A stretch of 43,587 bases of DNA from an uncultured Sphingomonadaceae bacterium (GTDB taxonomy: Bacteria > Pseudomonadota > Alphaproteobacteria > Sphingomonadales > Sphingomonadaceae), in the NCBI GenBank assembly GCA_902806235.1, contig CADCVW010000089.1, forward strand, positions 1 to 43,587. The letters run 5' to 3'. This document shows positions 1 through 43,587 of the stretch, one piece after another (position 1 is the stretch's first letter; the number at the start of each line of letters is the position of its first letter). Position numbers and translations under genes: made by a program. The notes beneath the pieces are model-generated. The model was not told where the DNA came from, searched no databases, and worked only from the letters and a program-made list of their open reading frames with translations.

Positions 1-1240
1 CCGGCAGTTCGGCGCGCGGCTCGCGCTCGCGGCGCGGGCGACGTTCCTCGCAGCGGGGCTCGGCCCGCTCTTCGCGGGGCGCCGCGTCCGCCGCCGGCAC
101 CGGCGGTTCGCCGAGTGGGGACAGGCCGGACAGCGCCATGCGCGGAATCGGGTGGCCGGCGAGCTTCTCGATCATTCCCAGCCGCTCGGCGTCGTCGGGC
201 GCGGCGAGCGTAATTGCCGTGCCCGTCTTGCCCGCGCGGCCGGTGCGGCCGATGCGGTGAATGTAGTCGTCGGGCTGCCAGGGCACGTCGAAATTGAAGA
301 CGTGGCTCACGCCTTTGATGTCGAGGCCGCGGGCGGCGACGTCGGAGGCGACGAGGATGTTGATCTCGTCCGCCTTGAACTTGTCGAGCTCGGCGATGCG
401 TTCGGCCTGCTCCATATCACCGTGGATCTGGCCGGCGCGGAAGCCGTGGCGCTTGAGCGTGCCGGCGAGGTCGCGGACGGTGGTCTTGCGGTTGGAGAAG
501 ACGATGGCGCTAGTCACGTCGTCCGCGCGGAGCAGGGAGCGGAGCGCGTCCGCCTTCTTCTTTGCTTCCACCATCACCACGCGCTGGTCGATCGACGCGT
601 TGGCGGTCGCCGGACGGGAGACCTCGATCCGCTTGGGGTTGTCGAGGAACTTGTCCGACAGTTTCTTGATCGGCGGCGGCATGGTGGCCGAGAAAAGCAG
701 GGTCTGCCGCTGCTTGGGCAGCTTGGTGCAGATCTCCTCAATGTCGGGGATGAACCCCATGTCGAGCATCCGGTCCGCTTCGTCGATGACGAGGAGCGAG
801 CAGCCGTTGAGCAAGATCTTGCCGCGGCCGAACAGGTCCATCAGCCGGCCGGGCGTGGCGATCAGCACATCGACGCCCTTCTCCAGCGCCGCCAGCTGGT
901 CGCCCATGCTGACGCCGCCGATCAGCAGTGCCATGGAGAGCTTGTGGTACTTGCCGTATTTCTCGAAGTTCTCGGCGACCTGCGCGGCGAGCTCGCGGGT
1001 GGGTTCGAGGATCAACGAGCGGGGCATCCGGGCGCGACTGCGGCCTTGCGTCAGGATGTCGATCATCGGCAGCACGAAGCTGGCCGTCTTGCCCGTGCCC
1101 GTCTGCGCGATGCCGACAAGGTCGCGCATCATCAGCACGGAGGGGATCGCCTGTCGCTGGATGGGGGTGGGCTCGTCGTAGCCCGCCTCCGTCACCGCGC
1201 GAAGGAGTTCGTCGGATAAGCCGAGGTCGGCGAAGCTCAT
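1..1240 (-). CDS. DEAD-box ATP-dependent RNA helicase (RhlE-like), 3' end outside window
   Basis: This is an ATP-dependent RNA helicase that would unwind RNA duplexes in the cytoplasm, in ribosome assembly, mRNA decay or cold adaptation. About 413 residues are visible from the ATG at 1240. All core motifs are seen in order: Q motif (PTPIQ, about 25), motif I AQTGTGKT (45-52), PTRELA (80-85), TPGRL, DEAD (153-156), SAT (184-186), SDVAARGLD and HRIGRTGRAG. After about residue 380 the chain becomes rich in Arg, Glu and Pro, the disordered tail usual for RhlE-type helicases, and it runs off the left edge. The family is certain; the exact paralogue (rhlE, or another DEAD helicase of alphaproteobacteria) cannot be settled because the tail is cut. 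Confidence 0.95.
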   Translation of the reverse strand, partial: MSFADLGLSDELLRAVTEAGYDEPTPIQRQAIPSVLMMRDLVGIAQTGTGKTASFVLPMIDILTQGRSRARMPRSLILEPTRELAAQVAENFEKYGKYHKLSMALLIGGVSMGDQLAALEKGVDVLIATPGRLMDLFGRGKILLNGCSLLVIDEADRMLDMGFIPDIEEICTKLPKQRQTLLFSATMPPPIKKLSDKFLDNPKRIEVSRPATANASIDQRVVMVEAKKKADALRSLLRADDVTSAIVFSNRKTTVRDLAGTLKRHGFRAGQIHGDMEQAERIAELDKFKADEINILVASDVAARGLDIKGVSHVFNFDVPWQPDDYIHRIGRTGRAGKTGTAITLAAPDDAERLGMIEKLAGHPIPRMALSGLSPLGEPPVPAADAAPREERAEPRCEERRPRREREPRAELP

Positions 1241-1317
1241 GCAGGTTCCGGATCGGAGGGCGCGAACGCCGGCCGTTTCAGCCCTGCTGGCGCGGCCCAG
1301 TTAAGTCAAGCGCGCGG

Positions 1318-1776
1318 CTAGCGTTTCGGCCTGGGCCTGCTCGCGGCGACGGTCGGGCGAGGCGCGGGGGTGCGGACGGGGACGAGCCCGCGGAAGGTGT
1401 CGATCCCGCACTCCCCGCCCGCGCGCGAATGGAGGCTGTCTCGGTCCTGGCAGATCCGGCCGTCGGCGGATGGGCGGAGGTAGAAGCCGTAGCGGAAGTC
1501 GAGCGGCGGGCAGCGGCGGCCCAGCCGCGCGCGGACGCGTGAGCGGTCGCGCATCACCAGGTCCACGCTGGCAGGCCGGGTGATCGTCGCGCCGACGATC
1601 GACTGGACGGGCAGGCAGCGCGGGCCGCGGCTCTCGTTCCAGGTGGTAAAGGCGCGCGGCCGGGCGACCACCGGCTGCATCCGCACGGGCACGCGGACGA
1701 TGACGTACTGCCGCATCATCACGGCCGGAGCCGGCGGCGCGGCAGCGAGTAGGAGCGCGAACGAAGCGCCGATCAT
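1318..1776 (-). CDS. Small exported protein of unknown function
   Basis: Encodes 152 residues starting at ATG 1776. The first 19 or so residues (Met-Ile-Gly then an Ala/Leu-rich stretch ending in PAPAVM) look like a Sec signal peptide, so the product is probably periplasmic. The mature part is Arg-rich and holds four Cys residues, which could form disulfides. No catalytic motif is recognised. The gene lies upstream of the helicase on the same strand, with 77 bases between them. Coding is supported by the signal peptide and by a full-length frame, but the ribosome-binding site is weak. Function unknown. Confidence 0.6.
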   Translation of the reverse strand: MIGASFALLLAAAPPAPAVMMRQYVIVRVPVRMQPVVARPRAFTTWNESRGPRCLPVQSIVGATITRPASVDLVMRDRSRVRARLGRRCPPLDFRYGFYLRPSADGRICQDRDSLHSRAGGECGIDTFRGLVPVRTPAPRPTVAASRPRPKR

Positions 1777-1875
1777 GAAGGACGTTCTACCTCGGGTTCG
1801 GGATTGGCGCCAGCGTCGCGCCGGGCGCTTGAATGCGGCATGAACTCTGTTCGCACGGTGCTAAAGAGTGCGGCG

Positions 1876-3324
1876 ATGCCCATGCTGCCCGCCCTCGTCG
1901 CCGCGCTGCGCGACCTTCTCGGCCCCAAGGGCTACGCCGACGATCCCGCGGAACTCGCGCCGTGGCTTACAGACTGGCGGGGGCGGGTGACGGGGCGGGC
2001 GGCGGCCATGCTGCGGCCGGACACCGCGGAACAGGTGGCGGCGATCGTGCGGCTGTGCGCGGCGGCGGGCGTCCCGCTCGTGCCGCAGGGGGGCAATACG
2101 TCCATGGTGGCGGGCGCGGTGCCCGGCGAGGCAGATGACGCGCTACTGCTGTCGCTGCGCCGGCTGAACCGGGTCCGCCGCATCGACACGGAGGAAAATC
2201 TGGCGGTCGTCGAGGCGGGAGTGGTGCTGGCGGACCTGCACGACGCGGCCGCGGCGGTCGGGCGGCGCTTCCCCTTGTCCTTGGGAGCGAAGGGGAGCGC
2301 GACGATCGGCGGGCTGGTGAGCACCAATGCGGGCGGCACGCAGGTGCTGCGCCATGGCACCATGCGCGCGCTGACGTTGGGGGTGGAGGCGGTGCTCGCT
2401 GACGGCGCGCGCTTCGATGACTTGGCCGCGTTGCCAAAGGACAACCGCGGCTACAACGTCACCCAGCTGCTGATCGGCGCGGAAGGGACGCTGGGCGTGG
2501 TCACGGCGGCGACGTTGCGGCTCTCGCCCGCGGTAGGCGCGCGAGCGGTGGCTTGGGTCGGGCTGCGCGCGCCGGCCGACGCGCTTCGCCTACTGCGGCG
2601 ACTGGAGCGGGCGCTGGGCGACGCGGTGGAAGGTTTCGAGCTGATCCCGGCGATCGCGCTGGAGCTGGTGCTGCGTCACGTGCCGGGGACGCGCGCGCCT
2701 TTGGGCGGGGCGTGGCCGTGGCACGCGCTGGTGGAGGCGGTGGCGGAGGGCGCGCCCGACCCGGGCGAGGCGCTCGCGACGGCGCTGGGCGAGGCGCTAG
2801 CGGCGGGGCTGGTCGGCGACGCGGTTCTGGCCGCGAGCGAGCGCGACGCGGGAGAGTTCTGGCGGCTGCGCGAGAGCATCGCGGAAGGCGAGCGGGCGGA
2901 AGGCCCGGGGGCCAAGCACGACGTTTCACTGCCCGTGGCGGCGATGCCGGCCTTCCTGGAGGAGGGCGCGGCGGCGGTGGGCGGCGCGTTTCCCGACACG
3001 CGGGTGATCGCTTTCGGCCATCTGGGCGACGGCAACATTCACTTCAACGTTGGCGCGCCGTCCACGGCCGGCGCGGACCCGGCGCGCTGGTTGGCCGAGG
3101 ACGCGCCGGCGATCACTCGCTTCGTCAACGACCTGGTCGCGGCGCGCGGCGGCTCCATCTCCGCCGAGCATGGCATCGGCCAGCTCAAGCGCGACGAGCT
3201 GCTGCGGTTAAGCGATCCTGCGCGGCTCGGCGTGCTGCGCGCGATCAAGGGGGCGCTCGACCCGCTGAACATCATGAACCCGGGCAAGCTCGTCCCGCTT
3301 GCGGAGGAGGGGACGGGGCAATAG
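1876..3324 (+). CDS. FAD-binding oxidase, D-2-hydroxyacid dehydrogenase type (GlcD/D2HGDH/Dld2 family)
   Basis: A flavoprotein of the VAO/GlcD family that oxidises a D-2-hydroxyacid (D-lactate, glycolate or D-2-hydroxyglutarate) to the 2-oxoacid, passing electrons to quinone or an electron-transfer protein. The N-terminal FAD-binding domain shows PQGGNTSMVAGAVP, NAGGTQVLRHG and IGAEGTLGVVT. The C-terminal substrate domain shows HLGDGNIHFN and EHGIGQLK, whose histidines bind the metal and substrate in this family, and it ends with LDPLNIMNPGK. The frame stays open upstream to 1804, but ATG 1876 (or 1882) is preferred because AAAGAG lies just before it and family similarity begins there. It gives 482 residues, normal for the family. 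The substrate cannot be told from sequence alone. Confidence 0.9.
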   Translation: MPMLPALVAALRDLLGPKGYADDPAELAPWLTDWRGRVTGRAAAMLRPDTAEQVAAIVRLCAAAGVPLVPQGGNTSMVAGAVPGEADDALLLSLRRLNRVRRIDTEENLAVVEAGVVLADLHDAAAAVGRRFPLSLGAKGSATIGGLVSTNAGGTQVLRHGTMRALTLGVEAVLADGARFDDLAALPKDNRGYNVTQLLIGAEGTLGVVTAATLRLSPAVGARAVAWVGLRAPADALRLLRRLERALGDAVEGFELIPAIALELVLRHVPGTRAPLGGAWPWHALVEAVAEGAPDPGEALATALGEALAAGLVGDAVLAASERDAGEFWRLRESIAEGERAEGPGAKHDVSLPVAAMPAFLEEGAAAVGGAFPDTRVIAFGHLGDGNIHFNVGAPSTAGADPARWLAEDAPAITRFVNDLVAARGGSISAEHGIGQLKRDELLRLSDPARLGVLRAIKGALDPLNIMNPGKLVPLAEEGTGQ

Positions 3325-3364
3325 AGCGCGCCGTCAACGACCCCCGACGAACTGGAGTGTAGAA

Positions 3365-4162
3365 ATGGCGAGCGCGCCCGCCCCTGAGAACCTGCCGTTG
3401 TTCTACAAGCAGCTGGAGCCGCTTTCGACCAACAACCACGCGAACTACCGCGCGCGGCCGGCGGAAAAGGCGCCGTTCCTCCACGCCACTCACGCCGTGC
3501 CGGTGACAGTGGACGAGTTCGTGCTCGCTCAGCGTTATTACCCGATCGTCTTCTCCGTCGGCGACAACCCCGTGCCGCTGGCGCTAATGGGGCTGAACGA
3601 GGGGATGAACGTGTTCGTGGAGCCGGACGGCGGCCTGCGGGGCGAGGTGTACGTGCCCGCCTACGTCCGGCGCTACACGTTCATGCTCGCGCGGCTGAAC
3701 CCGAACGCGCAGGAACTGTCGCTGTGTTTCGACCCTACCAGTGACAACGTCGGAGCGTTCAGCGAGGGCGACGCCCTGTTCGAGGACGGCAAGCCAAGCG
3801 AGGCGACCCAGGCCATTCTGAAATTCTGCGAGGAGTTCGAGATGTCCGCCGGACGCACCGGCCAGTTCGTCGAGGAGCTCAAGAAGGCGGAGCTGTTGAT
3901 CGACGGCGAGGTGAGCATCCAGGCGGGGACCGAGGAGCCGCCCGCGGTGTACCGCGGCTTCCAGATGGTGTCGGAGGAGAAGCTGCGTGACCTGCGCGGC
4001 GACGCGCTGCGTCGTATGAACCAGAACGGCATGCTGCCGCTGATCTTCGCCCACCTGTTCTCGCTCTCCATCGTGCGCGAGATCTTCGCCCGGCAGATTA
4101 GCCTCGGGCTGATGCCCGCGCCGGGCGCCCCCGTACCGCTGCAGGCGACGGTTCAGCCCTGA
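3365..4162 (+). CDS. SapC family protein
   Basis: Encodes 265 residues from ATG 3365, preceded by GGAG at 3353-3356. It matches the SapC family (named after a Campylobacter surface-layer locus). I see the conserved N-terminal block with RYYPIVFS and the later block with FAHLFSLSIVREIFARQ. There is no signal peptide or membrane segment, so it is predicted to be cytoplasmic. The biochemical role of the family is unknown; in sphingomonads relatives often lie near TonB receptors and tryptophan-halogenase-like proteins, but neither is present here. It lies 40 bases after the FAD oxidase and may be co-transcribed with it. Confidence 0.9.
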   Translation: MASAPAPENLPLFYKQLEPLSTNNHANYRARPAEKAPFLHATHAVPVTVDEFVLAQRYYPIVFSVGDNPVPLALMGLNEGMNVFVEPDGGLRGEVYVPAYVRRYTFMLARLNPNAQELSLCFDPTSDNVGAFSEGDALFEDGKPSEATQAILKFCEEFEMSAGRTGQFVEELKKAELLIDGEVSIQAGTEEPPAVYRGFQMVSEEKLRDLRGDALRRMNQNGMLPLIFAHLFSLSIVREIFARQISLGLMPAPGAPVPLQATVQP

Positions 4163-4196
4163 CGCGGCACCGTACGTCGCGGACGTCGCGGCGGGC

Positions 4197-4224
4197 TTGA
4201 AACCCGCCGGGAGCGCCCTAGTTT
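4197..4224 (+). promoter_or_regulatory. Sigma-70-type promoter for the small RNA
   Basis: TTGAAA at 4197-4202 and TAGTTT at 4219-4224 are separated by 16 bases. The expected start of transcription, about 4231, coincides with the base of the first hairpin of the predicted small RNA, which supports both calls. Confidence 0.55.
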
Positions 4225-4230
4225 GAGTAG

Positions 4231-4337
4231 GATGCTCCGCCGCTTCACCCCTTGGCGGCGAGCATTACGCATCCCCGGATGCGTTCCTCCCTGAACCTTG
4301 GCCACCTCGCGATCCTCGCGAGGTGGTCTTTTATTTT
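4231..4337 (+). ncRNA. suhB / alpha-r8 (MmgR-like) trans-acting small RNA
   Basis: A gene-free stretch between SapC and the N-formylglutamate amidohydrolase has the plan of a small RNA. Hairpin 1 pairs about 4232-4243 with 4255-4265 (11 pairs and one bulged C). Hairpin 2 is CGCATCC/GGATGCG at 4268-4283. An unpaired TTCCTCCCT follows at 4284-4292, then a strong Rho-independent terminator. From established knowledge, the alphaproteobacterial suhB (alpha-r8, MmgR) family carries an unpaired UUUCCUCCCU element before its terminator, and this matches nine of its ten bases. Such CU-rich loops pair with Shine-Dalgarno regions of target mRNAs. Assignment to this family is from memory and structure by eye; targets are unknown. 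Confidence 0.72.
4302..4337 (+). terminator. Rho-independent terminator of the small RNA
   Basis: CCACCTCGCG at 4302-4311 pairs perfectly with CGCGAGGTGG at 4317-4326 around a five-base loop. The run TCTTTTATTTTT follows. It is the clearest intrinsic terminator in the window. The facing gene ends only seven bases beyond it. Confidence 0.88.
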
Positions 4338-4343
4338 TGGGGT

Positions 4344-5210
4344 CTATTCGGCGGCGATCTGGCGGGGGACCGGGAGCGCCGCGGCGAGCGCGTCGACCGT
4401 CGCGGCGATCGCCGCCGCGGTGCGGGCGAAGCCGGGGCCGGGGCTCGCGCCGTCGGGGCCGAGGTAGAGCGCGCGGTCGATCTCCAGCTGGATCGCGTGC
4501 AGCCCCCACGCGGGGCACCCGTGGCGCTCGACGACGTGGCCGCCGGCGTCGCGCTGGTCGAGCGCGACGACGAGGCCGGACGCCTCCAGCGAGCGCCGCA
4601 GCGCGCGCACCAGGTCGCGGTCCGCCGTCGCGCCGTGGCGGTCTCCGATTACCGCGTCGACCCGGCCGGGACTAGCGGAGGCGGCCAGCGGGGGCATCGA
4701 GTGACAGTCGAGCAGCACGGCCGCGCCGAACCTGTCGCGGAGCGCGCGCAGCCGCCGCGCGAGCTCGGCGTGGTAGGGGACGTGGATCTCGCGCACCCGC
4801 CGTGCCGCCTCCGCCGCGGGCAGCAGGCCGCGCCACAGTGCTTCGCCGTTCGTCGAGCGCGGGAACAGCCCCAGTCCGCCGCGCACCCGCGCCGTCAACA
4901 GCAGTCCGGCGCGCGGCGGGGCCGGGTCGATACCTGCCGGGTCTAGCTCGGCGAGCGCGCGGTTGAGGTCGATCGCCGCGCGGGGCACCGTAGCGGCAAT
5001 CCCGCCCGCGCCGCGCGCGGCCGCGTCCGCCACGAGCTGATCGACGAGCGGGTCTTCAAGCGTACGGAGCGCCCCCGGTGCGCGCGCGGCGGCGAGGAGC
5101 TCGGGCAGATAGGCGCGCCCGGCGTGGGGCACGGACAAGAGCACGGGCAGGGTCGGCTCGGCCGGGCCGAGCGGGACGAAGGCGGGAAGGGGAGCGGGCG
5201 CGCAGTCCAT
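4344..5210 (-). CDS. N-formylglutamate amidohydrolase family protein
   Basis: Encodes 288 residues from ATG 5210. The family hydrolyses N-formyl-L-glutamate to formate and glutamate, the last step of one histidine-degradation route (HutG). Conserved features are SVPHAGR near the N terminus, DLNRAL, LLDCHSMPP and DAVIGDRHGA, which supply the metal-binding His and Asp residues. The frame is open upstream to 5291 but that extension is Arg-rich and unlike the family. No other hut genes are near; in sphingomonads this gene is commonly found divergent from cpdR, as here, so its true substrate may not be linked to histidine. Family certain, role moderately sure. Confidence 0.88.
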   Translation of the reverse strand: MDCAPAPLPAFVPLGPAEPTLPVLLSVPHAGRAYLPELLAAARAPGALRTLEDPLVDQLVADAAARGAGGIAATVPRAAIDLNRALAELDPAGIDPAPPRAGLLLTARVRGGLGLFPRSTNGEALWRGLLPAAEAARRVREIHVPYHAELARRLRALRDRFGAAVLLDCHSMPPLAASASPGRVDAVIGDRHGATADRDLVRALRRSLEASGLVVALDQRDAGGHVVERHGCPAWGLHAIQLEIDRALYLGPDGASPGPGFARTAAAIAATVDALAAALPVPRQIAAE

Positions 5211-5362
5211 CGTCGTCCTATTTCGCGGGCGGGGCGCACACGCGCAACCACCCCCGGGCAACGCGCGGCGGCGAACGCCGGGCGCGGCCATGCTTCCAAT
5301 TTGTTAACCTTCCCCTCATACGTCGGGGTCATCCGATCACGTCCCGGAGCGGTGGGCTGCCC

Positions 5363-5740
5363 ATGTTACGCATTCTCCTCGCCGAGGACGACGACTCGAT
5401 GCGTGAGTATCTCGCTCGCGCGCTGGAGCGCGTCGGCTACGCGGTGAGCGCGGTGGACCGGGGCACGGAAGCGCTGAAGCTGCTCGTCGACCGGCGCTTC
5501 GACCTGCTGCTCACCGACATCGTGATGCCGGAGATGGACGGCATCGAACTGGCGCAAAAGGCGAGCGGCATCGCGCCCGACATGAAGGTGATGTTCATCA
5601 CAGGCTTCGCCGCCGTCGCGCTGCGCTCCAACGCGGCTCCGCCGCAGGCGCGGGTGCTGAGCAAGCCGTTCCACCTGCGCGACTTGGTAGCCGAGGTCGA
5701 TCGGCTCTTCCAGAGCGAGGACGCGCACGGGCGGCTCTGA
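5363..5740 (+). CDS. cpdR: CpdR-type single-domain response regulator
   Basis: A 125-residue stand-alone receiver domain with no output domain. It shows the acidic pair (AEDDD, 7-11), the phospho-acceptor Asp52 in LLTDIVMPEMDG, Thr80 in FITGF, and Lys101 in LSKPFHL. The sequence is typical of CpdR, which in Caulobacter, when unphosphorylated, docks to ClpXP and directs timed proteolysis of cell-cycle proteins, and which is phosphorylated through the CckA-ChpT relay. The ATG at 5363 begins the canonical fold. A TTAACC element at 5304-5309, resembling a CtrA half-site, lies upstream, so CtrA control is possible but not shown. tRNA-Val follows. Confidence 0.93.
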   Translation: MLRILLAEDDDSMREYLARALERVGYAVSAVDRGTEALKLLVDRRFDLLLTDIVMPEMDGIELAQKASGIAPDMKVMFITGFAAVALRSNAAPPQARVLSKPFHLRDLVAEVDRLFQSEDAHGRL

Positions 5741-5790
5741 TCCGCGCGGCCTTGCACCGCCCCGGCGCGGCGGTTAAGGCGGCTCGCAGT

Positions 5791-5865
5791 GGGCGTGTAG
5801 CTCAGTGGTAGAGCACTGTGTTGACATCGCAGGGGTCGCAAGTTCAATCCTTGCCACGCCCACCA
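5791..5865 (+). tRNA. tRNA-Val (anticodon GAC)
   Basis: The acceptor stem GGGCGTG (5791-5797) pairs with CACGCCC (5855-5861). The D arm is GCTC/GAGC. The anticodon arm CTGTG-TTGACAT-CGCAG places GAC at positions 34-36. The T arm carries TTCAATC. The discriminator A and an encoded CCA end the gene at 5865. Confidence 0.96.
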
Positions 5866-5887
5866 TTCCTCCTCAGCACTGAATGAC

Positions 5888-5913
5888 GGCCGGGGTGCGT
5901 TCCGCCCCCGGCC
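5888..5913. terminator. GC-rich hairpin between tRNA-Val and a facing gene
   Basis: GGCCGGGG (5888-5895) pairs with CCCCGGCC (5906-5913). No T run follows on either strand. Its position between converging units suggests transcription termination or RNA 3' protection. Confidence 0.35.
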
Positions 5914-5921
5914 GCATGGCG

Positions 5922-6140
5922 TCAGTCGTCCTTGCGGTAGCCGCGGCCGTGCGCCTTGCGGGCGCCGTCCTGCTCCGCTTGCATCTTCTCTTCGCGGCCG
6001 ACGGTGGCGTCGCTGGTGCCCGACACCGGGTTGCCCTCGTCGAGCGCGCGCGAGTGGGACGGTTTGGGGTGGCCGTGGCCGCCCTCCGTCGAATCCTCGG
6101 CCTTGCCGCCTTCAGGGACGCGATCCTGCTGCTGGTCCAT
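5922..6140 (-). CDS. Small hydrophilic protein of unknown function
   Basis: Encodes 72 residues from ATG 6140, chosen because GGAAGGAGAT lies just upstream on the coding strand. The product is highly charged and rich in Gly, Lys, Asp and Glu, with no hydrophobic core, so it is likely disordered. It resembles the small hydrophilic stress proteins common in sphingomonads, but I do not recognise a named family. A weak EcfG-like promoter (GCAAC, 16 bases, CGTT) can be read at 6187-6163 on this strand; its first element differs by one base from the consensus. Confidence 0.65.
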   Translation of the reverse strand: MDQQQDRVPEGGKAEDSTEGGHGHPKPSHSRALDEGNPVSGTSDATVGREEKMQAEQDGARKAHGRGYRKDD

Positions 6141-6191
6141 GTTCGATCTCCTTCCCCGCGCCAACGCCGCGGAAGGCGGAGCGTTGCGCCG

Positions 6192-6758
6192 CTACCGCAG
6201 GCCGTCGACGAAGCGGCCGTCGATCAGCACGAAGGCGACCCGGCACGGCGCGCCCGAGCGATTGGCCCAGCCGTGGTTGGTGCCGCGCTGGATGACCACG
6301 TCGCCGGCGCGGACGGACGTTTCGCCGACGTCGAGGATCAAGGTGATCTCGCCGGATAGCACGATTCCGTAATCGATCGACTCCGTGCGGTGCATGTAGG
6401 GGTGGCGCGGATCCGCCGAGCCGTCGTGGGTCGAGGCGTCGGCCGCGCCCATCTCCGCGAAGCGGGCGCGGGCCTCCGCCGCGTCCACGCCGGCGACGCT
6501 CGCGTCCTCCGGCGGGAAATCGACGATGCGGATGCGGGTGCCGCCGGCGGGTGGGGCGAGGACGATGCCGGGTTCCGGCGGCTCGCCAGACGCGCGGTCG
6601 ATAGGCGCGGGCATCTCGCGGGTGTTCCAGATCTCGTGGAAGACGGCTCCGGCATCGCTGCCGATCGCGACGCTGCGCGCGGGCGGGCCGTCCTCCCGCA
6701 GCACGGCGCGGCCCTGCTCGTCGTGGCCGGTGACGATGCGGCGGGGCGGATCGAGCAT
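6192..6758 (-). CDS. Cupin-domain protein
   Basis: Encodes 188 residues from ATG 6758, with AGGAG upstream. The C-terminal half is a single cupin barrel: motif 1 holds HPYMHRTESIDYGIVLSGE with metal-type His and Glu, and motif 2 is GDVVIQRGTNHGWAN. The N-terminal half is a short extension rich in Asp and Pro that is often seen in stand-alone cupins of unknown substrate. The protein may be a small-molecule dioxygenase, isomerase or sensor. The frame is open further upstream, but those residues are Arg/Pro rich and overlap the promoter region of the divergent gene. Confidence 0.85.
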   Translation of the reverse strand: MLDPPRRIVTGHDEQGRAVLREDGPPARSVAIGSDAGAVFHEIWNTREMPAPIDRASGEPPEPGIVLAPPAGGTRIRIVDFPPEDASVAGVDAAEARARFAEMGAADASTHDGSADPRHPYMHRTESIDYGIVLSGEITLILDVGETSVRAGDVVIQRGTNHGWANRSGAPCRVAFVLIDGRFVDGLR

Positions 6759-6828
6759 GGCGCGGCTCCTGCTGGCGAGCGCGGCACCGAAGCGCAGATG
6801 GGGCCGGCTGTCTACTGCCGGAACGGCC

Positions 6829-6853
6829 GGAACCTCCGTCAACCGTCCTCGTT
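6829..6853 (+). promoter_or_regulatory. EcfG-type general-stress promoter
   Basis: GGAAC at 6829-6833, 16 bases, then CGTT at 6850-6853. This fits the alphaproteobacterial EcfG consensus (GGAAC, 16-17, CGTT). The start of transcription would be near 6860, about 48 bases before the ATG at 6908. Confidence 0.65.
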
Positions 6854-6907
6854 GCCCCGACGCCCGGCGATGGACCGGATCACCTAGAAAGTTGGAGAAG
6901 AGAAGCC

Positions 6908-7165
6908 ATGGCCGACGACAGCCAAGCCACCGGCACGCAGGACGCAACCTACAACCTGATCTCCATCCTGTACCACAGTCTGCAGGGCGCGGAGACCTAC
7001 GAGATGTACGCGGCGGACGCCGACGATGACCAGGAGCTCCAGCAGTTCTTCACCCAGGTGCAGGAGGAGGAGCAGCAGCGCGCTGACCGCGCCAAGCAGC
7101 TGCTCGCGTCGCGGCTCCAGCAGGATAGCCGGTCGAGCGGCGCTGCGAGCGGCGGCAGCCAGTAA
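6908..7165 (+). CDS. Small acidic helical protein of unknown function
   Basis: Encodes 85 residues from ATG 6908 with GGAGAAGAGAAG before it. The sequence is acidic and predicted helical: one segment with ILYHSLQGAETYEMYAADA, and a second Glu/Gln-rich segment with FFTQVQEEEQQRADRAKQ. The spacing of Glu and Tyr residues recalls half of a ferritin-like bundle, but metal ligands cannot be assigned. An EcfG-like promoter lies 55 bases upstream. Function unknown; probably a stress-induced cytoplasmic protein. Confidence 0.78.
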   Translation: MADDSQATGTQDATYNLISILYHSLQGAETYEMYAADADDDQELQQFFTQVQEEEQQRADRAKQLLASRLQQDSRSSGAASGGSQ

Positions 7166-7173
7166 ACGACCCG

Positions 7174-7198
7174 GGCGCGGGCGGAGAATGCCCGCGCC
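7174..7198 (+). terminator. GC-rich stem-loop after the 85-residue gene
   Basis: GGCGCGGGC (7174-7182) pairs perfectly with GCCCGCGCC (7190-7198) around a seven-base loop. No T run follows, so it may be an attenuator or an RNA-stabilising structure rather than a full terminator. Confidence 0.35.
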
Positions 7199-7224
7199 AC
7201 CCCCCTCCTCCGCGGAGCTATCCC

Positions 7225-7497
7225 ATGCCCGACCAGAACGACGCGCAAGAACAAAGGCTCGAGCGGCGCTACCTCGTCCGCCAGGTCACCGACTACCAGT
7301 TCTCCTGGACGGAGCGCGACCGTGGTCAGCCGGGCGCGTTCACGGTGCAGCTGATCCTCGACAACGGGGTGGAGGAGTATATCCTGAACCTCGCGTCCAG
7401 CGACGTTTCGGCCGTGTTCAAGCTGTTGCGCAAGAGTCCTCACACCATGTTCGATACCGAGCGCAAGGTGCTCATGTTCGGCAACCTCAGCGCCTGA
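7225..7497 (+). CDS. Conserved-looking 90-residue protein of unknown function
   Basis: Encodes 90 residues from ATG 7225. It is a mixed alpha/beta chain with a regular alternation of hydrophobic and charged residues (for example VTDYQFSW, FTVQLILDNGVEEYIL, AVFKLLRKS), which looks like a folded small domain rather than a shadow. No signal peptide or known motif. Its stop codon overlaps the ATG of the NmrA-type gene (TGATG), so the two are translationally coupled. Confidence 0.75.
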   Translation: MPDQNDAQEQRLERRYLVRQVTDYQFSWTERDRGQPGAFTVQLILDNGVEEYILNLASSDVSAVFKLLRKSPHTMFDTERKVLMFGNLSA

Positions 7498-8387
7498 TGG
7501 CCGCCGGTCCCGCCCTCGTTACGGGCGCGACCGGGACCGTCGGGGGGCAAGTGGTCCGTGCGCTGCTCGCGCACGGCGCGCCCTTGCGCGTCGCGATGCG
7601 GCGACCGGAGCGCGGGCCGTCGGGGGTTGAGGCGGTCCGGTTCGACTTCGCCGAGCCCGCGACTTACCAGGCGGCGCTGGCCGGCGCGCGGAGCTTGTTC
7701 CTGCTGTTCCCGCCGTCGTTGCCGCGCGCGGCCGACCGCTTCGCCGAGCTGATGGACGCGGCGCGGGCGGCCGGGGTGGAGCGCGTCGTGTTCCACTCCG
7801 TGCGCGGGGCGGGGCGGTTGCCGCTGCCCCACCGCAAGATCGAGCGCGTCGTGCAGGCGGGCGGGGTGCCGTGGACGCTGCTGCGGCCCAACGACTTCAT
7901 GCAGAACTTCGCCACCGTGCCCGTCTTCCGCGACGGCATCGCGCGGCGCGGCGTTATGAGCACGCCGGCGGGCGTAGGGCGGACGAGCTACATCGACGTG
8001 CGCGACATTGGAGACGCCGCGGTCAAGGTGCTGACGGAGGACGGGCACGACGGCTGCACCTACACGCTTACCGGGCCGGAGGCGCTGGATCTGGCGCAAG
8101 TGGCCGCGCGGCTGGGCCGGGTGCTGGAGAAGCCGGTGCGCTACGAGCCCGCGTCCGTGCCGGGGTTCGTCCGAGAAGTGCGCGCGCTGGGCAACCCGCT
8201 GCCCTTGGCGCTGATCATGACCAGCATCGCGCTGATTGCGCGGTTCGGGCTGGCGGCGGAGGTCGACCCGACCTTGCCGCAGCTGCTGGGCAAGCCGGCG
8301 CGGGGGTTTGACGCGTTCGCGCGGGATTACAGCCACATCTGGAGCGGCTACGTCGCGACGGGGGTGCGGACGGAGATGGCGGTGTGA
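7497..8387 (+). CDS. NmrA-type atypical short-chain dehydrogenase / NAD(P)H-binding protein
   Basis: Encodes 296 residues from ATG 7497, overlapping the previous stop by one base. The N terminus carries the NAD(P)-binding motif TGATGTVGGQVV (about 10-21). Later features are FHSVRGAG and LRPNDFMQNF, typical of the NmrA/YtfG-like branch of atypical SDRs. The usual YxxxK active site is not obvious, as in NmrA proteins, which may sense redox nucleotides or reduce quinones or flavonoids. Coupling to the upstream 90-residue gene suggests a shared task. The frame is open well upstream, but that part is a shadow of the two preceding genes. Confidence 0.87.
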   Translation: MAAGPALVTGATGTVGGQVVRALLAHGAPLRVAMRRPERGPSGVEAVRFDFAEPATYQAALAGARSLFLLFPPSLPRAADRFAELMDAARAAGVERVVFHSVRGAGRLPLPHRKIERVVQAGGVPWTLLRPNDFMQNFATVPVFRDGIARRGVMSTPAGVGRTSYIDVRDIGDAAVKVLTEDGHDGCTYTLTGPEALDLAQVAARLGRVLEKPVRYEPASVPGFVREVRALGNPLPLALIMTSIALIARFGLAAEVDPTLPQLLGKPARGFDAFARDYSHIWSGYVATGVRTEMAV

Positions 8388-8408
8388 AGGTCGTCCGCTC
8401 AGAAGGTC

Positions 8409-8509
8409 CGTCGTCCTCGCGCAGGCTGGGATCCACAACCCTCGACATCGGCGATCGCGCGCACGGACGTTGCGGCTTAGGGACCCCCCGCCTGCGCAGG
8501 GAGACGACG
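8409..8509. repeat. Imperfect intergenic inverted repeat (REP-like)
   Basis: The left arm CGTCGTCCTCGCGCAGGC starts at 8409. It is matched by the reverse complement of the right arm (8480-8509), which reads CGTCGTCTCCCTGCGCAGGC. About 46 bases lie between the arms. It sits between the 3' ends of two converging genes, the usual place for REP/BIME elements. No other full copy is seen in this window. Confidence 0.6.
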
Positions 8510-8513
8510 AGTA

Positions 8514-10580
8514 TCAGGCCCGGTCATTTTCCAAGGCGCTTCTGAGCTCCGCCAGCCACGGCGCGGCCACGCCGTCGGACGGGGCGCGCCAGTCGCCGCG
8601 CGGAGATAGCGAGCCGCCCGGCGAGACCTTGGGCGCGTTGGGGAGCGCCGAGCGCTTGAACTGGCTGGTCCCAAAGAAGCGGCGCAGGAACTCCTCCAGC
8701 CAACGGGCGACCGTCGGCAAATCATATTGCGGGCGCGCGTCCTCCGGCACGCCGATGGGCCAGCGGCCGGCGGAGGCGTCGCGCCAGGCGTGCCAAGCCA
8801 TGAACAGGATCTTGGACGGGGGCAGGCCGTAGCGCACTGTGTAGTGCACGAAGAAGTCGTGCAGCGCGTAGGGGCCGACCCGATCCTCCGTGCTCTGCAT
8901 CCGTCCGTGCTCGTCGGCGGGGACGAGTTCTGGGCTGATCTCCGTACCAAGAATGTCGGTGAGCACGCGGTCGGTCTCCGCGTCGAACTGGTCGGACTGG
9001 ACGCACCAGCGAATGAGGTACTGGATCAGCGTCTTGGGAACCGCTGCGTTGACCGAATAATGGCTCATATGGTCGCCGACGCCGTAGGTGCACCAGCCGA
9101 GTGCGAGTTCCGACAGGTCGCCGGTGCCGACCACGAAGCCGCGGCGCTGGTTGGCGAGGCGGAACAGGTAGTCGGTCCGGAGCCCCGCCTGCACGTTCTC
9201 GAACGTGACGTCGTAGACGGGCTCCCCGGAAGCGAACGGGTGCCCCATGTCGGCGAGCATCTGCCGGGCGGCGGGGCGGATATCGATTTCCTCCGCCTGC
9301 ACGCCCAAGGCGCGCATCAGCGCCCAGGCGTTCGCCTTGGTGCGCTCGCCGGTGGCGAAGCCGGGGAGAGTGAAGCCGAGGATGGTGGAGCGGGGGAGGC
9401 CGAGATAATCGCACGCTTTGGCGGCGACAATCATCGCATGGGTGGAGTCGAGCCCGCCGGAGACGCCGATGACGAGATGGCTACCGCTGGTCGTCTCGAA
9501 CCGCTTTGCGAGGCCCTGAACCTGGATGTTAAAGGCTTCGTAGCAGTCCTGGTCGAGTCTCTCGGGGTTGTTCGGCACGAAAGGGTAGCGACGAAGCGGC
9601 CGCTCTAAACCCTTGTCGGCCATCGCCGGCCGGTGTTCGAACGACACGCGGCGAAAGCGCTGCTCGGGATGCCGCGCGGCCGCACAGGCGTCGTTAAAGG
9701 TGGGCGTGCGCATCCGCTCCAGGCGGAGCCGCTGGACGTCGACGTCGGCGACGATCAGCTCGGGCTCGCGCTGGAAGCGGTTGCTTTCCGCGAGCAGCTC
9801 GCCCAGCTCGTAGATCATTGCCTGGCCGTCCCAGGCGAGATCGGTGGTGCTCTCGCCGGGGCCGGCGGCGGAATAAAGGTAGGCGGACCAGGTGCGGACG
9901 CTGTGCGCCTCACACAGCACGCCGCGCTCGCGCGCCTTGCCGACAATGATATTGGAGGCGGATAGGTTGCACAGGATCAGCGCGCCCGCCATCGCGCCGG
10001 CGACGGAGGGCGGGACGGGCGCCCAATAATCCTCGCACAACTCCATGTGAAAGACGAAGTCGGCGAGGTCGGTCGCCGCGAAGACGAGGTCGACGCCGAA
10101 GGGGACGCTGGCTGAGCCCGCGACGTCGATAGTCAGCCCGGTCAGGCCGACGCCGGGAGCGAACCAGCGCTTTTCGTAATATTCGCGATAGTTGGGTAGG
10201 AAGCTCTTGGGCACCACGCCGAGGATCGCGCCGCGGTGGATCGCGACGGCGCAATTGTACAGCCGGCCAGCGCGGCGGAGCGGCGCGCCTACGAGGAGCA
10301 CGGGGGCGAGGTTCCGGCTCTCCTGCAGCAGCTTGGCGATCGCCGCTTCCACGTCGTCGAGGAGCGCGTCCTGCAGGTGGAGGTCGTCGATCGCGTAGGA
10401 GGACAGGCCCAGTTCGGGGAACAGCGCGAGGTCCGCGCCACGTTCGTGGGCCGCGCGCGCGAGCTCGAGGTGGGCCTGGAGATTGGCGGCCGGGTCGCCG
10501 GCGGTGGCCCGGGGGGTGCAGGCGGCGCCGCGGACGAAGCCGTGGCGGTGGAAGGAGAAGAAGGACGGGTCGGGGGTCAC
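8514..10580 (-). CDS. nadE: Glutamine-dependent NAD(+) synthetase
   Basis: Converts deamido-NAD, glutamine and ATP to NAD in the cytoplasm, the last step of NAD biosynthesis. The N-terminal nitrilase-like glutaminase domain has the Glu-Lys-Cys triad at about Glu56 (LFPELG), Lys125 (VVPKSF) and Cys182 (MELCED). A C-terminal synthetase domain carries the PP-loop SGGLDS (about 374-379) and GTGDLSELALGW. At 688 residues it matches the long eukaryote-like two-domain type. The GTG at 10580 is chosen because GGAG lies six bases upstream; the frame extends nine codons further to 10607. It stands alone, flanked by intergenic repeats on both sides. Confidence 0.95.
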   Translation of the reverse strand: MTPDPSFFSFHRHGFVRGAACTPRATAGDPAANLQAHLELARAAHERGADLALFPELGLSSYAIDDLHLQDALLDDVEAAIAKLLQESRNLAPVLLVGAPLRRAGRLYNCAVAIHRGAILGVVPKSFLPNYREYYEKRWFAPGVGLTGLTIDVAGSASVPFGVDLVFAATDLADFVFHMELCEDYWAPVPPSVAGAMAGALILCNLSASNIIVGKARERGVLCEAHSVRTWSAYLYSAAGPGESTTDLAWDGQAMIYELGELLAESNRFQREPELIVADVDVQRLRLERMRTPTFNDACAAARHPEQRFRRVSFEHRPAMADKGLERPLRRYPFVPNNPERLDQDCYEAFNIQVQGLAKRFETTSGSHLVIGVSGGLDSTHAMIVAAKACDYLGLPRSTILGFTLPGFATGERTKANAWALMRALGVQAEEIDIRPAARQMLADMGHPFASGEPVYDVTFENVQAGLRTDYLFRLANQRRGFVVGTGDLSELALGWCTYGVGDHMSHYSVNAAVPKTLIQYLIRWCVQSDQFDAETDRVLTDILGTEISPELVPADEHGRMQSTEDRVGPYALHDFFVHYTVRYGLPPSKILFMAWHAWRDASAGRWPIGVPEDARPQYDLPTVARWLEEFLRRFFGTSQFKRSALPNAPKVSPGGSLSPRGDWRAPSDGVAAPWLAELRSALENDRA

Positions 10581-10636
10581 GCGGGGCTCCGGGCAGGGTA
10601 CGACCACTTGCAGCAGATCGGAGGTGAAAAAAATCC

Positions 10637-10720
10637 CGTTCGCGCTGGACCTGTCGAAGCACTCTCCTTCCTCACCCTGCGGGAGAAAAGAAGAGCTTCG
10701 ACAAGCTCAGCCCGGACGGG
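10637..10720. repeat. TTGTCGAAG-type inverted repeat, copy 1 (degenerate left arm)
   Basis: The right arm at 10694-10718 contains GCTTCGACAAGCTCAGCCCG. The left arm at 10637-10660 reads CCGTTCGCGCTGGACCTGTCGAAG and is the degenerate reverse complement. The same element occurs at 27569-27652 and 43022-43105. Confidence 0.8.
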
Positions 10721-10753
10721 TCGGGGAGCGTCGAAAGCGTCGGAGACGGTTGC

Positions 10754-11041
10754 TCAGTCGGTCGCTTTGTCCTGCCCGCTGTAGTCCTGGTCGCCCGCCT
10801 TGCCGCTGCCGTGGTAGCCGACCTTGGTGGTCGCGCCCGCGGTTTCGCCGGCGCCGGACGGCTTGTAGGCGGGGCCGCCGTCTGGGGTGTCGGCGTTGGT
10901 GCCGCTGTGCGGATTGGGGTAAGAGCCACCGCCGCTCTCGCCGACCATATTCGCGACGGTCGGGTCCAGCTTGTGGCCGGCGTCCTGCTTCGCCTTGCCA
11001 GTCCCGCCGACGGTGTCGGCGGGAAAGTCGCTGCTGGTCAT
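10754..11041 (-). CDS. Small hydrophilic Gly-rich protein
   Basis: Encodes 95 residues from ATG 11041, with AAGGATG upstream. The product is rich in Gly, Asp, Lys, Thr and Ser and has no hydrophobic segment. Motif-like pieces such as ANMVGESGGGSYPNPHSG and KVGYHGSGKAGDQDYSGQ suggest a conserved but disordered stress protein. It lies 26 bases downstream of the hemerythrin gene on the same strand and probably shares its EcfG-like promoter. Family not recognised. Confidence 0.7.
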   Translation of the reverse strand: MTSSDFPADTVGGTGKAKQDAGHKLDPTVANMVGESGGGSYPNPHSGTNADTPDGGPAYKPSGAGETAGATTKVGYHGSGKAGDQDYSGQDKATD

Positions 11042-11067
11042 AATGTCATCCTTCGTGCGGGTCGGGC

Positions 11068-11763
11068 TCAGGCGAGCTTGAGCCCTTCCTTGTTCATCAA
11101 CGCGGTCAGCTTTTTGTTCTCCGCGTCGGAGAGCTTCGCTCGCAGCGCGGGGTAGATCTCGTCCTCCTCCTCGTGGACGTGCTTCTCGATCAGATCGCGG
11201 AACTCGCGCACGCGGGTGAGCCAGCGCGGGTCGCTCTTGCCCATCATCTCGAGCTCGAGAAGGTAGGTCTTCACATAGGCGTGCTCGTGGTCGAGCTGGT
11301 CGGCGTCGCCGCGCTCGCCCGCTTCGCGGATAGACGGGTAGATTACATTTTCTTCTTGGAAAGCATGCTTCTGCAGCGCGTTCTTCAGCGCCGCTAGAAG
11401 CGTCGAGCGCTTGCCCGTGTCGGCCGGGGTAGTCTTCTCGATCTGGTCGAAGATGGCGAGCGCGGCGCGGTGCTCCGCGCGCAGCGCATCGAACCAGTCG
11501 CCCTGCATGAGGCTGGCGCCCTGCACCGCCGCCTTGCGGCCCATGTTGGCGAGCAAGCCGATGCCGATGCCGACGGCGGCCGCGCCGAGGAGCATGCCGG
11601 TCGGGACCGCGCCGCCCGTGTCCTGGCCGCGACCGAAGTCGAACAAGCCCCGGCCGCGCCCGGCGGAGCCGTCGTCGATGACGGTGGTGGTCGGCCGCGC
11701 GCCCGCCGTGCCGGCGCCGAAGCCGGCGTCGACCGTCGCGCTTTGTCCCTGGAATTCCGGCAT
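11068..11763 (-). CDS. Hemerythrin HHE-domain protein with a hydrophobic segment
   Basis: Encodes 231 residues. The C-terminal part is an HHE cation-binding (hemerythrin-like) four-helix bundle, with His and Glu ligands in LRAEHRAAL, KHAFQEENVIYPSI, LDHEHAY and KHVHEEEDEIYPAL. These bind a di-iron centre in the family, used for O2, NO or iron handling. Residues about 54-73 (PTGMLLGAAAVGIGIGLLAN) are hydrophobic and Gly-rich and may insert in or touch the membrane. The preceding region is low-complexity. An EcfG-like promoter lies 34-58 bases upstream. Stress-induced protection of iron or redox homeostasis is inferred. Confidence 0.87.
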   Translation of the reverse strand: MPEFQGQSATVDAGFGAGTAGARPTTTVIDDGSAGRGRGLFDFGRGQDTGGAVPTGMLLGAAAVGIGIGLLANMGRKAAVQGASLMQGDWFDALRAEHRAALAIFDQIEKTTPADTGKRSTLLAALKNALQKHAFQEENVIYPSIREAGERGDADQLDHEHAYVKTYLLELEMMGKSDPRWLTRVREFRDLIEKHVHEEEDEIYPALRAKLSDAENKKLTALMNKEGLKLA

Positions 11764-11796
11764 TGTTCGCTCCCGTCACAACTGTGCGGGAGCGGC

Positions 11797-11821
11797 AACC
11801 GCCCGCGGAGCCAAGTGTTCC
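11797..11821 (-). promoter_or_regulatory. EcfG-type promoter for the hemerythrin gene
   Basis: Read on the minus strand: GGAAC at 11821-11817, 16 bases, GGTT at 11800-11797. It matches the consensus except that the base before GTT is G rather than C. It is almost back-to-back with the promoter at 11833-11858. Confidence 0.5.
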
Positions 11822-11832
11822 GTAGGAAAACC

Positions 11833-11858
11833 GGAACAAACCCTGTAGATGCTGCGTT
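11833..11858 (+). promoter_or_regulatory. EcfG-type promoter for the glycosyltransferase-mutase fusion
   Basis: GGAAC at 11833-11837, 17 bases, CGTT at 11855-11858, a full match to the consensus. The expected start of transcription is about 11865, followed by AGGAGG at 11878-11883 and the TTG start at 11892. Confidence 0.65.
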
Positions 11859-11891
11859 TGCGAAAAGAACCGGCCATAGGAGGGGTTGATC

Positions 11892-14270
11892 TTGATCAAA
11901 GATATCGTTCGCGGCGGACAGCGCGCTGGCTCGGGATCCGAGCACGGCGGCGGCCGCTCCGGCGAAACGCTGCTGTGCTTGTCGCACCTGCGCTGGGATT
12001 TCGTCTTTCAGCGGCCGCAGCACCTCATGCAGCGTTTCGCCCGCGAACGGCGCGTGATCTTCTGGGAAGAGCCCGAATACACGGTGGACGTCGCCGCGCC
12101 GGGAGTCCGCCGGACGCGCGACGAGGCGACGGGGGTCGAGGTTGCCACGCCCTTGCTTCCCTGGGCCATGACGGACGGCACGGAGGAGGCGCGCGACGAC
12201 GCGCTCCGCGCGTTGCTGCGGGAACTGCGCGCCGAGATCGCGGGGCCGGTGATTCGCTGGTTCTACACGCCGATGATGTACGGCATCGCGCGCGACGTGC
12301 CGGCGGAAGTCACCGTGTATGATTGCATGGACGAGCTGAGCGCGTTCAAGAACGCGCCGCCCGCGCTGCTCGCGCTGGAGGCGGAGCTGCTCAAGGCCGC
12401 GGACGTGGTGTTCACCGGCGGCTATTCGATTTACGAAGCCAAGCGCGACCGGCACGCTAACATCCATCCTTTCCCGTCGTCGGTCGACCGGGCGCTGTTT
12501 GCCCAAGCGCGCGTCGCCCAGGCTGACCCCGCGGACCAGGCGAGCTTGCCGCGCCCCCGCTTCGGCTTCTACGGCGTGGTGGACGAGCGGATCGACTTAA
12601 ACCTCCTCGCGGCGGTTGCTGACGCGCGGCCCGAGTGGTCGTTGGCGGTGATCGGCCCGGTGGTGAAGATTGACGAGGCCGACCTGCCGCGCCGGCCGAA
12701 CCTCCACTACCTGGGCGGCAAGAGCTACGCCGAGCTGCCCGCCTACCTGTCGGGCTGGGACGTCGCTCTGATGCCTTTCGCGATCAACGAGGCGACCCGC
12801 TTCATCTCGCCGACCAAGACCCCCGAATATCTCGCGGCGGGGCGGCCGGTGGTGTCCACGCCGATCAAGGACGTGGTGCGCCACTACGGGAAGAACGCGG
12901 GTGTGGCGATCGCCGACGGGCCGGAAGCGTTCATCGCGGCGTGCGACCGGATGCTGGAGCTGTCGCGCCGGCCGGAAGCGTGGCTGCCTGAAGTCGACGA
13001 GATGCTCGCCAGCCAGTCGTGGGACGTCACCTTCGCGCGGATGAACGCGCTAATCGCGGCGGCGCGGAAGCCTTCGTCGGCATCGAGTGGCGCGTCCGTC
13101 GCGCCTTTCGTCGCGGCGTCGAACAAGCCCAAGAAGTACGACTATCTCGTCGTGGGCGCGGGCTTCGCGGGCGCGACGCTCGCCGAGCGGCTGGCGAGCC
13201 AGACAGGCGCGCGGGTGCTGGTGATCGACAAGCGGCCGCACATCGCGGGCAACGCTTACGACCATCTGGACGACGCGGGGCTGCTGATCCACCGCTACGG
13301 CCCGCACATCTTCCACACCAACAGCGACGAGATCTTCGCCTACCTGTCCAAGTTCACCGCGTGGCGGCCCTACGAGCATCGCGTGCTCGCCCGGGTGCGG
13401 GGGCAGGAAGTGCCGATCCCGATCAACCGGACGACGCTGAACAAGCTGTTCGGGCTCGACCTGAAGACGGACGACGAGGCCGCGGCCTATCTGGCCTCGC
13501 GCGCGGAGCCGGTGGAGACGGTGCGGACGAGTGAGGACGTGGTGGTCTCCGCAGTCGGCCGCGAGCTCTACGAGCTGTTCTTCCAAGGCTACACGCGCAA
13601 GCAATGGGGGCTCGATCCGAGCGAGCTCGACAAGAGCGTCACCGCCCGCGTGCCGACGCGGACCAACGTCGACGACCGCTACTTCACCGACAAGCACCAG
13701 GCGATGCCGCTCGACGGCTACACCGCGATGTTCCGCCGGATGCTCGATCACCCGATGATCGACCTGTCGCTGGGCGTCGACTTCCGCGACGTAAAGGACG
13801 GCATTGACGCGCCCCACACGATCTACACGGGGCCGATCGACGAATATTTCGACTGGCGGTTCGGCAAGTTGCCGTACCGGAGCCTCCGCTTCGACCACCA
13901 GACGCACGACCGGGAGTGGTTCCAGCCGACCGGCACCGTGAACTACCCGGATCCGGCAACGCCCTACACTCGGATCAGCGAGTATAAGTACCTGACCGGG
14001 CAGAGCCACCCGAAGACCACGGTGACCTACGAATATCCGAGCGCGGAGGGCGATCCTTACTACCCGATTCCGCGGCCGGAGAACCAGGCGCTGTTCAAGC
14101 GCTACGAAGCGTTGGCAAACGAGCAGGTTGACGTCACCTTCGTCGGGCGGCTGGCGACCTACCGCTACTACAACATGGACCAGGTAGTGGGGCAGGCGCT
14201 GTCCACCTTCCGCCGGCTGGTCGGGCTGAAAGGCGCATCAGCGGGCGCGGCGGCGCAGGCGGTCGCTTGA
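11892..14270 (+). CDS. Glycosyltransferase fused to UDP-galactopyranose mutase
   Basis: A 792-residue two-domain protein. Residues about 26-390 form a GT-B type glycosyltransferase: LSHLRWDFVFQRPQHLMQRF at the start and SPTKTPEYLAAGRPVVST in the sugar-nucleotide half. After a Ser/Ala linker, residues about 414-785 form a complete UDP-galactopyranose mutase: VVGAGFAGATLAERL (FAD), HRYGPHIFHTN, GYTRKQWGL, TGPIDEYFDW and RYYNMDQVVGQAL. The mutase makes UDP-galactofuranose, and the fused transferase could use this or a related sugar in a surface polysaccharide. The TTG at 11892 is preferred because AGGAGG sits eight bases upstream; the TTG at 11886 is too close. An EcfG-like promoter precedes it, so stress induction is inferred. 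Normal Glf is about half this length. Confidence 0.93.
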   Translation: MIKDIVRGGQRAGSGSEHGGGRSGETLLCLSHLRWDFVFQRPQHLMQRFARERRVIFWEEPEYTVDVAAPGVRRTRDEATGVEVATPLLPWAMTDGTEEARDDALRALLRELRAEIAGPVIRWFYTPMMYGIARDVPAEVTVYDCMDELSAFKNAPPALLALEAELLKAADVVFTGGYSIYEAKRDRHANIHPFPSSVDRALFAQARVAQADPADQASLPRPRFGFYGVVDERIDLNLLAAVADARPEWSLAVIGPVVKIDEADLPRRPNLHYLGGKSYAELPAYLSGWDVALMPFAINEATRFISPTKTPEYLAAGRPVVSTPIKDVVRHYGKNAGVAIADGPEAFIAACDRMLELSRRPEAWLPEVDEMLASQSWDVTFARMNALIAAARKPSSASSGASVAPFVAASNKPKKYDYLVVGAGFAGATLAERLASQTGARVLVIDKRPHIAGNAYDHLDDAGLLIHRYGPHIFHTNSDEIFAYLSKFTAWRPYEHRVLARVRGQEVPIPINRTTLNKLFGLDLKTDDEAAAYLASRAEPVETVRTSEDVVVSAVGRELYELFFQGYTRKQWGLDPSELDKSVTARVPTRTNVDDRYFTDKHQAMPLDGYTAMFRRMLDHPMIDLSLGVDFRDVKDGIDAPHTIYTGPIDEYFDWRFGKLPYRSLRFDHQTHDREWFQPTGTVNYPDPATPYTRISEYKYLTGQSHPKTTVTYEYPSAEGDPYYPIPRPENQALFKRYEALANEQVDVTFVGRLATYRYYNMDQVVGQALSTFRRLVGLKGASAGAAAQAVA

Positions 14271-14277
14271 CGGAGCG

Positions 14278-15142
14278 GTGACCGAGGAGCGGCCGGCGCT
14301 CGTCCGGTCGCACCTCGCCGCCCAGTTCCCGCGATGGGCGGACCTGCCGATTGAGCCGGTCTCCCTCGCCGGGACGGACAACGCGGTATTCCGCCACAGT
14401 GACGGCATGGCGGTGCGCGTGCCACGGTCGCCCTGCGCGGCCCCGGGCAGGCGGAGAAGGAAGCGCGCTGGCTGCCGCGGCTCGCGCCCGCGCTGCCGCT
14501 GCCCGTTCCGCTGCCGCTCGCGCTGGGCGAGCCCGGGGAGGGCATTCCTTGGCGCTGGACGGTTTGCCGCTGGCTTCCCGGCGCGGATACTTCCATCGCT
14601 CCGAGTGAAGAGCGGGCGGGTGTCGCTGAGGCGCTGGGCAGCTCCGTGCGCGCGCTCCGAAGCTGCGACGCGGCGAGTGGGCCCGTTTCGGGAAGTTACA
14701 ACGGCGGTCGCGGCCTGCCGCTGACGAGCCGCGACGCCCCGGTCCGGGCGGCAATCGAGGCGCTCGCGGACGAGATCGATCCCGGCGCGACATGCGCTGC
14801 CTGGAACGAGGCGCTGGCCGCGCCGTGCTACGCGGGGCCGCCGTCATGGCTCCACGGTGACCTGTACGGCGGCAACTTTCTGCGGGACGCCCGTCGAGCG
14901 AGCGGCGTGATGATTGGGGGCTGATGGGCCTTGGCGACCATGCCTGCGACTTAATGGCCGGCTGGGCCATATTCGGCAACGAGGCTCGCGCGCGCTTCCG
15001 CGAGGCCGCGCCGGCCGATGCGGCAAGCTTGGCGCGCGGCCGCAATTGGGCGCTGTCTTTCGGGCTGATGGCGCTTGCCTACTACCGCGAACGCAACTTG
15101 GTGCTGTCCGCCATCGCCTGTCGCGCGATCAGTGCCGCCTGA
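14278..15142 (+). pseudogene. Aminoglycoside phosphotransferase-like kinase, broken by two frameshifts
   Basis: Three successive frames together spell one APH-fold kinase. Frame 1, from GTG 14278, gives the N terminus (LAGTDNAVFRHSDGMAVRVP). Near 14430 it passes to a second frame with AEKEARWLPRLAPALPLPVP and the catalytic loop SWLHGDLYGGNF, which ends at the TGA 14922-14924. The third frame resumes at about 14910 as GLMGLGDHACDLMAGWAIFG and ends at 15142. At the second break one base is missing: adding one to GTGATGATTGG would restore the expected VIDWGL. The family phosphorylates small hydroxylated or amino compounds. It starts seven bases after the glycosyltransferase-mutase gene. True decay and sequencing error both remain possible. 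Confidence 0.82.
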
Positions 15143-15175
15143 GCGAGTTGTGGCGAACGGGGCTAATCGCTTCGC

Positions 15176-15201
15176 GGAACACCGTTCCCGCAGCGGACGT
15201 T
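15176..15201 (+). promoter_or_regulatory. EcfG-type promoter for the DUF4142 gene
   Basis: GGAAC at 15176-15180, 17 bases, CGTT at 15198-15201, a full match. The expected start of transcription is about 15208, some 29 bases before the TTG start at 15237. Confidence 0.65.
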
Positions 15202-15236
15202 CGAGGGTGGGAACACACGCGAGCGGGAGAGCGGCA

Positions 15237-15911
15237 TTGCAGAGCAAGATCGGAATGGCGGCGCTCGCCATGTCATTGGCGCTGGCGGGCTGCGGCCGGG
15301 GCGAGGGCGGTGAAGGCGGCGACGGCGCGGTCGAGGCGGGCAGCATCAGCGGACGCGGCGAGATCGGCAACGCGGCGGTCGCGGAAGCGGTGGCTTCAGA
15401 CGTCAACACCACCGTGGGCAGCAGCAGCGCGGCGGCGAGCGCGGTGCAGGGCGCGGTGCCGCAGGAGTTCGTCAACGCGGCGGCGGGCGCGGGAGCGTTC
15501 ATCGTGGAAAGCTCGCGATTGGCGATGCAGAAGCAGGTCTCGTCGGGGATGCGCGGTTACGCGGAGCAGATGATCAGCGCTCACGGCCGCTCGGCGGCGA
15601 TGCTGCGGACGGCGGCGGCCGGGGCGGCGACGCCCGTGACGCCCAACGGGCAACTCACGCCCGAGTATCAGGCCAAAATGGCATTCCTGGCGCAACGCGA
15701 CGGCGACCGGTTCGAATCGCGCTTCATCCAGGACCATATCATCGTACACGAGCGTACCCAGCAGGCGATGGGCAACTACGCGCGGACGGGCGCGGACCCG
15801 GCGCTGAAGGCGCACGCGGCGGCGATGGTACCCGAGATCGAGGGGCACTTGGCGCGCGCGCGCGCCGTGCAGGCCGGGACCACCACGGCGCAGGGACGGC
15901 CAGCGGGCTGA
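15237..15911 (+). CDS. DUF4142 lipoprotein
   Basis: Encodes 224 residues from the TTG at 15237, which is preceded by GGGAG at good spacing. The N terminus is a short lipoprotein signal with lipobox LALAGC and lipidated Cys19, so the product is tethered to the outer or inner membrane. The rest (FVNAAAGAGAFIVESSRLA ... MISAHGRSA ... AMVPEIEGHL) fits DUF4142, a ferritin-like helical family found with stress genes. The frame is open upstream to 15075 but that overlaps the broken kinase and the promoter. An EcfG-like promoter lies just upstream. The molecular function of the family is unknown. Confidence 0.87.
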   Translation: MQSKIGMAALAMSLALAGCGRGEGGEGGDGAVEAGSISGRGEIGNAAVAEAVASDVNTTVGSSSAAASAVQGAVPQEFVNAAAGAGAFIVESSRLAMQKQVSSGMRGYAEQMISAHGRSAAMLRTAAAGAATPVTPNGQLTPEYQAKMAFLAQRDGDRFESRFIQDHIIVHERTQQAMGNYARTGADPALKAHAAAMVPEIEGHLARARAVQAGTTTAQGRPAG

Positions 15912-15925
15912 GCGGCGCTGCGCCC

Positions 15926-16885
15926 GTGAAAATCGCCGCCCATCGCTACTTCGAGGCGGGGCTGCGCCCTCACCTGCCGGCCGACGTCGAGGTGGCGTGG
16001 TACCACGACGCCGACACCGGCGTCACCGCCGTGCGCGGCGCGCCCGCGGCGATGATCGACCTGTTCTTCGACCCGCCGGGCGTGCGGCGCATGGTGGAGG
16101 CGGGCGGCGTGGAGCTGCGCTGGGTCCAGTCGATCCTGTCGGGCATCGAGGGACACCCGGTTGATCTCTACGCCGAGCGCGGCATCCTGTTCACCAACGG
16201 CGCGGGGGTGAACGCGGTGCCGGTGGCCGAGTTCGCGGTGTTGGGCGTGTACGCGCTCGCCAAGGGGCTGCACGGCATTATCGGCGCGCAAGGCCGGGGG
16301 CTCTGGAGCGAGCGGCCGTTCGGGACGACGGAGGTGGCCGGCTCCGCCGTGCTCGTCGTCGGGGCGGGGCCGATCGGGCGCGAGGTGAACCGCCAGCTGT
16401 CCGGCGCGGGGGCGCGGGTCTCGATGGTGCGGCGGCGCGCGGACCCGGCCAAAGGCGAGCTCGGGCCGAACGACTGGCGGGCGCGGCTCCCTGAGTTCGA
16501 CTTCGTGGTGCTCGCCGCGCCCGCGACACCGGAGACCCGCGGGATGATCGGCCGGGCGGAGCTCGCGGCGTGCAAGCCGGGCGCCGGACTGGTGAACGTC
16601 GGACGCGGGTCGCTGGTCGACCAGGACGCGCTGATGGAAGCGGCGGCGGCGGGGCGGGTGACGGCGTTCCTCGACACGGTAGAGCCTGAGCCGCTGCCGC
16701 CCGAGCATCCGCTGTGGCGCACGTCGGGAGTGACGATCACCTCCCACCTGTCCGGCCGGTCGCAGACAAGGATGCCCGATCGGATCGGGGCCTTGTTCGC
16801 CGAGAACCTGCGGCGGTTCAGGGCGGGCGAGCGGCTGGCGAACCTCGTCGACCCCGCGCTTGGTTACGCGCCGCCCGTCGACTAG
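15926..16885 (+). CDS. D-2-hydroxyacid dehydrogenase family protein
   Basis: Encodes 319 residues from GTG 15926. A cytoplasmic NAD(P)-dependent oxidoreductase interconverting 2-oxoacids and D-2-hydroxyacids. It shows the dinucleotide motif VVGAGPIGREV (about 145-155), the catalytic Arg in NVGRGSLVD, Glu in TVEPEPLPPEHPLW and His in TSHLSG. The N-terminal catalytic domain is short and divergent, as in the GhrA/GyaR-like side branch. It follows the DUF4142 gene by 14 bases and may be in the same transcript. Substrate unknown (glyoxylate or hydroxypyruvate are common for the branch). Its stop overlaps the end of the converging gene by four bases. Confidence 0.88.
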   Translation: MKIAAHRYFEAGLRPHLPADVEVAWYHDADTGVTAVRGAPAAMIDLFFDPPGVRRMVEAGGVELRWVQSILSGIEGHPVDLYAERGILFTNGAGVNAVPVAEFAVLGVYALAKGLHGIIGAQGRGLWSERPFGTTEVAGSAVLVVGAGPIGREVNRQLSGAGARVSMVRRRADPAKGELGPNDWRARLPEFDFVVLAAPATPETRGMIGRAELAACKPGAGLVNVGRGSLVDQDALMEAAAAGRVTAFLDTVEPEPLPPEHPLWRTSGVTITSHLSGRSQTRMPDRIGALFAENLRRFRAGERLANLVDPALGYAPPVD

Positions 16886-17175
16886 AACTCGGGCGGGGGC
16901 GGCGCGTCCGCTACGTCGGTGATGGTGGCGCGGAGGTCGAGCGAGACGTCGACGTTTTCGTACACGTCCGGGGCGAGCGGGCAGGGCAGGTCGCCGCGGC
17001 TGCTACGGTCGACGGTGACGCCCGGATTTGCGCGCTGCTGGACGCGCGCCTCGCCGACGGAACGCACCTCTAGCCGTTCGGCGCGCACGCGCGCGTGGAA
17101 GCCGATGGTCGGCTCGGCGCACGGGGCGGGTGCCGACTGGAGCAGCAAATTGAGGAGCGTACCGATCAAGGCCAC
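16882..17175 (-). CDS. Small exported protein of unknown function
   Basis: Encodes 97 residues from a GTG at 17175, chosen because AGGTTGGA lies upstream and because the start gives a signal-peptide-like N terminus (ALIGTLLNLLLQSAPAPCA). The mature part has a pattern of alternating hydrophobic and charged residues (FHARVRAERLEVRSVG) that suggests beta strands, and two Cys residues remain near the expected cleavage site and in the middle. A longer frame reaches a TTG at 17217. No family recognised. Confidence 0.55.
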   Translation of the reverse strand: MALIGTLLNLLLQSAPAPCAEPTIGFHARVRAERLEVRSVGEARVQQRANPGVTVDRSSRGDLPCPLAPDVYENVDVSLDLRATITDVADAPPPPEF

Positions 17176-17264
17176 TCCAACCTGCGTAGACGAAAGTCGT
17201 TCATCTCCCGCAACCAATGGCGGCCCGTCCGCGCTCGGCGGGCCAGCAACAAGGGAGCGCCAAT

Positions 17265-17468
17265 GTGAAGCGTCGTCTGCTCGCCGCCGCCGCGATCGTC
17301 GCCATGATCCTGCCCGTCGCGGCAGAGGCGCAGAACCGCCGGAACGACCGCGCGAGAGCGGTGACGAGCAAGGGCGGCGAGCCCGGCAAACGCACGGACG
17401 ATAAGGCGGGTGCGACGCCCGAAGACGCTGGGCGTTCGGGCGGCAAGGGCGAGGACGGCGGCAAGTAG
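17265..17468 (+). CDS. Small exported Lys/Gly-rich protein
   Basis: Encodes 67 residues from GTG 17265, with AAGGGAG seven bases upstream. A clear signal peptide (KRRLLAAAAIVAMILPVAAEA) would be cleaved near residue 22. The mature 45 residues are charged and Gly-rich (for example RSGGKGEDGGK) and probably disordered. It is the first of four consecutive very small genes on this strand. Function unknown. Confidence 0.65.
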   Translation: MKRRLLAAAAIVAMILPVAAEAQNRRNDRARAVTSKGGEPGKRTDDKAGATPEDAGRSGGKGEDGGK

Positions 17469-17500
17469 CCGCCCGCCGCCGCCGCGCGCCGCCGCAGGCA

Positions 17501-17526
17501 GGAACGTCCGGCCGCCCGCGCTCGTT
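17501..17526 (+). promoter_or_regulatory. EcfG-type promoter for the 53-residue protein
   Basis: GGAAC at 17501-17505, 17 bases, CGTT at 17523-17526, a full match. The expected transcription start, about 17533, is followed by AAAGGAG at 17542-17548 and the ATG at 17557. Confidence 0.65.
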
Positions 17527-17556
17527 GGCGCTTGGTCAAGCAAAGGAGTTCGAACG

Positions 17557-17718
17557 ATGGCGCAAAAAGGTGCGGGCGGCGAGCAGGGCGCGGTGACGGA
17601 GAAGGGCGGCAGCGCCCCGGGCGGCACGGACGGCAGCAAGACGGGCGGCAAGGCCAGCGGCGGCCGGTCGGGCAGCCCGTCGGGCGGCGGCAACTCGGGC
17701 GGCAGCAGCGGCCAGTAA
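17557..17718 (+). CDS. 53-residue Gly/Ser-rich protein
   Basis: Starts at ATG 17557 with AAAGGAG eight bases upstream. The product is almost wholly Gly, Ser, Lys, Thr and Gln (for example GGKASGGRSGSPSGGGNS) and must be disordered. Similar short Gly/Lys-rich proteins are typical general-stress products, and the EcfG-like promoter directly upstream supports that. No function can be given. Confidence 0.7.
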   Translation: MAQKGAGGEQGAVTEKGGSAPGGTDGSKTGGKASGGRSGSPSGGGNSGGSSGQ

Positions 17719-17727
17719 GGCGGGCGA

Positions 17728-17829
17728 TTGTTCCTGTTCTTCACCAACCGGCTTGGCTGCCTCGGCTCCCTGGCCGTGTCGGCGCTGGGCACGCTGGTGA
17801 TCCTCGCGCTGCTCGGCTTCTTCGGCTGA
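17728..17829 (+). CDS. 33-residue single-span membrane protein
   Basis: A very small frame from TTG 17728 to TGA 17829, nine bases after the previous stop. The product begins MFLFFTNRLGCLGSLAVSAL and continues as a hydrophobic helix ending in LLGFFG. The pattern of a short amphipathic start, Asn-Arg-Leu-Gly-Cys, and one transmembrane helix looks like a conserved microprotein, and I recall similar short proteins in sphingomonads. AAGG at 17717-17720 could serve as ribosome-binding site. It probably shares the EcfG-like transcript of the 53-residue gene. Confidence 0.6.
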   Translation: MFLFFTNRLGCLGSLAVSALGTLVILALLGFFG

Positions 17830-17854
17830 GCGGCGCTTCCCTTAGGAGAGCATC

Positions 17855-18052
17855 GTGAGCGAAACGCGCAGCGACGAGGATCCGCCGCCCCCCCCGGAGC
17901 CGGGCGGCCGACCGCACCATCCGCTGCCCGCGAGCGAGGAAGCGCGGCGCGGCGAAGTGCCGGAAACGCTGGAGCGCGAAAAGGGCTTTGGCGACGACGG
18001 GGCAGAGGCGACCGGCCCGTTGCCGTCCGGCGAGTCGGCGAAGGGCTGCTGA
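17855..18052 (+). CDS. 65-residue acidic, Pro-rich protein
   Basis: Starts at GTG 17855 with TAGGAGAG upstream. The product has a poly-Pro run (PPPPPEPGG) and is rich in Glu, Gly and Pro, so it is expected to be disordered and cytoplasmic. It ends in Cys. No family recognised. It is the last of the run of small genes on this strand. Confidence 0.55.
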   Translation: MSETRSDEDPPPPPEPGGRPHHPLPASEEARRGEVPETLEREKGFGDDGAEATGPLPSGESAKGC

Positions 18053-18072
18053 CGCGCGGCCCGGACGGGCGC

Positions 18073-18237
18073 TCAGGCGCCGCCGATCCCTTCCACCACC
18101 TTGCCCGCCCCTTGGCAGGTCGGGCACTCGCCCGCGTCGACCCGCCCGGAGCCGCCGCAGCGCGGGCACAGGTTTTCGCCGGTGCTCGGCGTGCCGGGGG
18201 CGGCTTGGTCGCCGGGGTTGAGGGGCTGGTCGGACAT
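18073..18237 (-). CDS. 54-residue DnaJ-type zinc-ribbon protein
   Basis: Starts at ATG 18237. Two CxxC pairs in CPRCGGSGRVDAGECPTC, followed by QGAGKV, reproduce the CxxCxGxG pattern of the DnaJ zinc-binding module. The N-terminal third is Pro/Gly-rich. It likely binds one zinc ion; whether it has any chaperone role is unknown. The frame is open upstream to 18282, but that would overlap the divergent sulfotransferase start. Confidence 0.7.
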   Translation of the reverse strand: MSDQPLNPGDQAAPGTPSTGENLCPRCGGSGRVDAGECPTCQGAGKVVEGIGGA

Positions 18238-18260
18238 GTGCAAGAGCCTCGCGCGCTGAG

Positions 18261-19502
18261 ATGAACGTGGCTTTCTCAACATCCCAAGTCGCCGCCGGCT
18301 CCCCGGCGGTTGCCGGCAAGCGGAGCCGCGCGGCCGAGGCGCTGAACCGGTCGCTCTGCAAGGCTTGGGCGCGCGGAGCGATGCCCGTGCCCACGCTGGA
18401 CGAGGAAGCGCTGCTCGCCTGGGCCAGGAAACGAACAGGTCTCAACGACTTCGGGCCGGAGATGGAGTGGCGGCCGCAGCTCGGCGTGCTGCTCCGCGCG
18501 CTCACGGGCGAGGCCGAGCTGAACCCGATTGGCCGCACGATGGCGAACGGGCAGGTGGTCGGGCTACTCCAGCAACGGCTACTGGCCCAAGCCTTGTTCG
18601 ACCGGCACCCCGAAATCCGGCAACGGCCCATCGCCGCGCCGATCATAGTGATCGGCCATATGCGATCGGGCACGACGCGGGCGCAGCGGCTGCTCGCCTG
18701 CGACCCGCGACTGGTCCACACGCGCGGGTTCGAGACGCTCGATCCCGTGCCGCGCCGCCCGGACTTTCGGCGGTGGAAGGCGCGGGCGATGCTTGCCACG
18801 TTGCGTTCGCTCAACCCCGAGCAGTTCGTGATTCATCCCATGAGCGCGGGCGCACCCGAGGAGGAGTTCGGGCTCCTGAACCACGGCTTTTACGGCGCGG
18901 CGCTCGAGGCGCAATGGCGCGTGCCGAGCTTCGCGCGCTGGTGGGCGGGGCGCGACCGGACGCCCGTCTACCACCGCTTCGCCGACCTGCTGCGCTTGAT
19001 CGGCTGGGGGCGGGGCGACGACCCCGCCGAGCCCTGGCTGCTCAAGGTGCCGCAGTTCACGGAGGACATCGAGCCGCTGCTGCGCGTCTTCCCCGACGCG
19101 CGGCTATTATTCCTGCATCGCGACCCGGCGGCGGTGGTCGCCTCCTCCTGCTCGCTGGTGCTGAACGCGACGCGGCTGCAGTCGGACCGGGCGGACCCTC
19201 GCACGATCGGGCGCGAGTGGCTCGCCAAGGTCGCCGCGCGCGAGCGGGCGATGCGCGACGCGCGGGCGCGCAGACCAGATGTTACCAAACTCGACCTGCG
19301 CTTCGACGAGGTGTCGCGCGACTGGCGGGAGGCGATGCGGCGCACCTATGACTGGCTGGGAATGCCGCTCACGCCGGAGGTGGAGGAGCACATGGCGCGC
19401 TACCTGCGGCGGGCGGAGCGCTCGGGGTACCGCGGCCACCGCTATCGGCTGGAGGACTTCGGGCTGACCGTCGACCAGGTGCGCGAGGCGGTGCCGGCCT
19501 GA
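18261..19502 (+). CDS. Sulfotransferase family protein
   Basis: Encodes 413 residues, a cytoplasmic enzyme expected to move sulfate from PAPS to an unknown acceptor. The 5'-phosphosulfate-binding loop GHMRSGTTRAQRLL (about 133-146) and the 3'-phosphate-binding strand LFLHRDPAAVVASS (about 280-293) are clear. Length and layout fit the bacterial Sulfotransferase_3 group. The ATG at 18261 has a weak ribosome-binding site; a later start is possible. No PAPS-synthesis or polysaccharide genes are adjacent, so the acceptor cannot be inferred. Confidence 0.85.
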   Translation: MNVAFSTSQVAAGSPAVAGKRSRAAEALNRSLCKAWARGAMPVPTLDEEALLAWARKRTGLNDFGPEMEWRPQLGVLLRALTGEAELNPIGRTMANGQVVGLLQQRLLAQALFDRHPEIRQRPIAAPIIVIGHMRSGTTRAQRLLACDPRLVHTRGFETLDPVPRRPDFRRWKARAMLATLRSLNPEQFVIHPMSAGAPEEEFGLLNHGFYGAALEAQWRVPSFARWWAGRDRTPVYHRFADLLRLIGWGRGDDPAEPWLLKVPQFTEDIEPLLRVFPDARLLFLHRDPAAVVASSCSLVLNATRLQSDRADPRTIGREWLAKVAARERAMRDARARRPDVTKLDLRFDEVSRDWREAMRRTYDWLGMPLTPEVEEHMARYLRRAERSGYRGHRYRLEDFGLTVDQVREAVPA

Positions 19503-19513
19503 CGCGCCGCGCG

Positions 19514-19744
19514 TCAAGCCGCGCGCTTGAACGAGATCAGGCTGGCGCCGCGAGCGCCCGGCTCGCTCATCCGCAGCTTATAACCTTGCAGCAGGTACGG
19601 TACCGTGTCGCCCTCGCGCCGCACGCGCACGTCGGGCAGGCCCGCGGGGCCGCGCAGAACGATGGCGCCATCGCGGCCGCGATGGGGGCGCAGGACGGCG
19701 CCTGCACGGGCACCGCGCTTCACCACGTGGTAGAGCTGGATCAT
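19514..19744 (-). CDS. 76-residue basic protein of unknown function
   Basis: Starts at ATG 19744 with AGGAGG eight bases upstream. The product is basic and has beta-like stretches (MIQLYHVVKRG, DGAIVLRG, VPYLLQGYKLRM). No signal peptide and no known family. Its ribosome-binding site is the 3' arm of a perfect hairpin (see 19752-19771), which suggests control of translation. It converges on the sulfotransferase gene. Confidence 0.65.
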   Translation of the reverse strand: MIQLYHVVKRGARAGAVLRPHRGRDGAIVLRGPAGLPDVRVRREGDTVPYLLQGYKLRMSEPGARGASLISFKRAA

Positions 19745-19751
19745 GAGAAAA

Positions 19752-19771
19752 GCCTCCTAAGTATAGGAGGC
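19752..19771 (-). promoter_or_regulatory. Hairpin sequestering the ribosome-binding site
   Basis: On the coding (minus) strand GCCTCCTA, a four-base loop TACT, and TAGGAGGC form a perfect eight-pair hairpin from 19771 to 19752. The 3' arm contains the Shine-Dalgarno AGGAGG for the ATG at 19744, so the folded form would block translation. It could equally be a DNA operator, since a perfect palindrome also suits a dimeric repressor. Confidence 0.55.
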
Positions 19772-19813
19772 ATATAGGAATTCGGCACCGATTTGCGAGC
19801 GCACGGGCGCTGC

Positions 19814-20491
19814 TCAACCACCCGTTTCGAGGCGAGTGAAGCGCACGGGGAGGAGTTCCTCGATCTCCACCGCATCGTCGGCGACCCTGGCCGCCACGCT
19901 GAGCTGCTGGACCTCCTTGCCGCCCAAGGGGATCACCATGCGCCCGCCGGTGCGGAGCTGGGCGAGCAACGGCTGGGGCGGGGAGGCGGCGGCGGCGGTG
20001 ACGAGGATGCGGTCGTAGGGCGCGTACTCCGGCCAGCCGCGCGAGCCGTCGCCGACGCGCACTTCGGCCTGGAGGAAGCCGAGCTGGCGAAGCTGCTGCT
20101 CGGCGGCGGCGGCGAACTCCTCCACGATCTCGACGGTGTACAGATCGACGCCGAGTTCGGACAGAAGTGCGGCCTGGTAACCCAGCCCCGTGCCGACCTC
20201 CAGCACGCGCTGGCCGGGCTCGACGTCCAGCAGCTCGATCATCAGCGCGCCAATGAAGGGCTGCGACAGCGTTTTGTCGAAACCGATGGGGAGCGGGCCG
20301 TCGTGGTAGGCGACGGAGCCGAGCTGCGACGGCACGAACAGGTGGCGGGGGACGCGGAGCATCGCCGCCTCCAGCCGCGGGTCGAGCCGGTCGCGGCCGA
20401 GCTCGTCGGCCATCTGCTCGAGGTGGATATTGACCACCTCGACCATGTGGCGGCGCAGCGTGCCCAGCTGCTTCTCGTTCATCGGTTTCAT
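19814..20491 (-). CDS. pcm: Protein-L-isoaspartate O-methyltransferase
   Basis: Encodes 225 residues. It methylates isoaspartyl residues of aged proteins using S-adenosylmethionine, starting their repair. Motifs: PLPIGFDKTLSQPFI (substrate region), VLEVGTGLGYQAALL (SAM-binding motif I), VRVGDGSRGWP, and ILVTAAA. The ATG at 20491 gives the family length; the frame is open upstream but that part is not Pcm-like. It is divergent from a 49-residue gene at 20608. Confidence 0.93.
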   Translation of the reverse strand: MKPMNEKQLGTLRRHMVEVVNIHLEQMADELGRDRLDPRLEAAMLRVPRHLFVPSQLGSVAYHDGPLPIGFDKTLSQPFIGALMIELLDVEPGQRVLEVGTGLGYQAALLSELGVDLYTVEIVEEFAAAAEQQLRQLGFLQAEVRVGDGSRGWPEYAPYDRILVTAAAASPPQPLLAQLRTGGRMVIPLGGKEVQQLSVAARVADDAVEIEELLPVRFTRLETGG

Positions 20492-20607
20492 GTGCGTCCC
20501 GCCGCTGCGTCCGCGGTTAATCGCGCGAGCGGGGCGGATGCTCCCGCGCGCGAGAAACAATCCGCCGCCGCCTGCGTCTTTGTCGGACACGATCGGAGGA
20601 GCAGCGC

Positions 20608-20757
20608 GTGAGGACGAACAGCGGAGCCGGCAAGGCCAAGAACAACAACCATGATCCGACGCTGAAGGATCACGAGAATGCCAAGGGCCGGTCGGGCGAG
20701 GCGATCCTGGACGCCAAGGCGGACAAGACCAAGGCGAAGCGGACGCCGGAGTTCTAG
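20608..20757 (+). CDS. 49-residue basic hydrophilic protein
   Basis: A short frame from GTG 20608 to TAG 20757, with GGAGGAG seven bases upstream. The product is Lys/Asn/Asp-rich (for example AKNNNHDPTLKDHENAKG, then KADKTKAKRTPEF) with no hydrophobic residues to speak of. This composition is typical of short disordered stress proteins. No clear EcfG promoter is seen before it. Coding is supported by the strong ribosome-binding site and by the codon pattern. Confidence 0.6.
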   Translation: MRTNSGAGKAKNNNHDPTLKDHENAKGRSGEAILDAKADKTKAKRTPEF

Positions 20758-20764
20758 TTTGGCT

Positions 20765-20904
20765 TCCTCTCCCGCTTGCGGGAGAGGGTTGAGGCGAGGG
20801 TAGGCCGGCGGCGGTTGGGTTTGCCGCTTGCGAGCGGGTCGCCCTCACCCTCCCACGCTGCCGCGCAGCTCGGGCCCCTCCCTCTCCCGCAGGCGGGAGA
20901 GGGG
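20765..20904. repeat. Paired palindrome element (CTCTCCCGC type)
   Basis: Two near-identical palindromes face each other. CCTCTCCCGC-TT-GCGGGAGAGG lies at 20767-20788, and CCTCTCCCGC-AG-GCGGGAGAGG at about 20882-20903. Between them GAGGCGAGGG and CCCTCACCCTC can pair across a 90-base spacer. It fills the space between two converging genes. The plan is that of a mobile REP/BIME-like intergenic repeat. Confidence 0.7.
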
Positions 20905-20905
20905 A

Positions 20906-22198
20906 CTAACGCCGTTCCCTGCTCAGCCGCGTCATCAGGATGGCGGCGCGTTGGGCCTGGCGGGGCAGGCTCGCCAGGTCGGCGGTCTCGCCTTCTGCGT
21001 GCGCGCCGGAGCCGGCGATGCCGGTGCCGACGAGGCCGTCGACGTCCTTCGCCACGAAAGCGATGTCGCCCGCGCCGCGTTTGGCAGGGTCGAGCTCGGC
21101 CATTTCCGGCATCCTCAAGTCGCGGTTCACCTCGTTGAGTTTGGCGAGAAGCGCGCGGCCGCCGGCGGTCGGCGGCATCGGGGGGTAACTGTCGGTAAAG
21201 GCGATCTCCGCGTTCGCACCGGGCAGGTTGCGGGCGACGATGGCGCGCATCTTGGTCCGGACGCGGACGGTCTGCTCTTCGGACAGGGTGCGCATGTCGC
21301 CGAGCGCTATCGTGCTGCGCGGGATAATGTTGGTCTTGCCAGTGGCCGAACCACCCGTCCGGTCTTCGTTCAGCGCCACCGCGTCGCCGCCGAGCAGCAG
21401 GCCGACGTTGAAGGTGAGGTTGGGCTCGGGCAGCTCGCTACGGAAGGCGTCGAGGATGCGGGCCGCCTCGTAGGCCGCGCCGTTCCCCGCCGACGCGCCG
21501 AAGATGCCCGAGCTGTGGCCGGGCTTGCCCGTGACCCGCAGCTCCCATGACGAGCTGCTGCGCCGGGCGATGCTGCCGATGTCCGCCCCGTTCTCGCGCG
21601 ACAGGGTCTCGAACTCGAGCGCAGCGTCGGCGCGGCGGCCGGCGGCGAGCAGGTCGGCGCGGGCGGTATCCAAGGGACGACCGGGCCGCTCCTCGTCGCC
21701 GGTCAGTACTATCTCGATGTCCGCGGTGCGGAGCGTGCCGGCATCGCGCATCGCGCGGAGCGCGGCGAGCATGACGACGAGGCCCCCCTTCATATCGTTA
21801 ACGCCGGGGCCGGTGGCGATGTCGCCGTCACGGACGAAGCGCTGGAAGGGGGAGGAAGGCTCGAACACCGTGTCCAGGTGGCCGATGAGCAGCAGCCGCT
21901 TGCCGCGGCCGTTCCCGCGGTGGACCGCGACGAGGTGCCCGGCGCGGCCGACCGCGGACTGGTCGACCAACCGCGTGGTGAAGCCGAGCGCGTCGAGTTC
22001 GGCGCGCATCACCCGGCCGACCGCCGCCACGCCGGGCAGGTTCATGGTGCCGCTGTTCTGGTTCACCAACCGCTCGAGCAGCTGGACGTCGCGTTCGCGC
22101 CCGGCGTCGACCGTGCGCACCATACGCTGTTCAGCGGGGCTGAGCTGCGCGGCAGCGGGCGCGGCGAGGAGGAGCAGGGTGAGGAAGGCGGCGCGCAT
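20906..22198 (-). CDS. Exported M20-family metallopeptidase (carboxypeptidase G2-like)
   Basis: Encodes 430 residues with an N-terminal signal peptide (ATG 22198; Ala/Leu-rich, ending APAAAQ), so it acts in the periplasm. Zinc ligands and the catalytic acid lie in LLIGHLDTVF, GPGVNDMKGG and TGDEE, with a last His in GSGAHAEGE. The lid/dimerisation domain begins around VTGKPGHSSGIFG. The order fits glutamate carboxypeptidases (CPG2-like), which cleave C-terminal Glu or other residues from acyl-amino acids and peptides. Exact substrate unknown. Confidence 0.9.
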   Translation of the reverse strand: MRAAFLTLLLLAAPAAAQLSPAEQRMVRTVDAGRERDVQLLERLVNQNSGTMNLPGVAAVGRVMRAELDALGFTTRLVDQSAVGRAGHLVAVHRGNGRGKRLLLIGHLDTVFEPSSPFQRFVRDGDIATGPGVNDMKGGLVVMLAALRAMRDAGTLRTADIEIVLTGDEERPGRPLDTARADLLAAGRRADAALEFETLSRENGADIGSIARRSSSSWELRVTGKPGHSSGIFGASAGNGAAYEAARILDAFRSELPEPNLTFNVGLLLGGDAVALNEDRTGGSATGKTNIIPRSTIALGDMRTLSEEQTVRVRTKMRAIVARNLPGANAEIAFTDSYPPMPPTAGGRALLAKLNEVNRDLRMPEMAELDPAKRGAGDIAFVAKDVDGLVGTGIAGSGAHAEGETADLASLPRQAQRAAILMTRLSRERR

Positions 22199-22268
22199 GG
22201 GGTGTGATCTCCGGTGGACTTGGGCGGGAGGTTAGTGGGACACGGGGCGGGCGGCAACGGAGGCGCGG

Positions 22269-23060
22269 ATGGACGACCGGATCAGGATGACGATCGAGGG
22301 CGGCGTCGCCGACGTGCGGCTTACGCGGCCGGACAAGATGAACGCGCTCGACCCGGCGATGTTTGACGCGCTGGAAGAGGCCGGCGATCGGCTGCGCGGC
22401 ATGGCGGGCCTGCGCGCGGTGGTGCTGTCCGGCGAGGGGCGGGCATTCTGCGCGGGGCTCGACCTCGCCAACTTCGCGGGGATGGCGGACGGGGCGGGGC
22501 GGACGGACCTCGGCCCGCGCACCCACGGCCCGGCCAACCGGCCGCAGCACGTGGTGCTGCAATGGCGGGCGCTGCCGGTGCCGGTGATCGCGGCGGTGCA
22601 CGGGGTCGCGTTCGGCGGCGGCTTCCAGCTCGCGTTAGGGGCGGACGTCCGGTTCGTGGCGGTGGACGCGAAGCTCAGCGTCATGGAGATCAAGTGGGGG
22701 CTGGTGCCCGACATGGGCGGCGCGCTGCTCATGCGCGAGCTGGTCCGCCCCGACGTGCTGGCGGAGCTGACCTACACGGGCCGCGTGTTCGACGGGGCGG
22801 AGGCAGCGCGGCTGGGGCTGGCGACGCGCATCTGCGACGATCCCCGGGCGGAGGCGCTGGCCTTCGCGCGGGAGGTCGCGGCGAAGAGCCCGGACGCGAT
22901 CCGCGCGGCCAAGCGGCTGCTTTCCCACGCCGACGAGGGCTTCGCCCGGCGCGTGCTGCAGGCCGAGTCGGACGAGCAGGGCGTGCTGATCGGGAGCCCG
23001 AACCAGGTTGAGGCAGTGCGCGCCGGGCTGGAGAAGCGCGCGGCGTCGTTCCGCGACTGA
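22269..23060 (+). CDS. Crotonase-family enoyl-CoA hydratase/isomerase
   Basis: Encodes 263 residues from ATG 22269 with GGAGG upstream. It acts on an acyl-CoA in the cytoplasm. The oxyanion-hole loops are GRAFCAGLDL and VHGVAFGGGFQLALGAD. The second acidic position is present (MEIKWGLVPDMGG), but the first, usually Glu in GGGCE, is Gln here (GGGFQ). This variant is common in side branches of the superfamily and suggests an isomerase or another reaction rather than classic hydration. It starts the acyl-CoA block; the next gene begins one base after its stop. Confidence 0.9.
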   Translation: MDDRIRMTIEGGVADVRLTRPDKMNALDPAMFDALEEAGDRLRGMAGLRAVVLSGEGRAFCAGLDLANFAGMADGAGRTDLGPRTHGPANRPQHVVLQWRALPVPVIAAVHGVAFGGGFQLALGADVRFVAVDAKLSVMEIKWGLVPDMGGALLMRELVRPDVLAELTYTGRVFDGAEAARLGLATRICDDPRAEALAFAREVAAKSPDAIRAAKRLLSHADEGFARRVLQAESDEQGVLIGSPNQVEAVRAGLEKRAASFRD

Positions 23061-23061
23061 G

Positions 23062-24033
23062 GTGGCGCCGCTTGACCTCGCGGCGTTGACGCGGCTCGCG
23101 GCCCGGCTGGGCGGGGGCGAGGCGCGCGACGCGCGCCGTCTGTCGGGCGGGGCGAGCCAGGAGAGCTGGGCGCTTGCAGTGGGCGGGGAACGTTTTGTGC
23201 TGCGCCGCGCGCCGCCGGGTGGGCGGGTGAGCGAGCTCCAGGCGGGGCTGGCGGCGGAGGCGGCGCTGATCGAGGCGGCGGGGCGGCAAGACGTCCCCGT
23301 GCCGCCGCTGGTCTGCGTGCTCCACCCGGAGGACGGGCTGGGCGAGGGATTTGTCACTCGCTTCATCGACGGGGAAACGATCGGCGGGCGGGTGCTGCGG
23401 AGCGCAGCGCTGGCCGACGCGCGGCCGCGGCTGCCGGGCGAGTTCGGACGCATCCTGGCGCGCGTCCACGCGATCCCGCCCGCCGAGCTGCCGCCGCTGC
23501 GCGAGGCGGGAGTTGCGGCGAGCCTCGACGACCTCGCGCGCGCCGTGGCCGAAGACGGCACGCCCCGTCCGGTGTTCGCGCTGGCGCTGCGCTGGCTCAG
23601 CGAGCATTGCCCGGCGGAAGTGCCGCCGCGGCTCGTCCACGGCGACTTCCGGCTCGGCAACCTGATGATCGGGCCGGAGGGGGTGCGCGCGGTGCTCGAT
23701 TGGGAGCTGGCGCACCTGGGCGATCCGGCGGAGGACCTCGGCTGGGCCTGCGTCACCGCTTGGCGGTTCGGCGCGGTGGAGTTGCCAGTGGCGGGGCTGG
23801 GGCCGCGACAAGCACTGTGGGCGGGCTACGAAGCAGGCGGGGGCGGAGCGGTGGACCCCGCACGGGCGCGCTGGTGGGAGGTGGCGGGGACCTTGCGCTG
23901 GGGGACGATGTGCGCGGGGATGGTCCGCGTGTTCCAGGACGGGCGTGACCGCTCGCCGGAGCGCGCGGTGATCGCGCGGCGGGCGTCGGAGAACGAGGCG
24001 GACCTGCTGCGGATGCTGACGCTGGGGGATTGA
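23062..24033 (+). CDS. Phosphotransferase-fold protein of the ACAD10/11 type
   Basis: Encodes 323 residues from GTG 23062. An APH/choline-kinase fold with Ser/Gly-rich nucleotide loop (LSGGASQESWAL), VHGDFRLGNLMI with catalytic Asp, and VLDWELAHLGDPAEDLGW with the metal-binding Asp. This subgroup is regularly found beside, or fused to, acyl-CoA dehydrogenases (as in animal ACAD10/ACAD11, where it is linked to 4-hydroxyacyl-CoA breakdown by phosphorylation). It is probably co-translated with its neighbours: 1 base from the crotonase, 1 base to DUF6285. Confidence 0.9.
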   Translation: MAPLDLAALTRLAARLGGGEARDARRLSGGASQESWALAVGGERFVLRRAPPGGRVSELQAGLAAEAALIEAAGRQDVPVPPLVCVLHPEDGLGEGFVTRFIDGETIGGRVLRSAALADARPRLPGEFGRILARVHAIPPAELPPLREAGVAASLDDLARAVAEDGTPRPVFALALRWLSEHCPAEVPPRLVHGDFRLGNLMIGPEGVRAVLDWELAHLGDPAEDLGWACVTAWRFGAVELPVAGLGPRQALWAGYEAGGGGAVDPARARWWEVAGTLRWGTMCAGMVRVFQDGRDRSPERAVIARRASENEADLLRMLTLGD

Positions 24034-24034
24034 G

Positions 24035-24412
24035 ATGCAGGACCAGCCTACCCCGCCCGAGATCCTCGAAGCGGTCGCCGCCTTTCTTCGCGCGGACGTG
24101 CTGCCCGCCTTGGATGGGGCGACCGCATTTCAGCTGCGCGTCGCGATCGGCGCGCTCGAGCTCGCGCGGCGCGAGCTGCTGGCGGGCGGAGCGGAGGAAG
24201 AGCGGGCGCGGCTGGCGGCGCTGCTCGGGCGAGACGGTTCGGCCGAGGAGCTGACGGCGGAGCTGGCGCGGCGGCTCGGGTCGGGCGAGCTGACGCTCGA
24301 CAGCCCGGGCCTCGCGGCGCATCTCTGGGCGACGACGGAGGGGAAGCTCGCCGTCGACCAGCCCGGCTACGCGGGGCTGGCGCGGGCCAAGCGGCTGCGG
24401 GAGGGGAACTGA
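24035..24412 (+). CDS. DUF6285 protein
   Basis: Encodes 125 residues from ATG 24035. All-helical, with the pattern of DUF6285: FLRADVLPALDG, FQLRVAIGALELARREL and a C-terminal region with AHLWATTEGKLAVDQPGYAG. No catalytic motif. The family travels with the APH-fold protein and acyl-CoA dehydrogenases, so it is probably an accessory subunit of that system. It overlaps the next gene by one base (TGATG). Confidence 0.85.
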   Translation: MQDQPTPPEILEAVAAFLRADVLPALDGATAFQLRVAIGALELARRELLAGGAEEERARLAALLGRDGSAEELTAELARRLGSGELTLDSPGLAAHLWATTEGKLAVDQPGYAGLARAKRLREGN

Positions 24413-25749
24413 TGAATTTCGAGCTGCCGGCGAAGTTGACCGCCTACCTCCACGAGCTCGACGCCTTCATTGACGCGGAGATCAGGCCGCTGGAGGAGGC
24501 GGACGACAACCGGCGCTTCTTCGACCACCGGCGCGAGCACGCGCGCACCGACTGGGACAATGGCGGGCTGCCTCGGGCGGAGTGGGAGGAGCTGCTGGGC
24601 GAGGCGCGGCGGCGAGCCGACCGGGCGGGGCACTACCGTTTCGCGCTGCCGCGCGAGTTCGGCGGGCGGGACGGCTCCAACCTGTGGATGGCTGTAATCC
24701 GCGAGCATCTGGCTGCAAAGGGGCTGGGCCTTCACAACGACCTGCAAAACGAGCATTCGATTGTCGGCAACCAGCCGCTGGTGCTGCTGTTCCGCGATTA
24801 CGGGTCGGACGCGCAGCGGGCGGAATTCATCCCCGGGCTGCTCGACAACAGCAGGATCGTCACCTTCGGGCTCACCGAGCCGCACCACGGGTCGGACGCG
24901 ACGCACATGGGGACGCGCGCCGTGCGCGAGGCGCGGGACGGCGTTCCCGGCTGGCGAATTGACGGCGAGAAGATGTGGATCACCGGGATGCATCGGGCGA
25001 CGCACGTCGCCCTGTTCGTGCGGACGGGCGGCGCGGACGGCGACGCGCGGGGGATCAGCTGCCTGCTCGTGCCCGCGGACGCGCCGGGGCTGACGGTCGA
25101 CGAATATCTGTGGACCTTCAACATGCCGACGGATCATCCGCGGCTCACCCTCGTCGACGTGTGGGTGCCGGAGGACGCGATGTTCGGGCCGGACGGCGGC
25201 GGGCTCGCGCTCGCGCAGAGCTTCGTCCACGAGAACCGCGTGCGGCAGGCGGCGAGCTCGCTCGGCGCGGCCACCTACTGTGTGGAGGAGAGCGTCCGCT
25301 ACGCCCGGGTGCGTAAACCGTTCGGCGAGGAGCTGGCGCGCAACCAGGCGATCCAGTTCCCGCTGGTGGAGCTGGCGGCGGAGATCGAGATGCTGCGGCT
25401 GCTAATCCGGCGCACGGCGTGGGAAATGGACCGGCTGCCGCCCAAGGAGGTCGAGCGCCGGCTGTCTGACAAGGTGTCCATGTGCAACTACCGCGCGAAC
25501 CGGCTGGCGTGCGAGGCGGCCGACCGGGCGATGCAGGTCCACGGCGGCATCGGCTATTCGCGGCACAAGCCATTCGAACACATCTACCGCCACCACCGCC
25601 GCTACCGGATTACCGAAGGATCGGAGGAGATCCAGATGCGGAAAGTGGCGGCGTTCCTGTTCGGCTACATGGGACCGCACAAGGCGGAACTGGGGGCGAT
25701 CGGCTGGGAGGACGTGGATTACCGGGCGGGGCGGTACGGCTTCGGGTGA
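24412..25749 (+). CDS. Acyl-CoA dehydrogenase
   Basis: Encodes 445 residues. An FAD enzyme that oxidises an acyl-CoA at the alpha-beta bond and passes electrons to ETF. Motifs: FGLTEPHHGSDATHMGT and WRIDGEKMWITG (FAD and substrate), ARVRKPFGEELARNQAIQF, and MQVHGGIGYSRH followed by YRITEGSEEIQ, which carries the catalytic Glu region. Translationally coupled to DUF6285. The sequence resembles ACAD10/11-like long-chain or hydroxyacyl types rather than the short-chain enzymes. Substrate unknown. Confidence 0.92.
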   Translation: MNFELPAKLTAYLHELDAFIDAEIRPLEEADDNRRFFDHRREHARTDWDNGGLPRAEWEELLGEARRRADRAGHYRFALPREFGGRDGSNLWMAVIREHLAAKGLGLHNDLQNEHSIVGNQPLVLLFRDYGSDAQRAEFIPGLLDNSRIVTFGLTEPHHGSDATHMGTRAVREARDGVPGWRIDGEKMWITGMHRATHVALFVRTGGADGDARGISCLLVPADAPGLTVDEYLWTFNMPTDHPRLTLVDVWVPEDAMFGPDGGGLALAQSFVHENRVRQAASSLGAATYCVEESVRYARVRKPFGEELARNQAIQFPLVELAAEIEMLRLLIRRTAWEMDRLPPKEVERRLSDKVSMCNYRANRLACEAADRAMQVHGGIGYSRHKPFEHIYRHHRRYRITEGSEEIQMRKVAAFLFGYMGPHKAELGAIGWEDVDYRAGRYGFG

Positions 25750-25763
25750 AAAGCGCTGACCTA

Positions 25764-25938
25764 AGCCCCTCCCCTTCAGGAGAGCGGTTGGGGTGGGGCT
25801 GTCCGACATCCTATTCCCTCGAGCGGTTGACTGCTGCGATGGGCTCCCACCCCGAGCCAGCAGCAGGTGAACCGTGCCCCGCACGGTTCTGGTCATGCCG
25901 GGGGATGACCGACCTGTTGCTCCTGAAGGGGAGGGGCT
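25764..25938. repeat. Long nested inverted-repeat element
   Basis: The 19-base arm AGCCCCTCCCCTTCAGGAG (25764-25782) is exactly complementary to 25920-25938. Inside lies a perfect hairpin GAACCGTGC-CCC-GCACGGTTC near 25869-25889, and GGGGTGGG/CCCACCCC can also pair. This makes a 175-base element with nested stems between the dehydrogenase and the ligase. It is likely a REP/MITE-like insertion. Transcribed, it would fold into a stable multi-branched RNA. Confidence 0.75.
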
Positions 25939-25990
25939 ACTTGCCCTTCCTCCGACGGCAGCGCTAACCTCCGGCGGAAAGGAGAGGGCC

Positions 25991-27544
25991 ATGGCCGAAC
26001 CGCTGGGCGACATGCTCCGCCGCAAGGCGCGGGAGAAGGGCGGGGAGCTCGCGCTGGTCTGCGGTGGGCGGGAGACGAGCTTTGCCGCGCTCGACCGGAA
26101 AAGCGACCTCGCGGCACGCGCGCTGCTGGCCGACGGGCTGAAGCCCGGCGACCGCGTCGCCTTTCTCGGCAAGAACAGCGACCGTTACTTCGAATTGCTG
26201 TTCGCCGCGGCGAAGGCGGGAATGGTGACGGTGCCGATCGGCTGGCGGCTGACAGAGCCGGAGATCGCCTTCCTGCTGGAGGACTGCGGCGCGGCGGTGC
26301 TGTTCGTCGAGCCTGGCTTCGCGGCGCTCGCCCGGCGGCTGATCGAAGGACGGCCGCTCCGGCTGGTGTCGATGGGCGAGCCGCTGGAAGGCGCTCCAGG
26401 CTACCAGGACTGGAGGGCGCGGGGGGCGGAGTTCGCGGGCGAGCTGCCCGCGGTCGACCCGGGCGCGCCGGCGCTGCAGCTCTACACCTCCGGCACGACC
26501 GGCCGGCCGAAGGGCGCGATGCTGAGCCACGCGAACATCTTCGCGCTGAACGCGGCAAGCCAGCAAACCGACTGGAACCGCTGGGACGAGGGCGACGCTT
26601 CGCTCGTCACCATGCCGGTGGCGCACATCGCGGGCACCGGCTGGGGGCTGGTGGGGCTGCAGAACGGGGCCAAGTCGATCATCCTGCCCGAGTTCGACCC
26701 GGCGGAGGTGATCCGCGTCGTCTCCACCGAGCCGGTGGCCAAGCTGTTCCTGGTGCCCGCCGCACTCAACATGGTGCTGCGCCACCCTGCCGTGGGCACA
26801 GCAGACTTCTCCCGCCTGCGCCACCTGCTCTACGGCGCGTCGCCGATCCCGCTCGACCTGCTGCGGGAGGCGGTGGGCGTGTTCGGTTGCGGCTTCGTCC
26901 AGTGCTACGGGATGACGGAAACGACGGGCACGGTGGTGGCGCTGGCCCCGGAAGACCATAGCCTGGAAGGCAACCCCCGCATGCGCTCGGCCGGGCGCGC
27001 GCTGCCCGGGTGCGAGGTCAAGGTGGTAGGGCCGGACGACGCGCCGCTGCCGCCGGGGACGACGGGCGAGATCCTGGTGCGCTCGCCGTCGAACATGCTC
27101 GGCTACCACGGCCGCCAGGAGGCGACGCAGGAGGCGCTGCGCGACGGCTGGATGCGGACGGGGGACGCGGGCTATTTGGACGAGGAAGGCTACGTCTTCA
27201 TCCAGGACCGGCTGAAGGACACGATCATCACCGGCGGCGAGAATGTCTATCCGGCGGAGGTGGAGAGCGTGCTATTCGGCCATCCGGCAGTGGCCGACGT
27301 GGCGGTGATCGGCGTGCCCGACGCGCGCTGGGGCGAGGCGGTGAACGCGGTGGTGGTGCCCAAGGGCGGTGCCGACGTGGACGTGCCGGCGCTGCTGGCG
27401 TGGGCGCGCGAGCGGCTGGCGGGGTACAAGGTGCCCAAGGCGGTGCACTTGGCGCAAGCGCTCCCCCGCAACCCGAGCGGCAAGGTTCTGCGGCGCGAGC
27501 TGCGCGAGCCTTTCTGGGCCGGGCGCGAGCGGGCGGTGAACTGA
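25991..27544 (+). CDS. AMP-dependent acyl-CoA ligase
   Basis: Encodes 517 residues from ATG 25991, preceded by GGAGAGGG. It activates a carboxylic acid with ATP and CoA. The P-loop is LYTSGTTGRPKGAMLSH (about 156-172), the A5 motif is CYGMTETTG, A7 is RTGDAGYLDEEGY, and A10 is LPRNPSGKVLRREL with catalytic Lys. The closest types are medium/long-chain fatty-acid ligases of the FadD13-like group. It feeds substrate to the adjacent dehydrogenase and crotonases. The frame continues upstream through the repeat element but that stretch is not ligase-like. Confidence 0.93.
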   Translation: MAEPLGDMLRRKAREKGGELALVCGGRETSFAALDRKSDLAARALLADGLKPGDRVAFLGKNSDRYFELLFAAAKAGMVTVPIGWRLTEPEIAFLLEDCGAAVLFVEPGFAALARRLIEGRPLRLVSMGEPLEGAPGYQDWRARGAEFAGELPAVDPGAPALQLYTSGTTGRPKGAMLSHANIFALNAASQQTDWNRWDEGDASLVTMPVAHIAGTGWGLVGLQNGAKSIILPEFDPAEVIRVVSTEPVAKLFLVPAALNMVLRHPAVGTADFSRLRHLLYGASPIPLDLLREAVGVFGCGFVQCYGMTETTGTVVALAPEDHSLEGNPRMRSAGRALPGCEVKVVGPDDAPLPPGTTGEILVRSPSNMLGYHGRQEATQEALRDGWMRTGDAGYLDEEGYVFIQDRLKDTIITGGENVYPAEVESVLFGHPAVADVAVIGVPDARWGEAVNAVVVPKGGADVDVPALLAWARERLAGYKVPKAVHLAQALPRNPSGKVLRRELREPFWAGRERAVN

Positions 27545-27568
27545 GGACGGCGTGGTGGCGAACACCTC

Positions 27569-27652
27569 TGTTCCCGCTAAGCTTGTCGAAGGGCTTCTTT
27601 TTCCCTCCGGCCGAAGAACAAGGGAAAGGCTTCGACAAGCTCAGCCCGAACT
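27569..27652. repeat. TTGTCGAAG-type inverted repeat, copy 2
   Basis: AAGCTTGTCGAAGG at about 27579-27592 faces GGCTTCGACAAGCTCAGCCC at 27628-27647. The outer arms extend as GTTCCCG (27570-27576) / CCGAAC. The loop has a smaller stem (TTCCCT/AGGGAA). Same family as 10637-10720 and 43022-43105. Confidence 0.82.
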
Positions 27653-27706
27653 GTCGAGAAGACGCCGAATGCTTGTTCCTTGCAGCTTCGCGATCAGGAT
27701 CGATCC

Positions 27707-28594
27707 ATGACCTTCAACACCATCCGCCTCGACGTGGCTGACGGCGTCGCCACCGTCACCCTGCACCGTCCTGAGCGGCTCAACGCCTTCACGCCCGAGA
27801 TGCAGGCGGAGTTGATCGCCGCCTTCGACCGCACGGACGCGGACGACGCGGTGCGGGCCGTGATCGTGACGGGGGAGGGCCGGGCCTTCTGCGCGGGCGC
27901 GGATCTGGGTGCGGGGGCGGGAGCCTTCGACCGGGGGCGGCGAGAGGACGCGCCGTTCTACCCAGACGGCACTCCCGACTACGGCAAGGAGAGCGCGCGG
28001 GACGGGGGCGGCATGGTGACTTTGCGCATCTTCCGCTCGCTCAAGCCCGTGATCGCGGCGATCAACGGGCCGGCGGTCGGCATTGGCGCGACCATGACGC
28101 TGCCGATGGACGCGCGGCTGGCGAGCGAGGCCGCGCGGATCGGCTTCGTCTTCGCGCGCCGCGGCATCGTGCCGGAAGCGGCGTCGTCATGGTTCCTGCC
28201 GCGGCTCGTGGGCGTCCCCCGCGCGCTCGACTGGTGCTATTCGGGCCGCGTGTTAGATGCGGCGGAGGCGCTGGCGGGCGGGCTGGTCGGCCGGGTGCTC
28301 CCCGCGGACGAGCTGCTGCCCGCCGCCCGCGCGCTGGCGGCGAGCTGGATGGAGGGCACGGCGCCGGTGTCCCAGGCGCTGATCCGGCAGATGATGTGGC
28401 GCGGTCTGGGGATGGCGGACCCGATGGACGCGCACCGTGTGGACAGCCGCGGCATCCTGTCGCGCGGACGGAGCCGGGACGTGGCGGAAGGCGTCAGCTC
28501 GTTCTTGGAGAAGCGCGTGCCGGCGTTCCCGGACAAGGTGTCGAGCGACATGCCGGACTACTTCCCGTGGTGGGAGGAAGCGAAGTACGGGTAA
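27707..28594 (+). CDS. Crotonase-family enoyl-CoA hydratase
   Basis: Encodes 295 residues from ATG 27707. Oxyanion-hole loops are GRAFCAGADLGAG and INGPAVGIGATMTLPMDAR, with the second acidic residue in GIVPEAASSWFLPRLVG. The first Glu of the classical pair is replaced by the small residues of GIGATM, as in several crotonases that keep only one acid. It acts after the ligase and dehydrogenase in the same acyl-CoA route. A repeat lies between it and the ligase gene, so a separate or read-through transcript are both possible. It converges on the Crp/Fnr gene three bases away. Confidence 0.9.
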   Translation: MTFNTIRLDVADGVATVTLHRPERLNAFTPEMQAELIAAFDRTDADDAVRAVIVTGEGRAFCAGADLGAGAGAFDRGRREDAPFYPDGTPDYGKESARDGGGMVTLRIFRSLKPVIAAINGPAVGIGATMTLPMDARLASEAARIGFVFARRGIVPEAASSWFLPRLVGVPRALDWCYSGRVLDAAEALAGGLVGRVLPADELLPAARALAASWMEGTAPVSQALIRQMMWRGLGMADPMDAHRVDSRGILSRGRSRDVAEGVSSFLEKRVPAFPDKVSSDMPDYFPWWEEAKYG

Positions 28595-28597
28595 GGC

Positions 28598-29419
28598 TCA
28601 GTCCCAGCACTCCGGGCTCGGCGCGTCCGTGAACATCTTGCCGACCTCGGCGTGGATAATGCCGTAGCATTCGCACGCCGCGCCCTTCAGCCCTTCGCGG
28701 TCCAGCACGGTGATGCGGCCGCGCTTGTATTCGATCAGCCCGCCCGCTTGCAGCTCGCGCGCGACGATGTTCACCGCGTTGCGCTTGACTCCCAGCATCT
28801 CCGCCAGGAACTCCTGGGTGAGCGGCAGGAGCTCGCTTTCTGTCCGGTCGTGGGTGGTCAGGATCCAGCGCGCGCAGCGCTGCCGCAAGTGGTGCAGAAG
28901 GTTGCAGGCGACCACCTGGAGCGTGGCGCGCACCAGCACCTCGCGCCAGCGGGTGACCGCCGAGCAAAACATCACGCTCGCGTCGATCAGGTCTTCGAAC
29001 GCCTGGGCGGGCAGGCGGAACGCCTGGCCGGGGATGTGCACGGCGTAACGGGTGAAGGCGGCGTCGGTGTAGCCGCTGGCGCTCATCGCCGCCGCGCCCT
29101 CGCGGCCGATGGTGGCGACCTCCGCGGTGCGGCCGTCCCCCATGACGGCGACTAGCGAGATCATCCCCGACACAGGCAGGTACACGTGGGTGAGCGGCGC
29201 GCCGGGCTCGTAGAGCACTTGGCCGCGCTCCAGCGTCACCGGTTCGAGATGCGCGTCAAGGATGCGGCGCTCCTCCGGCGGGACGCGGGAGAGCAGGTTG
29301 TTGCCGCTGGGCCAGATGTCGTTTCGGCGCTGATCCATGTTCCCGTCGAAGTCGTCCCTGCGCGCACCAACGCGCGAAAAGGTATTCGGGCCCGGCGCGT
29401 CGCCGGACGCGTTCGGCAT
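28598..29419 (-). CDS. Crp/Fnr family transcription regulator
   Basis: Encodes 273 residues from ATG 29419; ATG 29338 (246 residues) is an alternative closer to usual family length. The N-terminal cyclic-nucleotide-binding-like beta-roll includes LEPVTLERGQVLYEPGAPL and GREGAAAM. The C-terminal winged helix has the recognition region FLAEMLGVKRNAVNIVAREL. No Cys cluster typical of FNR iron-sulfur proteins is seen at the N terminus, and the ligand is unknown. Close relatives in sphingomonads are sensor-effectors of unknown signal. It is divergent from the YsnF/OmpA operon and may regulate it. Confidence 0.88.
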   Translation of the reverse strand: MPNASGDAPGPNTFSRVGARRDDFDGNMDQRRNDIWPSGNNLLSRVPPEERRILDAHLEPVTLERGQVLYEPGAPLTHVYLPVSGMISLVAVMGDGRTAEVATIGREGAAAMSASGYTDAAFTRYAVHIPGQAFRLPAQAFEDLIDASVMFCSAVTRWREVLVRATLQVVACNLLHHLRQRCARWILTTHDRTESELLPLTQEFLAEMLGVKRNAVNIVARELQAGGLIEYKRGRITVLDREGLKGAACECYGIIHAEVGKMFTDAPSPECWD

Positions 29420-29430
29420 GGTGACTCTCG

Positions 29431-29455
29431 GGAACGTAACGTCCCCACTGGAGTT
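29431..29455 (+). promoter_or_regulatory. EcfG-type promoter for the YsnF/OmpA operon
   Basis: GGAAC at 29431-29435, 16 bases, AGTT at 29452-29455. It fits the consensus except for the base before GTT. The expected transcription start is about 29462, some 64 bases before the first ATG of the operon at 29526. It overlaps the divergent upstream region of the Crp/Fnr gene. Confidence 0.55.
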
Positions 29456-29525
29456 ATGCACGGTCGAATGCACAATGACGTGCGTCGGTTAACAAGCATT
29501 ATCGATCCCGCGCTCAGGAGCCCTG

Positions 29526-29933
29526 ATGACCGAGCAGCATGAGCAGGAGCAGCGCATTCCGCTCGCGGAGGAGGTCCTGAGCGTCGGCAAGAAGGAGGTC
29601 GCCACTGGCCGAGTACGCGTGCGCACGGTGGTTGAGGAGCAGCCCGCGCTGTTCCGCGAAACGCTGACCCGCACCAGCCTAGACGTCGAGCGCGTGCCGA
29701 TCGGCCGCGAGGTGGGCAGCGTGCCGGAGCCGCGGGAGGAGGACGGGGTGCTCGTCATTCCCATCGTGGAGGAACGTCTGGTCGTGGAGAAGCGGCTGTT
29801 TCTGGTCGAAGAGATGCGGGTTCGGCGTGCCACCGCCACCGAGGAGGTCGAAGTGCCCGCCAGCCGCCGCGTGATGCGCGCAGTGGTCGAGCGCGACGGT
29901 CAAGACATCGCAACAGAGGGAGTGAATCGCTGA
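29526..29933 (+). CDS. YsnF/AvaK-domain (DUF2382) stress protein
   Basis: Encodes 135 residues from ATG 29526 with AGGAG five bases upstream. One DUF2382 (YsnF/AvaK) domain: IPLAEEVLSVGKKEVATGRV and IPIVEERLVVEKRLFLVEEM, with repeated Val-Glu strands. The family is stress-associated and of unknown mechanism. It overlaps the OmpA-like gene by one base (TGATG). It is first in the operon, directly behind an EcfG-like promoter. Confidence 0.87.
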   Translation: MTEQHEQEQRIPLAEEVLSVGKKEVATGRVRVRTVVEEQPALFRETLTRTSLDVERVPIGREVGSVPEPREEDGVLVIPIVEERLVVEKRLFLVEEMRVRRATATEEVEVPASRRVMRAVVERDGQDIATEGVNR

Positions 29934-30625
29934 TGGTCGATCCGGACAACAGGGGAGAAGGCGCGCCGCCGCGCCACGTCCACATCGAAGGCGCCGAGGA
30001 CAAGAAATTCAATTGGCTGCCGTGGCTACTCGCCGCGCTCGGCCTCTTGCTGCTGCTCTTCACGCTGAGCCGCTGCAACAATCGTGAGGAGCGCGTCGTC
30101 CCCGTCGACAACACGGTCAACGAAGTCGCCATGGACACCAATGTCGTCACCGAGCCGGTGACTAGCGGCGCGGCGGTGAGCGGCGAGGTCGCGCCGGCCG
30201 GCGTGGCGGCGGCGGGGGCCGCGGCGACGGGCGACGCTCTCGGCCAGATGCGGACCTATCTCGCTTCGCAGGAAGCGGCCGGGCGCCGCTTCTCGTTCGA
30301 CGGCATCAACTTCGCGACGGGCTCGGCGGCGTTGCCGGCTGCGGCGAGCGGGACGGTGAGCGCGATAGCTGCCGCCTTGCAGCAGCATCCGAACGCCCGG
30401 GTGCGCGTTGAGGGTTACGCCGATGCGCGGGGCGGCGAGGGTACGAACGCGCAACTCGGCGCGCAGCGCGCCCAGGCCGTGGCGACCGCGTTGACCGCGG
30501 CCGGCATCGACCAGGGTCGGATCGAGACGGCGACGGGTGGTGAGAAGAACCCGATCGACAGCAACGCTACCGGGCCGGGGCAGGCGGAGAACCGCCGCAC
30601 CGACCTCGTGGTCCTTTCCAAGTAA
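29933..30625 (+). CDS. OmpA-family protein with an N-terminal membrane anchor
   Basis: Encodes 230 residues. A membrane helix at about 29-46 (LPWLLAALGLLLLLFTLS) follows a short cytoplasmic start. A periplasmic Ala/Val-rich linker leads to a C-terminal OmpA domain with INFATGSAAL, VRVEGYADARG and NAQLGAQRAQAVATAL, ending NRRTDLVVLSK. The Asp and Arg of this domain bind diaminopimelate of peptidoglycan in the family. It would tie the inner membrane to the cell wall. Coupled to the DUF2382 gene upstream. Confidence 0.9.
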   Translation: MVDPDNRGEGAPPRHVHIEGAEDKKFNWLPWLLAALGLLLLLFTLSRCNNREERVVPVDNTVNEVAMDTNVVTEPVTSGAAVSGEVAPAGVAAAGAAATGDALGQMRTYLASQEAAGRRFSFDGINFATGSAALPAAASGTVSAIAAALQQHPNARVRVEGYADARGGEGTNAQLGAQRAQAVATALTAAGIDQGRIETATGGEKNPIDSNATGPGQAENRRTDLVVLSK

Positions 30626-30654
30626 CTTTCAGCGATCTTCTAGGAGGAAAAACT

Positions 30655-31665
30655 ATGTCCCGTACCGTAACCGCCATGTTCGACAGCCGTCGCGACGCCG
30701 AAGCGGGCCGCGAGCGTCTGCTGGCCGCCGGCATCGATGCCACCAATGTCAACATCCTCGACCAGTCGAGCCAGGGCTTCAGCGCCGGCAACGACGTCAA
30801 CAGCTACTCGGGCGCTACCACCCAAAGCCGCGGCATCTGGGGCTCGGTCAAGAACGCCTTCCTCCCCGACGAGGACCGCCACCATTACGAGGAGGGCATT
30901 CGTCGCGGTTCCTTCGTGCTGACCGCCGACGTCGGCGAGCACGAGGTTGATGAGGCGGTGCGCGCGCTGGAGAACGCCGACGGCGGCGTCGACATCGACG
31001 ACCGCTTCAACAGCTACCGCGAGAGCGGCTTCAACTACGATCGCAACAGCTACGGCGACGACGCCCGCTTCGGCAGTTTGTCGACCAACCAGGCGGCCGC
31101 GGGCGGCATCGGCGGGGCGGTCGGCCGTATGGCCGACAAGCTGACGGGCGACGACGACAGCAGCAAGACCTCGCTTGGCACGACCCGCGGCACGGGCACA
31201 TCCGGCTACGCCGCGGCGAGCACGGACGTCAGCGGCGAGCAGTCGATCCCGGTGATCGAGGAGCGCCTAGTCGTCGGAAAGCGCGAGGTGAACCGCGGCG
31301 GCGTGCGCGTCCGCTCCTACGTCACCGAGCGGCCGGTCCACGAGCAGGTCCGCCTGCGCGAGGAGCACGTCCACGTCGAGCGCCGCCCGGTCGACGGCGG
31401 GCGCGTTGATGCCGACGGCGCGATGTTCCAGGAGCGCGACATTACGCTCACGGAGACCGCCGAGGAGGCCGTGGTCGGCAAGGAAGCCCGCGTGGTCGAA
31501 GAAGTGGTCGTCGGCAAGACGTCCGAGGAGCGTACGGAGGACGTGTCCGACACCGTGCGTCGCACGGACGTCGACGTCGAGCAGATCAACAGCACGACAG
31601 GCACCACCGGCACGACCGGCACGACCGGGACCAGCGGCGCGCGCACCGACCGCGACCGCTACTGA
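30655..31665 (+). CDS. YflT-like and YsnF (DUF2382) two-domain stress protein
   Basis: Encodes 336 residues from ATG 30655, with AGGAGG eight bases upstream. The N-terminal part (TVTAMFDSRRDAEAGRERLL, VLTADVGEHEVDEAVRAL) resembles the heat-induced general stress domain (YflT/GsiB-like, about 1-110). A disordered Gly/Ser/Asp linker follows. Then comes a DUF2382 domain at about 200-310 (IPVIEERLVVGKREVNRGGV, EEHVHVERRPV). The C terminus ends in Thr-Gly-Thr repeats coded by nine-base tandem copies. The N-terminal assignment is less sure than the second domain. The operon ends in a strong hairpin. Confidence 0.87.
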   Translation: MSRTVTAMFDSRRDAEAGRERLLAAGIDATNVNILDQSSQGFSAGNDVNSYSGATTQSRGIWGSVKNAFLPDEDRHHYEEGIRRGSFVLTADVGEHEVDEAVRALENADGGVDIDDRFNSYRESGFNYDRNSYGDDARFGSLSTNQAAAGGIGGAVGRMADKLTGDDDSSKTSLGTTRGTGTSGYAAASTDVSGEQSIPVIEERLVVGKREVNRGGVRVRSYVTERPVHEQVRLREEHVHVERRPVDGGRVDADGAMFQERDITLTETAEEAVVGKEARVVEEVVVGKTSEERTEDVSDTVRRTDVDVEQINSTTGTTGTTGTTGTSGARTDRDRY

Positions 31666-31674
31666 GGCGAGTTC

Positions 31675-31698
31675 GGCCGGGGGCTCGCGCCCCCGGCC
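31675..31698. terminator. Perfect GC hairpin between converging genes
   Basis: GGCCGGGGGC (31675-31684) pairs perfectly with GCCCCCGGCC (31689-31698) around four bases. There is no T run. It lies ten bases after the stop of the stress operon and before the facing thioesterase, so it may end transcription from both sides. Confidence 0.5.
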
Positions 31699-31750
31699 GT
31701 CCGCCGCGAAATGGCCGGGCCGACGTCGTGTCGGTCCGGCCGTTGCCGTT

Positions 31751-32152
31751 TCAGCGCACGGCGAACGTCGCGCTCGCCTTTGCGCAGGGCGCGCCGTCGG
31801 CGATGACAAGCAGGCTGGCAAAAGCAGTGCTCCGGCCCGCGTGGACGAAGGTCGTGGCCCATTCGAGCCACTGGCCGAGCCGCGCGGCGCCGAGATAATC
31901 GACGTTCAGCGTCACCGTCACCAGCGCGGGCGGCTCGGGGTAGCGGCGCGCGCAGGACAGGCCCATCGCGTTGTCGGCGAGCGCGGCGACAAGCCCGCCG
32001 TGAGCGAGCCCACGCGAATTGGTGTGCGGTTCGGCCAGCCGCAGGCCGAGGATGAACGCGTTATCCGTTTCCCGCGCGTAGATCGGCTCCCACGGCGCGG
32101 TCAGCGGGGAGCGGCGGCGGTGGAGCGCGAAGCCTTCGGGCGCGTCGTTCAT
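31751..32152 (-). CDS. PaaI-type hotdog-fold thioesterase
   Basis: Encodes 133 residues from ATG 32152. The conserved block SRGLAHGGLVAALADNAMG, with the active-site Asn/Asp helix of PaaI thioesterases, is clear, followed by VTVTLNVDYLGAARLG. The family hydrolyses (hydroxy)phenylacetyl-CoA or other acyl-CoAs. It is a short stand-alone hotdog that would work as a tetramer in the cytoplasm. It is divergent from the BaiN-type gene. Confidence 0.87.
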   Translation of the reverse strand: MNDAPEGFALHRRRSPLTAPWEPIYARETDNAFILGLRLAEPHTNSRGLAHGGLVAALADNAMGLSCARRYPEPPALVTVTLNVDYLGAARLGQWLEWATTFVHAGRSTAFASLLVIADGAPCAKASATFAVR

Positions 32153-32228
32153 CCTTATGTCCCCTCGACGGGAGCGGGCCCGTTCCCATATCTGCCCGCA
32201 ACTTCCTCCCAGCCGAGCCCGCCGTCCA

Positions 32229-33416
32229 ATGCTTTCCCGTTCCCAGCCGCGCGCATACGACGCGATCGTCCTCGGCGCGGGCGGGGCGGGGCTGATGTGC
32301 GCGGCCGCCGCCGGGCAGCGCGGCCGGCGCGTGCTGGTGGTCGACCACGCGGACCAGCCGGGCAAGAAGATCCTGATCTCCGGCGGGGGCCGGTGCAATT
32401 TCACCAACATTCACGCCGCGCCCGACCGATATCTGTCGGCCAATCCGCATTTCGCCAAGTCGGCGCTGAGCCGCTACACGGCCGAGGATTTCCTGGCGCT
32501 GGTGACGCGGCACGGCGTCGCTTGGCACGAGAAGACGCTCGGACAGTTGTTCTGCGACGGCTCCGCCCGCCAGATCGTCTCCCTGCTGCTCGCCGAGTGC
32601 CCGCCGGAGGTCGAACTGGCGCTGGGGCACCCGATCAGCGACGTCGAGCACGCCGACGGCGTTTACCGCGTAACCTACGGCGGCATGGCGGCGACCGCGC
32701 CTTCGCTGGTGATTGCCACCGGCGGCCCGTCCATCCCCAAGCTCGGCGCGACCGGCTTCGCCTACAGCCTGGCCAAGCGGTTCGGCCTCAAGCTCGTCGA
32801 GCCGCGCCCGGCGCTGGTGCCGTTGACGTTAGGGCCGGACGCGGCGCTGTTCCGCGAGCTGTCGGGCGTGGCCACGGAGGTGGTCGCGCGCTGTGGGACG
32901 GCATCTTTTCGGGAGGCCGCGCTGTTCACGCACCGCGGGCTGTCCGGTCCTTCAATACTCCAAGTCTCCTCCTACTGGCGGCACGGCGAGGAGGTCGCGA
33001 TCGACTTCCTGCCTGATCGCCCGCCGAACTGGCTGCGCGGGGCGAAGCGCGCACGCCCGCGCGCGACGTTGCGCTCCACCTTGGCGCAGAGCCTGCCCGA
33101 TCGGCTCGCTGGCGCGCTTGCCGACCGCGTCGAATTGCACGGCGAGCTCGGCCGCGCATCTGACCGCGCGCTCGATGCCGCGGCGGAGCGGCTCGGCGCG
33201 TGGCGCTTCGCGCCGAGCGGGACGGAGGGCTTCGCCAAGGCCGAGGTGACGGTCGGCGGCATCGCCACCGACGGGCTTTCGCAGAAGACGATGGAGGCGC
33301 GGCGAGTGCCCGGGCTGTACGCGATCGGTGAAGCGGTGGACGTCACCGGCTGGCTCGGCGGGTACAATTTCCAGTGGGCCTGGGCGAGCGGCTGGGCCGC
33401 CGGGCAGACACTCTAG
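32229..33416 (+). CDS. BaiN/HI0933-like NAD(P)/FAD-dependent oxidoreductase
   Basis: Encodes 395 residues from ATG 32229. The Rossmann motif is VLGAGGAGLMCAAAAGQRG (about 14-32). The family hallmark GKKILISGGGRCNFTN follows, and GEAVDVTGWLGGYNFQWAW lies at the C terminus. The family covers flavoproteins of the HI0933/BaiN/RdsA group; physiological substrates are largely unknown. Frame extends 24 codons upstream, but that segment is not conserved-looking. The stop overlaps the next start (TAGTG). Confidence 0.9.
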   Translation: MLSRSQPRAYDAIVLGAGGAGLMCAAAAGQRGRRVLVVDHADQPGKKILISGGGRCNFTNIHAAPDRYLSANPHFAKSALSRYTAEDFLALVTRHGVAWHEKTLGQLFCDGSARQIVSLLLAECPPEVELALGHPISDVEHADGVYRVTYGGMAATAPSLVIATGGPSIPKLGATGFAYSLAKRFGLKLVEPRPALVPLTLGPDAALFRELSGVATEVVARCGTASFREAALFTHRGLSGPSILQVSSYWRHGEEVAIDFLPDRPPNWLRGAKRARPRATLRSTLAQSLPDRLAGALADRVELHGELGRASDRALDAAAERLGAWRFAPSGTEGFAKAEVTVGGIATDGLSQKTMEARRVPGLYAIGEAVDVTGWLGGYNFQWAWASGWAAGQTL

Positions 33417-33877
33417 TGCCGGCGCTGGCCGTCCACATCGACGCCGACGCCTGCCCGGTGAAGGAGGAAGTGTACAAGGTGGCGCTGCGCCACGGCGTGC
33501 CGGTCACCGTGGTGAGCAACGGAGGAGTGCGCGTGCCGCAGCACCCGTTGATCGCGCGGGTGACGGTCGGCGAAGCCTTCGACGCCGCCGACGACTGGAT
33601 CGCCGAGCGGGCGACGGCCGGCGTCGTAGTGGTGACCGGCGACATTCTCCTCGCCGAGCGCTGTGTTAAGGCGGGGGCGACGGTGCTCGCGCACGACGGG
33701 CGGCCATTCACTGCTTCGTCGATCGGCGCGGCGGTCGCCACCCGCGCGATCATGGCGGACCTGCGCGCCGGGATGACCGGCGACCGGATCGGCGGCCCGA
33801 AGCCGTTCGACAAGGCTGACCGCGCACGCTTCCTCCAAGCGCTGGACGCGGCGCTGGTGCGGCTGAAGCGGAGCTAG
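33416..33877 (+). CDS. yaiI: YaiI/YqxD family protein (UPF0178)
   Basis: Encodes 153 residues from GTG 33416, which overlaps the preceding stop by one base. It shows the family signature [17 protein letters not shown] near the N terminus, [18 protein letters not shown] in the middle, and [14 protein letters not shown] near the end. The fold is PIN-like with acidic residues, and the molecular function is unknown. It is translationally coupled to the BaiN-type flavoprotein. A longer frame to 33374 lies inside that gene and is rejected. Confidence 0.9.
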
Positions 33878-33886
33878 CAAGTAGAG

Positions 33887-33963
33887 TGGCGCACCCGAGA
33901 GGATTCGAACCTCTGACCCCTGCCTTCGGAGGGCAGTACTCTATCCAGCTGAGCTACGGGTGC
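33887..33963 (-). tRNA. tRNA-Arg (anticodon CCG)
   Basis: Read on the minus strand: acceptor GCACCCG from 33963 pairs with CGGGTGC ending 33891, with discriminator G and encoded CCA (33889-33887). The D arm GCTC/GAGT, the anticodon arm CTGCC-CTCCGAA-GGCAG and the T arm AGAGG-TTCGAAT-CCTCT are all complete. The anticodon is CCG. Confidence 0.96.
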
Positions 33964-34012
33964 GTGAGCCGCGTTCTAGCAGAGCCAAACGCAGCTTGCC
34001 AGCCTCCGCGCG

Positions 34013-34429
34013 TCAGTTCGCGGCCGGCGCGCGCTCGACCGGCTGAAAGCGGCCAAGGCCGCAGCTCGGGCCGGGCAGTGCGCTCGGCGAGCGCAGCACA
34101 GTAATGATCTCGCTCGAGCAGAGCTGGCTGCCGTAAGTGGAATAACTGAAGCGTTCCTCGAAGCCGAGGCTGGGGCAGCGCACGGGGAGCGTGTTGCGCA
34201 GCCGCCGCCCGCCGGCGAGTTCGAAATCGATCACCCGGTCGCTCAGCACGCGCGTGCTGCGGATGCGGGTGGTCTGGACGCACTGCTGCGACTCGCCGAC
34301 GGGGCGGTACTCGGCGAGTTGGCGCGCATCCCCGCGCGAGGCGCCCAAGGCGGGATCGGCGACTTCGTCGCCTGCGCCAGTCGAGCAGGCGGCGAGCAGG
34401 ACGAGCAGGGCGGGGGCGATGGGGCGCAT
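34013..34429 (-). CDS. Small lipoprotein of unknown function
   Basis: Encodes 138 residues from ATG 34429. The signal peptide ends in the lipobox LLAAC, so Cys15 is lipidated. The mature part has four Cys, three of them in [15 protein letters not shown] and SCGLGRF, and looks like a small disulfide-bonded periplasmic domain. No family name can be given. It lies downstream of nth on the same strand with an 18-base gap, so it may belong to the dapB-nth unit. Confidence 0.75.
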
Positions 34430-34447
34430 GACGATCTCCTGCCCGCC

Positions 34448-35116
34448 TCAACGCGCGGCGCGGCCGGTCGCTGCACGGGGGGGGTCGAGCCTTTTGTCGG
34501 GGTAAGCGCACAGGTCCACGATCGGGCAGCGCCAGCATTCGGGCGCCCGCGCCTTGCAGACGTAGCGGCCGTGAAGCAACAGCAGGTTGTGCGCGTCGCG
34601 GAGGTAGGCGGGCGGCGTCAACTTCATCAGCGCCAGCTCGACGGCGAGCGGGTCGCGGCCGGGGGCGAGGGCCGTGCGGTTTCCGACGCGGAAGATGTGG
34701 GTGTCCACTGCGATCGCGTCGGCCTCGAAGGCGACGTTCATGACCACATTAGCCGTCTTGCGGCCGACGCCTGCGAGCTTTTGCAGCGCGTCCCGGTCGG
34801 CAGGCACCTCGCCGCCGTGATCGCGCAGCAACGCTTCGCTGAGCAGGATGACGTTCTTCGCCTTGGTGTTGAACAGGCCGATGGTGCGGATGCGCTCGCG
34901 CACGCCTTCTTCGCCGAGCTCGATCATCGCCGCGGGCGTCGGCGCGACGGCGAACAGGGCAGGGGTAGCCGCGTTGACGCTCACGTCTGTCGCCTGCGCC
35001 GACAGGACCACGGCGACCAGCAGGGTGAACGGGCTCTCGTACTCGAGTTCCGTCCGCGGCGCGGGCGTCGCTTCCGCCAGCCGGCGGTAGAGCTCCTGCG
35101 CGTCCTCCGGCGTCAT
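34448..35116 (-). CDS. nth: Endonuclease III
   Basis: Encodes 222 residues. A DNA glycosylase/AP lyase that removes oxidised pyrimidines. The helix-hairpin-helix LAGVGRKTANVV carries the catalytic Lys, and AVDTHIFRVGNR the catalytic Asp. The C terminus has the four Cys of the [4Fe-4S] cluster in the spacing C-6-C-2-C-5-C (CKARAPECWRCPIVDLC). Its ATG overlaps the dapB stop (ATGA), so the two are translationally coupled. Confidence 0.95.
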   Translation of the reverse strand: MTPEDAQELYRRLAEATPAPRTELEYESPFTLLVAVVLSAQATDVSVNAATPALFAVAPTPAAMIELGEEGVRERIRTIGLFNTKAKNVILLSEALLRDHGGEVPADRDALQKLAGVGRKTANVVMNVAFEADAIAVDTHIFRVGNRTALAPGRDPLAVELALMKLTPPAYLRDAHNLLLLHGRYVCKARAPECWRCPIVDLCAYPDKRLDPPRAATGRAAR

Positions 35117-35853
35117 ACCAGCCCCAGCACGTCAGCCATGCGGTAGCGGCCCGCGGGCTTCCCGACGAGCCATAGCGCACCGCGGAGCGCGCCGCGGGCG
35201 AAAACTTCGCGGCTCTCGGCGACGTGGCTAAACTCCAGCCGCTCGCCTTCGCCAGCGAAGATCAGCCGGTGGTCGCCTGCAACCGAGCCGCCGCGGAGCG
35301 CGGCGAAGCCGATCGCGCCGGGCGCGCGGGGGCCGGCTCGGTCGACCGGAGAGCGAGCCTCGGCCAGCGTCGTCCCGCGCCCGGCGGCGACGGCCTCGCC
35401 GAGCAGCAGCGCGGTGCCCGACGGCGCGTCGACCTTGCGGCGATGGTGCATCTCCATGATCTCCGCGTCCCAATCGGGACCCAGCCGCGCCGCGGCTTCC
35501 CGCGCGAGATGGGCGAGCAGCGTCACACCGAGCGAGGTGTTCGCCGCCTGCAGCACGGGGATATCCCGCGCGGCGTCGTCGATCATGCGGTAGTGTTCGG
35601 GGGCGAGCCCGGTGGTGCCGACCAGGATGGGAACGCCGGCACAGCGCGCCGCGCGGAGGCTGGCGGGCAGGGCATTAGGGACGGAGAAATCGACCAGCAC
35701 GTCGCTCGTACGGGCGAGCGCTTCGGGGTCGGCGAAGTCCGCGCCGGTCCGGTCGCAGCCGCGCGTCGGAGCCGTCGCCTCGCGCGCGACGGCGGCGATG
35801 GCGCGGCCCATGCGGCCGTTCGCGCCGAAGATGCCGAGGCGGGGCCGCTCCAT
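35113..35853 (-). CDS. dapB: 4-hydroxy-tetrahydrodipicolinate reductase
   Basis: Encodes 246 residues from ATG 35853. It reduces hydroxytetrahydrodipicolinate in lysine and diaminopimelate biosynthesis. NAD(P) motif GIFGANGRMGRAI near the N terminus, VDFSVPNA, VGTTGL, and the active-site block EMHHRRKVDAPSGTAL with His-His and Lys. Length matches the family. The frame stays open upstream through the hexapeptide-repeat region, but this is an artefact of the GC-rich repeat. Confidence 0.95.
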   Translation of the reverse strand: MERPRLGIFGANGRMGRAIAAVAREATAPTRGCDRTGADFADPEALARTSDVLVDFSVPNALPASLRAARCAGVPILVGTTGLAPEHYRMIDDAARDIPVLQAANTSLGVTLLAHLAREAAARLGPDWDAEIMEMHHRRKVDAPSGTALLLGEAVAAGRGTTLAEARSPVDRAGPRAPGAIGFAALRGGSVAGDHRLIFAGEGERLEFSHVAESREVFARGALRGALWLVGKPAGRYRMADVLGLV

Positions 35854-35889
35854 GCCCCGGCCCTTGTCGGAGCCGGGGCGGGGAAGCAA

Positions 35890-35921
35890 GGCCCGGCCCG
35901 CGCGATCGCGTGGGCCGGGCC
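35890..35921 (-). terminator. Hairpin after the hexapeptide-repeat gene
   Basis: GGCCCGGCCC (35890-35899) pairs perfectly with GGGCCGGGCC (35912-35921). The loop CGCGATCGCG is itself self-complementary. It lies just past the stop at 35930 on the coding strand and before dapB. There is no long T run. Confidence 0.5.
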
Positions 35922-35929
35922 GGTTCCGC

Positions 35930-36496
35930 CTAGCGGCGGCGCGTCGCGCGGCGCGTCGAGCTGCGGCCGGCTTGGACGCAGCGGTCGGTAACTGTCGCCG
36001 AGCAGGTCGGGTAGTTGGCGGTGCCGCTCGCCTGCGGAACGTAGGAACCGTTGTTAAACGTCCCGCCCATGCCGCCGGACATACCGCCCATGTTGCCCTG
36101 GGTCCCCATGTTGCCCTGGGTCCCCATGTTGCCCTGGGTCCCCATGGTGCCCTGAGTCCCCATGGTGCCTTGGGTCCCCATGTTGCCCTGGGTCCCCATG
36201 TTGCCCTGGGTCCCCATGTTGCCCTGAGTCCCCATGGTGCCCTGAGTCCCCATGGTGCCTTGCGTCCCCATGGTGCCTTGGGTGCCCTGGGTGCCCATGG
36301 TCCCCTGCGTCCCCTGCGTCCCCATGTTGCCCTGACCGGACATGGTGCCTTGACTGTCGGTAGGCGTGGTGGACGTCGTGCCCTGAGTGTCGGTGGGCGC
36401 CGTGGTTCCTTGGTCGGTGGTGGTCGAGCCGCCCGTGGTCTGGGCAATTGCCGCGCCGCCGGTCATTAACGCGGCGACCAGAATGAACGTTTTCAT
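35930..36496 (-). CDS. Exported protein with MGTQG[N/T] hexapeptide repeats
   Basis: Encodes 188 residues from ATG 36496, with GAGGAGAAGAAG upstream. The signal peptide (KTFILVAALMTGGAAIAQ) directs export. A Thr/Gln/Ser-rich stretch is followed by 12 copies of MGTQGN or MGTQGT, two carrying an extra QGT. A Gly/Met-rich turn and a Cys-bearing C terminus (NYPTCSATVTDRCVQAGRSS) follow, then an Arg-rich end. The mature protein is flexible, Met- and Gln-rich, and may act at the cell surface, in adhesion or metal binding. Function unknown. Confidence 0.72.
   Translation of the reverse strand: MKTFILVAALMTGGAAIAQTTGGSTTTDQGTTAPTDTQGTTSTTPTDSQGTMSGQGNMGTQGTQGTMGTQGTQGTMGTQGTMGTQGTMGTQGNMGTQGNMGTQGNMGTQGTMGTQGTMGTQGNMGTQGNMGTQGNMGGMSGGMGGTFNNGSYVPQASGTANYPTCSATVTDRCVQAGRSSTRRATRRR
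36092..36325 (-). repeat. 18-base tandem repeat within the exported protein gene
   Basis: Twelve units of 18 bases (reading ATGGGGACCCAGGGCAAC or with ACC/ACT at the end), two with a nine-base extension, cover 234 bases. The two variants form blocks (N-N-N, T-T, N-N-N, then T), suggesting growth by duplication of groups of units. Copy number is likely to vary between strains, always in frame. Confidence 0.9.
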
Positions 36497-36583
36497 CTTC
36501 TTCTCCTCGATCCTCGACGGCGCCGGCAGAGGTGCCGGGGCCGCGCAGCCCCATGCCCGCTAGGGCCAGCCCGCAAGGTGGTT

Positions 36584-36609
36584 AACGAGGAGAACGCGCC
36601 TTAGGTCCC
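36584..36609 (-). promoter_or_regulatory. Possible EcfG-like promoter of the hexapeptide-repeat gene
   Basis: On the minus strand: GGGAC at 36609-36605, 17 bases, CGTT at 36587-36584. One base off in the first element. It would start transcription about 36577, some 80 bases before the ATG at 36496. A weak candidate. Confidence 0.3.
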
Positions 36610-36693
36610 TGAGGCGGAACGTTGCGCACCTGTTTCGACTGCGGAAGACGGCGGCGCGTCGCGTCGAGGTGCGCCGCGGCGACCTTCCGCGGG

Positions 36694-37602
36694 TCAGGCA
36701 CGCGCGTCGAGCACTGCCGGCGCGAGCGGGTGAAGCGCCTGCGCCGGCGCGCCGAGCACGGCCGCGCGGAGGCGGATGGACGCTTCGAACAAGGGCTTCG
36801 GCCGGCGCGCGAAGGCGCTCATCGACATGCCGAGGAACAATTGGCAGTCGCGGACGAAGTGCGACTGGTCGTGGTAGCCCGCCTCGGCGACCAGCGGCGC
36901 CCAGCCTCCCCGCTCCGTGCGCAGCAGGTTGATCAGCGCGCGCATGAAGCGCGCGCGGCGGAGCAGCAGCTTCGGCGTGAAGCCGAAGTGGCGGGTCGAC
37001 AGCGCGCCCAGCGCGCGCGGCGTCATGGCGAGGCGATCGGCGACTTGCGCCACAGTCAGCACCGCGGGATCGAGCAGCAGCGGGAGCAGCGCGGCGATCG
37101 CCTCGTCCTCCGGCGCCGTGCGATCGAGCAGGTCGGTGAAGAAGGCGTCGAACGTCGCGGTGGGGTCCTCCGCCTCCTTCACCGCGGCGCGCAGCGCACC
37201 CGCCGTCGCCGGCCACACGACCCCGAGCGGACTGACGCGATCGGCGTGGCACGACGCGTCGCGCCCGACGAAGCGCGCCCAGCCGAGCGGCGTCAGGCCC
37301 GCGCACACGACGTGCCCGCGGCCAAACCGGGTGTAGGCGGCGTGACTGGTCGGCCCCCACAGCGCGTCGGGCGGCAGCGGGTTGAACAAGCGCGCGCCGA
37401 TCCGCGCGCTCCACGGCTCGGGCGTCAGCGTGAAACGGATCGCCGCCCAAGCCGGCGGGACAAGGTCTTCGACCGTCTCGTCGGGCGGCAGGCGAACGTC
37501 GTAAGCGTCGTAGGCGGTCAGGTAGCGCGCGAGATGCGGCGCGGGCCGGGCGTACCAGATGCTCCGCCGCCGGTCTTCCGGGCAATGCGCGATGCGGCCC
37601 AT
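36694..37602 (-). CDS. AraC-family transcription regulator
   Basis: Encodes 302 residues from ATG 37602, chosen because AGGAGAGG lies six bases upstream. The C-terminal AraC-type double helix-turn-helix includes VAQVADRLAMTPRALGAL and EAGYHDQSHFVRDCQLFLG, with FARR near the end. The N-terminal part resembles the DUF6597-type ligand domain common in this group (ARYLTAYDAYD, FGRGHVVCAGLTPLGW). Ligand and targets are unknown. It is divergent from the sirtuin gene across 170 bases with no other feature that I can see. Confidence 0.87.
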   Translation of the reverse strand: MGRIAHCPEDRRRSIWYARPAPHLARYLTAYDAYDVRLPPDETVEDLVPPAWAAIRFTLTPEPWSARIGARLFNPLPPDALWGPTSHAAYTRFGRGHVVCAGLTPLGWARFVGRDASCHADRVSPLGVVWPATAGALRAAVKEAEDPTATFDAFFTDLLDRTAPEDEAIAALLPLLLDPAVLTVAQVADRLAMTPRALGALSTRHFGFTPKLLLRRARFMRALINLLRTERGGWAPLVAEAGYHDQSHFVRDCQLFLGMSMSAFARRPKPLFEASIRLRAAVLGAPAQALHPLAPAVLDARA

Positions 37603-37772
37603 GGCAGGCCTCTCCTGTCCCATCGCCGCGGCGCGCGGCGCGGGAGGCATAGAGCGCCGTTCGCGCCGGGTGAGCCACCGCCGATCCCGACCTGTTTCAA
37701 GTTGGGACGAAATTAGCTGGGGTGAACCTTGCCGTGGTGGCCGTAGCGCGCCGGCGCGGCTAAGCGCGGGCG

Positions 37773-38474
37773 ATGGCTGGTGTCCGCAATATCGTCGTGC
37801 TCACGGGAGCGGGCATCTCCGCCGAGAGCGGGGTGGCGACATTCCGCGGACCCGACGGGTTGTGGGAAGGGCACCGCGTCGAGGACGTCGCGACTCCGGA
37901 GGCTTTCGCCCGCAATCCGGCGCTGGTGCAGCGTTTCTACGACGAACGCCGCGCGGCGCTTGCTCGCGTCGAGCCCAACGCGGCGCACCGCGCGCTCGCC
38001 CGGCTCGACGCGGACTGGCCGGGCGAGTTGCTCATCGTCACCCAGAACGTGGACGACCTGCACGAGCGCGGCGGGGCGCGGCGGCTGCTCCACATGCACG
38101 GCGAGCTGCGCTCGGCCTGGTGCTTGCGTTGCAACGCGCGGGTGCGCTGGGACGGGCCGCTCCGCGACGGGCCGCCGTGCCCAGCGTGCGGCGTCGCCGG
38201 CCGTTTACGGCCGGACATCGTGTGGTTCGGCGAGATGCCTTACGGGATGGAGCGGATCGAGGACGCCATGCGACCGGCCGACCTGTTCATTTCGATCGGC
38301 ACCTCCGGTGCGGTGTACCCGGCGGCGGGCTTGGTCCAGACCGCGCGCTGGGCGGGCGCGCGGACCTTGGAACTGAACCTGGAGCCGTCGGCGGGCTCCT
38401 ACATGTTCGACGAGTGCCGGATGGGGCGGGCGGGAGAGCTGGTGCCCGCCTGGGTCGACGAGCTGCTGGCCTAG
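37773..38474 (+). CDS. cobB: NAD-dependent sirtuin deacylase
   Basis: Encodes 233 residues. It removes acyl groups from lysines using NAD. Motifs: VLTGAGISAESGVATFRG (NAD), QNVDDLHERGG (catalytic base region) and LHMHGEL with the catalytic His. The zinc knuckles are CLRC and CPAC. FYDER places Tyr and Arg in the YxxR spacing that, in the SIRT5/CobB class, favours succinyl and malonyl groups. Its last four bases overlap the converging gene. Confidence 0.93.
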   Translation: MAGVRNIVVLTGAGISAESGVATFRGPDGLWEGHRVEDVATPEAFARNPALVQRFYDERRAALARVEPNAAHRALARLDADWPGELLIVTQNVDDLHERGGARRLLHMHGELRSAWCLRCNARVRWDGPLRDGPPCPACGVAGRLRPDIVWFGEMPYGMERIEDAMRPADLFISIGTSGAVYPAAGLVQTARWAGARTLELNLEPSAGSYMFDECRMGRAGELVPAWVDELLA

Positions 38475-38938
38475 CTCCGGGGCACCTCGCCCACGGTGAA
38501 CACGAAGCGGTGGAGCAGCCGTTTCCCCGGGACGACGCTGATCCGGTACTCGCCCCGCCGGTCGCCGGTGGCGACGCACCACAGGTTCGTCAGCTCGCCC
38601 GTCGAGCGACCGAGCAGCAGGTCGGTAATCGCCGCTGCACGATCGGGGCTGACCGCGTGGCCGCGTCCGGGCTCCTCCGCCCAGTACGCGGTGCGGCCGG
38701 GCAACTCGAACAGCTCGCGCACCCGCACCTCGCCTTCGCCGGGAGCGAAGCGCAGTGTCCGGCGGTAGCAGCTGCGGTCGGGATCGTAGGGGAGATGCGT
38801 AGTCGCCGTCGCGATCACCTCCTCGTCGTCACCCGTCCGTTCGGCGACGAACGATGCGTTCGTCAACCGGAGGTCGGGCGCCGCCTCCGCCGCGGCGGCG
38901 AGGGAGCAAAGGACGGCGAGGAGCAGCAAGGAGCGCAT
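38471..38938 (-). CDS. Exported protein of unknown function
   Basis: Encodes 155 residues from ATG 38938. The signal peptide (RSLLLLAVLCSLAAAAEA) would be cleaved near residue 20. The mature domain alternates beta-like strands (DEEVIATATTHLPYD, EYRISVVPGKRLLHRFVFTV) and has two Cys for a probable disulfide. No family recognised. It is 34 bases downstream of era on the same strand. Confidence 0.75.
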   Translation of the reverse strand: MRSLLLLAVLCSLAAAAEAAPDLRLTNASFVAERTGDDEEVIATATTHLPYDPDRSCYRRTLRFAPGEGEVRVRELFELPGRTAYWAEEPGRGHAVSPDRAAAITDLLLGRSTGELTNLWCVATGDRRGEYRISVVPGKRLLHRFVFTVGEVPRS

Positions 38939-38972
38939 GGGGACGGTGTAGCGACCGATGGTTAACGCGGTC

Positions 38973-39869
38973 TCAATCGACCCATTCGAGACCGATGTCG
39001 CGGTACAGCCCGCGGTCCTCCTCCCATTCGGGCCGGACCTTGACGTGGAGGAACAGGTGGACCGGCCGCCCCAGCGCCTCCGCGATTGCCGCCCGCGCCG
39101 CCGCGCCCAGCGCCTTGACGCGCGCGCCGCCCTTGCCCAGCACGATCGCCTTCTGCGTCGGACGGCTCACCAGCACTTGTTGATGGATAGTGACGGAGCC
39201 ATCGCGGCGCTCCTCATACTTCTCCGTCTCCACCGCGCTCGCGTAGGGAAGTTCCGCGTGGAGCTGGAGGTAGAGCTGCTCGCGCGTGATCTCCGCGGCG
39301 AGCATCCGATCGGTGGCGTCCGACACCTGGTCTTCGGGGAAGTGCCATGGGCTGGCCGGCATCCGCTCGGCGAGCGCGGCCTTGAGGTCTGCCACGCCAT
39401 CGCCGGTGGTGGCGGAGACCATGAACACCGCTTGCGGCGCGAGCCGCGCATCAAGCTTCGCCGTCAGGTCGAGCAACCTGCCCTTAGCCGCAACATCGAC
39501 CTTGTTCAGCACGAGGAGCTTGGGCTCGCGCCGCTCCGCCAGCCGCTCGACGATGGCGTCGAGCCGCTGGCCGCCCGGCGCTTCTGCGTCGACCACCAGC
39601 ATGACTAAATCCGCGCCCTCCGCCCCGCCCCAGGCGGCGGCGACCATCGCCCGGTCGAGCCGGCGGCGCGGGGCGAAGATGCCCGGCGTGTCGACCAACA
39701 GCAGCTGCGCAGTGCCCGCGATCGCCACGCCCATCAGCCGCGTCCGCGTGGTCTGCGCCTTGGGGGAGACGATCGCCACCTTCTGCCCGACCAGCGCGTT
39801 CACCAGCGTGGACTTGCCCGCGTTCGGCGCGCCCACCACCGCCACCAACCCGCAACGTTCTTCGCTCAT
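38973..39869 (-). CDS. era: Era GTPase
   Basis: Encodes 298 residues. An essential GTPase for 16S rRNA and 30S maturation. G1 GAPNAGKST (about 14-22), the Thr-rich G2 in KAQTTRTR, G3 DTPG, G4 NKVD and G5 SATTG are all present. The C-terminal KH domain contains VLGKGGARVKALG. Its ATG overlaps the rnc stop, so translation is coupled. Third gene of the lepB-rnc-era unit. Confidence 0.97.
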   Translation of the reverse strand: MSEERCGLVAVVGAPNAGKSTLVNALVGQKVAIVSPKAQTTRTRLMGVAIAGTAQLLLVDTPGIFAPRRRLDRAMVAAAWGGAEGADLVMLVVDAEAPGGQRLDAIVERLAERREPKLLVLNKVDVAAKGRLLDLTAKLDARLAPQAVFMVSATTGDGVADLKAALAERMPASPWHFPEDQVSDATDRMLAAEITREQLYLQLHAELPYASAVETEKYEERRDGSVTIHQQVLVSRPTQKAIVLGKGGARVKALGAAARAAIAEALGRPVHLFLHVKVRPEWEEDRGLYRDIGLEWVD

Positions 39870-40534
39870 CGTCCGCACACCTTGTCGAGCAGGGCCTTCG
39901 CCGCCGCGGTTTCCGCTTCCTGCTTCGAATGACCGTCGGCCCGCGCGGAGCCGACATTCGGGATGGACACCTCCACCGCGAAGCGCGGCGCGTGGTGCGG
40001 TCCCGAACGGTCGGCGAGCGTGTACACCGGCGGGCGGCGGTTGTTCGCCGCCGCCCATTCCTGCAGCGCCGATTTCGGGTGCTTGGGCGCGCGGTCGTGC
40101 GCGTCGACCAGCGGCGCCCAGGCGCGGCGGACTAAGGCCTGCGCTTCGTCCATTCCCGCTTCCAGGTAAAGCGCACCGATCAGCGCCTCCATGACGTCGC
40201 CGAGCACGTTGTCGCTGTCGGCCGCGCCGTCGTCGCGCGCCTGGCGGCCCAGGATCACGCGGTCGCCGACCCCTAGGCTCCGCGCCACCCCCGCGCAGGT
40301 CTCGCCCGCGACGAGCGCGTTCAGGCGGCGCGACAGCTTGCCTTCGGGCTCGTCGGGGAACAGCTCGTACAGCCAGCGCGCGACGGTGAGGCCGAGCACG
40401 CGGTCGCCGAGGAATTCCAGCCGCTCATAACTATCGCCGCCCCGCGAACTGTGCGTCAGCGCGCGGCGGAACAGCTCGGGATCCTGCGGGCTGTGGCCGA
40501 GCGCGTCGGCAACCCATGCGTCGACGGCGCTCAT
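39866..40534 (-). CDS. rnc: Ribonuclease III
   Basis: Encodes 222 residues. It cleaves double-stranded RNA in rRNA processing and in mRNA and small-RNA turnover. The family signature ERLEFLGDRVLGL and the second metal site GDVMEALIGALYLEAG are intact. A C-terminal dsRNA-binding domain includes PKSALQEWAAANNRRPPVY and ADGHSKQEAETAAAKALL. It overlaps lepB and era by four bases at either end. Confidence 0.97.
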   Translation of the reverse strand: MSAVDAWVADALGHSPQDPELFRRALTHSSRGGDSYERLEFLGDRVLGLTVARWLYELFPDEPEGKLSRRLNALVAGETCAGVARSLGVGDRVILGRQARDDGAADSDNVLGDVMEALIGALYLEAGMDEAQALVRRAWAPLVDAHDRAPKHPKSALQEWAAANNRRPPVYTLADRSGPHHAPRFAVEVSIPNVGSARADGHSKQEAETAAAKALLDKVCGR

Positions 40535-41388
40535 GCGAAGCGCATCCCAAGCCGCTCCCAGCGCGCGGCGTCGATCCAGCTGCGGGGCTTCAGCCATTCG
40601 GCCGAACCGTCCGTCGAGAAGAACACCACCAGCGCGCGCCCCACGAGGTTGTCGACCGGCACGAAACCTTGCCCGCCCTCGCCAGGGGCGAAGCGGCTGT
40701 CGGCACTGTCGTCGCGGTTGTCGCCCATCAGAAACAATGCGCCTTCCGGCACCTGGAACTCGCGCATCTCGTCGCCGGGGCCAGCGCCTTGATCGAGCAC
40801 CTCGTAGCTCCGCCCGTCCGGCAGCGTCTCGCGGAAGCGCGCGAAGCGGCACAGGCCCGGCTCGCGGTCGCGGATTGCGCTGGCGCCGCCAATCGTGCGG
40901 CGGCACGGGCTGTTGGGCGACACGACGGACGGGAAGTCGGCGATGCGCGTTCGCGGCACTTCCTCACCGTTGAGGAACAGCGCGCCGCCCGCGACGCGCA
41001 CCCGGTCGCCGGGCAGGCCGATCACGCGCTTGACGAAGTCCTGGTCGGGGTTCGCCGGGCTGCGGAACACGACCACCTCGCCGCGCTCGGGCATCCGTCC
41101 GAACAGACGCCCGGCCACGTCGGGCGTAGGGAAGGGCAGGCTGTAGCGCGAAAAGCCGAACGGCCACTTCGCCACGAACAGGTAATCGCCGATCAGCATA
41201 TTGGGCAGCATCGATCCCGACGGGATGTTGAATGGCGCGACGACGAAGGAGCGCAGCAGCAGCGCAAGGGTCGCCAGGATCAGCAGGAAGCGCGTGAGCC
41301 GCCCCGCCTCAGCCTTCGGCGTGGAGGCAGGGCGGGGGCGCCGGACGGCGAGCGCGCGGCGGCTGTCCGCGGGGACGAGGTTCGGCAT
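40531..41388 (-). CDS. lepB: Signal peptidase I
   Basis: Encodes 285 residues from ATG 41388. It removes signal peptides from exported proteins at the inner membrane. A single N-terminal membrane helix (about 32-49) is followed by box B NIPSGSMLPNM with catalytic Ser, box D VKRVIGLPGDRV with catalytic Lys, and box E MGDNRDDSADSRF. The Cys pair in the middle is common in alphaproteobacterial LepB. It leads the lepB-rnc-era unit and is divergent from pgi. Confidence 0.96.
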   Translation of the reverse strand: MPNLVPADSRRALAVRRPRPASTPKAEAGRLTRFLLILATLALLLRSFVVAPFNIPSGSMLPNMLIGDYLFVAKWPFGFSRYSLPFPTPDVAGRLFGRMPERGEVVVFRSPANPDQDFVKRVIGLPGDRVRVAGGALFLNGEEVPRTRIADFPSVVSPNSPCRRTIGGASAIRDREPGLCRFARFRETLPDGRSYEVLDQGAGPGDEMREFQVPEGALFLMGDNRDDSADSRFAPGEGGQGFVPVDNLVGRALVVFFSTDGSAEWLKPRSWIDAARWERLGMRFA

Positions 41389-41490
41389 TCGCTCCGGCCC
41401 ATCGCGCGGCCAGTCCGGACCGTCAAGGCGGGCGCTTGCCCTTCGCGGCGGGCGCTGCCTAGAGCGGGGCGGACAACGGGAGATCACCGC

Positions 41491-42984
41491 ATGAGCGACG
41501 CCTGGGCGCCGATCGAAGGGGCGCCGCGCCGCGCCCTGACCGAACTGATGGCGGAGGACGGCCGCCTCGACCGGCTGCGGGTGGAGGAAGGCGGCATCCT
41601 GTTCGACTTCACCAAGACGCACCTGGATGGCGCGTTGGTGGACGGTTTCGTCCGGCTCGCGGAGGCGATGGACCTGCACGGCGCGCGCGAGCGGCTGTTC
41701 GGCGGCGAGGTTGTCAACCCGAGCGAGAACCGCGCCGCCGAGCACACCGCCGAGCGCGGGCAGGGGCATCCCGACGCGGTGGCGCGGGCCAATGCCGCCA
41801 AGGCGCGGATGCGCGCGCTGATCGACGCGATCGACGCCGACGCGCTGGGGCCGATGGCTGGCGTGCTCCACATCGGCATCGGCGGCTCGGCGCTCGGGCC
41901 GAAGCTGGTCGTCGACGCGCTCGCCCGCGACCAGGCGCGCTGGGACGTGGCGGTGGTCGCCAACGTCGACGGCGCGGCGCTGGAGGAGGCTACCGACGGC
42001 CTCGACCCCCAGACCACCTTGGTGGCGATTGCTTCCAAGACCTTCACCACCGCGGAGACGATGCTAAACGCGCGCTCCGCGCTCGACTGGCTGGCGGCGA
42101 ACGATGTTCCCGACCCCTACGGCCGGGTGATCGCGCTCACCGCCAAGCCGGCGGCGGCGGTCGAGTTCGGCGTGGACGAGACGCGCGTGTTGCCCTTCGC
42201 GGAGAGCGTCGGCGGACGCTATTCACTTTGGTCCACGATCGGCTTTCCCGCCGCGCTGGCGATGGGCTGGGAAGCCTGGGAGCAGTTGCTGGAGGGCGCG
42301 GCGGCGATGGACCGCCACTTCCGGCTGGCCCCGCCGGAGCGTAACGTACCCGTGCTCGCCGCCTTCGCCGATCTCTACTATGCCCAAGTGCGGCGCTGCG
42401 AAACGCGCGCTACGTTCGCCTACGATGAGCGACTCCGGCTGCTTCCTTCCTACCTCCAGCAGCTCGAGATGGAATCGATCGGCAAGAGCGTGACCGCGGA
42501 CGGCCGCGCGCTCGGCCGGCCGAGCGCGCCGATCACCTGGGGTGGGGTCGGCACGGAAGCGCAGCACGCGGTATTCCAGCTGCTCCACCAGGGCACCCGC
42601 CTCGTGCCCGTCGAGTTCGTCGCGGTCGCCGAGGGCGGCGACGCGCAGGATCCGGAGCACCACCGCCAGCTCCTCCTCAACGCCTTCGCGCAGGGGGCGG
42701 CGCTGATGACAGGGCGGGCCGCCGAGGACCCTCAGCGGAGCTACCCCGGCGACCGGCCGTCGACGACAATCCTGCTCGACCGGCTCGACCCGGCGACGCT
42801 GGGCGCGCTGCTCGCCTTCTACGAGCACCGGACATTCGTCTCCGCCGCGCTGCTCGGCATCAACCCGTTCGACCAGTTTGGCGTGGAACTCGGAAAGGAG
42901 ATGGCCAACGCGCTGTCAGGCGGGGAGGGGGGCGACTTCGATCCGGGCACGGCGGCGCTGATGCAGCGGGCGCTGGGGGAATAG
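41491..42984 (+). CDS. pgi: Glucose-6-phosphate isomerase
   Basis: Encodes 497 residues from ATG 41491. It interconverts glucose-6-phosphate and fructose-6-phosphate. Motifs: HIGIGGSALGPKLV, ASKTFTTAETM (phosphate site), GGRYSLWSTIGF (family signature), the catalytic Glu region LQQLEMESIGKSVT, catalytic His in FQLLHQGTRLVP, and catalytic Lys in FDQFGVELGKEMA. Sphingomonads usually rely on the Entner-Doudoroff route, where Pgi recycles hexose. The open frame upstream is antisense to lepB and is discarded. Confidence 0.97.
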   Translation: MSDAWAPIEGAPRRALTELMAEDGRLDRLRVEEGGILFDFTKTHLDGALVDGFVRLAEAMDLHGARERLFGGEVVNPSENRAAEHTAERGQGHPDAVARANAAKARMRALIDAIDADALGPMAGVLHIGIGGSALGPKLVVDALARDQARWDVAVVANVDGAALEEATDGLDPQTTLVAIASKTFTTAETMLNARSALDWLAANDVPDPYGRVIALTAKPAAAVEFGVDETRVLPFAESVGGRYSLWSTIGFPAALAMGWEAWEQLLEGAAAMDRHFRLAPPERNVPVLAAFADLYYAQVRRCETRATFAYDERLRLLPSYLQQLEMESIGKSVTADGRALGRPSAPITWGGVGTEAQHAVFQLLHQGTRLVPVEFVAVAEGGDAQDPEHHRQLLLNAFAQGAALMTGRAAEDPQRSYPGDRPSTTILLDRLDPATLGALLAFYEHRTFVSAALLGINPFDQFGVELGKEMANALSGGEGGDFDPGTAALMQRALGE

Positions 42985-43021
42985 CGGAGGCACAGAGGGA
43001 GCTCGCTCGCTCCTTCTCGCC

Positions 43022-43105
43022 GTCAGCCCTGAGCTTGTCGAAGGGCGGGCGACACTCGCCGACCGTCGTGCGTGCGGCCCGCCTTTCGACAAGCTCAGGG
43101 CTGAC
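43022..43105. repeat. TTGTCGAAG-type inverted repeat, copy 3 (most intact)
   Basis: GTCAGCCCTGAGCTTGTCGAA at 43022-43042 is a perfect reverse complement of 43085-43105. The pairing continues inward through GGGCGGGC/GCCCGCC with one mismatch. It lies between pgi and the glutathione reductase gene. Confidence 0.88.
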
Positions 43106-43194
43106 CGGGCTAAGAGCGGCTGGCCGGTCTTTGGCTTGCCCCCCGCCCGCCCGCACCCAATCTCCCGTCCGATCCCGTTCCTGCAAGGACCCCC

Positions 43195-43587
43195 ATGCCT
43201 TACGACTTTGACCTGTTCGTCATCGGTGCTGGCTCCGGCGGCGTGCGCGCGTCGCGCGTGGCCGCGGGCTACGGCGCGAAGGTCGCGGTCGCCGAAGAGC
43301 ACCAGGTCGGCGGCACTTGCGTCATCCGCGGCTGCGTGCCCAAGAAGCTGCTGATTTACGGCGCGCATTTTGCCGAGGACTTGGCCGACGCCGCACGCTT
43401 CGGCTGGCGGGGGGCGAACGAGGCATCGTTCGACTGGCCGTGCCTGCGCGACAACGTCTTGGCGGAGGTTGAGCGGCTGAACGGCCTGTACCGGCAGACG
43501 CTGACCAACCATAAGGTGACGATCTTCGACCAGCGCGCGGAGATCGTCGGCCCGAACGAGCTGCGGTTGGCGGACGGCAGCAGCGTG
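43195..43587 (+). CDS. gor: Glutathione-disulfide reductase, 5' part
   Basis: About 131 residues from ATG 43195 are visible; the gene runs off the right edge. It reduces oxidised glutathione with NADPH. The FAD motif is FVIGAGSGGVRASRVAAG (about 8-25), and the redox-active disulfide lies in GGTCVIRGCVPKKLL (about 40-54). The spacing of the two Cys and the sequence around them fit glutathione reductase rather than lipoamide dehydrogenase. In the lower-case parts no break is seen. Confidence 0.92.
   Translation, partial: MPYDFDLFVIGAGSGGVRASRVAAGYGAKVAVAEEHQVGGTCVIRGCVPKKLLIYGAHFAEDLADAARFGWRGANEASFDWPCLRDNVLAEVERLNGLYRQTLTNHKVTIFDQRAEIVGPNELRLADGSSV

Follow-up and report, generated by a model that had tools for sequence, protein, structure and literature searches.

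The closest described systems are the alpha-R8 small RNAs (sRNAs; RF00519, suhB/mmgR), represented by MmgR of S. meliloti and SisA-D of C. crescentus. As set out in PMC12559287, their hallmark is an internal single-stranded 10-mer, UUUCCUCCCU, located downstream of a weak hairpin, and the RNAs typically adjoin a gene for N-formylglutamate amidohydrolase (FGase); a Rho-independent terminator at the 3' end is a further criterion given there, and the sRNA described below has one. SisA acts as a repressor of several mRNAs; for one of them, direct pairing of the 10-mer ahead of the start codon has been validated, for four others it is a prediction, and Hfq assists SisA in pairing with the sponge CrfA (PMC12559287). 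MmgR without the 10-mer leads to over-accumulation of polyhydroxybutyrate (PHB; PMC12559287). Among sphingomonads, Sphingopyxis granuli TFA has a 61-nt SuhB that acts together with Hfq to repress thnR under catabolite repression (PMC6563040). Among the papers whose titles and abstract openings were surveyed, none deals with the locus considered here in sphingomonads.

The window analyzed is the whole stretch of 43,587 nucleotides from an uncultured Sphingomonadaceae bacterium, and the feature of interest lies in a 181-base gap (4163-4343) between a sapC-family gene (3299..4162, + strand; PF07277, 219.3 bits; stop at 4162), which is taken as context only, and a convergent FGase gene (4344..5291, - strand; PF05013, 202.5 bits; end at 4344), which marks the alpha-R8 locus by synteny. 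The preliminary description had placed a promoter, two hairpins, an unpaired stretch and a strong terminator in this order in the gene-free gap, and all of these elements are found. A sigma-70-like promoter (4197..4224, + strand; TTGAAA at 4197-4202, a 16-base spacer, and TAGTTT at 4219-4224) precedes a predicted sRNA gene of ~107 nt (4231..4337, + strand), which is placed in an FGase-linked sphingomonad branch of the alpha-R8 (suhB) type on the basis of its fold, its conservation and a covariance model, R1, introduced below. The fold begins with a 5' hairpin (4231..4266, + strand) bearing the C-rich loop TCACCCCTT at 4245-4253, followed by a second hairpin (4267..4284, + strand). Next comes the core TTCCTCCCTGAACCTT (4284..4299, + strand), which consists of an anti-Shine-Dalgarno-like seed with a conserved GAACCTT extension; base 4284 closes hairpin 2 in the fold, and 4285-4299 (UCCUCCCUGAACCUU) are unpaired. 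The RNA ends in a Rho-independent terminator (4300..4337, + strand) with a stem at 4300-4328 and a U-rich tail. For the 107-mer, the computed folding energy is -54.6 kcal/mol (z = -8), a value equaled by none of 200 shuffles, and a terminator scan of 3900-4700 gives a single match, at the 3' end of the sRNA (0.3 expected). Past the FGase gene, the window holds a response-regulator-domain gene (5078-5740, + strand) and a tRNA gene (5791-5862, + strand), and many related loci likewise have response regulators and tRNAs close to the sRNA.

A DNA search of relatives recovers homologs that are most strongly conserved over the core and the terminator. Of the 30 loci retrieved (L002-L031), 28 contain the string CTCCCTGAAC and the remaining two are unrelated matches, so that the string is invariant among the 27 homologs that were aligned. 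Three loci were excluded from the family for lacking SapC and FGase nearby (L028, L030 and L031); L030 and L031 are also coreless, and L028 is without the U-tract. Two loci from sister families (L024 and L029) were left out of set A2 and of a broader set of 99 homologs, and three others (L100, L149 and L169) were left out of the latter for lying close to locus ends. Because the core string served to fetch or anchor both homolog sets, the identity of the core within them is partly a product of selection. The paired regions are also conserved by compensation: across 25 sequences, hairpin 2 and the terminator covary, with two-sided changes in 13 of 20 pairs (6/7 in the hairpin and 7/13 in the terminator) and 98.2% of cells paired. 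Cells with two-sided changes number 65 versus 19.7 in shuffles, none of 500 shuffles is as good on both the pairs with two-sided changes and the share of cells paired, and the signal is lost when the pairing partners are slid; further pair types, one of the five covariation measures, did not exceed the shuffles. The covariance model R1 was built from these 25 sphingomonad sequences, including that of the window, which as a training-set member scores 79.8 bits at 4232-4339. Searches with R1, which are independent of the core string, match 103 of 119 Sphingomonadaceae genomes (99 of the 113 of good quality), training-set members among them, mostly with one copy per genome (98 matches above 40 bits and five weak ones at 26-36 bits), and 16 of the 119 yield no match. 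By these comparative criteria, the feature is a conserved, predicted sRNA gene.

The assignment of this gene to alpha-R8 is less direct. It resembles the described members in having a CCUCCCU core after a hairpin and a terminator directly downstream, as well as a convergent FGase neighbor, and it differs from them in falling under the Rfam cut-off. The preliminary description had named a score below threshold in the RF00519 model as grounds for abandoning the identification, and this is the outcome obtained: the RF00519 (suhB/mmgR) covariance model gives 24.3 bits at 4262-4341 against a gathering cut-off of 41, no match at the gathering score occurs within the window, and none of the 36 window-type loci scanned (of 80) passes. 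Other weak Rfam matches (e.g., rli32, anti-hemB, tRNA-Sec, 6C and ar7) were far under their cut-offs and were rejected. The RF00519 scores could be taken to mean that the gene is a sphingomonad sRNA unrelated to alpha-R8, whose anti-Shine-Dalgarno core came to resemble that family by convergence and whose position beside FGase is due to chance. The same reading draws on the rarity of the whole 10-mer, UUUCCUCCCU, which just 6 of 100 window-type sequences retain (this count required a shorter flank and so takes in 100 sequences versus 99 in the other counts), and on the presence in the same genomes of above-cut-off suhB genes elsewhere.

Against convergence stands the synteny common to both groups. 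Convergent FGase genes lie directly downstream in 72 of the 80 loci fetched by the core (80 of at least 119 stretches containing it), and among the 30 top alpha-R8 loci at class level, a set of RF00519 loci comprising the best of one genome each, all outside Sphingomonadaceae, 26 have an FGase open reading frame (ORF) in convergent orientation within 1.5 kb. The eight loci without FGase consist of five from Sphingobium (L102, L132, L148, L155 and L169), in which the sRNA is kept and an adjacent FGase match is absent, and three (L108, L145 and L149) that end 62-540 bases downstream. Model searches in the reciprocal direction also argue against chance resemblance, as R1 recovers all 30 class-level loci, with E-values of at most 0.0027 and scores reaching 41.8 bits. 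Moreover, some loci pass both models: in other families of the order RF00519 and R1 match the same places, e.g., G048:C81 (RF00519 55.6 bits, R1 45.2 bits) and G046:C10 (54.3 and 42.7 bits), both with a convergent FGase, and within the family window-type bridges occur in G296 (RF00519 42.0 bits, R1 91.0 bits) and G082 (41.4 and 67.2 bits). FGase is within 1.5 kb of only 6 of the 22 order-level loci (L256-L277), from which we infer that the linkage was lost or the copies moved in several lineages. Taken together, the reciprocal recovery and the bridges indicate, at the level of sequence comparison, that the window sRNA shares descent with accepted alpha-R8 members, and convergence is unlikely. 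The failure against RF00519 is outweighed by the architecture, the convergent FGase, the reciprocal model matches and the bridging sequences, and the sub-cut-off score looks like a false negative. The alpha-R8 identification proposed earlier is therefore upheld, by a route other than RF00519, and we assign a probability of roughly 0.84 to the reading that 4231-4337 encodes the Sphingomonadaceae FGase-locus alpha-R8 (suhB/MmgR/SisA) sRNA, diverged past the Rfam cut-off.

The suhB genes that Rfam does recognize in this family are a different set of loci. Such RNAs had been supposed to be seldom annotated in sphingomonads, a supposition that does not hold, as Rfam suhB scores above the cut-off in 46 of 59 family genomes. 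The source genome itself carries a separate above-cut-off suhB (G000:C83, 47.8 bits); a second weak match in this genome (G000:C37:16928-17009, - strand, 28.1 bits) is below the cut-off. The 31 above-cut-off Sphingomonadaceae suhB loci examined, one of them from the source genome, are sited apart from the window-type locus; none of the 31 has FGase near, and the core of every one (L001 1501-1578, L032-L061) reads AUCCUCUCCY instead of the 10-mer. R1 reaches E <= 1 in only seven of these 31 loci and never exceeds 15.6 bits. The string TTCGCACTTGC is present in 20 of the 31, and in several it is upstream of the RNA. Because of the FGase and core counts, the RNAs called suhB by Rfam in the sphingomonad loci examined are, by sequence comparison, paralogs with an altered core, and the sphingomonad RNA at the alpha-R8 locus is one that Rfam misses. 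The SuhB of S. granuli TFA is likewise an alpha-R8-related sphingomonad sRNA and probably shares its mode of action with the window sRNA, but the two differ in length. Judging by length, we infer that TFA SuhB is one of the short RF00519-positive paralogs (AUCCUCUCCY, no FGase nearby), since its 61 nt fit these rather than the ~107-nt RNA.

The position of the RNA raises the question of whether it is transcribed independently. Only 68 bases separate the sapC stop from the start of the RNA, whose end is ~7 bases short of FGase, so that the feature might instead belong to the sapC transcript, as its 3' end or terminator region, or act as a terminator for the convergent genes. However, of the 68 of 80 window-type loci that have sapC upstream of the core (80 of at least 119 stretches with the core), 24 have it ending at least 639 bases away and still retain the RNA, and conservation is centered on the unpaired core, beyond what a terminator stem alone would account for. 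A further point against this reading is the U-tract, which is on the + strand only. A conserved promoter pair directly upstream of the RNA also speaks against both versions: the TTGAAA/TAT-like pair is common to the 27 homologs aligned with flanks, and it matches at 9 or more of 12 positions in 78 of 99 distinct homologs versus 2.3% of shuffles, a test that is partly non-independent because the consensus was derived from the same homologs that were scored. A generic sigma-70 scan found no promoter in this region of the window, and the promoter call rests on comparison. Origin as a sapC 3' end or a mere terminator is accordingly very unlikely. A small-protein gene across the hairpins, for which the window offers a 20-codon ORF (e.g., from ATG at 4232 to the TGA in CCTCCCTGA), can be dismissed as extremely improbable, given that the longest closed ORF within the RNA varies from 0-4 to 35-39 aa among homologs (<15 aa in 57 of 99) and that the stems change by compensation.

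Within the alpha-R8 sRNA thus proposed, the core departs from that of the described members. The nine-of-ten match to the hallmark that was initially reported is confirmed, with GUUCCUCCCU (4283-4292) aligning to the published 10-mer at 9/10 positions; the hairpin that it follows, hairpin 2, is strong rather than weak. The full 10-mer is present in 29 of 30 class-level loci, whereas the branch to which the window belongs mostly lacks its 5' U's, and conservation there runs in the 3' direction as CCUCCCUGAACCUUGGCC. The string UUCCUCCCU is found in 23 of 100 window-type sequences and CCUCCCU in 99 of 100, most of which were fetched by that string, and the branch retains CCUCCCUGAACC together with the following UUGGCC. 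In homolog folds that extend past the U-tract, the mean unpaired value of the seed is only 0.645, a point against the proposed reading.

The 5' hairpin is the second point of departure. A hairpin in this position is visible by eye in several alpha-R8 members of other families, and its region is stable across the 99 homologs (mean z -2.84; 77 of 99 below -1.5). What distinguishes the window type from the other families is the C-rich loop: 96 of 99 window-type sequences have an unpaired CCC toward their 5' end, and among alpha-R8 sequences from other families the count is 10 of 53. The loop occurs mainly in two versions, CCUCA(U/C) in 47 sequences (named carriers are Erythrobacter, Novosphingobium and relatives) and CCCUUUC in 44 (Sphingomonas, Sphingobium and relatives), with eight sequences carrying other versions, including CACCCCUUGG of the window. 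GsrN, the CcsR/cuckoo RNAs and LhrC are C-rich-loop sRNAs in which unpaired C-rich sites pair with mRNA leaders; the comparison with the window sRNA concerns this feature. We offer as a tentative suggestion, on balance doubtful, that the FGase-linked alpha-R8 of Sphingomonadaceae became a two-site regulator, combining the 3'-shifted core with a C-rich 5' loop in two lineage versions, and that the short paralogs with altered cores serve other targets.

By analogy with characterized relatives, the window RNA is most likely an Hfq-assisted blocker of Shine-Dalgarno sites. The transcript would bind Hfq, and its CCUCCCU core would pair with several mRNAs at their purine-rich Shine-Dalgarno regions and so make them less translated or less stable, probably within the control of carbon or growth status; the conserved C-rich 5' loop would probably be a second pairing site. 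The source genome encodes an Hfq of 164 aa with two tandem Hfq domains (L310 1216-1710, - strand, contig C107), and two hfq-like copies are mentioned for Novosphingobium aromaticivorans (PMC3474761). Candidate sites of the form AGGGAGG-N3-10-ATG number 28 in this genome versus 4 for a reversed-pattern control, and their duplex energies look good, though complementarity to Shine-Dalgarno sequences is expected anyway. The best of the small target candidates encodes a PspB-like membrane protein and matches over 10 bases. It was the sole candidate tested across relatives, and it was rejected as a non-conserved target because just 7 of 98 homologous ORFs have AGGGAGG upstream, a count that takes in its own gene and two ORFs duplicated in overlapping loci. 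PspB-like small membrane proteins are clustered in Sphingomonadaceae (L280-L309, e.g., G002:C1:1311897-1313918), with seven matches in G002. The link to PHB storage raised in the preliminary description, on the precedent of rhizobia, finds no visible counterpart here: none of the 28 AGGGAGG-ATG sites is located at any of the phasin and phaC genes identified in the source genome, which leaves a PHB role for this organism unsupported rather than refuted.

Sphingomonads are studied for the breakdown of pollutants and lignin, yet the alpha-R8-related RNA characterized in these bacteria (S. granuli SuhB, as described in PMC6563040) is probably just one of two kinds. The second kind occupies the ancestral locus in most of the family's genomes, and the Rfam cut-off misses it in the loci scanned; adding new seed sequences would benefit Rfam, and how labor is divided between the two sphingomonad RNA kinds becomes testable. 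Of most interest is the putative second C-rich site with its lineage-specific versions: if the two-site reading is true, the version of the loop would track a change of targets between the two lineages.
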